In this document: positions 1 through 64,000 of the stretch, one piece after another
Layout: each line of letters opens with the position of its first letter
Position numbering within the stretch: the first letter of the stretch is position 1
Origin: Flavobacterium commune
GTDB lineage: Bacteria > Bacteroidota > Bacteroidia > Flavobacteriales > Flavobacteriaceae
NCBI RefSeq assembly: GCF_001857965.1
Contig: NZ_CP017774.1
Location: 124,001-188,000 of the forward strand
Direction of reading: 5' to 3'
Length of the DNA stretch: 64,000 bases
Position numbers and translations under genes: made by a program
Notes under the pieces: generated by a model
The model's input: the letters and a program-made list of their open reading frames with translations, nothing else
What the model was told of the DNA's origin: nothing
Databases searched by the model: none

Positions 1-19
1 CAGTTAGTGAGACACTACC
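1..19 (-). mobile_element. End of a second IS256-family copy (continues off the left edge)
   Basis: These 19 bases are the exact reverse complement of the first 19 bases of the complete IS at 3396-4765. Another copy of the same element, in opposite orientation, therefore runs off the left edge of the window with its left end at base 19. Bases 20-27 (TAAAAAAG) would be one half of its target duplication; the other half is outside the window. Only the terminus is visible, so whether that copy is intact cannot be judged. Confidence 0.8.
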
Positions 20-22
20 TAA

Positions 23-76
23 AAAAGCTACGAATTCACGAATTATAATGTATTAATTCCTGAATTCGTGGCTTTT
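23..76. terminator. Bidirectional hairpin terminator next to the bacilliredoxin gene
   Basis: Bases 23-45 pair almost perfectly with 54-76 (about 21 of 23 positions, including a G-T pair), with an A run on one side and a T run on the other. It lies just past the 3' end of the minus-strand gene at 91-480 and fits its intrinsic terminator. The neighbouring IS end stops only 4 bases away. Confidence 0.7.
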
Positions 77-90
77 AATTTATTATATTA

Positions 91-480
91 CTACAACTTA
101 TCACTCAAATCTCCTGCATCAATATCCGAATGCGAAGCATCATAAACTGATTTTCCATCTTTAATCAAAAGAATTTGTGGTGACTCGTGATACACATTAA
201 AACGATTAGCTATTTCATTCGAAATCTCACGGTAGTTCAACAAATCCAGAAAGTACGGCGTAACTTCTTCTCCTAAATTGAATTCGTTTTCAAACTGTTT
301 CAACGCCATTCGGCTAACACTACAACGGGTGCTGTGTTTAAAAATCACCGCTGGTTTCTCATTCGAATTAAAAATAATTTCACCTAACTGATCCACATCT
401 GTTAGCAATTCCCAATTTATTTTGCTTTCCTGTTGTTTTGGAGTTTCCTCACTCCCAAAGAAATTTTTTAAAAAACTCAT
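91..480 (-). CDS. ytxJ: Bacilliredoxin-like protein, YtxJ family (monothiol)
   Basis: The 129-residue protein has a thioredoxin-like fold pattern. A beta strand (AVIFKHSTRC) leads into a single active-site cysteine, C53 in TRCSVS, and the sequence ends with the SPQILLIKDGK strand typical of the YtxJ/BrxC-like monothiol family, which in Firmicutes is tied to bacillithiol redox chemistry. The reading frame is open 10 codons further upstream, but the start at 480 (MSFLKNFFG) is preferred because the extra residues are low-complexity and lie in the divergent promoter region. It is transcribed away from clpB. It likely reduces or carries mixed disulfides in the cytoplasm; the bacillithiol link in this organism is inferred from the family. 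Confidence 0.8.
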   Translation of the reverse strand: MSFLKNFFGSEETPKQQESKINWELLTDVDQLGEIIFNSNEKPAVIFKHSTRCSVSRMALKQFENEFNLGEEVTPYFLDLLNYREISNEIANRFNVYHESPQILLIKDGKSVYDASHSDIDAGDLSDKL

Positions 481-542
481 ATTTTGACTTATTTTCTGAC
501 TTTTTGACATTTAAAACTGATAAAAATCATTCTTTTTGTGTC

Positions 543-577
543 TTTTTGTCCGTAATTTTACTATGGAATATAATTTG
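543..577 (+). promoter_or_regulatory. Candidate promoter of clpB
   Basis: TTTTTG at 543-548 and TATAATTTG at 569-577 are separated by 20 bases, close to the Bacteroidota pattern TTG-N(17-23)-TAnnTTTG but with one extra base in the second box. It lies 53 bases before the clpB start. Confidence 0.4.
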
Positions 578-630
578 TCCCAACTCCTGCAAAGTTAAGT
601 AATTAGTTTTAACCAAATCTATAAAACAAA

Positions 631-3240
631 ATGAACATCAATAAATTCACAATTAAATCGCAGGAAGCCATTCAGCTTTCGCAACAGTTGGCTCAAAGCA
701 ATGGTCAACAACAAATAGAAAACGAACACATTTTCAAAGCTATTTTTGAAGTAGATGAAAATGTAGCACCTTTTATTTTGAAAAAACTCAATGTCAATGT
801 GCCTTTATTTTTGCAAATTTTGGATAGCACCATTCAAAGTTTTCCTAAAGTTTCGGGTGGAGACATCATGCTTTCCAGAGAAGCCAATAAAACGTTGAAC
901 GAAGCCGAAATAATTGCGCAAAAAATGAACGATGAATACGTTTCTATCGAACATTTAATCTTAGCTATTTTTGCTTCCAAATCTAAAGTAGCACAGATTC
1001 TAAAAGATCAGGGCGTTACCGAAAAAGGATTGAAAGTAACAATCGAAGAATTGCGTAAAGGCGAAAGAGTAACCTCAGCATCAGCCGAAGAAACCTATAA
1101 TTCCTTGAACAAATACGCTAAAAACCTCAACGAATTAGCCCGTAGCGGTAAACTGGATCCCGTTATTGGCCGTGATGAAGAAATTCGACGTGTATTACAA
1201 ATTTTAACCCGACGCACAAAAAACAACCCAATGCTGGTGGGAGAACCTGGTGTGGGTAAAACCGCCATTGCCGAAGGATTAGCACACCGAATTGTTGATG
1301 GTGATGTTCCTGAAAACCTAAAGGAAAAAATTGTGTATTCGCTTGACATGGGAGCTTTGATTGCGGGTGCTAAATACAAAGGAGAATTTGAAGAACGCTT
1401 GAAATCAGTGGTGAAAGAAGTAACTTCTGCCGAAGGAGATATTGTACTTTTCATTGACGAAATCCACACGCTCGTTGGTGCCGGAGGTGGTGAAGGTGCG
1501 ATGGATGCGGCTAATATCCTGAAACCTGCTTTAGCACGTGGAGAACTGCGTGCTATTGGGGCAACCACCTTGGACGAATACCAAAAATATTTTGAAAAAG
1601 ACAAAGCCTTAGAAAGACGTTTTCAAAAAGTAATGATTGAAGAACCCGATACCGAAAGTGCCATTTCGATTCTGCGTGGTATTAAAGAAAAATATGAAAC
1701 CCATCATCAGGTACAAATTAAAGACGAGGCAATTATTGCGGCTGTGGAATTATCGCAACGTTATATTACCAACCGTTTTTTACCAGATAAAGCCATCGAC
1801 TTAATGGACGAGGCCGCTTCTAAAATCCGTATGGAAATCAATTCAAAACCAGAAGAGCTGGATGTTTTGGATCGAAAAGTAATGCAATTAGAAATCGAAA
1901 TTGAAGCCATCAAACGGGAGAACGATGAAAGCAAACTCAAAATTTTAGGAATGGAATTAGCCAACCTAAAAGAAGAGCGCAACAAGATTTTTGCCAAATG
2001 GAAATCAGAGAAAGATATTGTAGAAAACATACAGGCGGTTAAAAAAGAAATTGAAGATTTTAAATACGAAGCCGAACGTGCCGAACGTGACGGTGATTAC
2101 GGAAAAGTAGCCGAAATAAGATACGGAAAAATCAAAGAAGCTCAAGAGCGTTTGGAAACTTTTGGTAAAGAATTACAAGAAAACCAATCCGGTGGAAGTT
2201 CTTTGATAAAAGAAGAAGTTACCCGGGAAGACATTGCCGAAGTGGTGGCCAAATGGACCGGAATTCCGGTTGTGAAAATGCTTCAGGGAGAAAGAGAAAA
2301 ACTCCTGCATCTGGAAGAAGAATTACACCGTCGTGTGGTAGGTCAGGAAGAAGCCATTGAAGCTGTGAGTGATGCTGTACGCCGAAGCCGTGCCGGATTG
2401 CAGGACATGAAAAAACCTGTGGGTACCTTTTTGTTCCTGGGTACAACTGGTGTAGGTAAAACGGAATTGGCCAAAGCTCTGGCAGAATATTTATTTGACG
2501 ATGAAAATGCCATGACACGTATTGATATGAGTGAGTACCAAGAACGCCATGCCGTAAGCCGATTAGTAGGTGCGCCTCCGGGATATGTAGGCTATGACGA
2601 AGGCGGACAATTAACCGAAGCGGTTCGTAGAAAACCCTATTCTGTTATTCTGTTGGATGAAATTGAAAAAGCACATCCCGATACCTTCAACATCTTATTA
2701 CAAGTGTTGGACGAAGGACGTTTGACAGACAACAAAGGACGTTTGGCCGATTTTAAAAACTCGATTATCATTATGACTTCTAATATGGGAAGCCAGATTA
2801 TTCAGGAGAAATTTGAAAATCTAAAAGGTGGTCTTGAAGCCGCAACCGAAGCTGCCAAAGTAGAAGTTTTAGGCTTATTGAAACAAACCGTTCGCCCCGA
2901 ATTCATCAACCGTATTGACGAAATCGTGATGTTTACGCCGTTGAGCAATGCTAATATTGCGCAAATTGTAGGTTTACAACTGAAATCGGTTACTAAAATG
3001 CTGGCACAACAAGGCATCACTATGGACGCCACTCCGCAAGCTATCGATTATTTATCCGAAAAAGGATTTGACCCGCAGTTTGGTGCCCGACCAGTAAAAC
3101 GTGTGATTCAAAGAGAGGTTTTGAACCAGCTGTCTAAAGAAATTCTGGCTGGAAAAATCACTACCGATAGCATTATCCTTTTGGACGCTTTTGACGGTCA
3201 ATTGGTTTTCAGGAATCAAAGTGAAACAGAAGAAGTTTAA
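631..3240 (+). CDS. clpB: ATP-dependent chaperone ClpB
   Basis: This 869-residue protein has the full ClpB layout. There is an N-terminal Clp-N double repeat (about 1-145), a first AAA+ module with Walker [10 protein letters not shown] near residue 205 and Walker [11 protein letters not shown], a charged coiled-coil middle domain (about 410-540), a second AAA+ module with Walker [10 protein letters not shown] near 605 and Walker [13 protein letters not shown], and a C-terminal ClpB-D2 small domain. No ClpP-binding tripeptide loop is evident, in keeping with ClpB rather than ClpA/ClpC. It forms a hexamer that extracts proteins from aggregates together with DnaK. It is a single-gene unit ending in two hairpins. 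No heat-shock element was recognised. Confidence 0.97.
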
Positions 3241-3249
3241 GTATTAGTC

Positions 3250-3332
3250 ATTGCTTCGTTCCGATAGTTATTGAAACGAAGCAATCTCAATAAATCATTA
3301 ACCCTGTCAAAGTTTTGAACTCTAACAGGGTT
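3250..3332 (+). terminator. Two hairpins downstream of clpB
   Basis: The first hairpin is an 11-bp perfect stem (3250-3260 with 3275-3285). The second pairs 3300-3307 with 3325-3332. Neither has a long T tract, so they may be weak terminators or dispersed palindromes. The loop of the first contains CCGATAGTTATTG, similar to the palindrome found inside the RNase P RNA gene. Confidence 0.5.
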
Positions 3333-3395
3333 CAATAAAACATTAGCCATCATAATCTAAAACCAAAAGTTTGGACAAATTTATAATCTATTAAA

Positions 3396-4765
3396 GGTAG
3401 TGTCTCACTAACTGTGTAAGTTGAAAAGTTATTCTGAAAAATATTTGAGCTCCTTTAAAAAGCTCAAAAATATTTTTCGGAAATAACTTTTTGTTATTTT
3501 TAACCTTACATAATTATGATTGACAAAGACGACTTATTAAACAACAAGGATTTCTATAAATCCTTCAAGAATGCAGAAGATTTAACCTCATTCTTTCAAA
3601 CGATGCACAAACGAGCTGTTGAACATATGCTCGAAGCCGAACTTGATGCTCATTTAGACAATGAAAAACACGATAAAACCACTAAGGGTAATTATCGCAA
3701 CGGACACGGAACTAAAAAAATAAAGACCTCTTTTGGTCAACAAGAAATCAAAGTTCCTCGTGACAGAGATTCTTCCTTTAATCCCCTGCTTGTTCCTAAA
3801 AGAGAAAATATAGCCCAAGGTATTGAAAATGTCATCATCTCACTTTATGCTAAAGGCATGAGTGTTAGTGATATTGAAGAACAGATCAAGGAGGTATATG
3901 ATTTTGAAGTGTCTTCTTCGACTATATCACGTATTACCAACACAATTACAAATGAAGTAGTTACTTGGCAAAACAGGCCACTAGAAGAGCTTTATTTAAT
4001 TGTTTGGATGGATGGTATTGTTTTTAAGGTTAGAGAAGGTTCGAAAGTTATCAATAAAACTATTTATTTAGCTGTAGGGCTTAACAGAGATGGTAAAAAA
4101 GATGTTTTAGGAATGTGGCTTGGTAAGAATGAAAGCAGTAGCTTTTGGATGAGTGTTTTGACTGATTTAAAAGCCCGTGGCGTTGAAGATATACTTATTA
4201 CAGCTACCGATAATTTAAATGGATTTACTCAAACAATCCGAAGTGTTTTCCCTGAATCTCAAACACAAATCTGTGTGGTTCATCAAATTAGAAACGCTTG
4301 TAAATATGTTGTTTGGAAGGATAGAAAACAATTTACTGCCGATATGAAACATATTTATAACGTTCCAACAAAACAAGCAGCAGAGTTGGCTTTAAACGAT
4401 TTTGCAGACAAATGGGAATCCAAATATTCTTATGCAATTAAATCCTGGCGAGATAACTGGGATGAATTGACCGTATTTTTTGATTTTCCAATTGAAATTA
4501 GAAAAATCATTTATACAACAAATTTAATCGAGAACTTAAACGGAAAAATTAGAAAATACACTAAAAATAAAATGTCGTTCCCAACAGATGATGCTGTATT
4601 AAAATCGGTATTTTTGGCTTTAAGAGAAGCGACCAAAAAATGGTCAATGCCTATTCAAAATTGGGGAATTGTTTTAAACCAATTTACCATTATATTTGAA
4701 AAAAGGCTCCGATTATAAAAACGAAGCCTTAACTTTTCAACTTACACACTTTTTGGGATAGTGTC
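3396..4765 (+). mobile_element. Complete IS256-family insertion sequence, 1370 bp
   Basis: The element is bounded by 35-bp imperfect terminal inverted repeats that align without gaps. The inner 17 bases are identical and the outer 18 have 8 mismatches. It is flanked by an 8-bp direct repeat CTATTAAA (3388-3395 and 4766-4773), the target duplication size expected for IS256. It carries one transposase gene and no passenger. The intact duplication shows this copy arrived by simple insertion, and the undamaged transposase and duplication suggest it is recent. Confidence 0.93.
3516..4718 (+). CDS. IS256 family transposase (Mutator type)
   Basis: This 400-residue transposase belongs to the IS256/Mutator family. 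The N-terminal part has the [11 protein letters not shown] and [13 protein letters not shown] motifs. The catalytic triad can be read as D166 (VWMDGI), D232 (ATDNLNGF) and E339 ([12 protein letters not shown]). The family's C/H signature is present as [11 protein letters not shown]. Length is normal for the family and the frame is undamaged, so the element is probably active. The gene starts 120 bases inside the left end and stops 47 bases before the right end. Confidence 0.95.
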
Positions 4766-4773
4766 CTATTAAA

Positions 4774-4940
4774 AAAATGAATTTGTCATTCAAGTTCAAT
4801 AATTCCTTTCTCTCTGTAGTTATAGTCCTTGTATGGTACTCTAATAATTCTAATTCATTCAATTCTTTTTCCAAACTTGTATTTTCGTTTACGCTAAAAA
4901 TGTTAAAAATAAATTTAACATTATCAGATAGTATTACAAA
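4774..4940 (-). pseudogene. Possible remnant of a small gene split by the IS
   Basis: On the minus strand this stretch is open for about 57 codons and encodes a charged, coiled-coil-like peptide (for example SLEKELNELELLEYHT). If the IS and one copy of its target duplication are removed, the frame continues through KFVQTFGFRL and stops at a TGA at 3350-3352. No start codon is visible, because an in-frame stop at 4941-4943 closes it upstream. It is therefore at best a decayed fragment and could be chance. The rest of the gap to 5112 shows no gene. Confidence 0.25.
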
Positions 4941-5112
4941 TTAAAGAATTGATTCACTCCAAATCCTCTATAAAATGGTTCGACATTTGTTCGCTTGCGA
5001 CCACAATTTAACTAATACCTTAATAATACTGGTTTTTCATTTTTATACTAATTATCGGAAGGGTTTTCATGATCGGTATGCTTCTGTTCTTGACGATATT
5101 AATTTCTAAAAA

Positions 5113-6534
5113 TTAATCTACAAAGCTCTCGTCTTTAAATCCTATTAGGTATAATTTGTTTTTGGCACGAGTCATGGCGGTGTACAACCAGCGAATGTAA
5201 TCCCGGTCAATTCCGTTAGGCAAATACGGTTGTTCTATAAAAACCGTGTTCCACTGCCCTCCTTGCGATTTATGACAAGTAATGGCATAAGAAAATTTCA
5301 CCTGAAGTCCGTTGAAATATTCATTGGCTTTTACTTTTTGGAATTGCTTGAATTTGGTTTCGCCTTCGTAGTCTTTTAAGACTTCCTGATATAATCGGTT
5401 TGATTCTTCGTAAGTCAACGATGGCGATTCGCTTTTTATAGTGTCCAATAATAAAACCGTTTCAAACGGAATCTGATTCGGATAATCGACCATTCGGATT
5501 TTTACTTTGGCAAACTTAAATCCGTACAATTCTTTGATATTAAAAATCTCCAAAATTTCGATAATATCACCATTGGCAATAAAACCGGCTTCGTCTGATT
5601 CTTTCAGCCAAAAATAGTTGTTCTTAACCACCATCAAAAAATCTCCCGTAGACAATTCACTTTCTTTATCGAGAATTTTAGATCTGATTTGCTCATTATA
5701 TTGATTCGCTCTTTTATTCGAACGAACAATAAATGCGGTATCTTCGATACTATAATTACTGTAAGCCGAATTGATGGCATCCTGAATATCATATCCATCT
5801 ACCAAACGAACAATGTCTTTGAATTTTCGAACATTAAACTGAAAATCGGTAATGAAGGAATCTTTCAATAATTCCCGAAGTTCGGTCGCATTATGCAAAA
5901 TCCCGGAACTCTCTTCCTGACGCATGACTTCGTCGAGTTCGATATAATCGACTTCCTTATTATAGTTCATACTCAAAGTACGAATGTCTAATGCGGGACT
6001 GATATCTAAATTTACAGGAGGCAACTGAGCAGTATCTCCCAAAAGAATCATTTTGCAATTGGTTCCTGAATAGACATACGAAATCAAATCGTCAAGCAAG
6101 GAACCATTGGCATACATCTTTGAATCAGAATCCACATCCGAAATCATCGAAGCTTCATCGACTATAAAAATGGTATTTTTATGTTTGTTTTGTTGCAACG
6201 TAAAAGACAGGCCACCACCTGAATTTTTCTTAGGAAAATAAATTTTCTTATGAATGGTAAAAGCAGCTTTATTCGAATAATTAGCAATTACTTTGGCAGC
6301 TCGACCTGTTGGAGCCAACAAAACATATTTTTTATTGATCTCTAAAAGGTTATTTACAATAGTCGAAATGACGGTAGTTTTCCCCGTTCCAGCATATCCT
6401 TTAAGAACAAAAATGCTATCATTAGTAGTTTCTGTCAAAAAGATGGCAATCTTCTGAAAAAAAATATCCTGATTGTAAGTAGGTGAAAACGGAAATTTAT
6501 TTTTTAAAAGACTATAAAACTGGGAGGAAATCAT
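5113..6534 (-). CDS. RecD-like superfamily 1 DNA helicase/ATPase
   Basis: The 473-residue protein is built like short RecD/Pif1-type helicases. Walker A is GYAGTGKTT (46-54), followed by a motif Ia block (LLAPTGRAAK), Walker B IFIVDEASM, motif III (LLGDTAQLPP) and a C-terminal UvrD_C_2 block with TCHKSQGGQW and YTAMTRAK. It should translocate on or unwind DNA using ATP. The frame extends 43 codons upstream to 6663, but that stretch translates low-complexity intergenic sequence, so the start MISSQFYSLL at 6534 is used, preceded by GGGAGG-like bases in the mRNA sense. It stands alone. Whether it acts in repair or recombination cannot be told from context. Confidence 0.88.
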   Translation of the reverse strand: MISSQFYSLLKNKFPFSPTYNQDIFFQKIAIFLTETTNDSIFVLKGYAGTGKTTVISTIVNNLLEINKKYVLLAPTGRAAKVIANYSNKAAFTIHKKIYFPKKNSGGGLSFTLQQNKHKNTIFIVDEASMISDVDSDSKMYANGSLLDDLISYVYSGTNCKMILLGDTAQLPPVNLDISPALDIRTLSMNYNKEVDYIELDEVMRQEESSGILHNATELRELLKDSFITDFQFNVRKFKDIVRLVDGYDIQDAINSAYSNYSIEDTAFIVRSNKRANQYNEQIRSKILDKESELSTGDFLMVVKNNYFWLKESDEAGFIANGDIIEILEIFNIKELYGFKFAKVKIRMVDYPNQIPFETVLLLDTIKSESPSLTYEESNRLYQEVLKDYEGETKFKQFQKVKANEYFNGLQVKFSYAITCHKSQGGQWNTVFIEQPYLPNGIDRDYIRWLYTAMTRAKNKLYLIGFKDESFVD

Positions 6535-6798
6535 GAATTGTATTTTAACTTCAAAGATAGTTTTTTTAGCACGCAGATTTAACAGATTTTTACAGATAAA
6601 TGCTTCTAAACTGAAAATACTTTTTAAACCATATAAGTCATTTAAGTTTTTAAAATAGTACAAAAAGAAAAGCTAAATTCATAAAGTGAATATAAGTTTT
6701 TGAAATTTATGGTTATAAAAAAACTTAGTGAATCTTTCCTTTTACTTTGTGACTCTTTGTGGTAAAACTTTCGGCAACTGCATTGTATTGAAATTGAC
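6535..6798. other. Intergenic, no gene seen
   Basis: This AT-rich gap lies between divergent genes. It has degenerate stretches resembling decayed intergenic repeats (for example around 6570-6600 and 6720-6770) but no open reading frame with coding character apart from the unused N-terminal extension of the helicase frame. Confidence 0.6.
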
Positions 6799-6828
6799 TT
6801 TTGACATTGTTATTGCTATTTAAATTTG
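6799..6828 (+). promoter_or_regulatory. Promoter for DUF3822-rsmD
   Basis: TTTTG at 6799-6803 and TAAATTTG at 6821-6828 are separated by 17 bases, matching the Bacteroidota housekeeping promoter. The start codon of the first gene lies 31 bases downstream. Confidence 0.6.
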
Positions 6829-6859
6829 TAAGTTTGCCAAGCAGAAAAAATCTTCATTA

Positions 6860-7666
6860 ATGGACATTACCGAAAAGAAATATAAAAAACTCTCCATTCA
6901 AGTTTCCTTGACCGGACTTTCTTTTTGCTGTTTTGATACACTTAACAATACTGTTTCTTCATTCAAGGAAATCCATTTTGACCATTTTGACAAAAATTTA
7001 AAAATAGAAGATTTGTTTGCCAATGCTTTTGCTGAACATACTGAACTGAATGAACAATACGATGATGTTCTTGTCATTCACAATAATAATCTATCGACTT
7101 TTGTTCCGACTCCACTTTTTGACGAAAATTATCTGGGAAGCTATTTGCAATACAATACCAAAGTTTTTGAAACTGATTTTTTTGCTTTTGACGAAATCAG
7201 CAATTACGAAATCAATGCTGTTTATATTCCGTATGTGAATATGAATAATTTCTTTATAGACAAATTTGGTTCTTTCGAATACAAACATGCCAACAGTATT
7301 TTAGTCACTAAATTATTAGATGCTTCTAAAAATGTGGACACTAAAAAAATGATGGTTCATTTTAATTCCACTCATTTTGAAATTGTGGTGATTCAAAATC
7401 AAAAGTTGTTGCTTTTTAATTCTTTTGAATACCAAACTCCCGAAGATTTCATTTATTACATTTTGTTCACTGCCGAACAACTGAACATGAATCCCGAAAA
7501 TTTCCCTTTGGAATTAATTGGGAACATCACTACCGAAAGTCCGTTTTTTAAAATAGCTTACAAATACATCCGCAATGTTTCACTTCTTGATGTGGAAGAT
7601 TTGCGATGGAACAATTATTTTTCTGAGGCCGAAAACAGAAATCATTTTATACTTTTCAACTCATGA
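6860..7666 (+). CDS. DUF3822 family protein
   Basis: This 268-residue protein is recognised as the Bacteroidota DUF3822 family, which commonly sits directly before rsmD, as it does here. The stop codon overlaps the rsmD start (ATGA-type overlap at 7663-7666), so the two are almost certainly translationally coupled. No signal peptide, membrane segment or known catalytic motif was found. The biochemical role is unknown; the conserved link with rsmD suggests a function around ribosome maturation, but that is inference only. Confidence 0.85.
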   Translation: MDITEKKYKKLSIQVSLTGLSFCCFDTLNNTVSSFKEIHFDHFDKNLKIEDLFANAFAEHTELNEQYDDVLVIHNNNLSTFVPTPLFDENYLGSYLQYNTKVFETDFFAFDEISNYEINAVYIPYVNMNNFFIDKFGSFEYKHANSILVTKLLDASKNVDTKKMMVHFNSTHFEIVVIQNQKLLLFNSFEYQTPEDFIYYILFTAEQLNMNPENFPLELIGNITTESPFFKIAYKYIRNVSLLDVEDLRWNNYFSEAENRNHFILFNS

Positions 7667-8250
7667 GAATTATTTCAGGAAAATACAAAGGAAGACGCAT
7701 TAGCCCACCAAAAGGTTTACCTGTTCGCCCTACAACCGATATGTCCAAGGAAGCTTTGTTCAATGTTTTAAACAATCATTTTAGTTTTGACAGTTTAAAA
7801 GTTTTGGACTTATTTGCTGGAACCGGAAATATCAGTTACGAATTTGCTTCTCGCGGAAGTTCGCCTATTACTTCTGTCGATGGCGATTTTGGTTGTGTAA
7901 AATTCATCAAGCAAACTGCTGCCGAATATGATTTTCCAATTGCTGCAACCAAAAGTGATGTTTTTAAGTTTCTCGAAAAATGCAATGCTTCGTTTGATAT
8001 TGTTTTTGCCGATCCACCTTATGGATTAGACCAGGCCACTTTTGAAAAAGTAGTGTTACTTGTTTTCGAAAAAAACATTCTTAACCAGGATGGAATGATG
8101 GTTATCGAACATTCTAAATATACTAAGTTAGCCCACTTGCCTAATTTCTCTTTTCAAAAAAGTTATGGTGGTTCTATTTTTAGTTTTTTCGAATTTGAAT
8201 CGGATGAAGAATTTGAAGACGATTCTTTTGAAGATGACGAAGAAGAATAA
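7663..8250 (+). CDS. rsmD: 16S rRNA (guanine(966)-N(2))-methyltransferase RsmD
   Basis: The 195-residue protein has the RsmD hallmarks. The N-terminal MRIISGKYKGRRI and RPTTDMSKEALFNVL blocks are followed by the SAM-binding VLDLFAGTGN and the catalytic motif DPPYG near residue 118. It methylates G966 of 16S rRNA (E. coli numbering) during small-subunit assembly. An unusual acidic tail of about 20 residues, nearly all D and E, follows the methyltransferase core. The gene overlaps the DUF3822 gene by 4 bases and is followed by a terminator hairpin. Confidence 0.95.
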   Translation: MRIISGKYKGRRISPPKGLPVRPTTDMSKEALFNVLNNHFSFDSLKVLDLFAGTGNISYEFASRGSSPITSVDGDFGCVKFIKQTAAEYDFPIAATKSDVFKFLEKCNASFDIVFADPPYGLDQATFEKVVLLVFEKNILNQDGMMVIEHSKYTKLAHLPNFSFQKSYGGSIFSFFEFESDEEFEDDSFEDDEEE

Positions 8251-8271
8251 TTTCAACCAACACAACATAAG

Positions 8272-8307
8272 AAAACCATTAACAAATTTGAATTCCTTAA
8301 TGGTTTT
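8272..8307 (+). terminator. Terminator after rsmD
   Basis: An 11-bp stem (8272-8282 with 8297-8307) is followed by a T-rich run on the plus strand, between rsmD and the convergent RNase P RNA gene. Confidence 0.65.
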
Positions 8308-8330
8308 TATTTTTGTTTTAAATAAAAAAA

Positions 8331-8650
8331 ACAGACCTATAAGCCGGATTCTGTATTCGCCGAGGCGAACCCTTATCATTTATCTAGCCTTGTTGTTACC
8401 AACAAGATCAAGCTACCTACCCTTCAACAACGGACGAGAAACCCTTAAATGCTGATATACTTGGTATTTCACCGCATAGAGTTTACCTGGTTTCACTACA
8501 GCATTACCTGTACATACTTTCTGTTGCACTTGTCCTATTCGCCGCGGCGAATGACGGGTGTTACCCGCTATGCTTCTCTGTGGTGTCCGGACTTTCCTCC
8601 TTCTTGTCCCGATAGCTATCGGGAACAAAACGGCGATAAGGCGGTCTGTC
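8331..8650 (-). ncRNA. rnpB: RNase P RNA, bacterial type A
   Basis: Read on the minus strand, the 5' end ACAGACCGCC and the 3' end GGCTTATAGGTCTGT form the P1 stem and flank conserved core elements of RNase P RNA, including GGAGGAAAGTCCGG near the 5' end and GCCGGCTTATAG-like sequence at the 3' end. The length of about 320 nt is normal. The RNA is the catalytic subunit that trims tRNA 5' leaders. Three helices carry short GC-rich palindromes (see findings). The ends are placed from the P1 pairing and may be off by several bases. Confidence 0.92.
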
Positions 8651-8653
8651 CCG

Positions 8654-8684
8654 CAAAATTACAATAATTAAATTAGGCCAACAA
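8654..8684 (-). promoter_or_regulatory. Promoter of rnpB
   Basis: On the minus strand TTG (8682-8684) and TAATTTTG (8654-8661) are separated by 20 bases, matching the Bacteroidota consensus. The second box ends only about 4-5 bases from the P1 stem, which fits transcription starting at or next to the mature 5' end. Confidence 0.65.
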
Positions 8685-8777
8685 GCCTAACAAAGCTACT
8701 TTTAACAAGCATTACATAACAGTTTAAAAATAAATTAGTTATATTTAATATTGGTTTCAACTTAATATTTTAACATT

Positions 8778-9077
8778 ATGAAAAATATATACCACTACGA
8801 TTCCGTTTCAAAAGCTTTGGACGAATTGAACGAAAATGGATTCAATTATGACTTCAATCAACATGAAGATGAAATTTTAAAGAATCCAAATCATTACGAA
8901 ATCAAACACATCTATCGCTATGAAGGAGAATCAAATCCTGATGACGAAGCAATAGTATATGGCATACAATGTAAAACTGGAAAAAAAGGGGTTTATGTAT
9001 CCGGTTTTGCTGCCAATTCTATTACCGAAGCTGGGCAAATTTTGTTAGATATTAGTATTAAATCCAGAAAAAAATAA
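8778..9077 (+). CDS. Small conserved Bacteroidota protein
   Basis: The 99-residue soluble protein is rich in acidic residues and has the block [18 protein letters not shown] followed by a [10 protein letters not shown] strand. This resembles a widespread family of about 100-residue Bacteroidota proteins that are often labelled phosphoribosylpyrophosphate synthetase in databases. The protein is far too short for that enzyme and lacks a PRPP-binding loop, so the label should not be transferred. Its function is unknown. It stands alone between rnpB and dnaX. Confidence 0.75.
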
Positions 9078-9157
9078 CTCTTTCATTGAAGTAAAAAATT
9101 AGAAGCAATAGTAAAAATCAATTGATTTTTATTTTTTTTGCATTTGGAATTCAGAAT

Positions 9158-9188
9158 TTGCTTTTTGGTTTTTCAAATCCTATATTTG
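9158..9188 (+). promoter_or_regulatory. Promoter of dnaX
   Basis: TTG at 9158-9160 and TATATTTG at 9181-9188 are separated by 20 bases, a full match to the Bacteroidota consensus. Transcription would start near 9195, which leaves the in-frame ATG at 9138 outside the mRNA and supports the start at 9207. Confidence 0.7.
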
Positions 9189-9206
9189 CTTTCGAATAAA
9201 ATTTCT

Positions 9207-10912
9207 ATGGAACAATTTATAGTATCAGCTCGCAAGTACCGTCCGCAAACATTTAATGATGTTGTGGGACAAAAGGCGATTACCAATACTTTATTGAATG
9301 CCATAGAAAACAATCATTTGGCCTCTGCCCTTTTATTTACTGGTCCCAGAGGTGTTGGAAAAACGACTTGTGCCAGAATTCTGGCTCGAAAAATCAATCA
9401 ACCTGGTTATGATGATCCTAACGAAGACTTTGCTTTTAATGTTTTCGAATTGGATGCGGCATCAAACAACTCAGTGGATGATATTCGTAATTTGATTGAT
9501 CAGGTTCGTATCCCACCACAAACCGGAAAATACAAAGTCTATATTATTGATGAGGTGCACATGTTATCATCGGCGGCTTTTAATGCTTTTTTGAAAACAT
9601 TAGAAGAACCACCAAAGCATGCAATTTTCATTTTGGCTACGACCGAAAAACACAAAATCATTCCAACGATTTTATCGCGTTGTCAAATATTTGATTTCAA
9701 AAGAATTACCGTAAAAGATGCTAAAGAACATTTAGCCGAAGTAGCACAAAGTCAAGGGATTGTTTTTGAAGATGATGCTTTACACATTATAGCTCAAAAA
9801 GCCGATGGCGCTATGCGTGATGCTTTGTCTATTTTTGACAGAGTGGTTTCTTATTGTGGAAGCAATTTGACCCGTCAGGCCGTTACCGAAAACCTAAATG
9901 TTCTGGATTATGAAACTTACATTAGTGTAACCGATTTAATCTTAGAAAATAAAATCCCTGATTTATTGATGGCTTTTAATGATATTCTTTCAAAAGGATT
10001 TGATGCACATCATTTTGTAGCCGGATTAGCTTCTCACTTTAGAGATTTATTGGTAAGCAAAACACCTTCCACCTTAAGCTTATTAGAAGCAGGTGAACAG
10101 GCTCAAAAAATGTATGGCGTTCAGGCTCAAAAATGCTCTCAGGAATTTCTTTTACAGGGAATTGCAATTGCCAACGAATGTGATTTAAAATACAAATTAA
10201 GTCAAAATCAACGTTTGCTTGTTGAACTTTGCCTGATGCAATTAGCCTCTATCACTTTTGATGGAGAAAAAAAAAAGCTGAGTCCTTTATAATTCCGCCA
10301 ACGTATTTTAGAAAAAACGACTATTCTATAGTTGAGCAATCTAAGCCTATTGAAAAAGCAGTTTCTGCTCCTGAAATTCACCAAAAAGAAGTTGTAACTG
10401 AAACTACTCCAGCTGCTGAAATTCCAAAAAAAACTGAACCAACAGGACCACAATTTTCAGCATTATCATTATCGAGTATTCGTGCCAAAAGAGCATTAGA
10501 AGACAACAAAAAAGTTGTAGTAAGAGAAACTGTTGACTTACCTACCGAAGCTTTTACGGAAACTGATATGTTATTGCAATGGACTAATTACGCCAAACGT
10601 TTAGGAGACAAAGGTTTCAAAATCATGGAATCTTTATTACTTATTAATGATCCTGTTTTAAACGGAACGACCATTAGTATTGAATTACCAAATGAAGGTT
10701 CGAAATTGGATTTCGAAAAAGAAATGAATGGACTTTTAGGACATCTTAGAGGTCATCTCCACAATCACAACATTACCATAGAAGTAATCGTGAATGAAAA
10801 TGTAGCTGTCAAAAAAGCATTAAACGATCAGGACAGATACAATCGTTTACATGAAATAAATCCAAATATTGATTTGTTAAGAACAACATTTGGATTAGAT
10901 TTAAATGTTTAA
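9207..10912 (+). CDS. dnaX: DNA polymerase III subunits gamma and tau (dnaX, with -1 frameshift)
   Basis: Frame 0 (9207-10292) encodes 361 residues: the clamp-loader AAA+ module with Walker A GPRGVGKTT, Walker B VYIIDEVHML, sensor 1 ILATTEKHK, the SRC arginine-finger motif and the collar domain. It then stops five codons after an A10 run. The -1 frame continues from 10277 to 10912 without a stop. It encodes a Pro/Glu/Lys-rich linker and an alpha/beta C-terminal domain like tau domain V, giving about 568 residues if frames are joined. The cysteine zinc module that usually follows Walker A is missing (ARILARKINQPGYDD leads directly into FNVFELDAASNN). The protein loads the sliding clamp, and tau couples polymerases to the helicase. 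The break is either programmed frameshifting, a mutation or a homopolymer error. Confidence 0.85.
10263..10277 (+). promoter_or_regulatory. dnaX slippery site (A AAA AAG within an A10 run)
   Basis: The run of ten A (10267-10276) followed by G contains A_AAA_AAG in exactly the frame-0 register (10271; 10272-10274; 10275-10277), the canonical dnaX -1 slippery heptamer. A GGAG at 10263-10266 could act as an internal Shine-Dalgarno-like stimulator, although it is closer (4 bases) than in E. coli. The A run is also long enough for RNA polymerase slippage. No strong stimulatory stem-loop downstream was recognised. Confidence 0.6.
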
Positions 10913-10915
10913 ATT

Positions 10916-11503
10916 TTAGTTTTTCTCCCTGTTTAAAATCTTACTTTCTATACGGGTATCAGGAATTAACCACATTAAGGCAACTGTTAAATAAATCGCC
11001 AAAGAAATCCACTCATTGAAAAAGGAAATCACAATTGCTAACAGATACAAAGCCTGGGATAACTTTCCTTTACTATCCTTACCTACCGCTTTAGCTAAAA
11101 AGGATTCTTTACCATCGGCACAAATAATTGTATTTTGCAAAACAACAAAAGCAATTGCCGACATAAAAAGTACAATTCCGTAAACAGTCACAGTAGCTTT
11201 TGCAAAATCATGTTCACCCATCCAGGCAGTAGAAGCAGGAATTAATGACAACCAAAAAAGCAAATGTAAATTAGCCCATAGAATTCTTCCATCAACTTTG
11301 CTAGCACTATGCAATAAATGATGATGATTATTCCAATAGATTCCAACATAGATAAAACTCAACACATAACTAATAAACACAGGAAAAAGAGTCAGTAAAT
11401 CGGTAAAATGTTCTCCTTCGGGAACTTTTAATTCTAAGACCATAATGGTAATGATTATAGCTAAAACACCATCACTAAAGGCTTCCAATCTCGTTTTATT
11501 CAT
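10916..11503 (-). CDS. TMEM175/DUF1211 family membrane protein
   Basis: The 195-residue integral membrane protein begins with MNKTRLEAFSDGVLAIIITI, carrying the FSDG signature of the TMEM175 family, whose members are potassium channels in bacteria and lysosomes. About five to six hydrophobic segments follow, with a conserved YWNNHHHLLH block. It starts 9 bases after the ppx stop and probably ends the sixA-ppk-ppx operon. Potassium conduction is inferred from the family. Its 3' end lies 3 bases from the convergent dnaX stop. Confidence 0.85.
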   Translation of the reverse strand: MNKTRLEAFSDGVLAIIITIMVLELKVPEGEHFTDLLTLFPVFISYVLSFIYVGIYWNNHHHLLHSASKVDGRILWANLHLLFWLSLIPASTAWMGEHDFAKATVTVYGIVLFMSAIAFVVLQNTIICADGKESFLAKAVGKDSKGKLSQALYLLAIVISFFNEWISLAIYLTVALMWLIPDTRIESKILNREKN

Positions 11504-11512
11504 AATTATAAT

Positions 11513-12403
11513 TTATATTTTACCAAAATACATGGCTTTAACAATACCATCCGAAAGTCCAATTTTAGGAACATAGATGTTTCTGGCCCCACTCCATTTC
11601 ATCGCATTGAGATAAATACGAACAGCAGGAATAATTACGTCGGCACGATCAGGATTCAAACCTAATTCGGATATTCTCTGATTGTAGGTTAACGAATTTA
11701 AAAAGGCGTATTGCGAATTGATGTACAAATAAGACAGGGGTTTATCTTGCATTTTTCCGGACATTTTGAATAATTTATTGATATTACCTCCCGATCCTAT
11801 CAGAGAAACTTCATCAAATTCGGCTGTATTGGTTTTAATCCATTTTTCAATTTCTTCCCATACCACATCGTGAACCATTTCGTTCAGCAAACGCACAGTA
11901 CCTACCTTAAACGACCTTGAAGTAACAATTTTACCGTCCGAAAACAAGGTGAATTCGGTGCTACCACCACCTACATCAACAAATAAGTAGGTCTTATCTG
12001 TTTTTAACAAATGGTGCAAATCGGTCGATGCAATAATAGCCGCTTCTTTTTTTCCATCGATAATTTCGATTTTTATATCGGCCTTTTTCTTGATAAGTGC
12101 CACAACTTCTTTACCATTATAGGCTTCACGCATAGCCGAAGTAGCAAAAGCTTTGTAAGATTCAACTTTATGCACTTTCATTAAAAGATTAAATGCTTTC
12201 ATGGCGTCAACCATTCGGTCTGAATTTTCAGCAGAAATTTCTCCCACTGTAAAAGCATCCTGCCCCAAACGAATTGGCACACGTACAAGGGAACTTTTAT
12301 TAAATTGAGTCTCTTTCCCTTCTTGCTCCACAATATTGACAACTAATAATCGCATGGCATTAGAACCAATATCGATAGCTGCGTATTTTTTAATTTTAAT
12401 CAT
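11513..12403 (-). CDS. ppx: Ppx/GppA family exopolyphosphatase
   Basis: This 296-residue protein of the actin-like ASKHA fold shows the phosphate-1 motif AAIDIGSNAMRLLV and the phosphate-2 motif YLFVDVGGGSTEF, both typical of Ppx/GppA phosphatases. It is the short form of about 300 residues, without the C-terminal HD-type extension of the E. coli enzymes. It is expected to remove terminal phosphates from polyphosphate or convert pppGpp to ppGpp. It lies 22 bases downstream of ppk, so synthesis and breakdown of polyphosphate are encoded together. Confidence 0.9.
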   Translation of the reverse strand: MIKIKKYAAIDIGSNAMRLLVVNIVEQEGKETQFNKSSLVRVPIRLGQDAFTVGEISAENSDRMVDAMKAFNLLMKVHKVESYKAFATSAMREAYNGKEVVALIKKKADIKIEIIDGKKEAAIIASTDLHHLLKTDKTYLFVDVGGGSTEFTLFSDGKIVTSRSFKVGTVRLLNEMVHDVVWEEIEKWIKTNTAEFDEVSLIGSGGNINKLFKMSGKMQDKPLSYLYINSQYAFLNSLTYNQRISELGLNPDRADVIIPAVRIYLNAMKWSGARNIYVPKIGLSDGIVKAMYFGKI

Positions 12404-12425
12404 TAGTTTTTCTGTTTTAATACCA

Positions 12426-14498
12426 CTAAAGAATAATTTCTTCTAATAAACCTACTTTTCTTTGATAGTATTTATACGTTTCAATTTGTGCTCTAAATAC
12501 ATTTACGCCATCATTACTACGGTATTTATTATCTAATTTATACGAATGAAAACGTGCTTTTACATTTCCTTTCCAGCCTATATCAAAGTTTTCAATCAAT
12601 TCGTTTTTAATATCCTGATCATAAATAGGACAGGTAACTTCGACCCTTCCATCTAAATTTCGGGTCATGAAATCAGCTGAGGAAATAAAAACTTCTGTTT
12701 GACCTCCATTTCCAAAAATATAAATACGGGAATGTTCCAGATAATTATCTACAATACTTATAGCTTCTATATTTTCGCTCATTCCTTTTATTCCCGGAAT
12801 TAATGAACAAATTCCTCTTACTTCTAACTGAATTTTAACTCCGGCATTACTGGCTTCATACAACTTATCAATCATGGCAAAATCAGACAAACTATTCATT
12901 TTCAACTTCATATAAGCCACACGACCCGCAAGTGCATGCGAAATTTCCCTATCAATTAATTTATAAAATCGATAACGGGTATAATGAGGGGAAACAATCA
13001 AATGTTTGTAACGATGTACTCTATAATTGATATTAAAAAAATCGAAAATTTTTGAAATGTCTTTTAGAATTTGCTGATGTGCTGTAAAAAGAGTGACATC
13101 AGTGTATATTTTAGCAGTAGCTTCGTTGAAATTTCCTGTCGAAATAAAGCCGTAACGTTTTGTTTTTCCGTTTTCATTTCTTTCAACTACACATATTTTG
13201 CTATGTACTTTCAATCCTTTGATACCAAAAATAAGATCAATTCCTTCAGTTTGCATTTGTTCAGCATAGGAAATATTTGAAGCTTCGTCAAAACGAGCTT
13301 GCAATTCTATCTGAACTGTAACTTGTTTTCCGTTTTTAGCAGCATTAATTAAGGAACTGATAATTTGGGAATTTTTAGCTAATCGGTATAATGTTATTTT
13401 TATCGAAGTTACCTTTGGATCCAAAGCAGCTTCTCTTAAAAACTTAGTTAAATAAGAAAATGACTGATAAGGAGCATGCAAAAGATAGTCTTTTTTACTG
13501 ATTTTTTCTAAAATACTGCCTTCCAAATTGAGTTCCGGAATAGGTAACGCTATATTTTTTTTATAAAGTAAATCATATCTTCCTAAGTTTGGAAACTCCA
13601 TATAATCTCTTCTGTTATGGTAGCGTCCACCCGGAATGATACTATCAGTAGAAACAATTTTCATCTTATCCAGAAAAAACTGCAAGGTATCTTCTTCAAT
13701 CAACTGATCGTAGATAAAACGCACCGGCTCCCCTATTCTTCTATCTTTAACACTGGTAGAAATTTTTTCGAGCATACTTTTGCTCATATCACTATCGATA
13801 TCCAATTGAGCATCTCTGCTAATTTTAATCATGTGAGCAGCAATACTTTCACAATCAAAAATATTGAAAATACTTTTTAAATTATGTCGGATTACATCAT
13901 CAATAAGAATCACATATTGCTTATGATCATTTGACGGCAAAACAACAAAACGATTGATTGTTTTGGGAATTTCGATAATTGCATAATGAACAGCCGCATT
14001 TTTTTTCATGACTAATTTCACGGCCAAATAACCTATATTGTCTTTCAACAAAGGAAATTCGGCCAAATCATTCAGGATAATGGTAACTAATTCGGGACTT
14101 AATGTCTGAATAAAAAAATCTTTCAGGAAAATTTCCTGTTCAGTCGAAATTTCATTTTCGTTAATGATAAAGATATTCTGAGTCTCCAGTTTAGATTCAA
14201 TATCTTTAAGAATTGCCAAACTTTCTGCCTGATGCTGAATTACAATTTCAGTTATATCTTTGACTAATTGCTGAGCAGAAATCCCTCCTAATATTTTTTC
14301 TCCAGTTTTTCCGGATAAACTCAACCTGCGGACAGCCGCAAACCGAACTCTGAAAAACTCATCTAAATTATTGGAAAAAATTCCTAAAAATCGTAATCTA
14401 TCTAATAATGGTACCGAATCATCGGCTGCTTCTTGTAGTACTCTGGCGTTAAATGCTAACCAACTTTTTTCTCTATCAATATACTTTTGATCAAACAT
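12426..14498 (-). CDS. ppk1: Polyphosphate kinase 1
   Basis: The 690-residue enzyme has the PPK1 domain order. An N-terminal helical domain (starting YIDREKSWLAFNARVLQEA) and the head domain come first. The two phospholipase D-like C domains follow, with the catalytic histidine in GLKVHSKICVVER and the second conserved histidine in YLEHSRIYIFGNGG. It makes polyphosphate from ATP reversibly. The gene starts 3 bases after sixA and is followed by ppx, an arrangement that points to one polyphosphate operon. Confidence 0.97.
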   Translation of the reverse strand: MFDQKYIDREKSWLAFNARVLQEAADDSVPLLDRLRFLGIFSNNLDEFFRVRFAAVRRLSLSGKTGEKILGGISAQQLVKDITEIVIQHQAESLAILKDIESKLETQNIFIINENEISTEQEIFLKDFFIQTLSPELVTIILNDLAEFPLLKDNIGYLAVKLVMKKNAAVHYAIIEIPKTINRFVVLPSNDHKQYVILIDDVIRHNLKSIFNIFDCESIAAHMIKISRDAQLDIDSDMSKSMLEKISTSVKDRRIGEPVRFIYDQLIEEDTLQFFLDKMKIVSTDSIIPGGRYHNRRDYMEFPNLGRYDLLYKKNIALPIPELNLEGSILEKISKKDYLLHAPYQSFSYLTKFLREAALDPKVTSIKITLYRLAKNSQIISSLINAAKNGKQVTVQIELQARFDEASNISYAEQMQTEGIDLIFGIKGLKVHSKICVVERNENGKTKRYGFISTGNFNEATAKIYTDVTLFTAHQQILKDISKIFDFFNINYRVHRYKHLIVSPHYTRYRFYKLIDREISHALAGRVAYMKLKMNSLSDFAMIDKLYEASNAGVKIQLEVRGICSLIPGIKGMSENIEAISIVDNYLEHSRIYIFGNGGQTEVFISSADFMTRNLDGRVEVTCPIYDQDIKNELIENFDIGWKGNVKARFHSYKLDNKYRSNDGVNVFRAQIETYKYYQRKVGLLEEIIL

Positions 14499-14501
14499 TT
14501 T

Positions 14502-14987
14502 TTATTTAAAATCTTTTGGAATTATTATTTTTTTGGTTTTACCTTTATTTATTTCACTCCAATTATCTGTTTCAAATTCTAAAGAAACAAATCCACTTGT
14601 AGGAACATTATCTATAAATATATCTCCAAATTTATTAACAAAATTTGTAATTGCAGCATTATGACCAAAAAGAATTACACTATCAAATTTATTAGCGCAA
14701 GATTTAATGACATGCTCTAATTGTTTTTCGTCAAAAGTGTATAAATCGTCTTTGTAAACGATATTTTCTATTGGGTATAATACATTTTGCGCAAATATTA
14801 TAGCAGTATCTGAGGCTCTTTTAGCTGGACTACTCCAAATGATATACTTTTTGGGAACATATTTTTGAATTTTTGAAGAAACTAAATGAGCATCCTGTAA
14901 ACCACGCTGATCCAGAGGTCTGTCAATATCTTTTAATGGCATGTCCCAATTTGATTTTGCATGTCTGATTAATACTAAATTTTTCAT
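14502..14987 (-). CDS. sixA: SixA-type phosphohistidine phosphatase
   Basis: This 161-residue histidine phosphatase (phosphoglycerate mutase-like) family member has the RHG-type active site LIRHAKSNW at the N terminus and the second histidine in VILFGHNAAI. It is the length of SixA, the smallest branch of the superfamily. It could remove phosphate from phosphohistidine; its place as first gene of the ppk1-ppx operon suggests a role around the phosphohistidine intermediate of Ppk or general phosphate metabolism, which is inference. Confidence 0.88.
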   Translation of the reverse strand: MKNLVLIRHAKSNWDMPLKDIDRPLDQRGLQDAHLVSSKIQKYVPKKYIIWSSPAKRASDTAIIFAQNVLYPIENIVYKDDLYTFDEKQLEHVIKSCANKFDSVILFGHNAAITNFVNKFGDIFIDNVPTSGFVSLEFETDNWSEINKGKTKKIIIPKDFK

Positions 14988-15244
14988 AGATAACGAATTT
15001 AATTGTAATTAATTCTAAAACAGAAATCGAACTTACAATTTACAAAAGAAAAGCGAAAGATTCCCATTTTATTTTTTGCTTTTTATAAACTACAGTTATC
15101 TCTTTCTAAATAAACCATAAACAATTTTATATAAAATTATAAGCCTTAAGACTAACAAGAATATTTCTACAAACATAAAAAAGAAAGCATAAGTCTACAA
15201 AAATGCATTTTGCCGATGTTTTTTTACACTTTATCGATGTTTTG

Positions 15245-15276
15245 TTTGGTAGATAGAAAAAAACAATCTAAGTTTG
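15245..15276 (+). promoter_or_regulatory. Candidate promoter of adhesin operon A
   Basis: TTTG at 15245-15248 and TAAGTTTG at 15269-15276 are separated by 20 bases, a full consensus match. It would give an untranslated leader of about 330 bases, within which the motif at 15428-15460 lies. The rest of the 627-base gap (14988-15614) is AT-rich and shows no gene. Confidence 0.5.
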
Positions 15277-15427
15277 ATTAAAATTTTAACATGGTTTTAT
15301 GTTAATTTTTAAGATATAAAAAAACAATCAACTGTAACAAGACAGCGGATCAAAATATAAAAACAAGTAGATTTTATTACAAAATCAAAGGTCAATATAG
15401 CGCAGATAATCGAAAAAAAAGCTATTT

Positions 15428-15460
15428 AACGAGTTTTTAGGTTATTGATAGAGAAAAAAT
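15428..15460 (+). promoter_or_regulatory. Motif shared by the leaders of both adhesin operons (copy A)
   Basis: This stretch shares the core TTTTTAGGTTATTNATAGA, followed by an A run, with 30429-30463 upstream of the second adhesin. The two copies lie 187 and 514 bases before their start codons. Sequence around them is otherwise diverged, so the core looks selected. Its nature (protein site or RNA element) is unknown. Confidence 0.45.
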
Positions 15461-15614
15461 ATCAAATCATGTATTTGTCTGTAATTTCGTCAGAATAAAA
15501 AATTAAGGTCTTTATGATCTATATGATAGTTAATAAACATCAACAATAAATCAACATATAATATCACAATTATAGATTTAAAATTACCCAAATCATAAAT
15601 TAAAAATTAATTGT

Positions 15615-18600
15615 ATGAAAACAACTCTACTCAAAGAAAGAATAAAACAGAATTTGATAAGTGTTTTTATTAAAAACAACTTTTTACTGTTTTTATTATT
15701 ACTCAGTTCAAGCTCATTAATATCACAAACTAAATACGACTGTAATAATTGTCAATCAGGTGATGAAAGAATATTATCGGTAGAACTTGTTTCAACAACA
15801 TTAAATCCAAATTCAACTGGACCTGATGATATTTATTCTCCACTAAGTACCTCATGTACAACTGGAGATGCAATACAGGGTTATCTTAAAATTAACGTAC
15901 AACAGCAGTCAACCACGAGATATGGCTTCCTTGTTGAAGCTGACATACATGTTAATGGCGTAAAAACAGACAACATAAGCTTTTGTAACTCAGCCAATAC
16001 AAGTTCTGGAAGTAGAAGTGTATATGTTACAAACAAAGTGATTTCATGGACTTGTGGCACAACAATAAGCCTACAAAAAATAATAATTGGATGGGGTAAT
16101 TCTTCTGGCCAAAATGTATGTAACTTAGGAAATTGCAATATAGGTCCACAATGCTCTAATAACCAACTAAATCCAATAGTAACGGTTATTACTCCGTTAA
16201 GCGCTGATTTCATTACGGAACGTAGTTGTCCCGGAGGAACTCAGTATGAAAACATAAAATTTACAAGTACAACCACAGGTGGAACTACACCATATCAGTA
16301 TCAATGGATCATTAATGATGGAGTAAATACTACAACTGTTCCATATTCTTCTAATAACAATTATACATATACTCCCACAAGTACGAATAATTTAACAGTA
16401 ACATTAAATGTAAAAGATGCAACAACAATTCAAAAGACGGATTCTGAAATCAAATCAGGTATTTTAGTTGGAACTTGTTGTACAACACCAATTATTACAA
16501 ACAAAACTGCTTCAATTTGTAGTGGCGGTTCATTTAATATTTCACCTACAGATGGTAGTGGTAATACAGTACCTGTAGGAACAACTTATAGCTGGACAGC
16601 TCCAAGTGTATCAGGAATTTCAGGAACTACAGCAGGAACAAATGCAACAAACATAAGTGGCACTCTAACTAATTCAACTAGCTCAGCTTTAAATGTAGTA
16701 TATACAGTAACTCCAAAATCAGGAACTTGTACAGGAAATACTTTTACAGTTACAGTGACGGTAAATCCAACATTAAACCTTGGAGTTTCATCCAAAACCG
16801 ACGTATCTTGTTATGGAACTAGTACTGGATCTGTAACTGCAGGCACAGTTACGAGTGCTGTAGGTACAATAAATTATTCATGGAAAAACAGTTCTAACAT
16901 TGTAGTAGGAACTACTGCAACGGTAAACAATCTTCCTGCTGGTGAATATACCTTAACCGTAACAGATAACTGTTCGTCAAAATCTAATTCTGTTACAGTT
17001 GGACAGCCTGGTACTTTATCAGCTTCTGCTTCTAACCAAGTAAATGTTTCTTGTAAAGGGGGTAACAACGGTTCGGTTGTTATTACGCCTGCTGGTGGAA
17101 CTGCCGGATACACTATCACTCCTGCTCAAACAGGACTTGCTGCTGGTTTACATACTTTCACGGTAACGGATGCTAAAGGTTGTACTACAACTATTGATGT
17201 AACAATCACGGAACCAACTAACGCTTTATCTGCAACTGCAGGATCTCAAGTAAATGTTTCTTGTAAAGGTGGTAACGATGGTTCGGTAGTTATTACGCCT
17301 GCTGGTGGGACTGCCGGATATACAATCACTCCTGCTCAAACAGGACTTGCTGCTGGTTTACATACTTTCACGGTAACGGATGCTAAAGGTTGTACTACAA
17401 CTATTGATGTAACAATCACGGAACCAACTAACGCTTTATCTGCTTCTGCTTCTAACCAAGTAAATGTGTCTTGTAAAGGGGGTAACAACGGTTCGGTTGT
17501 TATTACGCCTGCTGGTGGAACTGCCGGATACACAATCACTCCTGCTCAAACAGGACTTGCTGCTGGTTTACATACTTTCACGGTAACGGATGCTAAAGGT
17601 TGTACTACAACTATTGATGTAACAATCACGGAACCAACTAACGCTTTATCTGCAACTGCAGGATCTCAAGTAAATGTTTCTTGTAAAGGTGGTAATAATG
17701 GTTCGGTTGTTATTACACCTGCTGGTGGAACTCCTGAATATACAATCACTCCTGCGCAAACTGGTCTTGCAGCTGGTTTACATACTTTTACTGTAACGGA
17801 TGCTAAAGGTTGTTCGACAACTATCGATGTAACTATCACTCAACCTAATGCGGCTTTATCAGCTACTGCTTCTAACCAAGTAAATGTTTCTTGTTTTGGT
17901 GGTAATAATGGTTCGGTTGTTATTACACCTGCTGGTGGAACTCCTGAATATACAATCACTCCTGCGCAAACTGGTCTTGCAGCTGGTTTACATACTTTTA
18001 CTGTAACGGATGCTAAAGGTTGTTCGACAACTATCGATGTAACTATCACTCAACCTAATGCGGCTTTATCAGCTACTGCTTCTAACCAAGTAAATGTTTC
18101 TTGTTTTGGTGGTAATAACGGTTCGGTTGTTATTACACCTGCTGGTGGAACTCCTGAATATACAATCACTCCTGCGCAAACTGGTCTTGCGGCTGGTTTA
18201 CATACTTTTACTGTAACGGATGCTAAAGGTTGTTCGACAACTATCGATGTAACTATCACTCAACCTAATGCGGCTTTATCAGCTACTGCTTCTAACCAAG
18301 TAAATGTTTCTTGTTTTGGTGGTAATAACGGTTCGGTTGTTATTACACCTGCTGGTGGAACTCCTGAATATACAATCACTCCTGCGCAAACTGGTCTTGC
18401 GGCTGGTTTACATACTTTTACTGTAACGGATGCTAAAGGTTGTTCGACAACTATCGATGTAACTATCACTCAACCTAATGCGGCTTTATCAGCTACTGCT
18501 TCTAACCAAGTAAATGTTTCTTGTTTTGGTGGTAATAATGGTTCGGTTGTTATTACGCCTGCTGGTGGGACTGCCGGATACACTATCACTCCTGCTCAAA

Positions 18601-21600
18601 CAGGGCTTGCTGCTGGTTTACATACTTTCACGGTAACGGATGCTAAAGGTTGTACTACAACTATTGATGTAACTATAACAGAACCTACTAACGCTTTATC
18701 TGCTTCTGCTTCTAACCAAGTAAATGTTTCTTGTAAAGGGGGTAACAACGGTTCGGTTGTTATTACGCCTGCTGGTGGAACTGCCGGATACACAATCACT
18801 CCTGCTCAAACAGGACTTGCTGCTGGTTTACATACTTTCACGGTAACGGATGCTAAAGGTTGTACTACAACTATTGATGTAACAATCACGGAACCAACTA
18901 ACGCTTTATCTGCTTCTGCTTCTAACCAAGTAAATGTTTCTTGTAAAGGGGGTAACAACGGTTCGGTTGTTATTACGCCTGCTGGTGGGACTGCCGGATA
19001 CACTATCACTCCTGCTCAAACAGGGCTTGCTGCTGGTTTACATACTTTCACGGTAACGGATGCTAAAGGTTGTACTACAACTATTGATGTAACAATCACG
19101 GAACCAACTAACGCTTTATCTGCTTCTGCTTCTAACCAAGTAAATGTGTCTTGTAAAGGAGGTAACGATGGTTCGGTAGTTATTACGCCTGCTGGTGGGA
19201 CTGCCGGATACACTATCACTCCTGCTCAAACAGGGCTTGCTGCTGGTTTACATACTTTCACGGTAACGGATGCTAAAGGTTGTACTACAACTATTGATGT
19301 AACAATCACGGAACCAACTAACGCTTTATCTGCTTCTGCTTCTAACCAAGTAAATGTGTCTTGTAAAGGAGGTAATGATGGTTCGGTAGTTATTACGCCT
19401 GCTGGTGGAACTGCCGGATACACTATCACTCCTGCTCAAACAGGGCTTGCTGCTGGTTTACATACTTTCACGGTAACGGATGCTAAAGGTTGTACTACAA
19501 CTATTGATGTAACAATCACGGAACCAACTAACGCTTTATCTGCTTCTGCTTCTAACCAAGTAAATGTGTCTTGTAAAGGAGGTAACGATGGTTCGGTTGT
19601 TATTACACCTGCTGGTGGGACTGCCGGATACACTATCACTCCTGCTCAAACAGGGCTTGCTGCTGGTTTACATACTTTCACGGTAACGGATGCTAAAGGT
19701 TGTACTACAACTATTGATGTAACAATCACGGAACCAACTAACGCTTTATCTGCTTCTGCTTCTAACCAAGTAAATGTGTCTTGTAAAGGAGGTAATGATG
19801 GTTCGGTAGTTATTACGCCTGCTGGTGGGACTGCCGGATACACAATCACTCCTGCTCAAACAGGGCTTGCTGCTGGTTTACATACTTTCACGGTAACGGA
19901 TGCTAAAGGTTGTACTACAACTATTGATGTAACAATCACGGAACCAACTAACGCTTTATCTGCAACTGCAGGATCTCAAGTAAATGTTTCTTGTAAAGGT
20001 GGTAACGATGGTTCGGTAGTTATTACGCCTGCTGGTGGGACTGCCGGATATACAATCACTCCTGCTCAAACAGGGCTTGCTGCTGGTTTACATACTTTCA
20101 CGGTAACGGATGCTAAAGGTTGTACTACAACTATTGATGTAACAATCACGGAACCAACTAACGCTTTATCTGCAACTGCTTCTAATCAAGTAAATGTTTC
20201 TTGTAAAGGGGGTAACAACGGTTCGGTTGTTATTACGCCTGCTGGTGGGACTGCCGGATACACTATCACTCCTGCTCAAACAGGGCTTGCTGCTGGTTTA
20301 CATACTTTCACGGTAACGGATGCTAAAGGTTGTACTACATCTATTGATGTAACTATAACAGAACCTACTAACGCTTTATCTGCTTCTGCTTCTAACCAAG
20401 TAAATGTGTCTTGTAAAGGAGGTAATGATGGTTCGGTAGTTATTACGCCTGCTGGTGGGACTGCCGGATATACAATCACTCCTGCTCAAACAGGGCTTGC
20501 TGCTGGTTTACATACTTTCACGGTAACGGATGCTAAAGGTTGTACTACAACTATTGATGTAACAATTCTTGATGGTGATGGTACTCCTCCTGTAATTAGT
20601 CAATTACCTAGTGAAACGACAATTAATTGTCCTTCAAAACCTGAGTTTGCTCAAGCAACTGCTACAGACAATGTAGACACATCTGTTTCTTTGACTTTTG
20701 AAGATGTAACAACTCCAGGTCAATGTGCAGGATCTTATTCTGTAACAAGAACTTGGACAGCTATTGACGATTGTGGCAACACTGCAACAAAATCACAAAA
20801 AATTAATGTTCAGGATATCACTGCTCCTACTTTTACAGTTCCTGCTGATATTACTGTTAATGCTGGTGCAAATTGTGTTTCTAATTTAGATCCTACTACA
20901 ACAGGTGCTGTAACTAATATTTCTGATGCTTGTGATCAAAACCCTACTGTTACTTATATTGACTCAAATTGTTTTGGAAATGATGCTAAGACTAATATTA
21001 ATGCTGGAAACGGTAACTATTTCTACTTTAATGTAAATGGTTTTGACAACTTAACTGCAAAAGATATTGAAAAAGTTGCCCTTGCATTTGAGACCAATCA
21101 AGGAAAAGGAAGAGCTGAATTTACTTTGGTTGCACCTAGTGGACAAGCTGTTGTCTTAGTTGGGCCTTATTGTACAGGTGGTGCTTGTGAAGATGCTAAT
21201 TCAAATGACCAAGAATTGTACTTACCTGTATTCTATCCAAATAGTTCAGGAAACCCACAATGGAATAACAACGATGTAATTTCTCAGGATATTCCTCAAA
21301 ACTTTACACCAAATGGCGCATTGTCTTCTCCAAATGTAATTACTGGAGTTACAAGTTATGTCTCTAGTTTTGAAAACTTAACAGGTTCGATGAATGGAAC
21401 CTGGTTTATATACTCTAAAAAACAAGCCAGCGTAAATGGAAGTATTCAATTCAACAGTATTTGTTTAACTCCGGCTACTGCTTGTACAAGCAACAAAGTA
21501 ATAACCAGAACTTGGACAGTAACTGACCAATGTGGAAATGCTGCTTCTGCTACACAAACTATAAAAATTCAGGATGTTACTGCTCCTGTATTGAGTGAAG

Positions 21601-24600
21601 CTCCTGCTGATATAACTGTTGAATGCTCAGCTGTTCCAACTGCTGCTACTTTAACTGCAACTGATAATTGTGATGTAAATCCGGTAGTAACCTACAATGA
21701 AGTAAAATCTAATATCAGTGAAACTTGTGCAAGTAACTATACTTTGACCAGAACATGGACGGCTAAAGATGCTTGTGGTAATGAATCTTCTAAATCTCAA
21801 ATAATTACTGTTGAAGACAAAACTAAACCTGTTTTTGTTGAAGCTTTACCTGATAATGTAACTGTAGAATGTTCTGAAATTCCTCAGGCTGTTACTTTAA
21901 CTGCTACTGATAATTGTGGTACTGCAACTGTAACATTTGCTGAAGTGAAAACTGATGGTGCTTGTGCCGGAGCTTATACTCTGACTCGTACTTGGACCGC
22001 AACTGATTTATGTAATAATGTTACAACTCATGTACAGACTATTAGCGTTGAAGACAAAACTAAACCTGTTTTTGTAGAAGCTTTACCTGCTGATGTAACT
22101 GCAGAATGTTCTGAAATTCCTCAGGCTGTTACTTTAACTGCTACTGATAATTGTGGTACTGCAACTGTAACATTTGCTGAAGTGAAAACTGATGGTACTT
22201 GTGCCGGAGCTTATACTCTGACTCGTACTTGGACGGCAACTGATTTATGTAATAATGTTACAACTCATGTACAGACTATTAGCGTTGAAGACAAAACTAA
22301 ACCTGTTTTTGTAGAAGCTTTACCTGCTAATGTAACTGTAGAATGTTCTGAAATTCCTCAGGCTGTTACTTTAACTGCTACTGATAATTGTGGTACTGCA
22401 ACTGTAACATTCGCTGAAGTAAAAACTGATGGTGCTTGTGCCAGAGCTTATACTCTGACTCGTACTTGGACCGCAACTGATTTATGTAATAATGTTACAA
22501 CTCATGTACAGACTATTAGCGTTGAAGACAAAACTAAACCTGTTTTTGTAGAAGCTTTACCTGCTGATGTAACTGCAGAATGTTCTGAAATTCCTCAGGC
22601 TGTTACTTTAACTGCTACTGATAATTGTGGTACTGCAACTGTAACATTTGCTGAAGTGAAAACTGATGGTACTTGTGCCGGAGCTTATACTCTGACTCGT
22701 ACTTGGACCGCAACTGATTTATGTAATAATGTTACAACTCATGTACAGACTATTAGCGTTGAAGACAAAACTAAACCTGTTTTTGTAGAAGCTTTACCTG
22801 CTGATGTAACTGCAGAATGTTCTGAAATTCCTCAGGCTGTTACTTTAACTGCTACTGATAATTGTGGTACTGCAACTGTAACATTCGCTGAAGTAAAAAC
22901 TGATGGTGCTTGTGCCGGAGCTTATACTCTGACTCGTACTTGGACGGCAACTGATTTATGTAATAATGTTACAACTCATGTACAGACTATTAGCGTTGAA
23001 GACAAAACTAAACCTGTTTTTGTAGAAGCTTTACCTGCTAATGTAACTGTAGAATGTTCTGAAATTCCTCAGGCTGTTACTTTAACTGCTACTGATAATT
23101 GTGGTACTGCAACTGTAACATTCGCTGAAGTAAAAACTGATGGTGCTTGTGCCGGAGCTTATACTCTGACTCGTACCTGGACGGCAACTGATTTATGTAA
23201 TAATGTTACAACTCATGTACAGACTATTAGCGTTGAAGACAAAACTAAACCTGTTTTTGTTGAAGCTTTACCTGATAATGTAACTGTAGAATGTTCTGAA
23301 ATTCCTCAGGCTGTTACTTTAACTGCTACTGATAATTGTGGTACTGCAACTGTAACATTTGCTGAAGTGAAAACTGATGGTACTTGTGCCGGAGCTTATA
23401 CTCTGACTCGTACTTGGACGGCAACTGATTTATGTAATAATGTTACAACTCATGTACAGACTATTAGCGTTGAAGACAAAACTAAACCTGTTTTTGTAGA
23501 AGCTTTACCTGCTGATGTAACTGCAGAATGTTCTGAAATTCCTCAGGCTGTTACTTTAACTGCTACTGATAATTGTGGTACTGCAACTGTAACATTTGCT
23601 GAAGTGAAAACTGATGGTGCTTGTGCCGGAGCTTATACTCTGACTCGTACTTGGACCGCAACTGATTTATGTAATAATGTTACAACTCATGTACAGACTA
23701 TTAGCGTTGAAGACAAAACTAAACCTGTTTTTGTAGAAGCTTTACCTGCTGATGTAACTGCAGAATGTTCTGAAATTCCTCAGGCTGTTACTTTAACTGC
23801 TACTGATAATTGTGGTACTGCAACTGTAACATTTGCTGAAGTGAAAACTGATGGTACTTGTGCCGGAGCTTATACTCTGACTCGTACTTGGACGGCAACT
23901 GATTTATGTAATAATGTTACAACTCATGTACAGACTATTAGCGTTGAAGACAAAACTAAACCTGTTTTTGTAGAAGCTTTACCTGCTAATGTAACTGTAG
24001 AATGTTCTGAAATTCCTCAGGCTGTTACTTTAACTGCTACTGATAATTGTGGTACTGCAACTGTAACATTCGCTGAAGTAAAAACTGATGGTGCTTGTGC
24101 CGGAGCTTATACTCTGACTCGTACTTGGACGGCAACTGATTTATGTAATAATGTTACAACTCATGTACAGACTATTAGCGTTGAAGACAAAACTAAACCT
24201 GTTTTTGTAGAAGCTTTACCTGCTAATGTAACTGTAGAATGTTCTGAAATTCCTCAGGCTGTTACTTTAACTGCTACTGATAATTGTGGTACTGCAACTG
24301 TAACATTTGCTGAAGTGAAAACTGATGGTGCTTGTGCCGGAGCTTATACTCTGACTCGTACTTGGACGGCAACTGATTTATGTAATAATGTTACAACTCA
24401 TGTACAGACTATTAGTGTTGAAGACAAAACTAAACCTGTTTTTGTAGAAGCTTTACCTGCTAATGTAACTGTAGAATGTTCTGAAATTCCTCAGGCTGTT
24501 ACTTTAACTGCTACTGATAATTGTGGTACTGCAACTGTAACATTCGCTGAAGTAAAAACTGATGGTGCTTGTGCCGGAGCTTATACTCTGACTCGTACTT

Positions 24601-27368
24601 GGACGGCAACTGATTTATGTAATAATGTTACAACTCATGTACAAACTATTAGCGTTGAAGACAAAACTAAACCTGTTTTTGTTGAAGCTTTACCTGCTGA
24701 TGTAACTGTAGAATGTTCTGAAATTCCTCAGGCTGTTACTTTAACTGCTACTGATAATTGTGGTACTGCAACTGTAACATTTGCTGAAGTGAAAACTGAT
24801 GGTGCTTGTGCCGGAGCTTATACTCTGACTCGTACTTGGACCGCAACTGATTTATGTAATAATGTTACAACTCATGTACAGACTATTAGCGTTGAAGACA
24901 AAACTAAACCTGTTTTTGTTGAAGCTTTACCTGCTGATGTAACTGTAGAATGTTCTGAAATTCCAACTGCGGCTACTTTAACTGCTACTGATAATTGTGG
25001 TACTGCAACTGTAACATTTGCTGAAGTAAAAACTGATGGTGCTTGTGCCGGAGCTTATACTCTGACTCGTACTTGGACGGCAACTGATTTATGTAATAAT
25101 GTTACAACTCATGTACAGACTATTAGCGTTGAAGACAAAACTAAACCTGTTTTTGTAGAAGCTTTACCTGCTAATGTAACTGTAGAATGTTCTGAAATTC
25201 CTCAGGCTGTTACTTTAACTGCTACTGATAATTGTGGTACTGCAACTGTAACATTCGCTGAAGTAAAAACTGATGGTGCTTGTGCCGGAGCTTATACTCT
25301 GACTCGTACTTGGACCGCAACTGATTTATGTAATAATGTTACAACTCATGTACAGACTATTAGCGTTGAAGACAAAACTAAACCTGTTTTTGTTGAAGCT
25401 TTACCTACTGATGTAACTGCAGAATGTTCTGAAATTCCTCAGGCTGTTACTTTAACTGCTACTGATAATTGTGGTACTGCAACTGTAACATTTGCTGAAG
25501 TGAAAACTGATGGTGCTTGTGCCGGAGCTTATACTCTGACTCGTACTTGGACCGCAACTGATTTATGTAATAATGTTACAACTCATGTACAGACTATTAG
25601 CGTTGAAGACAAAACTAAACCTGTTTTTGTAGAAGCTTTACCTGCTGATGTAACTGTAGAATGTTCTGAAATTCCAACTGCGGCTACTTTAACTGCTACT
25701 GATAATTGTGGTACTGCAACTGTAACATTTGCTGAAGTAAAAACTGATGGTGCTTGTGCCGGAGCTTATACTCTGACTCGTACTTGGACCGCAACTGATT
25801 TATGTAATAATGTTACAACTCATGTACAGACTATTAGCGTTGAAGACAAAACTAAACCTGTTTTTGTTGAAGCTTTACCTGCTGATGTAACTGTAGAATG
25901 TTCTGAAATTCCTCAGGCTGTTACTTTAACTGCTACTGATAATTGTGGTACTGCAACTGTAACATTTGCTGAAGTGAAAACTGATGGTGCTTGTGCCGGA
26001 GCTTATACTCTGACTCGTACTTGGACCGCAACTGATTTATGTAATAATGTTACAACTCATGTACAAACTATTAGCGTTGAAGACAAAACTGCTCCAATAT
26101 TGAGCGAAGCTCCTGCTAATATAACAGTAGAATGTTCAAACGTACCTGTGGCAGCCATTTTAACTGCTACCGATAATTGTAATGCTACTCCGGTAGTAGT
26201 AACATACAACGAAATAAAATCTGGTATTAGTGAAGTTTTTGCTAGTAACTATACGTTGACCAGAACTTGGACAGCTAAAGATGCTTGTGGTAACGAATCT
26301 TCTAAATCTCAAATAATTACTGTAAAAGACTCTACTGCACCTCTAACACCTACTTTGGCTGATGTAACTATCAATGGTTGTAACGGAACTCCAGTAGCTC
26401 CAACTACAACAGACAATTGTGCAGGAACGATCACTGGAACAACAACCACGGTATTCCCTATCACAACTCAGGGAACAACTATAGTAACATGGACTTTCAA
26501 TGATGGTAATGGTAATACAACAACTGCTAATCAAAATGTAATTATAAAAGATGTAACTGCTCCTGTAACTCCTGTTTTAGCAGATGTAATTGGACAATGT
26601 ATTGCTACGGCAACTATTCCAACTACAACAGACAATTGTTCAGGAACTATAACAGGAACAACTAATGATCCTTTAACTTACAATACGCAGGGTACTCATA
26701 TCATTACTTGGTCTTTCAATGATGGAAATGGAAATACAACTACTACAACTCAGAAAGTAATTGTAAATATTGTTCCAGATATTACAACAATTAATGTTCC
26801 TGATTTTATCAATAGTGTAAATGGCACTCCAGTAGATTTAACTACTTATTTACCTCAAGACGCTCCATCTAACGGAACTTGGGTTGATGTAAATAATTCA
26901 GGGGCTTTAAACGGAAGTATTTTAGACCCTAACAACGTAGCTTCTGGTGATTATAGTTTCCAATACAATATTGAAACAGAAACTTGTCCAATTAACTATG
27001 TCATCAATATCAAAATTGATCAAAGTTTTGTATTAGGCTGTGGAACCATTGAAGTTCATAATGCATTTACTCCAAATGGTGATAATTTCAACGAAATCTT
27101 CAAAATTGACAACATTGAAGATACTCTTTGTTACCCTGAAAACACTATAGAAATCTACAACAGATGGGGTGTACTAGTTTATGAAGCAAAAGGATATAAC
27201 AACCAAGATGTATCATTCAAAGGTATTTCTGAGGGAAGAGTTACAGTTGACAAATCGGCTGGATTACCTACCGGAACTTATTTCTACATATTAAACTATA
27301 CATCAGTTGGTTTACAAAATGAAATAATAGCTAACAAAAAACAAGGATACCTATACCTTTCCAGATAA
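15615..27368 (+). CDS. Giant T9SS-secreted surface adhesin A, SprB-like (3917 aa)
   Basis: A signal peptide (about 1-38, ending LLSSSSLISQ) is followed by an N-terminal region of roughly 430 residues. Then come 17 SprB-type repeats of 70 residues (about 470-1650), HYR-like domains with a nested P-domain-like insert (about 1785-1955), 18 tandem HYR-like units of 79 residues (about 2066-3487) and further HYR-like domains. The C-terminal type B sorting domain (from about 3805: VHNAFTPNGDNFNE, then YNRWGVLVYE) is the gliding-motility-associated domain that sends proteins through T9SS. Architecture and the downstream sprF/ompA genes match the SprB gliding-adhesin locus of F. johnsoniae, but whether this is the functional SprB or one of several paralogues is open. 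Paired cysteines in every repeat suggest disulfides. Confidence 0.9.
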   Translation: MKTTLLKERIKQNLISVFIKNNFLLFLLLLSSSSLISQTKYDCNNCQSGDERILSVELVSTTLNPNSTGPDDIYSPLSTSCTTGDAIQGYLKINVQQQSTTRYGFLVEADIHVNGVKTDNISFCNSANTSSGSRSVYVTNKVISWTCGTTISLQKIIIGWGNSSGQNVCNLGNCNIGPQCSNNQLNPIVTVITPLSADFITERSCPGGTQYENIKFTSTTTGGTTPYQYQWIINDGVNTTTVPYSSNNNYTYTPTSTNNLTVTLNVKDATTIQKTDSEIKSGILVGTCCTTPIITNKTASICSGGSFNISPTDGSGNTVPVGTTYSWTAPSVSGISGTTAGTNATNISGTLTNSTSSALNVVYTVTPKSGTCTGNTFTVTVTVNPTLNLGVSSKTDVSCYGTSTGSVTAGTVTSAVGTINYSWKNSSNIVVGTTATVNNLPAGEYTLTVTDNCSSKSNSVTVGQPGTLSASASNQVNVSCKGGNNGSVVITPAGGTAGYTITPAQTGLAAGLHTFTVTDAKGCTTTIDVTITEPTNALSATAGSQVNVSCKGGNDGSVVITPAGGTAGYTITPAQTGLAAGLHTFTVTDAKGCTTTIDVTITEPTNALSASASNQVNVSCKGGNNGSVVITPAGGTAGYTITPAQTGLAAGLHTFTVTDAKGCTTTIDVTITEPTNALSATAGSQVNVSCKGGNNGSVVITPAGGTPEYTITPAQTGLAAGLHTFTVTDAKGCSTTIDVTITQPNAALSATASNQVNVSCFGGNNGSVVITPAGGTPEYTITPAQTGLAAGLHTFTVTDAKGCSTTIDVTITQPNAALSATASNQVNVSCFGGNNGSVVITPAGGTPEYTITPAQTGLAAGLHTFTVTDAKGCSTTIDVTITQPNAALSATASNQVNVSCFGGNNGSVVITPAGGTPEYTITPAQTGLAAGLHTFTVTDAKGCSTTIDVTITQPNAALSATASNQVNVSCFGGNNGSVVITPAGGTAGYTITPAQTGLAAGLHTFTVTDAKGCTTTIDVTITEPTNALSASASNQVNVSCKGGNNGSVVITPAGGTAGYTITPAQTGLAAGLHTFTVTDAKGCTTTIDVTITEPTNALSASASNQVNVSCKGGNNGSVVITPAGGTAGYTITPAQTGLAAGLHTFTVTDAKGCTTTIDVTITEPTNALSASASNQVNVSCKGGNDGSVVITPAGGTAGYTITPAQTGLAAGLHTFTVTDAKGCTTTIDVTITEPTNALSASASNQVNVSCKGGNDGSVVITPAGGTAGYTITPAQTGLAAGLHTFTVTDAKGCTTTIDVTITEPTNALSASASNQVNVSCKGGNDGSVVITPAGGTAGYTITPAQTGLAAGLHTFTVTDAKGCTTTIDVTITEPTNALSASASNQVNVSCKGGNDGSVVITPAGGTAGYTITPAQTGLAAGLHTFTVTDAKGCTTTIDVTITEPTNALSATAGSQVNVSCKGGNDGSVVITPAGGTAGYTITPAQTGLAAGLHTFTVTDAKGCTTTIDVTITEPTNALSATASNQVNVSCKGGNNGSVVITPAGGTAGYTITPAQTGLAAGLHTFTVTDAKGCTTSIDVTITEPTNALSASASNQVNVSCKGGNDGSVVITPAGGTAGYTITPAQTGLAAGLHTFTVTDAKGCTTTIDVTILDGDGTPPVISQLPSETTINCPSKPEFAQATATDNVDTSVSLTFEDVTTPGQCAGSYSVTRTWTAIDDCGNTATKSQKINVQDITAPTFTVPADITVNAGANCVSNLDPTTTGAVTNISDACDQNPTVTYIDSNCFGNDAKTNINAGNGNYFYFNVNGFDNLTAKDIEKVALAFETNQGKGRAEFTLVAPSGQAVVLVGPYCTGGACEDANSNDQELYLPVFYPNSSGNPQWNNNDVISQDIPQNFTPNGALSSPNVITGVTSYVSSFENLTGSMNGTWFIYSKKQASVNGSIQFNSICLTPATACTSNKVITRTWTVTDQCGNAASATQTIKIQDVTAPVLSEAPADITVECSAVPTAATLTATDNCDVNPVVTYNEVKSNISETCASNYTLTRTWTAKDACGNESSKSQIITVEDKTKPVFVEALPDNVTVECSEIPQAVTLTATDNCGTATVTFAEVKTDGACAGAYTLTRTWTATDLCNNVTTHVQTISVEDKTKPVFVEALPADVTAECSEIPQAVTLTATDNCGTATVTFAEVKTDGTCAGAYTLTRTWTATDLCNNVTTHVQTISVEDKTKPVFVEALPANVTVECSEIPQAVTLTATDNCGTATVTFAEVKTDGACARAYTLTRTWTATDLCNNVTTHVQTISVEDKTKPVFVEALPADVTAECSEIPQAVTLTATDNCGTATVTFAEVKTDGTCAGAYTLTRTWTATDLCNNVTTHVQTISVEDKTKPVFVEALPADVTAECSEIPQAVTLTATDNCGTATVTFAEVKTDGACAGAYTLTRTWTATDLCNNVTTHVQTISVEDKTKPVFVEALPANVTVECSEIPQAVTLTATDNCGTATVTFAEVKTDGACAGAYTLTRTWTATDLCNNVTTHVQTISVEDKTKPVFVEALPDNVTVECSEIPQAVTLTATDNCGTATVTFAEVKTDGTCAGAYTLTRTWTATDLCNNVTTHVQTISVEDKTKPVFVEALPADVTAECSEIPQAVTLTATDNCGTATVTFAEVKTDGACAGAYTLTRTWTATDLCNNVTTHVQTISVEDKTKPVFVEALPADVTAECSEIPQAVTLTATDNCGTATVTFAEVKTDGTCAGAYTLTRTWTATDLCNNVTTHVQTISVEDKTKPVFVEALPANVTVECSEIPQAVTLTATDNCGTATVTFAEVKTDGACAGAYTLTRTWTATDLCNNVTTHVQTISVEDKTKPVFVEALPANVTVECSEIPQAVTLTATDNCGTATVTFAEVKTDGACAGAYTLTRTWTATDLCNNVTTHVQTISVEDKTKPVFVEALPANVTVECSEIPQAVTLTATDNCGTATVTFAEVKTDGACAGAYTLTRTWTATDLCNNVTTHVQTISVEDKTKPVFVEALPADVTVECSEIPQAVTLTATDNCGTATVTFAEVKTDGACAGAYTLTRTWTATDLCNNVTTHVQTISVEDKTKPVFVEALPADVTVECSEIPTAATLTATDNCGTATVTFAEVKTDGACAGAYTLTRTWTATDLCNNVTTHVQTISVEDKTKPVFVEALPANVTVECSEIPQAVTLTATDNCGTATVTFAEVKTDGACAGAYTLTRTWTATDLCNNVTTHVQTISVEDKTKPVFVEALPTDVTAECSEIPQAVTLTATDNCGTATVTFAEVKTDGACAGAYTLTRTWTATDLCNNVTTHVQTISVEDKTKPVFVEALPADVTVECSEIPTAATLTATDNCGTATVTFAEVKTDGACAGAYTLTRTWTATDLCNNVTTHVQTISVEDKTKPVFVEALPADVTVECSEIPQAVTLTATDNCGTATVTFAEVKTDGACAGAYTLTRTWTATDLCNNVTTHVQTISVEDKTAPILSEAPANITVECSNVPVAAILTATDNCNATPVVVTYNEIKSGISEVFASNYTLTRTWTAKDACGNESSKSQIITVKDSTAPLTPTLADVTINGCNGTPVAPTTTDNCAGTITGTTTTVFPITTQGTTIVTWTFNDGNGNTTTANQNVIIKDVTAPVTPVLADVIGQCIATATIPTTTDNCSGTITGTTNDPLTYNTQGTHIITWSFNDGNGNTTTTTQKVIVNIVPDITTINVPDFINSVNGTPVDLTTYLPQDAPSNGTWVDVNNSGALNGSILDPNNVASGDYSFQYNIETETCPINYVINIKIDQSFVLGCGTIEVHNAFTPNGDNFNEIFKIDNIEDTLCYPENTIEIYNRWGVLVYEAKGYNNQDVSFKGISEGRVTVDKSAGLPTGTYFYILNYTSVGLQNEIIANKKQGYLYLSR
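17021..20570 (+). repeat. Tandem array, 17 units of 210 bp (SprB repeats)
   Basis: The TAAATGT landmark recurs every 210 bases from 17041 to 20401, giving 17 units without a single length change. Units fall into a few sequence types: units with CFGGNN, units ending TPEYT, and units with CKGGND or CKGGNN. Similar types sit next to each other, so the array grew by block duplication. Near-identity at DNA level makes the copy number liable to change and hard to assemble from short reads. Confidence 0.95.
21811..26076 (+). repeat. Tandem array, 18 units of 237 bp (HYR-like repeats)
   Basis: The landmark TTGAAGACAAAACTAAACCT recurs with a 237-base period from 21811; the span of 4266 bases is exactly 18 periods. 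Each unit encodes 79 residues with the CSEIP...TDNCG...TWTATDLCNN cysteine pattern. Units differ mainly at a few codons (DVTAEC or NVTVEC; DGAC or DGTC; two units have PTAATL instead of PQAVTL), and these variants recur in blocks. Confidence 0.95.
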
Positions 27369-27384
27369 AAAACTCAAATCTAAT

Positions 27385-27411
27385 ACCAGAGGTTTTAATA
27401 AAACCTCTGGT
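27385..27411 (+). terminator. Hairpin between adhesin A and sprF
   Basis: A 12-bp perfect stem (27385-27396 with 27400-27411) with a 3-base loop lies in the 59-base gap between the two genes. No T tract follows, so it is more likely an RNA processing or attenuation element than a full terminator. The equivalent position in operon B has a hairpin of different sequence. Confidence 0.55.
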
Positions 27412-27427
27412 CATAAAACCAAGTCAG

Positions 27428-28339
27428 ATGAAAACAAAATTACTACTAATCAGTTTGATGTTTACAGCAGTGGTAAGTTATGCGCAACAAGATGCACAAT
27501 TTACACAGTACATGTACAACACTATAAATGTAAATCCTGCTTATGCCGGTTCGAGAGGTGCAATGAGTATATTTGCCCTGCATCGAACCCAGTGGGTTGG
27601 ATTAGATGGAGCTCCTACAACTAATGCGGTTTCTATCAATACTCCTTTTAACAATAGCAGATTAGGTTTAGGTGTAACAATTATCAATGATAAAATTGGT
27701 CCAACTACTGAAAACACATTATCTACCGACCTGTCTTACACCATACCTACTTCTGAAACTGTAAAACTATCTTTTGGTATTAAAGCTACAGCCAATTTAT
27801 TTGATTTAAACCCTAATAAACTTACTCCAGAACATAGTGGTGATCCTAAATTACAGGGCTTCAATAATAGATTTACACCTAATATTGGTGCTGGAATATA
27901 TCTTCATTCTGATAAAGCTTATGTAGGATTCTCGATACCTAACTTCATAGAATCAAATCGCTATGATGATAATGATGTGGCACTCTTTAAAGAAAAAATG
28001 ACTTACTATTTAATTGCCGGTTATGTTATGGATTTAAGTTACAATCTTAAATTCAAACCTGCTTTGTTAACTAAAATGGTTCAGGGTGCTCCTTTGCAAG
28101 TAGATATGTCCGGAAACTTTATGTTTAATGATAAACTTACTTTAGGACTTGCTTACCGATGGAGTGCTTCTGCAAGTGCCATGGTTGGTTTTCAGGTTTC
28201 AGAAGCAATGTATATCGGTTATGGATATGATTTAGAAACAACCAAATTAGACAATTACAATTCCGGTTCACATGAAATTTTCTTGAGATACGAAATTTTC
28301 AAAAACAACAAAAAAATTACAACTCCAAGATTCTTCTAA
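27428..28339 (+). CDS. sprF: PorP/SprF family T9SS outer-membrane protein (copy A)
   Basis: The 303-residue protein has a signal peptide (MKTKLLLISLMFTAVVSYAQ) and the PorP/SprF family start QDAQFTQYMYNTINVNPAYAG, followed by an amphipathic beta-strand-rich sequence ending FLRYEIFKNNKK, as in outer-membrane barrels. In F. johnsoniae SprF is needed to deliver SprB to the surface; PorP-like proteins act as partners for substrates with type B sorting domains. It lies directly after the adhesin and 11 bases before the OmpA-type gene, so the three form one operon. It is about 95% identical to the copy at 38612-39523 (15 differences counted). Confidence 0.92.
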   Translation: MKTKLLLISLMFTAVVSYAQQDAQFTQYMYNTINVNPAYAGSRGAMSIFALHRTQWVGLDGAPTTNAVSINTPFNNSRLGLGVTIINDKIGPTTENTLSTDLSYTIPTSETVKLSFGIKATANLFDLNPNKLTPEHSGDPKLQGFNNRFTPNIGAGIYLHSDKAYVGFSIPNFIESNRYDDNDVALFKEKMTYYLIAGYVMDLSYNLKFKPALLTKMVQGAPLQVDMSGNFMFNDKLTLGLAYRWSASASAMVGFQVSEAMYIGYGYDLETTKLDNYNSGSHEIFLRYEIFKNNKKITTPRFF

Positions 28340-28350
28340 ATACTATTATC

Positions 28351-30291
28351 ATGAAAAAAAAGATACTCCTTTGCGTGGCTATAGTAAGTGTTTTTTCATT
28401 TAACATTTATTCCCAAAAAGCTAAGTTGGCCAATGCCGATAAAAACTATGATAACTATGCTTATATAGATGCCATTAAAACCTATGAGAAAGTAGCAGAG
28501 AAAGGATATAAATCGGCTCCTATGTTTCAAAAGTTAGGTAATGCTTATTATTTTAATGGAGAATTAGACAAAGCCGTTAAATGGTATGCCGAACTTTTTG
28601 CCATGCCAGAAACTGAAATCGAACCTACTTATTATTATCGTTATGCTCAATCATTACGTGCCGTTAACGAAAACAAAAAAGCTGATCAAATTTTAGAACA
28701 ATTTGATAAAATTTCAAATAATGATAGTAGAGCCAAGCTTTTCAAAAAAAACACAAACTATTTAGATGAGATAAAAGCCAATTCGGGAAGATACAAAATA
28801 GAGAATGCAGCCATCAACTCGCAATATTCTGATTATGGTTCCAGTTTTTATAACAATAAAATTGTCTTTACTTCGGCAAGAGATACCGGAAGTTTAGGAC
28901 AAAGAAAACACACTTGGACAGACCAGCATTTTACAAACTTATACAGTGCTGATTTAGGTGAGGAAATGTCTCCGGCCAATCCTGTAAAATTTAACAAATC
29001 GTTAAATTCAAAATTCAACGAAGCGACTCCCGTTTTTACTAAAGACGGAAAAACAGTTTATTTTACCAGAAACAACTATGTAGATGGTAAAAAAGGTAAA
29101 AACGAAAACGGAATTACATTAGTTAAATTATACAAAGCAACCTTAGAGGCTGACAAATGGACTAATATACAAGCCCTGCCTTTCACAAGTGATAGCTACA
29201 GTACAGCCCACCCTACCCTAAGTCCCGACGAAAAAACATTATACTTTGCCTCTGATATGCCGGGAACATTAGGTCTATCGGATCTTTTCAAAGTACAGAT
29301 TAATGATGATGGTTCGTTTACCACTCCTGTAAATTTAGGCTCTTCGATAAATACTGAAGGAAGAGAAACATTCCCGTTTGTTAGTCAGGAAAACGAACTT
29401 TACTTTGCCTCTGATGGACATCCCGGTGTAGGTGGATTAGATATTTTCATGTCTCGAATTAATGATGATGGTTCGCTTAATAAAGTAGAAAACATAGGTA
29501 TGGAGGCTAACTCTCCAAAAGATGATTTTGCCTACATTATTGATACAAAATCCCGAAAAGGATTCTTTTCTTCCAATAGAGATGGAGGTCAAGGATATGA
29601 TGACATCTATCAATTTTTAGAAACCCGAAAATTAATTTGCGAACAAGAATTATATGGAAAAATTACTGATGCCGAATCAAATATCGCCATCCCTAATGCC
29701 AAAGTAACTTTGTTTGACAATAAAATGAGTATTTTGAAGAATGTAGAAGCTGACGCAAATGGAGACTACAACTTCCTTGTAGAGTGTGGAAAACTATATA
29801 CCGTCAGAGCTGAAAAAGAAAATTACAGCAGTAATGAAAAACAGATTACTGTCCCTAAAACTAATGGAAAAACTTACTTGCCTATTGCTCTGGAAAAAGA
29901 CCAATGTAAAGTAACCATTGGTGATGATTTAGGTAAATGTTTTGGTATAAAAATGATTTATTTTGACCTGGATAAATCCAATATTAGAACAGAGGCTGCA
30001 ATGGATTTAGAAAAAATATTAGATGTTTTAAATCAGTATCCAAAAATGAAATTAGATATTCGTTCTCATACTGATAGTCGTGCTTCTTTCAAATACAATG
30101 AAGCACTATCTGACCGAAGAGCCAAATCAACTATTGCCTGGTTAGTTAAAAACGGTATTGATGCCAATCGATTAACCGGAAAAGGTTATGGTGAAAATCA
30201 ATTGGTAAATAAATGCGCTGACGGTGTAAAATGTACCGAAGAAGAGCACCAAATGAATCGTAGAAGTGAATTTATCATTACTGATTTATAA
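28351..30291 (+). CDS. PorE-like TPR/PD40/OmpA-domain protein (copy A)
   Basis: The 646-residue periplasmic or outer-membrane-associated protein has a signal peptide (about 1-21, ending FNIYSQ) and N-terminal TPR-like repeats (about 35-125, with LGNAYYFNGELDKAVKWY). A PD40/WD40-like propeller follows (about 155-425; repeated TPVFTKDGKTVYFTRN, HPTLSPDEKTLYFASD), then a carboxypeptidase regulatory-like domain (about 430-515) and a C-terminal OmpA domain (about 530-646; YFDLDKSNIR, RSHTDSRAS, NRRSEF) expected to bind peptidoglycan. This is the domain order of PorE, a T9SS component that links the system to the cell wall. In SprB loci an OmpA-type gene follows sprF, as here. It probably anchors or energises the SprF-adhesin pair; the exact role is inferred. 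Confidence 0.88.
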   Translation: MKKKILLCVAIVSVFSFNIYSQKAKLANADKNYDNYAYIDAIKTYEKVAEKGYKSAPMFQKLGNAYYFNGELDKAVKWYAELFAMPETEIEPTYYYRYAQSLRAVNENKKADQILEQFDKISNNDSRAKLFKKNTNYLDEIKANSGRYKIENAAINSQYSDYGSSFYNNKIVFTSARDTGSLGQRKHTWTDQHFTNLYSADLGEEMSPANPVKFNKSLNSKFNEATPVFTKDGKTVYFTRNNYVDGKKGKNENGITLVKLYKATLEADKWTNIQALPFTSDSYSTAHPTLSPDEKTLYFASDMPGTLGLSDLFKVQINDDGSFTTPVNLGSSINTEGRETFPFVSQENELYFASDGHPGVGGLDIFMSRINDDGSLNKVENIGMEANSPKDDFAYIIDTKSRKGFFSSNRDGGQGYDDIYQFLETRKLICEQELYGKITDAESNIAIPNAKVTLFDNKMSILKNVEADANGDYNFLVECGKLYTVRAEKENYSSNEKQITVPKTNGKTYLPIALEKDQCKVTIGDDLGKCFGIKMIYFDLDKSNIRTEAAMDLEKILDVLNQYPKMKLDIRSHTDSRASFKYNEALSDRRAKSTIAWLVKNGIDANRLTGKGYGENQLVNKCADGVKCTEEEHQMNRRSEFIITDL

Positions 30292-30316
30292 CAAATTAAA
30301 ATTCTAAAAAATACCA

Positions 30317-30355
30317 AAAGAACCCCGAATGAAAATAAATCATTCGGGGTTCTTT
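30317..30355 (+). terminator. Terminator of adhesin operon A
   Basis: A 16-bp stem (30317-30332 with 30340-30355) with a GC-rich core and T tract is a strong intrinsic terminator 25 bases after the OmpA-type gene. Confidence 0.88.
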
Positions 30356-30428
30356 TTTATATCTAAATTAAGCTACAATTTAAAACAACAACAGCCGAAT
30401 TTATTTACAATTAAAAAAATTACATTTA

Positions 30429-30463
30429 AACGACTTTTTAGGTTATTTATAGACTAAAAAAAT
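30429..30463 (+). promoter_or_regulatory. Motif shared by the leaders of both adhesin operons (copy B)
   Basis: This is the second copy of the TTTTTAGGTTATTNATAGA core, again followed by an A run, 514 bases before the adhesin B start. The remaining gap (30356-30942) is very AT-rich with no recognisable gene and no exact TAnnTTTG box; a near match (TACATTTTG) lies around 30832. Confidence 0.45.
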
Positions 30464-30942
30464 CCCTTTCATTAATTCTTCTTAAATTTAATCATAAGTT
30501 TTTCACTAAAGAAAATTTAACATTTAAAATAGCCTCACTTTTTTATCATAAGAAACTGTGATGCTATTTAAAAATAAAAATATTCGAGCCCTAAATGTTG
30601 CTTCTATCCCCAATACAAACAACATATACTACATTCTTTTAAAATTATTCCAATCACAATAATTTTAATTCACTAGTTTTCAAATTATTATTTTTAATTA
30701 CAAAACAGATTTTAGATATTTTTATTATCATTATTAATATCCAATTTGTGTTATCTTATTTTTAATTTAAAATAAACATTTTAAAGCCCCATCCTTTAAT
30801 CTACTTCTTATTTACCATATTCTTAACCTACTACATTTTGGAAATAGGGCATTCAAGCATAGTTTAGATTATTCACTATTCTTGCCCTTAATCTAAATAT
30901 TGCCTTACTATTTCTATTGTCAACTATTTAAATAATTAGAAT

Positions 30943-33900
30943 ATGGAAACAAATCTACCTTCTCAAAAGTTGAAACAAACCATTCTATTTTTTTTCTCGC
31001 TAATCATTTTTAGCATCACAAATGGTTTCGCTCAAGATACCTTTGATGGTAAATACTGTCCTGGTCCGGGAGCTGTGGGAGACGAATACGCCACAGGAAT
31101 TGTATTTAGTCAACAAATTTTAGCAAGCCCCTCCTCCACCTGTCAAATTGGAACAATTCGAGCAAAAGTTGATACGCAGAATCAAGTCTTAAGATTAGGA
31201 ATGAATATTGGTAATTCAGGTGCAGCGCTTTTTAGACTGTACTTAGACACCGATAACAACCCTTTAACCGGATTAACTTTAGATAGCTTTGGAGGGTCGT
31301 TAACCGTAGCCGGTGCTGAATATATTATCGAAATAAATTCGAATGCATCTACTTTTAATTTATATTCCGGAAATGGAAGTACCAAAACGCTGCTTCCTAT
31401 TAGTAACGGACTAGCTGCTCTTAATGGAAGCGCCACAGGATGTGCCGGTGGTGGAGGTTCTTTCTTAGAATTTAATATTCCTTTTGGAAGTATCGATTTT
31501 AATATATGCGATATTAATAATCCTGGATTAATCAATATTACCAAACTCGCTTCCGTTAGTGGTAATTCAGACAACTCCAGTAGATGTACCGATACTCCTC
31601 TTACTTTCGGAATCCCTCTAACAGGATCTGTTACTCCGGATGCAACAGTATGTTCAGGTATTAACAGTACTCTACTATCTGTTAGCGGACTTGCCAATGG
31701 TTCTACAATTGTTAAATGGCAATCCTCTGTAAGTCCTTTTTCAATTTGGACAGATATAACTAACACAACTACAAGCTATACTGCCACAAATATTACGCAA
31801 ACAACCAAATACAGAGCTGTATTTTCAAACACAGGATTATGTAGTGGAAGTAATATTGCTACGAGTGAAGCAACAATAACAGTATCGCCTACACCAATTG
31901 CTGCTATCAATATTTCAACTAATGTACCTTGCTTTGGTGGAAATAATGGTCAAGCAACGGCATCTGCGACAGGAGGAACTGCCAATTATTCCTTTAGCTG
32001 GAACACAACTCCTGTTCAAAATACAGCTACAGCTTCCGGATTAACTGCAGGAACTTATACCGTTACCGTAACTGATTCTAAAGGATGTACTGATACCGAG
32101 TCTATAACCATAACACAACCTAATGCAGCTCTTGCTGCTTCTATCTCTTCTCAATCTAATGTAGATTGTTATGGAAATAGCACTGGTAGTGTAACCGTAG
32201 CTGGTGCTAATGGTACGGCTCCTTATACTTATGCCATTGATGGTACAACTTTTGGTAGCAGCGGAACTTTCAATAATCTTGCAGCGGGTGCTTATACTGT
32301 AACGGTTAAAGATGCTAATGGATGTACTACTACTCAGGCTGTAACAATCACTCAGCCGAATGCAGCTCTTGCTACTTCTATCTCTTCTCAATCTAATGTA
32401 GATTGTTATGGAAATAGTACTGGTAGTGTAACCGTAGCTGGTGCTAATGGTACGGCTCCTTATACTTATGCCATTGATGGTACAACTTTTGGTAGCAGCG
32501 GAACTTTCAATAATCTTGCAGCGGGTGCTTATACTGTAACGGTTAAAGATGCTAATGGATGTACTACTACTCAGGCTGTAACAATCACTCAGCCGAATGC
32601 AGCTCTTACTGCTTCTATCTCTTCTCAATCTAATGTAGATTGTTATGGAAATAGCACTGGTAGTGTAACTGTAGCTGGTGCTAATGGTACGGCTCCTTAT
32701 ACTTATGCCATTGATGGTACAACTTTTGGTAGCAGCGGAACTTTCAATAATCTTGCAGCGGGTGCTTATACTGTAACGGTTAAAGATGCTAATGGATGTA
32801 CTACTACTCAGGCTGTAACAATCACTCAGCCGAATGCAGCTCTTACTGCTTCTATCTCTTCTCAATCTAATGTAGATTGTTATGGAAATAGCACTGGTAG
32901 TGTAACTGTAGCTGGTGCTAATGGTACGGCTCCTTATACTTATGCCATTGATGGTACAACTTTTGGTAGCAGCGGAACTTTCAATAATCTTGCAGCGGGT
33001 GCTTATACTGTAACGGTTAAAGATGCTAATGGATGTACTACTACTCAGGCTGTAACAATCACTCAGCCGAATGCAGCTCTTGCTGCTTCTATCTCTTCTC
33101 AATCTAATGTAGATTGTTATGGAAATAGCACTGGTAGTGTAACCGTAGCTGGTGCTAATGGTACGGCTCCTTATACTTATGCCATTGATGGTACAACTTT
33201 TGGTAGCAGCGGAACTTTCAATAATCTTGCAGCGGGTGCTTATACTGTAACGGTTAAAGATGCTAATGGATGTACTACTACTCAGGCTGTAACAATCACT
33301 CAGCCGAATGCAGCTCTTGCTGCTTCTATCTCTTCTCAATCTAATGTAGATTGTTATGGAAATAGCACTGGTAGTGTAACCGTAGCTGGTGCTAATGGTA
33401 CGGCTCCTTATACTTATGCCATTGATGGTACAACTTTTGGTAGCAGCGGAACTTTCAATAATCTTGCAGCGGGTGCTTATACTGTAACGGTTAAAGATGC
33501 TAATGGATGTACTACAACTCAGGCTGTAACAATCACTCAGCCGAATGCAGCTCTTGCTGCTTCTATCTCTTCTCAATCTAATGTAGATTGTTATGGAAAT
33601 AGTACTGGTAGTGTAACTGTAGCTGGTGCTAATGGTACGGCTCCTTATACTTATGCCATTGATGGTACAACTTTTGGTAGCAGCGGAACTTTCAATAATC
33701 TTGCAGCGGGTGCTTATACTGTAACGGCTAAAGATGCTAATGGATGTACTACTACTCAGGCTGTAACAATCACTCAGCCGAATGCAGCTCTTGCTGCTTC
33801 TATCTCTTCTCAATCTAATGTAGATTGTTATGGAAATAGTACTGGTAGTGTAACCGTAGCTGGTGCTAATGGTACGGCTCCTTATACTTATGCCATTGAT

Positions 33901-36900
33901 GGTACAACTTTTGGTAGCAGCGGAACTTTCAATAATCTTGCAGCAGGTGCTTATACTGTAACGGTTAAAGATGCTAATGGATGTACTACAACTCAGGCTG
34001 TAACAATCACTCAGCCGAATGCAGCTCTTACTGCTTCTATCTCTTCTCAATCTAATGTAGATTGTTATGGAAATAGCACTGGTAATGTAACTGTAGCTGG
34101 TGCTAATGGTACGGCTCCTTATACTTATGCCATTGATGGTACAACTTTTGGTAGCAGCGGAATTTTCAATAATCTTGCAGCGGGTGCTTATACTGTAACG
34201 GTTAAAGATGCTAATGAGTGTACTACTACTCAGGCTGTAACAATCACTCAGCCGAACGCAGCTCTTACTGCTTCTATCTCTTCTCAATCTAATGTAGATT
34301 GTTATGGAAATAGCACTGGTAGTGTAACCGTAGCTGGTGCTAATGGTACGGCCCCTTATACTTATGCCATTGATGGTACAACTTTTGGTAGCAGCGGAAT
34401 TTTCAATAATCTTGCAGCGGGTGCTTATACTGTAACGGTTAAAGATGCTAATGGATGTACTACTACTCAGGCTGTAACAATCACTCAGCCGAATGCAGCT
34501 CTTGCTGCTTCTATCTCTTCTCAATCTAATGTAGATTGTTATGGAAATAGTACTGGTAGTGTAACCGTAGCTGGTGCTAATGGTACGGCTCCTTATACTT
34601 ATGCCATTGATGATACAACTTTTGGTAGCAGCGGAATTTTCAATAATCTTGCAGCGGGTGCTTATACTGTAACGGTTAAAGATGCTAATGGATGTACTAC
34701 TACTCAGGCTGTAACAATCACTCAGCCGAATGCAGCTCTTGCTGCTTCTATCTCTTCTCAATCTAATGTAGATTGTTATGGAAATAGCACTGGTAGTGTA
34801 ACCGTAGCTGGTGCTAATGGTACGGCTCCTTATACTTATGCCATTGATGGTACAACTTTTGGTAGCAGCGGAATTTTCAATAATCTTGCAGCGGGTGCTT
34901 ATACTGTAACGGTTAAAGATGCTAATGGATGTACTACTACTCAGGCTGTAACAATCACTCAGCCGAATGCAGCTCTTGCTGCTTCTATCTCTTCTCAATC
35001 TAATGTAGATTGTTATGGAAATAGTACTGGTAGTGTAACCGTAGCTGGTGCTAATGGTACGGCTCCTTATACTTATGCCATTGATGGTACAACTTTTGGT
35101 AGCAGCGGAATTTTCAATAATCTTGCAGCGGGTGCTTATACTGTAACGGTTAAAGATGCTAATGGATGTACTACTACTCAGGCTGTAACAATCACTCAGC
35201 CTGAGGTTGTCGTTTCAATAAGCGGAATTGTCTCCAATGTAACTTGCTTTGGTGAAGCTAACGGTTCTATTGCGGTAATAAATAGCCCAGGTTCAACTGT
35301 AGTAATTACAAACGCAAATAATGAAATAGTTTCGAATACAAACTTAGCAGCAGGAACTTATACTTTAACTGCTACTGCTCCTGGGGGTAACCAAGGACAA
35401 AATTGTACCGCTACTGCTCAGGTAACAATCGGCCAACCTGAAATCGCCGTTTCGGTAAGCGGAATTGCCACCAATGCAACTTGCTTTGGTGAAGCTAACG
35501 GTTCTATTGCGGTAACAAACAGCCCAGATTCAACTGTAGTGATTACAAATGCAAATAATGAAATAGTTTCAAATACAAACTTAGTAGCAGGAACTTATAC
35601 TTTAACTGCTACTGCTCCTGGGGGAAACCAGGGACAGAATTGTACCGCTACTGCTCAGGTAACAATCAGCCAACCTGACGCTACATTAACTGCAACAGCA
35701 ATAATAACCAACAACAATAATTGTGTAGGATGTAGCAATGGAACTATCAATATTACCCCTACCGGAGGAACAGTTCCTTATTCATTCACCTGGTCTAATG
35801 GAACTTTAACTGAAGATATTTCATCTTTACCAAAAGGTCAATATAATGTTGAAATAAAAGATGCTAACGGTTGTATTGCTAATTATACTTACTTCATCAC
35901 TGAATCCGGAATTCAAATACTTAAAGATGCAACCTATGTTGACTCTAATCAAGATGGTAAAACAAATGTGGGTGATGTAGTAGCTTATAACTTTGTTATC
36001 ACTAATACCGGAAATGTGACTTTAACCAATATTACAGTCACCGATAACAATGCTGTTGTAAACGGTGGACCTATTGCCTCTCTTGCTCCCGGAGCAACTG
36101 ATACAACTACTTTCTCGGCTTCGCACACTATCACACAAAACGACATTAACACAGGATACGTGTACAATCTGGCTTTGGCTACTGCCAATGATCCTAAAGG
36201 AAATGACGTAACAGATACTTCGTCTGACCCTACTCCTTGTACTTCTTGTCCTGTTAACCCAGAATGTACTGATTGTACTATCACGGAATTAAATCAATCT
36301 CCAAGTATCTCTATCACTAAAGATGGAACTTATGTAGATACCAATCAGGATGGTAAAACAAATGTGGGTGATGTAGTAACTTATAACTTTGTTATCACTA
36401 ATACCGGAAATGTGACTTTAACCAATATTACAGTTACTGATAACAATGCTGTTGTAAGCGGTGGACCTATTGCCTCTCTTGCTCCCGGAGCAACTGATAC
36501 AACTACTTTCTCGGCTTCGCATACTATTACACAAAACGACCTCAACACAGGATTTGTGTACAATCTGGCTTTGGCTACTGCCAAAGATCCTAAAGGAAAT
36601 GACGTAACAGATACTTCGTCTGACCCAACTCCTTGTACTTCTTGTCCTGTTAACCCAGAATGTACTGATTGTACTATCACGGAATTGAATCAATCTCCAA
36701 GTATCTCTATCACTAAAGATGGAACTTATGTAGATACCAATCAGGATGGCAAAACAAATGTGGGTGATGTAGTATCATACAAATTTGTTATAACAAACAC
36801 TGGTAATGTAACCTTAACTAACGTAACGGTAACTGATAATAATGCAACTGTAACTGGTGGACCTATTGCAACTCTGGCTCCCGGTGCAACAGATGCAACT

Positions 36901-38544
36901 ACTTTCTCGGCTTCACATACTATTACTCAGGACGATATCAACAAAGGTGTAGTTTACAATTTGGCTTTGGCTACGGCAAAAGATCCTAAAGGAAATGACG
37001 TAACAGATACTTCGTCTGACCCAACTCCTTGTACTTCTTGTCCTGTTAACCCAGAATGTACTGATTGTACTATCACGGAATTGAATCAATCTCCAAGTAT
37101 CTCTATCACTAAAGATGGAACTTATGTAGATACCAATCAGGATGGCAAAACAAATGTGGGTGATGTAGTATCATACAAATTTGTTATAACAAACACTGGT
37201 AATGTAACCTTAACTAACGTAACGGTAACTGATAATAATGTAACTGCAACTGGTGGACCTATTGCAACTCTGGCTCCCGGTGCAACAGATGCAACTACTT
37301 TCTCGGCTTCACATACTATTACTCAGGACGATATCAACAAAGGTGTAGTTTACAATTTGGCTTTGGCTACGGCAAAAGATCCTAAAGGAAATGACGTAAC
37401 AGATACTTCGTCTGACCCAACTCCTTGTACTTCTTGTCCTGTTAACCCGGAATGTACTGATTGTACTATCACGGAATTGAATCAATCTCCAAGTATAGCC
37501 TTAGTAAAAACAGCTGTATTTAATGATACCAATAATGATGGTTATGCTCAGGTTGGTGAAAAAATAAATTATAGTTTTACAGTAACTAATACTGGAAACG
37601 TAACCATCAGTAATATCATCATCACAGATCCATTAGTTGGATTAGCATTAACAGGAAATCCAATAGCTAGTTTAGCTCCTGCTGCCAGTAATAATTCGGT
37701 TACCGGAGTTTACACCATAACACAGGCTGATATCAATGCTGGCAGAGTAACCAACTCGGCTTTAGCAACCGGAAAAGATCCAAAAAACAACAACGTAACC
37801 GATACTTCAGGAACAACTGTCGAAAATGATACACCAACAGTTATAACACTTCCTCAAAATCCGGGACTAAATGTTGATAAAACAGCTATTGTCATTAGTC
37901 GAGGTAGCGAAAGTGAAGTTTACAGCTTTATTGATGATGTTATCAACTACACTATAACTGTTACTAATACTGGTAATGTTACAATTAATAACATCATAGT
38001 TAAAGATCCATTAACCGGATTAGATACTACAAATCAAGCATTCAGTCTTGCTCCCGGAGAATCAATGGTTTTTTCTCAAAGCTATACTATCACATTAAAT
38101 GACATGAGAGCTGATAGTGTAACCAATACTGCTACTGCCAATGGACAAGGTCCTAATAACACAACTATTAGTGCTGAGGATACTGTAGTTGTCGAAAAAG
38201 CACAAGTTTTAGGCTGTGGTACTATAGTAGTTCACAATGCTTTTACTCCAAATGGAGATTCTTTTAACGAAGTATTTAAAATTGATGGTATTGATGATGT
38301 TATCTGTTATCCTAGCAATACTGTCGAAATTTACAACCGTTGGGGAGTACTGGTTTATGAAGCCAGAGGATATAACAATGAGGATGTATCATTCAAAGGT
38401 ATTTCTGAGGGAAGAGTTACAGTTGACAAATCGGCTGGATTACCTACCGGAACTTATTTCTATATCTTGAACTATACCGCTGTAGATTTACAAGGAGAGA
38501 ATATCGCTAAAAGAGAACAAGGTTACCTATACCTTTCCAGATAA
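30943..38544 (+). CDS. Giant T9SS-secreted surface adhesin B (2533 aa)
   Basis: A signal peptide (about 1-30, ending SITNGFAQ) is followed by an N-terminal globular domain of about 200 residues and Ig-like and SprB-type units. Next come 13 nearly identical SprB-type repeats of 79 residues (about 394-1420), two diverged 79-residue repeats (about 1421-1578), four 132-residue DUF11-type repeats (about 1662-2189) and two diverged DUF11-type domains. The C-terminal type B sorting domain starts at VHNAFTPNGDSFNE. The last 100 residues are closely similar to adhesin A, while the rest differs apart from the SprB-repeat family. It is expected to be exported by T9SS with the SprF encoded next to it. 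The ligand is unknown. Confidence 0.9.
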   Translation: METNLPSQKLKQTILFFFSLIIFSITNGFAQDTFDGKYCPGPGAVGDEYATGIVFSQQILASPSSTCQIGTIRAKVDTQNQVLRLGMNIGNSGAALFRLYLDTDNNPLTGLTLDSFGGSLTVAGAEYIIEINSNASTFNLYSGNGSTKTLLPISNGLAALNGSATGCAGGGGSFLEFNIPFGSIDFNICDINNPGLINITKLASVSGNSDNSSRCTDTPLTFGIPLTGSVTPDATVCSGINSTLLSVSGLANGSTIVKWQSSVSPFSIWTDITNTTTSYTATNITQTTKYRAVFSNTGLCSGSNIATSEATITVSPTPIAAINISTNVPCFGGNNGQATASATGGTANYSFSWNTTPVQNTATASGLTAGTYTVTVTDSKGCTDTESITITQPNAALAASISSQSNVDCYGNSTGSVTVAGANGTAPYTYAIDGTTFGSSGTFNNLAAGAYTVTVKDANGCTTTQAVTITQPNAALATSISSQSNVDCYGNSTGSVTVAGANGTAPYTYAIDGTTFGSSGTFNNLAAGAYTVTVKDANGCTTTQAVTITQPNAALTASISSQSNVDCYGNSTGSVTVAGANGTAPYTYAIDGTTFGSSGTFNNLAAGAYTVTVKDANGCTTTQAVTITQPNAALTASISSQSNVDCYGNSTGSVTVAGANGTAPYTYAIDGTTFGSSGTFNNLAAGAYTVTVKDANGCTTTQAVTITQPNAALAASISSQSNVDCYGNSTGSVTVAGANGTAPYTYAIDGTTFGSSGTFNNLAAGAYTVTVKDANGCTTTQAVTITQPNAALAASISSQSNVDCYGNSTGSVTVAGANGTAPYTYAIDGTTFGSSGTFNNLAAGAYTVTVKDANGCTTTQAVTITQPNAALAASISSQSNVDCYGNSTGSVTVAGANGTAPYTYAIDGTTFGSSGTFNNLAAGAYTVTAKDANGCTTTQAVTITQPNAALAASISSQSNVDCYGNSTGSVTVAGANGTAPYTYAIDGTTFGSSGTFNNLAAGAYTVTVKDANGCTTTQAVTITQPNAALTASISSQSNVDCYGNSTGNVTVAGANGTAPYTYAIDGTTFGSSGIFNNLAAGAYTVTVKDANECTTTQAVTITQPNAALTASISSQSNVDCYGNSTGSVTVAGANGTAPYTYAIDGTTFGSSGIFNNLAAGAYTVTVKDANGCTTTQAVTITQPNAALAASISSQSNVDCYGNSTGSVTVAGANGTAPYTYAIDDTTFGSSGIFNNLAAGAYTVTVKDANGCTTTQAVTITQPNAALAASISSQSNVDCYGNSTGSVTVAGANGTAPYTYAIDGTTFGSSGIFNNLAAGAYTVTVKDANGCTTTQAVTITQPNAALAASISSQSNVDCYGNSTGSVTVAGANGTAPYTYAIDGTTFGSSGIFNNLAAGAYTVTVKDANGCTTTQAVTITQPEVVVSISGIVSNVTCFGEANGSIAVINSPGSTVVITNANNEIVSNTNLAAGTYTLTATAPGGNQGQNCTATAQVTIGQPEIAVSVSGIATNATCFGEANGSIAVTNSPDSTVVITNANNEIVSNTNLVAGTYTLTATAPGGNQGQNCTATAQVTISQPDATLTATAIITNNNNCVGCSNGTINITPTGGTVPYSFTWSNGTLTEDISSLPKGQYNVEIKDANGCIANYTYFITESGIQILKDATYVDSNQDGKTNVGDVVAYNFVITNTGNVTLTNITVTDNNAVVNGGPIASLAPGATDTTTFSASHTITQNDINTGYVYNLALATANDPKGNDVTDTSSDPTPCTSCPVNPECTDCTITELNQSPSISITKDGTYVDTNQDGKTNVGDVVTYNFVITNTGNVTLTNITVTDNNAVVSGGPIASLAPGATDTTTFSASHTITQNDLNTGFVYNLALATAKDPKGNDVTDTSSDPTPCTSCPVNPECTDCTITELNQSPSISITKDGTYVDTNQDGKTNVGDVVSYKFVITNTGNVTLTNVTVTDNNATVTGGPIATLAPGATDATTFSASHTITQDDINKGVVYNLALATAKDPKGNDVTDTSSDPTPCTSCPVNPECTDCTITELNQSPSISITKDGTYVDTNQDGKTNVGDVVSYKFVITNTGNVTLTNVTVTDNNVTATGGPIATLAPGATDATTFSASHTITQDDINKGVVYNLALATAKDPKGNDVTDTSSDPTPCTSCPVNPECTDCTITELNQSPSIALVKTAVFNDTNNDGYAQVGEKINYSFTVTNTGNVTISNIIITDPLVGLALTGNPIASLAPAASNNSVTGVYTITQADINAGRVTNSALATGKDPKNNNVTDTSGTTVENDTPTVITLPQNPGLNVDKTAIVISRGSESEVYSFIDDVINYTITVTNTGNVTINNIIVKDPLTGLDTTNQAFSLAPGESMVFSQSYTITLNDMRADSVTNTATANGQGPNNTTISAEDTVVVEKAQVLGCGTIVVHNAFTPNGDSFNEVFKIDGIDDVICYPSNTVEIYNRWGVLVYEARGYNNEDVSFKGISEGRVTVDKSAGLPTGTYFYILNYTAVDLQGENIAKREQGYLYLSR
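32122..35202 (+). repeat. Tandem array, 13 units of 237 bp (SprB-type repeats)
   Basis: The AATGCAGCT landmark recurs every 237 bases; 3081 bases is exactly 13 periods. Units encode 79 residues (NAALAASISSQSNVDCYGN... to TITQP) and differ at very few positions, for example T or I after SSG and A or T in NAAL. The first eight units carry GTFNN and the last five GIFNN, a sign of block expansion. Confidence 0.95.
35926..37509 (+). repeat. Tandem array, 4 units of 396 bp (DUF11-type repeats)
   Basis: The KDGTYVD-coding landmark recurs at 35926, 36322, 36718 and 37114, a 396-base period. Each 132-residue unit has a DUF11-like beta-sandwich (VTYNFVITNTGNVTL) and a cysteine-rich link (CTSCPVNPECTDCTI). 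Units 3 and 4 are nearly identical, as are units 1 and 2. Confidence 0.92.
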
Positions 38545-38561
38545 AAAAACTCAAATCTAAT

Positions 38562-38591
38562 ACCTGAGGTTTTATTAAACAAACCTCAGGT
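38562..38591 (+). terminator. Hairpin between adhesin B and sprF
   Basis: An 11-bp perfect stem (38562-38572 with 38581-38591) lies in the 67-base gap. It sits at the same place as the hairpin of operon A and shares the ACCnGAGGTTT stem type, but loop and one stem base differ on both arms, so pairing is conserved by compensating change. Confidence 0.55.
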
Positions 38592-38611
38592 AATTATAAA
38601 ACTTAAGTCAG

Positions 38612-39523
38612 ATGAAAACAAAATTACTACTAATCAGTTTGATGTTTACAACAGTGGTAAGTTATGCACAACAAGATGCACAATTTACACAGTACATGTA
38701 CAACACTATAAATGTAAATCCGGCTTATGCCGGTTCGAGAGGTGCAATGAGTATATTTGCCCTGCATCGAACCCAGTGGGTTGGATTAGACGGAGCTCCT
38801 ACAACTAATGCGGTTTCTATTAACACTCCTTTTAACAATAGCAGATTGGGTTTAGGTGTATCGATTATTAATGACAGAATTGGTCCAACTACTGAAAACA
38901 CATTATCTACCGACCTGTCTTACACCATACCAACTTCTGAAACTGTAAAACTATCTTTTGGTATTAAAGCTACAGCTAATTTATTTGATTTAGATCCTAA
39001 TAAACTAAATCCTGAAAATAGTGGTGATCCTAAATTACAGGGCTTCAATAATAGATTTACACCTAATATTGGTGCTGGAGTATATCTTCATTCTGATAAA
39101 GCTTATGTAGGTTTATCAATCCCAAACTTCATAGAATCAAATCGCTATGATGATAATGATGTAGCTCTTTTTAAAGAAAAAATGACTTACTATTTAATTG
39201 CCGGTTATGTTATGGATTTAAGTTATAATCTTAAATTCAAACCTGCTTTATTAACTAAAATGGTGCAGGGATCTCCTTTACAGGTAGATGTTTCTGGTAA
39301 TTTTATGTTTTTTGACAAATTAACAGCCGGTATTGCCTATCGCTGGAGTGCTTCTGTAAGTGCCATGGTTGGCTTCCAAGTTTCTGATGCCATGTATATT
39401 GGCTATGGATATGATTTAGAAACGACCAAATTAGACAATTACAATTCCGGTTCACATGAAATTTTCTTGAGATACGAAATTTTCAAAAACAATAAAAAAA
39501 TTACAACTCCAAGATTTTTCTAG
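38612..39523 (+). CDS. sprF: PorP/SprF family T9SS outer-membrane protein (copy B)
   Basis: The 303-residue protein has the same signal peptide and family motifs as copy A (QDAQFTQYMYNT, NPAYAGSRGAM) and differs from it at about 15 positions. Most of these differences lie in the C-terminal third (VDVSGNFMFFDKLTAGIAY against VDMSGNFMFNDKLTLGLAY). This is where specificity for the adjacent adhesin might lie, if any. It follows adhesin B and precedes the TPR genes. Its role is taken from SprF/PorP: partner for export or surface attachment of the type B substrate. Confidence 0.92.
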   Translation: MKTKLLLISLMFTTVVSYAQQDAQFTQYMYNTINVNPAYAGSRGAMSIFALHRTQWVGLDGAPTTNAVSINTPFNNSRLGLGVSIINDRIGPTTENTLSTDLSYTIPTSETVKLSFGIKATANLFDLDPNKLNPENSGDPKLQGFNNRFTPNIGAGVYLHSDKAYVGLSIPNFIESNRYDDNDVALFKEKMTYYLIAGYVMDLSYNLKFKPALLTKMVQGSPLQVDVSGNFMFFDKLTAGIAYRWSASVSAMVGFQVSDAMYIGYGYDLETTKLDNYNSGSHEIFLRYEIFKNNKKITTPRFF

Positions 39524-39597
39524 ACATTTATTTAGCCCAAAAAAGTGTGACCTATCAACTTAATCAGTGATGAATTAAGTAAAAAAACAATGAAATC

Positions 39598-40332
39598 ATG
39601 ACACTTTTAAAAACAATTATTATAGAGAATTCTATTTTTCTTTACTTAATAATAGCAAGTGTTTTTTCATGTACTATCTATTCGCAAAAATTAAAATTAT
39701 CTGTTGATCAAATAAAAGATTCTTTAAAAACGTCTTTAACAGGTTCAGAAGTAATACCAAATCGAATAAAAACCATAATATCCTACAAAGTAGTAGAAAC
39801 AATCAATATGACATTTGGTGGTTACACTGTTACCTATGTAGTTTCAGACATAAGTTTAATAAATACAACTGATTTAGGTCCCAACAATACCCGAATTGTG
39901 ACCCCCATTTTTGATATAAAAAGACAATACATTAACGATAAAAAAAAATCCGTAATTGACTCACTAAAACCAATGCCTAAGAATAATTATAATTCAGATA
40001 TAACCGTAAATTTAAATATACCTGAAAAACCAATATATGAAGACACAGATCCAAGTAATGGCGTTGAATATATTGATATTATAAAAACCTATGAAAGAGT
40101 TGTTGGAAAAGGATTCAAATCGGTTGAAATGTTTAAAAAATTAGCAAACGCCTATTATTTTAGAGGAAAACTGGACAAAGCCGCTAAATACTATCAGGAA
40201 TTATTCAATATGACCTCTGATTTAGAAGCTGAATATTATTTCCGTTATGCGCAATCTTTAAAATTTATCAATAAAAAAGATAAAGCTAATGAAATGATGA
40301 AAATATACCATCAAAAAGACAATGGTTTATAA
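39598..40332 (+). CDS. Stand-alone TPR protein, PorE N-terminal-like, with an extra insert
   Basis: The 244-residue exported protein has an N-terminal hydrophobic segment with a possible lipobox (IIASVFSC). A region of about 110 residues without recognised similarity follows. The C-terminal 90 residues (YIDIIKTYERVVGKG to KANEMM) closely match the TPR part of the PorE-like proteins in both operons. The propeller, regulatory-like and OmpA domains are absent, and nothing after the stop resembles them. It lies 74 bases after sprF and 38 before the next TPR gene, in the same operon. It may be a detached adaptor module; no function is established. Confidence 0.75.
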   Translation: MTLLKTIIIENSIFLYLIIASVFSCTIYSQKLKLSVDQIKDSLKTSLTGSEVIPNRIKTIISYKVVETINMTFGGYTVTYVVSDISLINTTDLGPNNTRIVTPIFDIKRQYINDKKKSVIDSLKPMPKNNYNSDITVNLNIPEKPIYEDTDPSNGVEYIDIIKTYERVVGKGFKSVEMFKKLANAYYFRGKLDKAAKYYQELFNMTSDLEAEYYFRYAQSLKFINKKDKANEMMKIYHQKDNGL

Positions 40333-40370
40333 CTAATTGACTTAAAAACATGAACTAAAAACCTATTATT

Positions 40371-40766
40371 ATGAAAAATTATTTAGTTGTTTACATGATA
40401 ATGATAAGTATTTTTTCATGTGCTATTTATTCGCAAAATGAAAAAAAAGTAATTGTACCCAATAAAAACAAAACCAATTATTCAGACATAGATCCTTTAA
40501 AAACCTATGAGAGAGTAATTGAAAAAGGATACAAATCAGCCGATATGTTAAAAAAAATAGGAAATGCCTATTACTTTAATGAAGAACTGGACAAAGCGGC
40601 TAAATGGTATCAGGAATTATTTTCAATGAATACCATTACTGATTTAGAACCTGAATATTATTTTAGATACGCCCGCTCTTTAAAATCTATTAATAAAAAT
40701 GATGAAGCCAATGAAATGATGAAGATATTCAATCAAAAAATAGAGGCAAATACCGAAAAAAATTAA
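40371..40766 (+). CDS. Stand-alone TPR protein, PorE N-terminal-like
   Basis: The 131-residue exported protein has a signal segment with a possible lipobox (MISIFSC, then AIYSQ). It is followed by the TPR module (LKTYERVIEKGYKSADMLKKIGNAYYFNEELDKAAKWYQELF). It corresponds to about the first 125 residues of the PorE-like protein encoded 36 bases downstream and stops where that protein continues into its propeller. In the full-length proteins the lipobox cysteine position is phenylalanine (SVFSFNIYSQ). It is probably periplasmic and perhaps lipid-anchored. Confidence 0.75.
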   Translation: MKNYLVVYMIMISIFSCAIYSQNEKKVIVPNKNKTNYSDIDPLKTYERVIEKGYKSADMLKKIGNAYYFNEELDKAAKWYQELFSMNTITDLEPEYYFRYARSLKSINKNDEANEMMKIFNQKIEANTEKN

Positions 40767-40801
40767 AACTCCTAGATCCATCCATATAAAAAACAAATAT
40801 T

Positions 40802-42739
40802 ATGAAAAAAAATATACTCCTTTGCGTAGCTATAATAAGTGTTTTTTCATTCAACATTTATTCACAAAAAGCTAGTTTGGCTTCAGCTGACAAAAAATAT
40901 GACAGCTATGCCTATATTAATGCTATTAAAACTTATGAAAGGGTTGTCGAAAAAGGATATAAATCGGCAATACTGTATCAAAAGTTAGGTAATGCTTACT
41001 ATTTCAATGCCGAATTAGACAAAGCCGCTAAATGGTATGGCGAATTATTTGCCATGACCACTGACTTAGAACCTGAATATTATTTCCGCTATGCCCAATC
41101 ATTGCGTTCAATTGGTGAGAATAATAAAGCCAATGAGATAATGAATAAATTTACAGAATTATCAAACAATGATAATAGAGGACAATTGTTCAAAAAAAAC
41201 CAGAATTATCTTGATGCTATAAAAGAAAACTCAGGAAGATACAAAATTGAAAATGCCGGAATAAATTCTAAATATTCAGATTATGGAACAACAATCCATG
41301 ACAACAAAATTTATTTTGCAACCGCCAGAGATACTGGAGGTTTAGGTCATAGAAAACATTCCTGGACTGATCAATTCTTTACAAATATATACACCGCTGA
41401 TTTAGGCGACGAAATGACTGCCGGAAATCCTAAGAAATTTAATCGCTCTATTAATACTAAATTTCACGAAGCCACTCCCGTTTTTACAAAAGATGGAAAT
41501 ACAATGTATTTTACACGAAATAACTATCTCGAAGGAAAAAAAGGAAGAGATGGAAACAACGTCAATTTGGTAAAAATATACAAATCTACTTTAGTTGATG
41601 GAAAATGGACTAATACAAGCGAATTGTCTTTTAATAGTGATAATTACAGCACCGCCCATCCTTCATTAAGTCCTGACGAAAAAACATTATACTTTGCTTC
41701 GGATATGCCGGGAACATTAGGACAATCAGATATATTTAAAGTTAAAATAAACGAAGACGGAAGTTTTGGAAATCCCGAAAATTTAGGTAATCCAATCAAT
41801 ACATCCGGACGTGAAACTTTCCCTCATATAAACGATGAAAACGAACTCTACTTTGCCTCAGATGGGCATCCCGGTCTGGGAGGATTAGATATATTTGTTT
41901 CAAAACTCAATCCCAGCGGTTCATTTAATGAAGTTCAAAATATAGGTGCCGACGCAAATTCTCAAAAAGATGACTTTGCTTATGTAATCGATACAAAATC
42001 CCGAAGAGGTTTTCTAAGTTCTAACAGAGACGGAGGTCAGGGATTTGATGATATATATAATTTTTTAGAAACCAAAAGACTTATCTGTGAACAATTACTT
42101 TATGGAGAAATAACCGATATTGAATCTAAAATTCTATTACCCGGTACCAAATTAAGTTTGTATGACAGTCAATATAATCTGGTTAGCACCACAACTTCTG
42201 ATGAAAAAGGAAACTATTCTTTTGCCGTAGAATGTGGAAAGAAATATAGTGTAAGAGCCGAAAAAGAAGATTATACCACCATTGAAGAAAAAGTTACTAT
42301 TGCCAAAGAAAATGGAAAAACACATTTCCCGCTTGCATTGGAAAAAGCTAAATGTAAAGTAACAGTAGGTGATGATTTAGGTAAATGTTTTGGTATCAAA
42401 ATGATTTATTTTGATTTTGACAAATCCGATATTCGAGTGGAAGCCGCTATAGACCTCGAAAAAATATTAGATGTTATGAACGAATATCCAAAAATGAAAC
42501 TCGATATCCGCTCACATACTGATAGTCGTGGTTCTTCTAAATACAATGAATCTTTATCCGATAGAAGAGCCAAATCTACTATTGCATGGTTAATTAAAAA
42601 CGGAATAAATCCAAATCGATTAATTGGAAAAGGATATGGTGAAAATCAACTTGTTAACCAATGTTCCGACGGAGTAAAATGTACAGAAGAAGAGCATCAA
42701 ATGAACCGAAGAAGCGAATTTATTATTACTGCTCTTTAA
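40802..42739 (+). CDS. PorE-like TPR/PD40/OmpA-domain protein (copy B)
   Basis: The 645-residue protein is collinear with copy A: signal peptide (ending FNIYSQ), TPR part (about 30-125), PD40-type propeller (HPSLSPDEKTLYFASDMPG), carboxypeptidase regulatory-like domain (LICEQLLYGEITDIES) and C-terminal OmpA domain (MIYFDFDKSDIR, RSHTDSRGSSKYNESLSDRRA). It is expected to bridge an outer-membrane SprF/PorP-type partner and peptidoglycan. It is more diverged from copy A than the SprF pair is. It lies between stand-alone TPR genes on both sides. Confidence 0.88.
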   Translation: MKKNILLCVAIISVFSFNIYSQKASLASADKKYDSYAYINAIKTYERVVEKGYKSAILYQKLGNAYYFNAELDKAAKWYGELFAMTTDLEPEYYFRYAQSLRSIGENNKANEIMNKFTELSNNDNRGQLFKKNQNYLDAIKENSGRYKIENAGINSKYSDYGTTIHDNKIYFATARDTGGLGHRKHSWTDQFFTNIYTADLGDEMTAGNPKKFNRSINTKFHEATPVFTKDGNTMYFTRNNYLEGKKGRDGNNVNLVKIYKSTLVDGKWTNTSELSFNSDNYSTAHPSLSPDEKTLYFASDMPGTLGQSDIFKVKINEDGSFGNPENLGNPINTSGRETFPHINDENELYFASDGHPGLGGLDIFVSKLNPSGSFNEVQNIGADANSQKDDFAYVIDTKSRRGFLSSNRDGGQGFDDIYNFLETKRLICEQLLYGEITDIESKILLPGTKLSLYDSQYNLVSTTTSDEKGNYSFAVECGKKYSVRAEKEDYTTIEEKVTIAKENGKTHFPLALEKAKCKVTVGDDLGKCFGIKMIYFDFDKSDIRVEAAIDLEKILDVMNEYPKMKLDIRSHTDSRGSSKYNESLSDRRAKSTIAWLIKNGINPNRLIGKGYGENQLVNQCSDGVKCTEEEHQMNRRSEFIITAL

Positions 42740-42752
42740 CTAATACATCCAT

Positions 42753-42831
42753 TTTTTTGAGCATTATTTCTAAAATACTTGTACTAAAAAAAACACAAAT
42801 TCCAATAATTTTAAAAATAATGCTCAAAAAA
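42753..42831 (+). terminator. Inverted repeat after PorE-like copy B
   Basis: An arm at 42753-42770 pairs with 42814-42831 (core GAGCATTATTT) across a loop of about 43 bases. It is a weak terminator candidate or a palindromic repeat. It separates the PorE-like gene from the last TPR gene, which may therefore be less expressed. Confidence 0.4.
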
Positions 42832-42965
42832 ACAGTCTTTTTATTAAATATATAGATATTTCTATTAAATTTAAATCCTCTTAATTACACAAAAATTAGC
42901 AACACAATAATTTTTATGTAAAAAAACAACGGTATTATGACAAAAAAAACACTTAAATTTAGAAT

Positions 42966-43349
42966 ATGAAAATACCCCAAATCTATTTTTTTATTTTAGT
43001 AAGTCTGTTATCCTATAGTGGATATTCTCAAAATCCAAAAGTTTTTATCACCGAAAGAGTTGGCGAGAGTTACGCATATGTAAATGTTACAAAAACTTAC
43101 GAAAGAGTCGCCGAGAAAGGATACAAATCTATTGATTTGTTTCAAAAATTAGGTAATGCTTTCTACACTGATTTAAACATGGGAAAAGCCGCTAAATGGT
43201 ATGGCGAATTATTTGCAATGACAATGGATTTAGATGCAATATATTATGATCAATATGCAAAATCATTGTACGCTATTGGCGAAAATGAAAAAGCCAATTA
43301 TATTATGGAGCAATTAAAACAAAAAATTAATTCAATCAAAAACAAATAA
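42966..43349 (+). CDS. Third stand-alone TPR protein, PorE N-terminal-like
   Basis: The 127-residue protein has a signal peptide (about 1-21, ending YSGYSQ, no cysteine) and one TPR module (TKTYERVAEKGYKSIDLFQKLGNAFYTDLNMGKAAKWYGELFAMTMDLDAIYYDQYAKSL). The match to the PorE-like N termini covers almost its whole length. It is 226 bases downstream of the PorE-like gene, beyond an inverted repeat, and is followed by a terminator. Its function is unknown. It could be a decaying duplicate, but the frame and motif spacing are intact. Confidence 0.72.
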   Translation: MKIPQIYFFILVSLLSYSGYSQNPKVFITERVGESYAYVNVTKTYERVAEKGYKSIDLFQKLGNAFYTDLNMGKAAKWYGELFAMTMDLDAIYYDQYAKSLYAIGENEKANYIMEQLKQKINSIKNK

Positions 43350-43376
43350 CGAAGATTCGTTTATTCTAACCACACT

Positions 43377-43413
43377 AAAACAGTTGCAAATTATAATATT
43401 TTGCAGCTGTTTT
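43377..43413 (+). terminator. Terminator of adhesin operon B
   Basis: A 14-bp stem (43377-43390 with 43400-43413) with one mismatch is followed by a T run, 28 bases after the last TPR gene. Confidence 0.8.
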
Positions 43414-43550
43414 TTTTGCATCATAAAGATTATTGCAAAACCAATATTCATAAATATGACTATTCGTTTCTTATACCAGTTGCGGACAGCCATATTCATA
43501 AAAATATCTTTTGGTCAATAATAATTTCAACTCTAAGCACATACAATAAA

Positions 43551-43582
43551 AAAGAGGCTGCTTAATCAAAAACAGCCTCTTT
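43551..43582 (-). terminator. Terminator of the first CAP-domain gene
   Basis: A 10-bp stem (43551-43560 with 43573-43582) precedes a T-rich stretch on the minus strand, just past the stop at 43602. The interval 43414-43550 holds no gene. Confidence 0.75.
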
Positions 43583-43601
43583 AACACAAACTCAAACTCA
43601 A

Positions 43602-44111
43602 TTATAATTTAGCAAAAATATTGGTATAATATTTTTCACCTGTAGCAGAATCCTCTTTTATAGCTAAACCAAAATGAGTGAAATTACCAACAATATTCAC
43701 CCTGTGTTTAGGACTGTTTAACCAGGCATTCAAAACTGATTTTGCTGAATGGTAATTAAAAGCAATATTCTCAGCAACTGCCTTAGCTCCTAAAACCTTC
43801 ATTATATTTTCGGAACGGGCATAAAAATCATAATGATTCAAAACCTTATTATTAATCATATAAATATCATGCTCTTCTGATTTGAATGATATATGATTAA
43901 TTTTTTCTAAACGATTCAAGCCTATACTGACCCTATAATCATTAATTAAATCCATAGTTTCTAATTCAGAAACATTGTAAGTGTAATTTAAAACTAATTC
44001 TGGTTTAACTTTAGAACTTAAGTTCTCTGACTCCTTATTATCAGATGCACAGGAATTTAACATAAATAAAGCCGATAACAGCATTATTTTAGGCAATAAA
44101 TTTAATTTCAT
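43602..44111 (-). CDS. CAP (SCP/PR-1) domain lipoprotein, copy 1
   Basis: The 169-residue lipoprotein has a lipobox in FMLNSCASDN. The CAP domain includes LINDYRVSIGLNRLE, the histidine in VLNHYDFYARSENIM, the glutamate in AVAENIAF and the histidine in SPKHRVNIVGNFTHFGLAI. These residues form the CAP cavity. The start at 44111 (MKLNLLPKIML) is chosen because the open frame upstream has no signal-sequence character. Bacterial CAP proteins are secreted or surface proteins with unclear activity. Tandem with copy 2, probably by duplication. Confidence 0.85.
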   Translation of the reverse strand: MKLNLLPKIMLLSALFMLNSCASDNKESENLSSKVKPELVLNYTYNVSELETMDLINDYRVSIGLNRLEKINHISFKSEEHDIYMINNKVLNHYDFYARSENIMKVLGAKAVAENIAFNYHSAKSVLNAWLNSPKHRVNIVGNFTHFGLAIKEDSATGEKYYTNIFAKL

Positions 44112-44312
44112 ACAGTTTTGGTTGGTTTTTTTTGGTTTTATTTTTTTTTGGTTCTGCCAAACATACAAGTTTAATCGATTACACAAAAAAAAAACAGAAA
44201 ATCAAATGTAATTTTAACATTAATTAAATGTTACCAATAATTTTTCTTACGGAATAAAAAAAGCAATAAAGAACTACTTTTCAACTTCTTACAAAAAAAT
44301 AAAAGCAAAAAA

Positions 44313-44346
44313 AAAGAGGCTGTAATTGGGGATTTACAACCTCTTT
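44313..44346 (-). terminator. Terminator of the second CAP-domain gene
   Basis: A stem of about 12 bp (44313-44324 with 44335-44346) with A and T tracts on both sides shares the AAAGAGGCTG arm with the terminator at 43551. Another inverted repeat (about 44358-44398, core CCAAAAGAGAAT) lies next to the stop codon. The 307-base interval between the CAP genes holds only these elements and the upstream region of copy 1. Confidence 0.7.
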
Positions 44347-44418
44347 ATTTTTTTTAATACCAAAAGAGAATCGATTTGGGGAAAAATTCTCTTTGGTACT
44401 AAATAAAAACCAAAAAAA

Positions 44419-44922
44419 TTAAATTTTTGCAAAAATATTAGTGTAATATTTTTTTCCTGTTGTTTGATTAGATCGAATAGAAATTCCAAAATGAGTATAA
44501 TTCCCTTCAATATTTTTCTTGTGTGCAGGACTATTCAACCAAGCATTTAAAGCAGATTGTGGACTATTATAATTATAAGCAATATTCTCACCTACTGTTT
44601 TAGCTCCTAATAACTTCATAATATTTGTAGAACGATCTACAAAACCATCATGACTTACCACATTATTATCAATCATATAATAATCATGCTCTTCAGATTT
44701 ATATGAAATATGATTGATAATCTCTAAAGGATTCAAACCTATACTTACTCTATAATCATTAATCAATTTCATAGTTTCTAACTCAGTTGCACTATAGGTA
44801 TAATTCTCTACAATTACCGCAGAAGTTGAATCAGCAGTTACTTCTGAAGAATCAGATGAACAAGAATCCAATGTAAATATTACTGTTAAAAGCAACATTA
44901 ATTTGAGTAAATTTACTTTCAT
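44419..44922 (-). CDS. CAP (SCP/PR-1) domain lipoprotein, copy 2
   Basis: The 167-residue lipoprotein has a lipobox in FTLDSCSSDS and a complete CAP domain: LINDYRVSIGLNPLE, VVSHDGFVDRSTNIM, TVGENIAYN and SPAHKKNIEGNYTHFGISI, with the His-Glu-His set visible. It keeps the more usual SHDGF motif that copy 1 has lost (NHYDF). Each gene of the pair has its own terminator, so they are separate transcription units. Confidence 0.87.
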   Translation of the reverse strand: MKVNLLKLMLLLTVIFTLDSCSSDSSEVTADSTSAVIVENYTYSATELETMKLINDYRVSIGLNPLEIINHISYKSEEHDYYMIDNNVVSHDGFVDRSTNIMKLLGAKTVGENIAYNYNSPQSALNAWLNSPAHKKNIEGNYTHFGISIRSNQTTGKKYYTNIFAKI

Positions 44923-45085
44923 AAGCTAGTAGTTTAAGTTTAAAGTAGATTGTGGGGCAAACTCTTTAAATGTGTTAGTTTGTGTTCTTATTTGTTATTC
45001 AAACATACAACACTTTATCGGTAAACTACAAAAAAAATCGACGAAATACATCTTTTTTACCTAAAAAAGAAATTTTTCTTACATA

Positions 45086-45730
45086 TCAAGGCGATAATCG
45101 TTCTTTTTTCCATGAGTAATCCTCCTGAAGAGAATAACGAATTCTGTCATGCAAACGATTGGCTCTTCCCTGCCAAAATTCAACTTCCACAGGACGAACA
45201 AGATAGCCTCCCCAATGTTTCGGTCTCGGGATAGATTTATTGCTAAAAGTCTTTTCTAATTCTTTTAAATTATCTTCTAAAAATTCACGGGAAGGAATAA
45301 CTTCGCTTTGATTTGAAACAACCGCTCCTAACTTGCTCCCTTCTGGACGGGAATCAAAATAATTATCAGATATATTTTCAGTTGTCTTTTCGGCAATTCC
45401 TTTGATGATAACCTGACGTTCAGCCGAATGCCAAAAAAAAGAAAGACAAACATTAGAATTTTGCTCTATTGCTTTCCCTTTTTCTGAATTATAATTGGTA
45501 TAAAAAATAAATCCTTCTTCGTTGTATTTTTTCAATAACACAACTCTTGCCTTTGGAAAACCATCCAAACCAAAAGTAGAAACAGTCATGGCATTAACTT
45601 CCTCATTTCCTCCAAAATCCTCCACTTCGTGAAACCAACGATGAAAAAGATTAATAGGATCTTCGGGAATATTAGATTCCAATAATTCACTCTTTTCATA
45701 AGATCTTCTATAATTACTTAAATCTTCCAT
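45086..45730 (-). CDS. pdxH: Pyridoxamine 5'-phosphate oxidase
   Basis: The 214-residue FMN flavoprotein makes pyridoxal 5'-phosphate from the pyridoxine or pyridoxamine phosphate. The FMN-binding split-barrel motifs are present (PKARVVLLKKYNEEGFIFYTNYNSEKG, read from the sequence in two blocks), as are the C-terminal PRPKHWGGYLVRP and VEFWQGRANRLHDR motifs that mark PdxH. The normal length is about 215. It is the last gene of a minus-strand cluster, 24 bases after rnz. Confidence 0.96.
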   Translation of the reverse strand: MEDLSNYRRSYEKSELLESNIPEDPINLFHRWFHEVEDFGGNEEVNAMTVSTFGLDGFPKARVVLLKKYNEEGFIFYTNYNSEKGKAIEQNSNVCLSFFWHSAERQVIIKGIAEKTTENISDNYFDSRPEGSKLGAVVSNQSEVIPSREFLEDNLKELEKTFSNKSIPRPKHWGGYLVRPVEVEFWQGRANRLHDRIRYSLQEDYSWKKERLSP

Positions 45731-45754
45731 TGTATATTGTAATTAGTATTATAA

Positions 45755-46660
45755 CTATAAATCAAAGCTTACGCCATCATCTGCCAATAAAATAGCAGGA
45801 AAAACCGTTTCAGCTTCTTCTTTAAACAAATTGATATTGTCATATCGGGTAGAATAATGACCTAAAATAAGTTGTTTTACCTGAGCTTTTTTAGCAATAG
45901 TAGCTGCTTCTATAGCTGTTGAATGCATTGTTTTAGCGGCTAAATTCTCCTCAGATTGCAAAAAAGTAGCTTCGTGGTACAAAACGTCGGCTTTTTCGAT
46001 TATTAACAAAATAGCTTCATTATAAGCTGTATCTGAACAAAAAGCATAACTTCGGGGAATTTCAGGATCAAATGTCAATTGTACATTAGGAATGAGAGTT
46101 CCATTATCCAAAAGAATGTCTTTACCATTTTTTATATTCTGATAATAACATTTCTCGATTTGGTACTTCTGGACCGCTTCAATGTTCAGTTTTCTTTTAT
46201 CTATTTTTTCCTGAAATAAAAATCCATTGGTATAAATACGATGTTTTAATGGTATGGTTTTCACCAAAACTTTTTCATCCTCATAAATCACTTCACTTTC
46301 CTTTGATGTTAATTCATGAAAATGCAGACCAAAATTAGGCCAGGAATTGGATAATCGCAATTGCAACATTATGATTTCCTTAATCCCTTTAGGACCGTAA
46401 ATATGTAAATCGTTATTGCGATTTAGTAAAGAAAAAGTAGAAATTAAACCGATTAAACCATAAAAATGATCTCCATGCAAATGCGAAATGAAAATTTGGT
46501 TAATCTTAGAAAACTTGATTTTGTTTTTCCGAAGTTGGACTTGTGTTCCCTCCCCACAATCAATAAGAAACAATCTGTTTTTTATTTCTAAAATCTGAGC
46601 AGTAGGATTGGTAATTGTGCGAGGTGTTGCTGCATAACAGCCTAGAATAGTTAATTTCAT
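45755..46660 (-). CDS. rnz: Ribonuclease Z
   Basis: The 301-residue metallo-beta-lactamase-fold endonuclease processes tRNA 3' ends. The zinc motif SHLHGDHFYGL, the further metal ligands in CSDTAYNE and HEATF, and the late histidine in LILGHYSTRY are all visible. The length matches the short bacterial RNase Z. The tRNA genes at 61.7-62 kb have no encoded CCA, consistent with the need for 3' trimming followed by CCA addition. Confidence 0.95.
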   Translation of the reverse strand: MKLTILGCYAATPRTITNPTAQILEIKNRLFLIDCGEGTQVQLRKNKIKFSKINQIFISHLHGDHFYGLIGLISTFSLLNRNNDLHIYGPKGIKEIIMLQLRLSNSWPNFGLHFHELTSKESEVIYEDEKVLVKTIPLKHRIYTNGFLFQEKIDKRKLNIEAVQKYQIEKCYYQNIKNGKDILLDNGTLIPNVQLTFDPEIPRSYAFCSDTAYNEAILLIIEKADVLYHEATFLQSEENLAAKTMHSTAIEAATIAKKAQVKQLILGHYSTRYDNINLFKEEAETVFPAILLADDGVSFDL

Positions 46661-46734
46661 TTAAGATTATTAATTTTAGATTGAGTAAGTAACATTTAAG
46701 ATTCATTCAAAACCTAAAATCTGAACTTTAAAAT

Positions 46735-47070
46735 CTAAAATCCTAAGTCTCTCTCTATTTCTTCCATCTCAATAATATCATGAGCTTCTAACAAAGAGGG
46801 AACTACAGTAAATTTTTCAGGTAATGCGTTATAATCAAAATCGGCTACCACTACAACAAATGATTTTTTGGACTTCTTATGTTTTTTTGACAGAGGCAAA
46901 AACAACTTCAACTCGCTTACCGGTATTTCGTCTTTATAACCTAAAAGATCAATAATAATATTATGGTTTTCATAACTCTTATACTGATGTGTAACCTTCA
47001 TCAAAAAAGAAGTAAAATCACCCTGAGTATCCTTAATTGTAATAGTATGGTCTTTTTGATCTACTTTCAT
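46735..47070 (-). CDS. Small conserved protein next to rnz, STAS-like
   Basis: The 111-residue soluble protein alternates beta strands and helices (HNIIIDLLGYKD, SFVVVVADFDYNALPEKFTVVPSLLEAHDII), resembling STAS-type anti-sigma-factor-antagonist folds. In related genomes such proteins next to rnz are sometimes labelled ribonuclease Z, but there is no metal-binding motif here and the label is not supported. It is probably co-transcribed between pyrB and rnz. Function is unknown. Confidence 0.7.
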   Translation of the reverse strand: MKVDQKDHTITIKDTQGDFTSFLMKVTHQYKSYENHNIIIDLLGYKDEIPVSELKLFLPLSKKHKKSKKSFVVVVADFDYNALPEKFTVVPSLLEAHDIIEMEEIERDLGF

Positions 47071-47127
47071 TGCTTTGAAATTTTATTGTTAGATTACAAA
47101 AATCTAAAGTTACTAAGTTTTTTTTAC

Positions 47128-48054
47128 TTACTGAATTTTTGATGCCAAAAGATAAATCACCGCCATTCTAATAGCTACTCCGTTTTCTACCTGGTTCAAA
47201 ATAACCGATTGTCCGGAATCGGCTACCTCAGATGTTATCTCCACTCCTCTGTTGATTGGTCCCGGGTGCATAATTACAATTTCTTTGTTCAAAGACTCTA
47301 ATAATGCTTTATCAACCCCGTATTGCTGTGCATATTCTCTTGTCGATGGAAAATAATTCACGTCCATTCTTTCGTTTTGAACGCGCAACATATTGGCTAC
47401 ATCGCACCATTCTAAAGCTTTTCGTAAATTAGGTTCTACTTTTACGCCAAGAGATTCAATGTATTTTGGAATCAATGTTTTAGGACCGCAAACTTTTACT
47501 TCGGCACCTTGCATTTGCAAAGCATAAATATTAGACAAGGCTACTCTTGAATGTAAAATATCCCCAACAATCACCACTTTTTTTCCGGCTACATCTCCTA
47601 ATTTTTCTCTTATCGAATAACTGTCTAACAAAGCCTGAGTGGGATGTTCGTGAGCTCCGTCACCCGCATTTACAATACTGGCTTTTACATTTTTAGACAA
47701 AAAATAAGCAGCACCGGGATTAGCGTGACGCATCACCACCATATCCACTTTCATCGAAAGAATATTATTTACGGTATCAATAAGCGTTTCTCCTTTTTTA
47801 ACCGAAGATTGTGCTGCCGAAAAACTAATCACATCAGCTGATAATCGTTTTTGGGCTAATTCAAATGACAATTTGGTTCTTGTACTATTTTCGAAAAAAA
47901 TATTGGCAATGGTAATATCTCGTAACGAAGGCACTTTCTTTATAGGACGATTAATGACTTCTTTAAAATGATCGGCTGTTTCAAAAATAAGGTCAATATC
48001 ATTTTTGTTGATATATTTTATTCCTAATAAATGATTTACGCTTAATTCGCTCAT
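47128..48054 (-). CDS. pyrB: Aspartate carbamoyltransferase, catalytic subunit
   Basis: The 308-residue enzyme catalyses carbamoyl phosphate + aspartate to N-carbamoylaspartate, the committed step of pyrimidine synthesis. The carbamoyl phosphate motif STRTKLSFE, the HPTQALLD block and the aspartate-binding HPGPINRGVEI are all intact. It is encoded 88 bases after pyrR. No pyrI regulatory subunit is in the window. A dihydroorotase homologue lacking metal ligands is encoded about 8.5 kb away. Confidence 0.97.
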   Translation of the reverse strand: MSELSVNHLLGIKYINKNDIDLIFETADHFKEVINRPIKKVPSLRDITIANIFFENSTRTKLSFELAQKRLSADVISFSAAQSSVKKGETLIDTVNNILSMKVDMVVMRHANPGAAYFLSKNVKASIVNAGDGAHEHPTQALLDSYSIREKLGDVAGKKVVIVGDILHSRVALSNIYALQMQGAEVKVCGPKTLIPKYIESLGVKVEPNLRKALEWCDVANMLRVQNERMDVNYFPSTREYAQQYGVDKALLESLNKEIVIMHPGPINRGVEITSEVADSGQSVILNQVENGVAIRMAVIYLLASKIQ

Positions 48055-48142
48055 TGTTTTTTATTTGTTTGTAGTTTATTGTTTTTGGTTTTTAGTTTAA
48101 AGTAACAATGAACCATGAACAACAAACGATTCCTTTTTTAAC

Positions 48143-48682
48143 TTAATTAGTAACCAGATAAACGGTGTCTTCGCCATCATTTTCTTTCCAACTCACTTTT
48201 ACCTTCTCATCATTAATAGCATCCACCTGTCTTCCTCTATAGTCAGGCTGAATTGGTAAATCCCTACTAAAACGACGATCAATCAATGTTAACAATTCAA
48301 TTCCTGAAGGCCTTCCAAAAGACTGAATAGCTGTCAAAGCCGCTCTAATACTTCTTCCGGTGTACAACACATCATCAATGAAAATAACTTTCTTATTTTC
48401 TACGATAAAATTGATATTGGTTTTATTGGCTTCCAATGGTTTTTCGGTTCTTCGAAAATCATCTCTAAAGAAAGTAATATCCAAATAGCCTAATTGTATT
48501 TCAGGAGTATTATATTCTTTTTCCAACAATTCCTTAAGACGATTGGCTAAAAAAGTTCCTCTGGGCTGAATACCTATCAAAATAGTATCTTTAAAATCAA
48601 GGTGTTTTTCAATTAGCTGACAAGCCAAACGATGAAGAATGATATTGACTTCTTTGGAATTAAGTAAAACTTTTTGAGTCAT
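48143..48682 (-). CDS. pyrR: PyrR bifunctional pyrimidine regulator / uracil phosphoribosyltransferase
   Basis: The 179-residue type I phosphoribosyltransferase has the PRPP loop VIFIDDVLYTGRSIRAA, the PyrR-type ILIGIQPRGTFLANRL block and the C-terminal GRQVDAINDEKV region. In Firmicutes PyrR binds pyr mRNA and causes attenuation. Its position just before pyrB suggests a regulatory role here too, but no obvious attenuator was seen in its very short leader. UPRT activity is possible. Confidence 0.92.
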   Translation of the reverse strand: MTQKVLLNSKEVNIILHRLACQLIEKHLDFKDTILIGIQPRGTFLANRLKELLEKEYNTPEIQLGYLDITFFRDDFRRTEKPLEANKTNINFIVENKKVIFIDDVLYTGRSIRAALTAIQSFGRPSGIELLTLIDRRFSRDLPIQPDYRGRQVDAINDEKVKVSWKENDGEDTVYLVTN

Positions 48683-48706
48683 AGTAAAGTGTTATCTTGG
48701 GTCATG

Positions 48707-48714
48707 CAAAAATA
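48707..48714 (-). promoter_or_regulatory. Candidate -7 box of pyrR-pyrB
   Basis: On the minus strand TATTTTTG matches TAnnTTTG, 24 bases before the pyrR start. No TTG is found at the ideal distance upstream, so the promoter call is tentative. Confidence 0.4.
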
Positions 48715-48765
48715 GCACTTTTTTTCAACCCTTTTTTTAATTCTATTCAAAAAGCATAAAAAAAA

Positions 48766-48790
48766 CCGTCTCAAATTAGTATCGAGACGG
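48766..48790 (-). terminator. Terminator of the ABC-F gene
   Basis: A 7-bp GC-rich stem (48766-48772 with 48784-48790) is followed on the minus strand by a T run, 26 bases past the ABC-F stop. Confidence 0.8.
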
Positions 48791-48816
48791 CATCTTCTTA
48801 TTGTTTTCCCAATCCA

Positions 48817-50445
<1,629 letters not shown>

Positions 50446-50460
50446 TTATAAAATTTGCTG

Positions 50461-50468
50461 CAAAAGTA
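50461..50468 (-). promoter_or_regulatory. Candidate -7 box of the ABC-F gene
   Basis: TACTTTTG on the minus strand, followed by C, is a full match to the Bacteroidota -7 element, 25 bases before the start codon. The -33 element is not clear. Confidence 0.5.
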
Positions 50469-50599
50469 CAAAAAAATAGCTATTTATCAGAATGCTTTCT
50501 AAAGTTAGTTTTTATCTTTATTTGTAGGAATATTTTAATATATTTGAGAGTTATTAAACTCTATTTCTAAAATTGTATTCCTAAAAAATAACAATCATA

Positions 50600-50995
50600 A
50601 TGAATTACTACATCAAGATAATTCTAATCTTAATTTTTTATTGCATAATAAATCCGGTTTTTACATCTTTATATTTAAGTATTTCTGGTTTACCTGGAGG
50701 AAACGTGGGAATGATACCTTATGGAATTTTACTAGCTAATATGATTGCCACTCTTATTTCTTTACTGATACTCTACCTAATAAGACTAAAAAAAACGATT
50801 GGAATAAATTTATCAATAGCAACAAATAATTTAATTTATATTATCACGCTCATTTATTTTGGACTTAATCCATTTTTTGATGAAATGGGAAAAGATTATG
50901 CAAAACTTGATTTCGTAATTCTTTTGTCTTCATTTTTATCCTCGATAATAGCAGTTGTAGTTTTTAAAATAGTACATGCAAGATGCTCAAATTAA
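50600..50995 (+). CDS. Small membrane protein of unknown function
   Basis: The 131-residue protein is almost entirely hydrophobic and has about four membrane segments (1-28, 40-63, 72-92, 105-125). No family was recognised. Its stop codon overlaps an ATG of the following broken gene by 13 bases, so the two were probably one operon. It is low in G+C and looks like accessory content between conserved genes. Confidence 0.6.
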   Translation: MNYYIKIILILIFYCIINPVFTSLYLSISGLPGGNVGMIPYGILLANMIATLISLLILYLIRLKKTIGINLSIATNNLIYIITLIYFGLNPFFDEMGKDYAKLDFVILLSSFLSSIIAVVVFKIVHARCSN

Positions 50996-51330
50996 TTTAT
51001 ACAAAACCAAACTTGTTTAAAATGCTAAAAAAACATCAAAAATTTGCCCTGATTATTTGTGTATTACCAATCTTTGCAAACATCATAGCTCATTTAACAC
51101 AAAACTACAAATACAATGAAAATCTAAGATATATCTATCTAATTGGAATTATTACTGTTTACTGTTCTTAGGGAATTTCATTTATATGGGGCTTGATAAA
51201 TTCTGTAGAAATTTCATCCAACAAAAACACTTCAAAATTATTTAAAATAGTTTGGACAACTATTAGCTTAATTCCAATTATATATCTGTTTTCTATGCTA
51301 TTAATAAGCATAATTTATAAACCTCTATAG
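50983..51330 (+). pseudogene. Small membrane protein interrupted by an in-frame TAG
   Basis: The frame runs from ATG at 50983 (or 51022, MLKKHQKFALII) to TAG at 51169-51171. It then continues in the same frame for 52 sense codons (GISFIWGLINSVEISSNKN... ending SIIYKPL) to a second TAG at 51328-51330. The part after the first stop contains another good hydrophobic segment (IVWTTISLIPIIYLFSMLL). The whole would be a 115-residue protein with about three or four membrane segments. A nonsense mutation is the simplest reading. Confidence 0.6.
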
Positions 51331-51339
51331 CAATGATGT

Positions 51340-51500
51340 AGTATTCACCTGCTTGCCTAGCTTCAAAATAAAAGCTTTATCCCCGAATGCGCGGAAATTC
51401 TTTCCATACCCGCAACGATGAGCAACTTTGTCGAGTTACGTGATGAGATTCCTCTATCGTCGGAATTGACAAAATTGAGGAAGTCTCCCAAAACCAACTT
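51340..51500 (-). repeat. Dispersed flavobacterial intergenic repeat (remnant)
   Basis: On the minus strand the text around CGTAACTCGACAAAGTTGCTC and GAGGAATCTCATCACG is like non-coding repeats I know from many Flavobacteriia intergenic regions. It is noticeably richer in G+C than its surroundings. The rest of the gap to 51770 is AT-rich without a convincing gene. Confidence 0.45.
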
Positions 51501-51770
51501 AATTCTCGTCTTTTTTCACAAGAAACACTCAATTGAATATTAAATTAACATTTTTATAAATAATAATTTTCGAATATCAGAAAAATCAGTTTATTTTTTT
51601 GTAAATTTACTATACAATATAAAAACACAACACGATACTCATCGTTGTACAGTTTTAAAATACTGGTTTTTCTGATTGAAACGGTTTTTAGGAATGAGTT
51701 ATAACTAACAATGAAAGTGCTGAACCGCAACAGAATTTTATGATTTGTTAACCCATAAAACCAATATATC

Positions 51771-52151
51771 ATGAAAATTGCAACCCTAATTATTCGTACA
51801 TTAATGGGAGCTATATTCCTTTGTACTTCTCTCAGCTACTTTTTTTTACCAAGCCCTGAACCTGTTTCCACAGGTGATTTCAAAGCATTTCAAGTTGGTC
51901 TTATTGCATCAACTTACTTGATGCCATTAGCAAAATCAATTGAATTTTTATGTGGACTTTCTTTTCTGTTAGGGAAATTCACCACCTTGGCTAACATTGT
52001 AATCTTCCCGGTAATTATTAATATCGTACTCATTAATTACTTTTTAACTCCAAGCAACCTGCCTATCGGTATTGGTATTCTTTTCGGCAACATCTTCTTA
52101 ATCTATTCGCACTGGGAGAACTATAAAGGATTGTTTAAAATGAATGGTTAA
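51771..52151 (+). CDS. DoxX-like membrane protein
   Basis: The 126-residue protein has four membrane segments: 1-25, about 42-68, 72-92 and 95-115. The family-typical patterns are LIIRTLMGAIFLCTSLSYFF at the start and MPLAKSIEFLCGLSFLLGKFTTLA in the middle, as in DoxX/DoxD-related small membrane proteins. Exact activity is unknown. It has its own terminator and is convergent with the redoxin gene. Confidence 0.72.
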   Translation: MKIATLIIRTLMGAIFLCTSLSYFFLPSPEPVSTGDFKAFQVGLIASTYLMPLAKSIEFLCGLSFLLGKFTTLANIVIFPVIINIVLINYFLTPSNLPIGIGILFGNIFLIYSHWENYKGLFKMNG

Positions 52152-52180
52152 AATAAAAACATAAAAATCGTTTTAAAGAC

Positions 52181-52207
52181 AGAATCCCTGACAAAGAAAG
52201 TTAGGGA
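52181..52207 (+). terminator. Terminator of the DoxX-like gene
   Basis: A 10-bp stem (52181-52190 with 52198-52207) is followed by seven T, 30 bases after the stop codon; a clear intrinsic terminator. Confidence 0.88.
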
Positions 52208-52217
52208 TTTTTTTGAA

Positions 52218-52751
52218 CTAATTTAACAACTTCTCCAAAGGATAATGATCAATTACACTATTACCATAATGTGCTATTTCAATTTGTTTATCTTTTCCAA
52301 TTAAAAAATCAGCGGGGATTTGATTGATTGTCCCTTCTACTCTACCCATAATTTTAAATTCATTTTTAAAAGCCAGCTTTAAATTTTGAATTGCTTTTAA
52401 CGAAAAAGTACGTATTGTTTTAAACCAGGAAGGATGCACTCCATACAAGGTATATAATTCCCTATTTCTATCGGCTATTATTACAAAATCAAAAGAATGA
52501 CGGTCATAAATACTTGCTTTCAAACTCTCTTCCGAAGATTCAAAAACAGTAATTAATTTCAAATTATGTTTAGCAAAATTTTCTTTTTGCAGCATAATTT
52601 TGGCAATTTGAACATTACACATTGGACATTCGGCATACCTAAAAAAACTTAAAATAATTTTTTGATTCTCAATCTGACTAAGATCTATGATGTTTCCAAA
52701 AATATCTTTGGTAACAAATAAAGGTGCTTTTTGCCCTGAAACTAATTTCAT
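52218..52751 (-). CDS. AhpC/TSA-type redoxin (peroxiredoxin-like)
   Basis: The 177-residue thioredoxin-fold protein starts with the redoxin pattern GQKAPLFVTKDIFGN. It has a CPMC active-site pair (FFRYAECPMCNVQIAK) where classic peroxiredoxins have a single peroxidatic cysteine. It is like the SCO/AhpC-related redoxins of Bacteroidota. A thiol-dependent peroxide or disulfide reductase role is likely. The next gene upstream is a Crp-like regulator on the same strand, 68 bases away. Confidence 0.8.
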   Translation of the reverse strand: MKLVSGQKAPLFVTKDIFGNIIDLSQIENQKIILSFFRYAECPMCNVQIAKIMLQKENFAKHNLKLITVFESSEESLKASIYDRHSFDFVIIADRNRELYTLYGVHPSWFKTIRTFSLKAIQNLKLAFKNEFKIMGRVEGTINQIPADFLIGKDKQIEIAHYGNSVIDHYPLEKLLN

Positions 52752-52819
52752 AATCGATGTTGTTTATATTATACATCCACAAATTTGAAATTAAAACAAG
52801 AATTCCTACTTGATTCAAA

Positions 52820-53410
52820 TCAAGAAATTTTAGCCCGAATTCTGCTTAAAGTCTCCGGTTTCATCATCAAATAAGAAGCAATATATTTTAAAGGAATTTT
52901 ATTTATCAAATGTCCACTTCTTTTAATAAAAACGGCATAACGTTCCTGAGGCTTTAAAGTAAGTAATTCCACCTGTCGTTGAATATGCCCGGTCAATGTA
53001 GACTCAAGCATAGATTGATACCATAACGCAATTTCAGAATTGCTTTGAATCAGCGGCAATAAATCCGATTTAGCAATAGCAACTAATTCAGTATCTAAAA
53101 TAGCTTCTATGCTTATCAACGAAGGCGTTCCTTCAATAAAAGTCTGAAAACAAGTAATCAATGAATTTTCATAACCAAAACCCATATTAATTTGTTCTCC
53201 ATTTTTATCTATCACAAACAGGCGTACACATCCTTTTTTCACAAAATACAAATTGGAATCTTTTTGCTTAAACCCTAAAAGTAATTCTTTTGTTTTAAGC
53301 ATTTTATTTTTATTCCAAAACCCTAGTAAAGTCTTCCTTGATTCAGTTCCTAAAATTTTGTTTTCAGACAAAAAATGCGACAATGCTAAACTCATAATAA
53401 TACAATCCAA
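52820..53410 (-). CDS. Crp/Fnr family transcriptional regulator
   Basis: The 196-residue protein has a cyclic-nucleotide-binding-type beta barrel (about 30-130; KKGCVRLFVIDKNGEQINMGFGYENSLI) and a C-terminal winged helix with LKYIASYLMMKPETLSRIRAK as the recognition region. Arg/Glu residues typical of cAMP binding are not evident, so the ligand is unknown, as usual for Bacteroidota members. A start at 53395 (MSLALSHFL) is equally possible. It may control the neighbouring redoxin. Confidence 0.85.
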   Translation of the reverse strand: MDCIIMSLALSHFLSENKILGTESRKTLLGFWNKNKMLKTKELLLGFKQKDSNLYFVKKGCVRLFVIDKNGEQINMGFGYENSLITCFQTFIEGTPSLISIEAILDTELVAIAKSDLLPLIQSNSEIALWYQSMLESTLTGHIQRQVELLTLKPQERYAVFIKRSGHLINKIPLKYIASYLMMKPETLSRIRAKIS

Positions 53411-53413
53411 AAA

Positions 53414-54526
53414 TTATATTTTAGTAAAAACCAGACAAACAGGAGCGCACAAATAGATTCTTTTGCCTGTGTCTTCGAGTGCTCCCGTTGTTTTATCAAT
53501 TTTAAAAATTACTACATCATTCGAATATTGATGAGCAACCAAAAGAAAATTCCCCGAAGGATCAATTGCAAAATTTCGCGGTCCTTTTCCCAATGTACTG
53601 TTTTGCCCCAATGATTCCAACTTGCCATTCTTTTTAACTTTAAAAATCGAAATCGTATTGGCTTCTCCTCTGTTGGAAGCATATAAAAATTTCCCGTCAG
53701 GCGAAATATGAATATCGGCTGAACTAAAAGTTCCTTTGAAATCTTTTGCCAAAATAGTGGTTTCGTCTATTTTTTTTAATTTTCCATTCAAATAATTAAA
53801 CGTCGTCAGGCTACCGTCTAATTCTTGCAATAAATAAACCTGCTTTCCGTCATTACTAAACGTTAAATGTCTGGGTCCACTACCCGATTTCACTGCAATG
53901 CTATCGAAATTTTTCAAAACTTCAGTATTTGAATTCGGATTGTACTCATAAGAATACACCTTGTCATTTCCTAAATCATTTACCAAAACAAACTTTTTAT
54001 CGGGTGAAAAATACACCATATGAACATGAGGTTTCTCTTGTCTTTGTACATTTATTCCTTTACCAAAATGTTGAATTAGCTGTTTAGCGGCAGTAATACT
54101 TCCATCTTCATTTTTTCCAAAAACGGCAATATTTCCTCCGGAATAATTAGCAACAATAACATTTTTATCGTCGTTTATAATGTAGCAAGGATCAGCACCT
54201 TTAGAATCCTGCTGATTCATTAGGTTTATTGCACCACTTTTTGCATCAAATTTAAAAGAACTTACTGCGCTATTAGCACCATTCTCATTAACAGCATACA
54301 CAAATTGATTATCCTTAGAAACAGTCAAATAACTAGGACTAACAACCGTTGAAGAGGCATTTTTAAAACTAAACTCAGCTGTATTCGTATCAAAATCATA
54401 AACATAGATACCTTTGCTTTCACAGCTGTTAGTATAAGTTCCTATGAGTAAATTCAATTTGTTTTCCTGAGCTTGAACTCCAATACAAAACAATCCTATA
54501 AATACAATTAGAAGGTCTTTTTTCAT
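53414..54526 (-). CDS. Secreted lactonase family protein (6-phosphogluconolactonase-like propeller)
   Basis: The 370-residue protein has a signal peptide (about 1-19, ending CIGVQAQ) and a seven-bladed propeller of the lactonase (Pfam Lactonase/YbhE) family. Recurrent blade motifs are SYLTVSKDNQFVYAVNENG, SGPRHLTFSNDGKQVYLLQE and ISPDGKFLYASNRG. YbhE hydrolyses 6-phosphogluconolactone in the cytoplasm; export of this one suggests another sugar lactone or a periplasmic role. It ends 3 bases from the Crp-like gene. Confidence 0.85.
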   Translation of the reverse strand: MKKDLLIVFIGLFCIGVQAQENKLNLLIGTYTNSCESKGIYVYDFDTNTAEFSFKNASSTVVSPSYLTVSKDNQFVYAVNENGANSAVSSFKFDAKSGAINLMNQQDSKGADPCYIINDDKNVIVANYSGGNIAVFGKNEDGSITAAKQLIQHFGKGINVQRQEKPHVHMVYFSPDKKFVLVNDLGNDKVYSYEYNPNSNTEVLKNFDSIAVKSGSGPRHLTFSNDGKQVYLLQELDGSLTTFNYLNGKLKKIDETTILAKDFKGTFSSADIHISPDGKFLYASNRGEANTISIFKVKKNGKLESLGQNSTLGKGPRNFAIDPSGNFLLVAHQYSNDVVIFKIDKTTGALEDTGKRIYLCAPVCLVFTKI

Positions 54527-54656
54527 TTTCTTATTTTTAGTGAATGCTAAAATACATATTAATCTGTGTAATCTGTCACTAAAAAAATCTCAGAAGCGAA
54601 AAGCAAAGTGCATAGTTTTAACTATTTTTGGATATTAAATAAAACCCAAAACAAGA

Positions 54657-56585
54657 ATGCAATTCAAACATCCCGAAATTTTATACTTTCTGTTCTTATT
54701 GATTGTACCTGTTTTGGTTCATTTGTTTCAATTTCGTCGGTTTAAAAAAGAATATTTTACCAATGTTCAGTTCTTAAAATCGATTTCCATCCAAACCCAA
54801 AAAAGCTCGCAACTCAAAAAATGGTTGCTGCTTTGCTGCCGTTTATTGCTACTTACTTTTGTTATTTTGGCTTTCGCCCAACCTTTTTTTGATGCTAAAG
54901 ACCACAGCAATCGTTCGAATAAAATGTATATTATTCTGGACAATTCTTTCAGTATGCAAGCCAAAGGAAAAAAAGGCGAATTACTTAAAAGAGCCGTACA
55001 GGAATTACTCGAAGAAACTCCCGAAAACACTAAATTCTCATTGCTTACCAATACCGAAAGCTATTGGAACACCGACATCAAATCGATTAGAAATACGCTG
55101 CAAAATTTAAAATACAGTGCCATTCCATTTGAATTAGATCATTTGTTAGCCAAAATAAATGCGCATCCTACCAATGCAAAAAAGGACATTATCATTATTA
55201 CAGATGCCATTGGAATTGAACAAAAACAACTCAAAAGTATTTCTAAAAATGATGTCAGTTATTTTATAATTCCAAAATCGGAACAAAAAAACAATGTGGC
55301 TGTTGACAGTGTTTTTATCAATGAAACGACTGCTGATTTCTATGATATCAATGTGGCTTTATCAAGTTATGGCGAGGCGATAAAACCGGTTTCTGTGGCA
55401 ATTTACAATCAAAATAAACTGATTGCTAAAACAGTTTCTAATCTGGAAAGCCCGAAAAAATCATTGCATTTTAGCATCCCTAAGCAAGCTTTTCAAGGTT
55501 ATGTTTCCATTTCTGATAATAGTCTGGCTTATGATAACAACTTTTATTTCAGTATTTCAAAAGTCAAAAAAACAAATATCATCAGCATTGGCGAAACCTC
55601 AAAAAGTAGCTTTTTACAACGCATTTACACCAATGACGAATTCAATTACAGCAATTCCGAATTGGCTCTGTTAAACTATAATAACATTGAAAAACAGGAC
55701 GGAATTATCTTAAATGAATTAGACGAAATCCCACAGGCTTTACAAATTACCTTAAAAGCTTTTGTCCAAAAAGGCGGTAATCTTATTGTTATTCCTTCGG
55801 CAAAAAGTTCGATTAGCAGTCTAAATTCTTTTTTGGGGAATTTTGGAAACATCCAATTCAAATCTTATCAGGATACAGAAAAACTAATTAGTAAAATAAA
55901 CTTCAATCATCCTTTATTTTCAGATGTTTTTGAAAATAAGATTAGTAATTTCCAATATCCTTCTACCAAGGCTTCGTTTGCCTTTTCAAGTTTCAGTCCG
56001 GCGGCTTTGCTTTATGATGATCAAAGTGCTTTTCTATCGGCAATCTTCAATCCCGTATCGGCTGTCTGTGTTTTTTCGGCACCTATAAATACCGAAAATT
56101 CCAACTTTCAACAATCGCCATTAATTGTTCCTACGTTTTACAAAATGGCATTATATAACCAAAACAATGGTGTAAACGCACTAACTATTGGAAATCAAAT
56201 TCCTTTTATTGTTGATGCCACATTATCAAAAGATGCTATTTTAGAAGTTAAAAATTCGAACGAACAATTTATTCCTATTCAACAAATCATGAATACTAAA
56301 GTCAAAATGACTTTTAATGATTTGCCTTTGGAAGCAGGGAATTTTGAAATTTACAATCAAAAACAATGGGTAGAAAACATTAGTTTTAATTACAATAGAA
56401 GCGAAAGTAATCTAAACCCTTTGGACAACAACTCCATATCACAATACAACACCGCCGAATCTATTGAAAGCGTTTTTCATACCCTACAAACCGACCGAAT
56501 GGATAATCAACTTTGGAAATGGTTTGTTATCTTTGCACTGCTCTTTCTGGTATGTGAAATGGCAATTATAAAATTCCTGAAATAA
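54657..56585 (+). CDS. BatA-domain / von Willebrand A-type membrane protein
   Basis: The 642-residue protein begins with the Bacteroidota BatA N-terminal double membrane domain (FKHPEILYFLFLLIVPVLVHLFQFRR, shown here in abridged form, and LLLCCRLLLLTFVILAFAQP). A VWA-like domain follows with a partial MIDAS (IILDNSFSMQAKGKKG), then a long periplasmic part and a last membrane segment (616-640). The role is unknown; Bat proteins have been linked to aerotolerance and envelope stress. It is 14 bases before the dihydroorotase homologue, in one operon. Confidence 0.85.
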   Translation: MQFKHPEILYFLFLLIVPVLVHLFQFRRFKKEYFTNVQFLKSISIQTQKSSQLKKWLLLCCRLLLLTFVILAFAQPFFDAKDHSNRSNKMYIILDNSFSMQAKGKKGELLKRAVQELLEETPENTKFSLLTNTESYWNTDIKSIRNTLQNLKYSAIPFELDHLLAKINAHPTNAKKDIIIITDAIGIEQKQLKSISKNDVSYFIIPKSEQKNNVAVDSVFINETTADFYDINVALSSYGEAIKPVSVAIYNQNKLIAKTVSNLESPKKSLHFSIPKQAFQGYVSISDNSLAYDNNFYFSISKVKKTNIISIGETSKSSFLQRIYTNDEFNYSNSELALLNYNNIEKQDGIILNELDEIPQALQITLKAFVQKGGNLIVIPSAKSSISSLNSFLGNFGNIQFKSYQDTEKLISKINFNHPLFSDVFENKISNFQYPSTKASFAFSSFSPAALLYDDQSAFLSAIFNPVSAVCVFSAPINTENSNFQQSPLIVPTFYKMALYNQNNGVNALTIGNQIPFIVDATLSKDAILEVKNSNEQFIPIQQIMNTKVKMTFNDLPLEAGNFEIYNQKQWVENISFNYNRSESNLNPLDNNSISQYNTAESIESVFHTLQTDRMDNQLWKWFVIFALLFLVCEMAIIKFLK

Positions 56586-56599
56586 AATATTCTCTATAT

Positions 56600-57853
56600 A
56601 TGAAACTAATTATCCGAAACGCCAAAATTATCGACCCTCAAAGTTCTTTTCACAATCAAACGGTAGATATTTTAATTGTAGATGGATTAATTGAAAAAAT
56701 CGGAGCTTCTTTACCCAATCCAGAGCAGGCAGAAGAACTAAAATTAGATAATCTTCATGTATCTCAAGGTTGGTTTGACAGCAGCGTTTCTCTGGGCGAA
56801 CCTGGTTTTGAAGATCGCGAAACCATCGCTAACGGATTGTTGGTTGCTGCAAAAAGCGGTTTCACCGGAATTGGTTTACAACCCAATTCTTTCCCTGTAA
56901 TTGACAATCAATCCCAAATTAATTTTGTAAAAACCAAAGCTATTGGTCACGCAACAACACTTTTTCCTATTGGCGCCTTAACTAAAAATGCCGAAGGAAA
57001 AGACATGGCTGAATTGTTTGACATGAAACAAGCCGGAGCGATTGCTTTTGGAGATTATAATAAAAGTTTTGAAAATGCCAATTTGTTAAAAATTGCTCTT
57101 CAATACACTCAGGACTTCAACGGATTAGTGATTGCTTATTCTCAGGATTCTAATATAAAAGGACAAGGTGTGGTAAACGAGGGAGTAGTTTCTACCCGAT
57201 TAGGACTGAAAGGAATTCCTAATCTAGCAGAAGAATTACAAGTTGCCCGAAATTTATTCTTACTCGAATATACTGATGGAAAATTACATATCCCAACCAT
57301 TTCTACAGCAAAATCAGTAGCATTAATCAAAGAGGCCAAAGCCAAAGGATTGAATGTAAGCTGTAGTGTAACGGTTCATCATCTAACAATGACCGATGAA
57401 AAATTAGACAGTTTTGATACCCGCTATAAAGTGACTCCGCCTCTAAGAACAGAAGAAGACAGACTGGCATTACTAGACGGGATCTTGGACAATACTATCG
57501 ACATGATTACAACTGACCATAATCCTATTGACATCGAACACAAGAAAATGGAATTTGATATGGCAAAAAACGGAACCATTGGTCTAGAAAGTGCTTTTGG
57601 AGCCTTAATGGACGTATTGCCTTTAGAAAAAGTAATCGAAAAATTAACTAGCGGGAAAACGATTTTTGGAATTGAAAATGCTTCTATCAATGAAGGAGCT
57701 ACAGCCAACATCAGTCTGTTCAATCCTGAAGGAGAAAGTACTTTTACAAAAGCTGCTATTTTATCGAAATCTAAAAACTCAGCCTTTTTAGGAATACAAA
57801 CAAAAGGAAAAGCATACGGAATTGTAAATCAAGGTCAATTAATTTTAAGATAA
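56600..57853 (+). CDS. Dihydroorotase homologue lacking the metal-binding HxH (PyrC'-like)
   Basis: The 417-residue amidohydrolase-fold protein aligns along its length with class I dihydroorotases: LIIRNAKIIDPQSS, EPGFEDRET, VHHLTMTDEKL, ITTDHNPID and GLESAFGALM. The essential HxH metal ligands are replaced: the usual GFVDVHVHLREPGF is GWFDSSVSLGEPGF, with S62 and S64 in place of both histidines and G66 in place of the substrate-binding arginine. It is therefore probably inactive as a dihydroorotase. It may serve structurally like the PyrC' of Pseudomonas, which assembles with aspartate carbamoyltransferase. It is co-encoded with the BatA-like and DUF4870-like genes. Confidence 0.85.
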   Translation: MKLIIRNAKIIDPQSSFHNQTVDILIVDGLIEKIGASLPNPEQAEELKLDNLHVSQGWFDSSVSLGEPGFEDRETIANGLLVAAKSGFTGIGLQPNSFPVIDNQSQINFVKTKAIGHATTLFPIGALTKNAEGKDMAELFDMKQAGAIAFGDYNKSFENANLLKIALQYTQDFNGLVIAYSQDSNIKGQGVVNEGVVSTRLGLKGIPNLAEELQVARNLFLLEYTDGKLHIPTISTAKSVALIKEAKAKGLNVSCSVTVHHLTMTDEKLDSFDTRYKVTPPLRTEEDRLALLDGILDNTIDMITTDHNPIDIEHKKMEFDMAKNGTIGLESAFGALMDVLPLEKVIEKLTSGKTIFGIENASINEGATANISLFNPEGESTFTKAAILSKSKNSAFLGIQTKGKAYGIVNQGQLILR

Positions 57854-57859
57854 AACATC

Positions 57860-58180
57860 ATGAATCCAGATAAAGAAGGTAAAAACATAGCCATCATTAG
57901 CTATTTCACTATTATTGGAGCAATCATTGCTCTTTTTATGAACGCCGATAAAAAAAGTCCTTTTGCTTCTTTCCATATCCGTCAGGCCTTGGGTATCTTT
58001 CTATCCTTTTTTTTAATTGGATATTTTATTGGATATTTTGATAGTTGGACGATTTCATCCGCTTTTTATTTGTTTTATTTCATCCTTTGGATCTATGGAT
58101 TTATGGGAGCTTTACAAGGACAAATGAAACCAATTCCAATTTTAGGAGAACAATTCCAAAAAATATTTAAAAACGTTTAG
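57860..58180 (+). CDS. DUF4870-like small membrane protein
   Basis: The 106-residue protein has three membrane segments and the pattern KNIAIISYFTIIGAIIALF...ASFHIRQALGIFL, typical of the DUF4870/Tic20-like small membrane proteins of Bacteroidota. It starts 6 bases after the dihydroorotase homologue and 8 bases before the esterase gene, so it is in the same operon. Function is unknown. Confidence 0.75.
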   Translation: MNPDKEGKNIAIISYFTIIGAIIALFMNADKKSPFASFHIRQALGIFLSFFLIGYFIGYFDSWTISSAFYLFYFILWIYGFMGALQGQMKPIPILGEQFQKIFKNV

Positions 58181-58188
58181 CTTAAAAA

Positions 58189-58836
58189 ATGAATTTATCC
58201 CTAGAATACCTCATCAGAGAACCAAAAATAAAATCAGAAAAAAATCCTTTATTGCTTTTATTACACGGTTACGGAAGCAATGAAGCCGACTTATTCTCCT
58301 TTGCCTCTGAATTACCGGAAGAATATTATGTTATTTCGGCTCGTGCTCCTTATGACTTGCAATACGGAAGTTATGCCTGGTATGCTATTAATTTTGATGC
58401 CAATGAAAACAAATTCTCTGACCACGAACAAGCAAAATTATCTCGTGATTTAATTGCAAAATTCATCGAAGAATTAGTTGCTAATTATCCTATTGATGAA
58501 AAGAACATCACTCTTTTAGGCTTCAGCCAGGGTGCTATTTTAAGTAATGCTATAGCATTGTCACACCCTGATAAAGTTCAAAAAGTAATTGCTTTGAGCG
58601 GTTATATTAGCGAACCCATATTTGAAGAAAATTATAAAAACAATGATTTCTCTAATTTAAAAATATTCGCAGCCCACGGAACAGTCGATCAGGTAATTCC
58701 AATAGAATGGGCACGAAAAACCAAAGCTTTTTTAGACAATTTAGCAGTAAAATCTGTTTATCACGAATATCCAATTGGTCACGGAGTTTCACCTCAGGAA
58801 TTTAACGACTTTAAAAACTGGTTGATAAAGGAGTAA
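58189..58836 (+). CDS. Alpha/beta hydrolase, phospholipase/carboxylesterase family
   Basis: The 215-residue cytoplasmic serine hydrolase has the oxyanion strand LLLLLHGYGSNEADL, the nucleophile elbow LLGFSQGA, the acid in HGTVDQVIP and the histidine in PIGHGVSP, a complete catalytic triad. Its length and motifs match the acyl-protein thioesterase/carboxylesterase group. The natural substrate is unknown. It is last gene of the BatA-like operon and followed by a strong terminator. Confidence 0.9.
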   Translation: MNLSLEYLIREPKIKSEKNPLLLLLHGYGSNEADLFSFASELPEEYYVISARAPYDLQYGSYAWYAINFDANENKFSDHEQAKLSRDLIAKFIEELVANYPIDEKNITLLGFSQGAILSNAIALSHPDKVQKVIALSGYISEPIFEENYKNNDFSNLKIFAAHGTVDQVIPIEWARKTKAFLDNLAVKSVYHEYPIGHGVSPQEFNDFKNWLIKE

Positions 58837-58860
58837 TTCTATAAAGCAGCAATTGCAAAA

Positions 58861-58900
58861 AAAAATCCCGTTTTGTTCATCAGTACAAAACGGGATTTTT
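58861..58900. terminator. Bidirectional terminator between convergent genes
   Basis: A perfect 16-bp stem (58861-58876 with 58885-58900) with A and T tracts on opposite sides serves both the esterase operon and the FKBP lipoprotein gene. Confidence 0.9.
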
Positions 58901-58920
58901 TCTATTTGATAAAGCTAGAT

Positions 58921-59931
58921 TTAGTGACAAGCTGAATCTAAATGCTTTTTCTTTCTGCTTGAATTAGTTGTATTCCCACTACAATCAGGAATTGATGCAA
59001 AAGGAGTAACAACACCATTTATTGTTATTTCTGATCTGGTAGTAAATTTATCTCCATCATCATCAATATCCAAATAATCAGGAATGCCGTCTTTATCAGA
59101 ATCATCAGTTTCAGTAACTCTTAAATAGCCATCACCATCAATATCTTCTAGATAAGAAGGAATTCCGTCATTATCTAAATCAGATCTTTTAACTGCGTAC
59201 AATTTAAAACTAAAAACCAATGGAGAATAACTTGGTATAGACCCTTGCCCTGAACTGTAATAAGCTAATCCCGAAGGCAAAAACATCACTCCTGCCCCAT
59301 AATTAGTATGCGTTACTGTTCCATCTCCATTTGAAACAGGAGTATCTCCTGTTCTAAATTCAGGGAAAACTTCGCTCCAACCCGTTATAACACCTGTTAA
59401 ATTAAAAAAAGATTGCGGGTATCTTAGTACTTCAAATTGACTTGCTAAAAGCTCAGAAGGCACAGCTGGTTGTGCTGGAGTATCACCTGAAGCAGGCACA
59501 GCTTCTTTAGCAACTGTACGATACAAATAATCTCCTCTGTAGGATGTCAAAACCTCATCGACATTAGTTGGTTTCTCTCCTACTCCTTCTCTTAAAACTA
59601 GATAATAGATTTCGTATGTTATTTCGTGTAATTCAACAGTTTTTTTCAATAATTTAGGAAAAGTACTGCTGTTCAAATATGACATTATGGATGGTTGAGT
59701 ACCAGAATTTGTAATTTTTTTAATTATTACATCATTATCAGCAAAATTAGGATCCGCAATATCTATATAATAAGTCTCCAAGTATTCTTTGATAGCAATA
59801 CTATCTATTGTAAACTGTTCTTGAAAATCTCTAAGAGGTACTTCTTCAATAGAAGAATTATCGTCTTTCGAACATGAAAATAAAGAGAGGCTTGTAATTA
59901 TTAAAATAAAATAATACTTAAATTTGTTCAT
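58921..59931 (-). CDS. FKBP-type peptidyl-prolyl isomerase lipoprotein with Ca-binding-type repeats
   Basis: The 336-residue lipoprotein has a lipobox in LSLFSCSKDD. A FKBP-type domain (about 125-250) shows VLTSYRGDYL, RYPQSFFNLTGVITGW and LAYYSSGQGSIPSYSPLVF. A thrombospondin type 3-like stretch rich in DxDxDG loops follows (DLDNDGIPSYLEDIDGDGY and repeats), and the tail is basic and His/Cys-containing. It is likely on the outer membrane or periplasmic, assisting folding of exported proteins. Some residues of the FKBP active site are changed, so isomerase activity is uncertain. Confidence 0.85.
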   Translation of the reverse strand: MNKFKYYFILIITSLSLFSCSKDDNSSIEEVPLRDFQEQFTIDSIAIKEYLETYYIDIADPNFADNDVIIKKITNSGTQPSIMSYLNSSTFPKLLKKTVELHEITYEIYYLVLREGVGEKPTNVDEVLTSYRGDYLYRTVAKEAVPASGDTPAQPAVPSELLASQFEVLRYPQSFFNLTGVITGWSEVFPEFRTGDTPVSNGDGTVTHTNYGAGVMFLPSGLAYYSSGQGSIPSYSPLVFSFKLYAVKRSDLDNDGIPSYLEDIDGDGYLRVTETDDSDKDGIPDYLDIDDDGDKFTTRSEITINGVVTPFASIPDCSGNTTNSSRKKKHLDSACH

Positions 59932-60009
59932 TATAGCTGAATTTTAAGTGCGCAAGATACAATATTGATTTATTTTTGTAAACTATTTAACTCTGATTTT
60001 ACAATTTTT

Positions 60010-60399
60010 ATGCGAATAGATAAATATTTATGGTGTGTCCGATATTACAAAACCCGAAATATGGTTACGGAGGCCTGTAAAAAAAATCACATCACTGTAA
60101 ATGGCGTGGTTGCAAAGCCCTCAAAAGAAGTTTTTCCTACCGATAAAATCACTTTTAGAAAAGACCAAATTACACAAATCATCACAGTTCTGGACATTCC
60201 CGAAAATCGTGTGGGTGCAAAACTCGTTGATATTTATCGAAGAAACGATACGCCTGCCGAAGTCTATCAGCATTTGGAATTATTAAAATTATCCAAAGAA
60301 CATTATCGAAAAACAGGAACAGGACGACCAACTAAAAAAGACCGAAGGGATATTGACGACTACGGAAACGAAATTCATCATGAAGACGAAGAAGATTAA
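60010..60399 (+). CDS. S4-domain RNA-binding protein, Hsp15-like
   Basis: The 129-residue protein starts MRIDKYLWCVRYYKTRN, the classical beginning of Hsp15-type S4 proteins, followed by ITVNGVVAKPSKEV. It ends in a charged tail (KKDRRDIDDYGNEIHHEDEED). Hsp15 rescues 50S subunits carrying stuck peptidyl-tRNA. The open frame begins 15 codons earlier, but this start matches the family and an AT-rich leader. A TATTTTTG box lies at 59971-59978. Confidence 0.88.
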   Translation: MRIDKYLWCVRYYKTRNMVTEACKKNHITVNGVVAKPSKEVFPTDKITFRKDQITQIITVLDIPENRVGAKLVDIYRRNDTPAEVYQHLELLKLSKEHYRKTGTGRPTKKDRRDIDDYGNEIHHEDEED

Positions 60400-60520
60400 A
60401 ATTACAAATTCAAACTTTTAGAAACGTATGTACAACTTTGTTTTTTTATCCTGAAATTTGGGAATTTGGGATTTAAAAATTGGAATTTAAATTTACCTAT
60501 ATTAGCAAAAAAATAATTTT

Positions 60521-61021
60521 ATGAGCAAAAATATCATTCTAACCAACCTGGAAATTAAACACAAAACAAAACGTATTGCTTACCAAATCTATGAAACCTT
60601 TATAGACGAAGAAGAAGTGGTACTTGCCGGAATTGCCAGTAATGGCTATATATTTGCCGAAAAAATTGCTCAGGAATTAAAAACTATTTCCGACTTAAAA
60701 ATCCTATTGTGTGAAGTGCACATTGATAAACAAAATCCTAATCAAGCCATAACAACTTCCATTCCCGCCGAAAACTATGCCAATAAAGGTTTGATTCTTA
60801 TTGATGATGTGTTGAATTCTGGCACAACCTTAATTTATGCAGTAAAACACTTTTTGGATGTGCCATTAAAAAAATTCAAAACAGCGGTCTTAGTCGATCG
60901 AAACCATAAAAAATATCCTGTAAAAGCCGATTTTAAAGGGATTTCTCTTTCTACTTCTTTATTAGAACACGTTAGAGTAGAATTTGACCAGGACAATGAT
61001 AATTATGCCTGGTTAAGCTAA
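60521..61021 (+). CDS. Phosphoribosyltransferase, PyrR-like
   Basis: The 166-residue type I phosphoribosyltransferase has the PRPP loop LILIDDVLNSGTTLIYAVKH and the PyrR-like LAGIASNGYIFAEKIA strand. It is a second, shorter relative of the PyrR at 48143-48682 and lacks the RGTFLANRL motif of true PyrR, so its base specificity is unknown. It overlaps the convergent shikimate kinase gene by 9 bases at the 3' ends. Confidence 0.85.
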   Translation: MSKNIILTNLEIKHKTKRIAYQIYETFIDEEEVVLAGIASNGYIFAEKIAQELKTISDLKILLCEVHIDKQNPNQAITTSIPAENYANKGLILIDDVLNSGTTLIYAVKHFLDVPLKKFKTAVLVDRNHKKYPVKADFKGISLSTSLLEHVRVEFDQDNDNYAWLS

Positions 61022-61531
61022 AATTGCCAAAATATCCTCCACTGTCTGCGCAATAGTTCTTTGATCTACAACAACACTATGTTGCGCCTGATTGTAATAA
61101 TAACTTCTTTCAAATAAATGAGTAGCAATAAACTCTTTCATCTCGACATCGTTTTTGTTTGCGATAAGGGGTCTATTGCTTTTATTTAAGGATAATCTAA
61201 CTACCAGGGTATCTATAGAGGCTTTTAGGTAAATAGACTCTACATCTTCTCTTTTTAATAATTCATGATTATTGGCATAACAAGGGGTTCCCCCTCCTAA
61301 TCCGATAATAACTGCTTCGGGAAGATTCAGTAATTCCACAAAACATTCATGTTCTAACCTCCTAAAATGGATTTCTCCCTTTTCGGCAAATATGGTTTTG
61401 ATGGTCATTTTTACCTTTTCTTCGATAAATTCATCCAAATCGATAAAAGGAATCTCCAGTTTTTTAGACAATTCTTTGGCGATAGTTGACTTTCCGCAAC
61501 CCATATAACCCAACAGTATAATTTTCTTCAT
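61013..61531 (-). CDS. aroK: Shikimate kinase
   Basis: The 172-residue P-loop kinase phosphorylates shikimate in the chorismate pathway. It has Walker A LGYMGCGKST, the shikimate-binding DLDEFIE and HFRRLEHE, and VIIGLGGGTPC with the lid region RPLI. The length is typical of AroK/AroL. It is transcribed away from the tRNA cluster; a TAAATTTG box on the minus strand (61582-61589) is a likely -7 element. Confidence 0.95.
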   Translation of the reverse strand: MKKIILLGYMGCGKSTIAKELSKKLEIPFIDLDEFIEEKVKMTIKTIFAEKGEIHFRRLEHECFVELLNLPEAVIIGLGGGTPCYANNHELLKREDVESIYLKASIDTLVVRLSLNKSNRPLIANKNDVEMKEFIATHLFERSYYYNQAQHSVVVDQRTIAQTVEDILAILA

Positions 61532-61601
61532 AGAATAAAACCCTATAAACTAAGGTGTTAAAATTTATTATTAAAAAAAGACAAATTTATAATAAAATAG
61601 C

Positions 61602-61633
61602 TTGGAAATAATAAAAAAAACGTCTTATATTTG
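61602..61633 (+). promoter_or_regulatory. Promoter of the tRNA cluster
   Basis: TTG (61602-61604) and TATATTTG (61626-61633) are separated by 21 bases, matching the Bacteroidota consensus; the first tRNA begins 25 bases after the second box. Confidence 0.75.
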
Positions 61634-61658
61634 CACCCGCAATCAGGGAACGATGCAA

Positions 61659-61731
61659 GACTCGATAGCTCAGTTGGTAGAGCACATCACTTTTAATGAT
61701 GGGGTCCTGGGTTCGAGCCCCAGTCGGGTCA
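61659..61731 (+). tRNA. tRNA-Lys (anticodon TTT), copy 1
   Basis: The 73-base cloverleaf has acceptor stem GACTCGA / TCGGGTC, D-arm AGCTCAGTTGGTAGAGC, anticodon stem CATCA / TGATG with loop CTTTTAA, and T-arm with GGTTCGAGCC. The discriminator is A. No CCA is encoded. Confidence 0.97.
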
Positions 61732-61773
61732 CAAATTAAGTGATTCACTTGAAAAACGTTTTCTGATGCATTT

Positions 61774-61846
61774 GACTCGATAGCTCAGTTGGTAGAGCAC
61801 ATCACTTTTAATGATGGGGTCCTGGGTTCGAGCCCCAGTCGGGTCA
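61774..61846 (+). tRNA. tRNA-Lys (anticodon TTT), copy 2
   Basis: All 73 bases are identical to copy 1, which lies 115 bases upstream. Spacer sequences differ, so either the tRNA alone is held identical by function or the duplication is old. Confidence 0.97.
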
Positions 61847-61847
61847 C

Positions 61848-61880
61848 AAAAGGTTAAGTAAATATTTACTTAACCTTTTT
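61848..61880 (+). terminator. Palindromic terminator after the tRNA-Lys pair
   Basis: A perfect palindrome (61851-61876, AGGTTAAGTAAAT and its complement) with flanking A and T runs lies between tRNA-Lys 2 and tRNA-Leu. Confidence 0.75.
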
Positions 61881-61888
61881 TACTTTTA

Positions 61889-61971
61889 GGCCATGTGGAG
61901 AAACGGTAGACTCGCCATCTTGAGGGGGTGGTGCTCGCAAGGGCGTGAGGGTTCAAATCCCTCCATGGTCA
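61889..61971 (+). tRNA. tRNA-Leu (anticodon GAG)
   Basis: The 83-base class II tRNA has acceptor GGCCATG / CATGGTC with one G-T pair, anticodon stem CCATC / GGTGG around the loop TTGAGGG (anticodon GAG), a long variable arm (TGCTCGCAAGGGCG region) and T-arm GAGGGTTCAAATCCCTC. No CCA is encoded. Confidence 0.93.
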
Positions 61972-61979
61972 CTTTCAAA

Positions 61980-62011
61980 AAAAGTGTTAAATCAATTGAT
62001 TTAACACTTTT
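61980..62011 (+). terminator. Terminator after tRNA-Leu
   Basis: A perfect 16+16 palindrome (centre ATCAATTGAT) is followed by further T residues, 9 bases after tRNA-Leu. Confidence 0.85.
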
Positions 62012-62288
62012 TTTTATATTAAAAAAAATATAATTTACCTACAAATACCACGCGGTTCAATAATTCCTGCAAAGTGACAAGACAGGAATTGAACCACTAA
62101 TAATTATCCCTCTTAAAAGTACTAAATAACAGAATTACATCTACATTCTTAAACATCTCAAGAAACCTCTTAAAGGTAAATTAACATCAAAAAAGATTAT
62201 GGTTTTGAAAAACACACCCTTTCATTATCCCCTAATACAAGACCTTATATTTTTTCTATCAGTTCCGTTAGTTATCTTCCTAATCCAA
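62012..62288. other. Intergenic, no gene seen
   Basis: This AT-rich stretch has an imperfect inverted repeat at about 62056-62087 (GGTTCAAT...ATTGAACC). I see no reading frame with coding character. Confidence 0.5.
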
Positions 62289-62319
62289 TTTGTAGAGACC
62301 TATTATTAACTTAAATTTG
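62289..62319 (+). promoter_or_regulatory. Promoter of the nitroreductase gene
   Basis: TTTG (62289-62292) and TAAATTTG (62312-62319) are separated by 19 bases, a full consensus match 26 bases before the start codon. Confidence 0.7.
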
Positions 62320-62345
62320 CAGTTATTCAATTAGTAAAAAAGACC

Positions 62346-62945
62346 ATGGATATTTTAGATTTAATTCAACGAAGATATACTGCCAAGCAATACAACGCTA
62401 CTAAATCCATTCCGCAGGAAAAAATCGAGGATTTAAAAGAAATTTTACGCCTTACCCCTTCTTCCATCAACATCCAGCCCTGGAAATTTACTTTTGTACA
62501 AAATACCGAAATAAAAGCTAAATTAGCTGCTGTTTCGATGCACAATACCGAGAAAATCAACCAGGCGCAATTGTTAGTCGTTTTTTCGGTGGCAGATGAT
62601 TTGGACGTTTTTCAAAAAGTAGTGGATAATGAATTGCCAGCATTTAGGAGAGACTGGTACAACCAAATGAAAGCAAGCATGCCGGAAGCCGATTTAAAAA
62701 CCTGGCTGGCCAAACAAGTCTATATTGCTCTGGGGGTAGGTTTAACTGCCAGTGCTGCATTAGGACTGGATTCGACTGCTATGGAAGGTATTGAAGCAGA
62801 TAAATATAAGGACATTCTCAATATGAACAGCCACCAGCCTCTTTTTGCTATGGCCGTAGGTTACGGTGCTGAAGAGGATTTCAACCGATTAGAAACAACA
62901 CCAAAATCGAGAAGATTGCTGGAAAGTGTAATTGAATCAATCTAA
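62346..62945 (+). CDS. NAD(P)H-dependent oxidoreductase, nitroreductase family
   Basis: The 199-residue FMN-dependent protein has the family start MDILDLIQRRYTAKQYN, the FMN-contact LTPSSINIQPWKFTFVQ and the late GYGAEEDFNRLETTPKSRR. It resembles NfsB-type nitroreductases. It is expected to be a soluble dimer reducing quinones, flavins or nitro compounds; the physiological substrate is unknown. A pirin gene follows on the same strand but 173 bases away. Confidence 0.92.
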   Translation: MDILDLIQRRYTAKQYNATKSIPQEKIEDLKEILRLTPSSINIQPWKFTFVQNTEIKAKLAAVSMHNTEKINQAQLLVVFSVADDLDVFQKVVDNELPAFRRDWYNQMKASMPEADLKTWLAKQVYIALGVGLTASAALGLDSTAMEGIEADKYKDILNMNSHQPLFAMAVGYGAEEDFNRLETTPKSRRLLESVIESI

Positions 62946-62995
62946 ACCGTTATCTGTACCAAAAATACTAAGAGCTTTTTAATTTAGTTTTGTCA

Positions 62996-63076
62996 GCATG
63001 TGCCGAATTTTCGGAATGTCGAGGACTCCGCTTAGTGAATAAACAAGCACTTCGACAAGCTCAGTGTAACAAAAAA
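62996..63076 (+). repeat. Dispersed flavobacterial intergenic repeat
   Basis: The stretch with CACTTCGACAAGCTCAGTGT is a type of G+C-richer non-coding sequence common between genes in Flavobacteriia. It separates the nitroreductase and pirin genes. Only recognition by eye supports it. Confidence 0.45.
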
Positions 63077-63118
63077 TAGAATACAAAAATTATAAAAAAC
63101 GATTTAAACCCAAATGTC

Positions 63119-64000
63119 ATGTCTAATATCAACCTCATTATCGAAGAACGTGCTGCCGATATAGGCAACTTTCTGGTAGGCCGATTGCTGCCTTTTCGCC
63201 AAAAACGCATGGTGGGGCCTTTTATTTATATCGATCACATGGGTCCTGTAAAAATGAATGAACGCCAGAATTTTGATGTTTTGCCACATCCGCATATTGG
63301 TCTTTCTACACTTACCTTTTTATTCGAAGGCAGTATCATGCACCGCGACACTCTGGGGAATGAAGTCGAAATAAAACCGGGCGAAGTCAACTGGATGACC
63401 GCAGGAAAAGGCATTGTACACTCCGAACGCACTCCTGAGTATTTACGCCATTCCGAAAAAAACATGCACGGCTTACAAATTTGGGTTGCCTTACCCAAAC
63501 ATTTGGAGCAAATGGAACCAGAGTTTTTTCATATTGACAGCAGCGAAATTCCTTCGTGGAAAGAAGATGATGTCGAATTCAAATTGGTTGCAGGAGAAGC
63601 TTTTGGTAGAAAATCCAATGTACCGGTCTATAGCCCGATGTACATGCTGGAGATAAAATCGGTTACAGAGAAAAAATTAAATATTGGGCAACATCTGTAT
63701 GGTGAAGCCGGTCTTTATATTCTGGAAGGCGGAATTGAAAACGACGGTAGCGAATACGGTCCTAAACAAATATTAGTGGCAAAAAACAGTAGCCTTTGTG
63801 GATTTACCATAAAACCCAATTCGACTATCTATATTTTTGGTGGTGAAGCCTATCCCGAAGAACGATTTATCGACTGGAACTTTGTTGCAACAGACAAAGC
63901 ATTAATTGAGCAAGCCAAACAAAACTGGACGGAACAAAAATTTGACAAAATAAAAGGCGAAACCGAATTTGTTCCTCTTCCTGCGTATCCTAAAAAGTAA
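63119..64000 (+). CDS. Pirin family protein
   Basis: The 293-residue bicupin has the pirin N-terminal metal site: HPHIGLSTLTFLFEGSIMHRD supplies two histidines, then a third, with the glutamate in HSERTP. The block GPFIYIDHMGP and the pirin C-terminal cupin (VPVYSPMYMLEIK to FGGEAYPEE) follow. Some pirins are quercetin dioxygenases and others redox regulators; the role here is unknown. The TAA stop is exactly the last three bases of the window, so the gene is complete. Confidence 0.93.
   Translation: MSNINLIIEERAADIGNFLVGRLLPFRQKRMVGPFIYIDHMGPVKMNERQNFDVLPHPHIGLSTLTFLFEGSIMHRDTLGNEVEIKPGEVNWMTAGKGIVHSERTPEYLRHSEKNMHGLQIWVALPKHLEQMEPEFFHIDSSEIPSWKEDDVEFKLVAGEAFGRKSNVPVYSPMYMLEIKSVTEKKLNIGQHLYGEAGLYILEGGIENDGSEYGPKQILVAKNSSLCGFTIKPNSTIYIFGGEAYPEERFIDWNFVATDKALIEQAKQNWTEQKFDKIKGETEFVPLPAYPKK

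Follow-up and report, generated by a model that had tools for sequence, protein, structure and literature searches.

The window examined here is a 64,000-nucleotide stretch of the Flavobacterium commune genome (NZ_CP017774.1, positions 124,001 to 188,000 of the forward strand). It contains a dnaX gene whose coding sequence is divided between two reading frames at ten consecutive adenines, and this split is both real and conserved. The features of the locus, in window coordinates, are:

9207..10292, + strand: dnaX frame-0 open reading frame, encoding a gamma-like short product of 361 aa from the ATG at 9207 (AAA+ ATPase, lid and domain III)
10267..10276, + strand: A10 slippery run, with GATGGAG before it and GCTGAGTCCTTTATAATTCC after it
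10271..10277, + strand: A_AAA_AAG heptamer, placed in the register that a -1 slip of the ribosome requires; its letters are those of the E. coli dnaX site as given in PMC3711429
10279..10281, + strand: TGA closing the +1 frame, which would end transcripts with A9 or A12
10290..10292, + strand: TAA, the frame-0 stop of the short product, read directly from the sequence
10277..10912, + strand: -1-frame segment, the tau C-terminal region, with 211 codons (10277-10909) and a TAA stop at 10910-10912

Across the run, frame 0 reads GAA AAA AAA AAG CTG AGT CCT TTA TAA. Both frames that do not encode tau close soon after the run, the +1 frame at once and frame 0 after 4 codons. Because the two halves of dnaX are in different frames, the long product can be made only if the run is misread; were the frames joined, the putative tau would comprise 357 + 211 = 568 aa. 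By arithmetic, A8 or A11 would give a continuous frame, whereas A9 would give GAA AAA AAA AGC TGA, an immediate stop. The first-pass annotation had recognized much of this: a dnaX gene with a gamma-like short form in frame 0, an A10 with the heptamer in exact -1 register, a -1 frame open to a tau C terminus of about 568 residues in all, and a need for slippage to reach the long form, with the Thermus-type alternative rightly named. It was mistaken in taking A9 to give one continuous frame. The immediate stop in the +1 frame, a third feature of the site, was absent from it.

The frame-0 product matches Pfam PF13177, PF22608 and PF12169, all above their cut-offs, and NCBIfam TIGR02397 (dnaX_nterm) with E=3.5e-115. 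Its 361 residues are 100% identical to DnaX of F. sufflavum, the nearest named match. The -1 segment matches positions 425-614 of NCBIfam NF011531 (PRK14971, DnaX; 614 positions) with 81 bits and E=8.5e-23, which identifies the tail as the tau C-terminal region. Positions 1-370 of the same model match the frame-0 product with 613 bits; each piece alone is below the cut-off of 685 bits. The tail gave no Pfam match, and a PDB profile search with the tail alignment returned two matches only (E 0.55 and 0.9), neither of them usable. The tail aligns with frame-0 and +1 tails from other genera, and tails of all three polarities (0, -1 and +1) can be aligned together.

The -1 tail is under purifying selection, which supports, indirectly, that recoding does produce tau. 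Its dN/dS is 0.072 against locus L034, 0.083 against L005 and 0.121 against L036, and 0.23-0.45 in the other eight listed pairs (dS 0.84-1.03); values for the N-part are 0.01-0.08. A second run, of eight A's, lies within the tail at 10426-10433.

No second full dnaX was found in the 3.85 Mb genome, where three other N-part matches have E values of 1e-13, 2e-11 and 1e-4. The genome holds 87 overlapping matches to A10, which a hand count reduces to 44 separate runs. Among 11 A10 loci analysed by script (15 were entered), dnaX alone joins two long open frames, with 388 codons leading in and 216 leading out. Upstream of dnaX, an RNase P class A RNA (RF00010, 198 bits) occupies 8324-8652 on the - strand, where mechanical open reading frames are also listed.

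Conservation of the run and of its stops

Our comparison covers 325 loci with a DnaX match. Two truncated and two partial loci were dropped, leaving 321 that were usable, and removal of seven duplicates left 314 unique loci: 118 in a genus set, 143 in a family set and 53 in a farther (phylum) set, with non-random sampling. The genus set was drawn from the 30 best matches of a genus scan, the 80 best of a second match list (15 of whose 80 titles do not carry the name Flavobacterium and are mostly metagenome-assembled genome labels), five from the phylum scan and 12 others, ten of which were chosen for their long frame; one proved incomplete. The genus scan matched 150 of 150 genomes, three of them weakly (G031, G115 and G126, E about 1e-13), and dnaX was not seen in these three. 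Among its listed full-length matches the open frame spans about 360-415 codons, apart from ten in which it is 566-614. The family set combines 139 of the 149 genomes of the family scan (148 genera) with four loci from the phylum scan, and omits the genus Flavobacterium, contig-end or partial places and genomes without a strong match. The farther set consists of 15 phylum-scan loci and 40 picked by hand from the remaining places, two of which were partial.

The run at the dnaX junction is conserved beyond chance. Its length in the genus set is A10 in 111 loci, A11 in five and A9 in two. A run of eight or more A's marks the end of domain III at 300 of the 314 unique loci, including 142 of 143 in the family set and 40 of 53 in the farther set; at least nine are found in 118/118, 141/143 and 40/53 loci of the genus, family and farther sets, respectively. 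As a null, 0 of 1,500 segments of 320 nt in the N-parts of run-bearing genes contain a run of nine or more A's, and 13 of 897 segments further on do. Three A9 rows (L060, L092 and L139) have close relatives with A10, and are either base-calling errors or real changes.

Fourteen loci have no run of eight or more A's. They are L263 of the family set and 13 loci of the farther set, six of which have a G+C content of at least 0.63. In these 13 (L289, L297, L300, L301, L303, L306-L309, L312, L314, L316 and L320) the longest junction run has at most seven A's and dnaX is one long frame, which would mean either a tau-only gene or a different route to gamma.

The stops are conserved together with the run. 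Both non-tau frames are closed within five codons past the run in 274 of the 300 run-bearing loci; at comparison positions elsewhere in these genes the figures are 13% and 11%. For the +1 frame by itself, with L060 and L092 left out, closure within five codons is found in 103 of the 104 genus-set loci with tau in -1 (null 0.44) and in all 12 with tau in frame 0. The corresponding family counts are 109/118 for tau in frame 0 (null 0.35) and 15/20 for tau in -1 (null 0.47), the weakest group; those of the farther set are 19/25 and 12/15. Nulls over all groups range from 0.22 to 0.47.

The codon upstream of the heptamer, codon 354 (GAA), could take a synonymous G that would keep A_AAA_AAG yet shorten the run. 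Among loci with Glu at this position, GAG is absent from all 116 of the genus set and occurs in one of 121 of the family set, namely L271, which has A8. Elsewhere in the same genes GAG makes up 14% (genus set) and 22% (family set) of the Glu codons that precede AAA, and at other conserved Glu columns its share is 4-97% and 15-81%, figures that ignore the kinship of the rows. What is kept, then, is the run and the stops in both non-tau frames, and not the frame of tau.

The frame of tau among relatives

We called tau frame 0 whenever frame 0 was open for more than 500 codons, a rule that decides L319 and L324, which have long overlapping frames. Tau is in the -1 frame in 104 genus-set loci, in frame 0 in 12 and in +1 in one (L060, with A9 and doubtful); the remaining 1 of the 118, L092 from F. 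davisii, also has A9 and is interrupted in all frames. The run and both frames described in the first-pass annotation thus recur in relatives, and the rarity that it implied did not hold up: the arrangement is common in the genus set, and its kind is already in print (PMC3711429). The genus-set loci with frame-0 tau still have A10 or A11. At one of them, L065, A10 is followed by GGCTGAATC in place of the window's GCTGAG, and at that locus the short form is the product of a -1 slip, as it is in E. coli.

The balance is different in the family set, where tau is in frame 0 in 118 of 143 loci, in -1 in 21 and in +1 in four (L149, L245, L258 and L259); each +1 call comes from one assembly, and one miscounted A would alter it. 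In the farther set the numbers are 38 in frame 0 and 15 in -1 (53 loci). L263 (genome G169), one of the family-set loci, has tau in the -1 frame with only A4 at the frame-0 stop (GGAAAAGTAAGGGG). Lacking the A-run, it would reach tau by another route, with the ribosome shifting on a short site, or else its sequence carries a base error.

The frame has changed many times on a FastTree phylogeny of the N-parts, which has 246 rows and in which the window's locus and 35 sampled others stand for the -1 genus-set loci. At least 36 polarity changes are required, or 33 in our main count, which omits the three doubtful A9 rows (243 rows). The minimum is also 33 for the 229 of these rows with a run of at least eight A's, where shuffling the labels 20 times gives 60-69, and 31 in the 209 rows with runs of at least A10. 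These counts come from one quick tree with branch support ignored, and single-genome states may contain base errors. Presence or absence of the run requires 8 changes on the N-part tree.

Candidate mechanisms of slippage

On the strength of these sequence comparisons, we propose that the A10 is a programmed transcriptional-slippage site that gives dnaX mRNAs of mixed length, a reading to which we assign a probability of about 80%. RNA polymerase would add or drop A's on the run. Transcripts with the templated ten A's would be read to the frame-0 stop and yield the gamma-like protein of 361 aa; those with 11 (or 8 or 14) would have fused frames and yield tau, of 568 aa if the number is 11; and those with 9 or 12 would meet the TGA right after the run and yield a gamma-like protein of 357-358 aa. 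One frame in three would therefore give tau and two would give gamma, whatever frame the DNA shows. What we infer is that slippage occurs in F. commune, at some ratio of products, and that it happens during transcription instead of translation.

Several observations favour RNA polymerase over the ribosome. The run is conserved beyond the heptamer, the synonymous G is nearly absent, and no stem-loop was found, either in the 80 nt downstream in the window (z -0.07) or across five sets of 15-25 loci each, where the mean z lay between -0.2 and -0.7; together these argue for transcriptional slippage. So does closure of the +1 frame, which has no role in a -1 ribosomal shift. The four family genomes with tau in +1 point the same way, because their tau is beyond the reach of a -1 shift. 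A further sign is that the base next to the run varies among loci between G, T and C. There are precedents: in Thermus, both DnaX forms arise by slippage on an A9 run (PMC1088944), and transcriptional realignment has been proposed for two-ORF dnaX genes with ten A's (PMC3711429). The literature that we searched yielded no measurement of slippage for a Bacteroidota RNA polymerase. Against a transcriptional reading speak the perfect A_AAA_AAG with a single Lys tRNA species among the tRNA matches listed, the -1 tau of L263 without a run, the weaker closure in the family -1 loci and the single assembly behind each +1 call.

A second possibility is a programmed -1 shift of the ribosome on A_AAA_AAG. 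It would resemble the E. coli mechanism with the two products exchanged, so that the shifted ribosomes would make tau. We consider this unlikely, though it is the strongest of the alternatives. The heptamer is in exact -1 register. Moreover, tRNA-Lys(UUU) is the sole Lys tRNA among the 56 tRNA matches listed, all of which were read for anticodon (150 of 353 first-look candidates were scored), so ribosomal slippage would still be feasible. The only Lys tRNA genes among these matches are in the window itself, at 61659-61972, as two tandem tRNA-Lys(UUU) genes with a tRNA-Leu(GAG). The E. coli SD-like stimulator lies about 10 nt before the heptamer. The F. commune gene has none at that spacing; its GGAG (10263-10266) lies only 4 nt before the heptamer.

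PMC5009743 says that having a single Lys tRNA(UUU) favours ribosomal slippage in E. coli. It also mentions the reversed ribosomal arrangement in a handful of bacteria, one candidate being Chlorobium phaeobacteroides. However, no downstream stem-loop was found, and in this class the ribosome does not recognise Shine-Dalgarno sequences, which are naturally absent from the phylum (PMC9976891 and PMC6847099). Ribosomes without bS21 are described in PMC9976891 as gaining function, and some ribosomes of the class may accordingly read such a sequence. Frameshifting at prfB is reported as low or inefficient in F. johnsoniae in PMC12421855. A ribosomal shift would not explain why the whole run and the +1 stop are conserved, and it does not accommodate the relatives with +1 polarity. 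The weight that the first-pass annotation placed on the E. coli heptamer was for these reasons too great: it is the run, rather than the heptamer alone, that is conserved.

Transcriptional slippage might instead supply all frames, with ribosomes contributing a share of -1 shifts at that run. An A10 followed by G would suit both processes, and in the genus set G follows the run in 103 of the 104 loci of -1 polarity. Nevertheless, many family runs have T or C next, and the comparative data require no second mechanism; we regard joint action as improbable.

A sequencing or assembly error, or a pseudogene, can be set aside almost completely. Homopolymers are error-prone, and the A9 rows L060, L092 and L139 could be errors. 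But A10 is present in nearly all genus-set loci, the tail is under purifying selection and the genome has no second full dnaX that we could find. The record titles of the genus set come from many projects, so a shared base-calling slip is not credible. As a general explanation, sequencing error is ruled out by the relatives. Equally negligible is phase variation at the DNA level, with run length differing between cells: A10 tracts can mutate by replication slippage, but a phase-variable tract should scatter in length and this one is nearly fixed (111 of 118 in the genus set), and a replication gene such as dnaX is hardly one that a cell could switch off.

Relation to known dnaX genes and meaning

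Two-ORF dnaX genes in which ten A's mark the junction and tau depends on recoding have already been published, and the gene in the window belongs to that kind. Antonov et al. 2013 describe 17 two-ORF dnaX genes from 12 genera in which recoding is needed for tau, nine of them with ten A's, and none of the 17 annotated with a programmed frameshift in RefSeq (PMC3711429). The F. commune gene resembles these in its short frame-0 ORF, its -1 ORF with the tau C terminus and its poly-A junction. The reversed kind is also mentioned by Atkins et al. 2016, who point out that the products can exchange roles through a single nucleotide (PMC5009743). Among open-licence papers, PMC3711429 is the only one that we found on dnaX slippage or poly-A transcriptional slippage in Bacteroidetes, and a title and abstract search found no survey of these dnaX polarity changes. 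The present counts extend what was known of two-ORF dnaX genes and the one-base role swap. In contrast to the 2013 study, they cover genus, family and phylum samples, and they take in polarity changes, +1 polarity, closure of two frames and conservation of the run. What is added here is scale, evidence on mechanism and a picture of drift between frames.

The Thermus and E. coli systems each share part of this arrangement. In the dnaX gene of Thermus thermophilus, as in that of F. commune, the shared part ends close to a long A-run, the other two frames are stopped after the run (PMC5009743) and there are two products, which in F. commune are predicted. In Thermus, however, tau is in frame 0, the polarity of 118 of the 143 sampled family loci, whereas tau in F. 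commune is in -1 and needs a slip. With E. coli, F. commune shares the heptamer, the predicted product pair and the single Lys tRNA species (among the matches listed here). The E. coli shift makes gamma, helped by an SD-like element and a stem-loop; in F. commune a shift would make tau, no stem-loop was found and no SD use is expected.

We lean towards a broader interpretation, that dnaX of the Bacteroidota is indifferent to frame. Efficient slippage on A9-A11 would put all frames into the mRNA, the frame in which the halves are joined would be nearly neutral and would drift, and selection would act on the run and its stops.

In F. commune, a core replication protein has no full-length coding sequence in a single frame, and genes of this kind are likely to be annotated as short or broken. 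The relatives form a natural series in which the DNA frame switches repeatedly in both directions while the product pair seemingly persists, which makes it feasible to test what the frame costs in a slippage gene and whether gamma is wanted at all. If dnaX is indeed indifferent to frame, then in most of the sampled Flavobacterium species the long form would depend wholly on transcriptional error.
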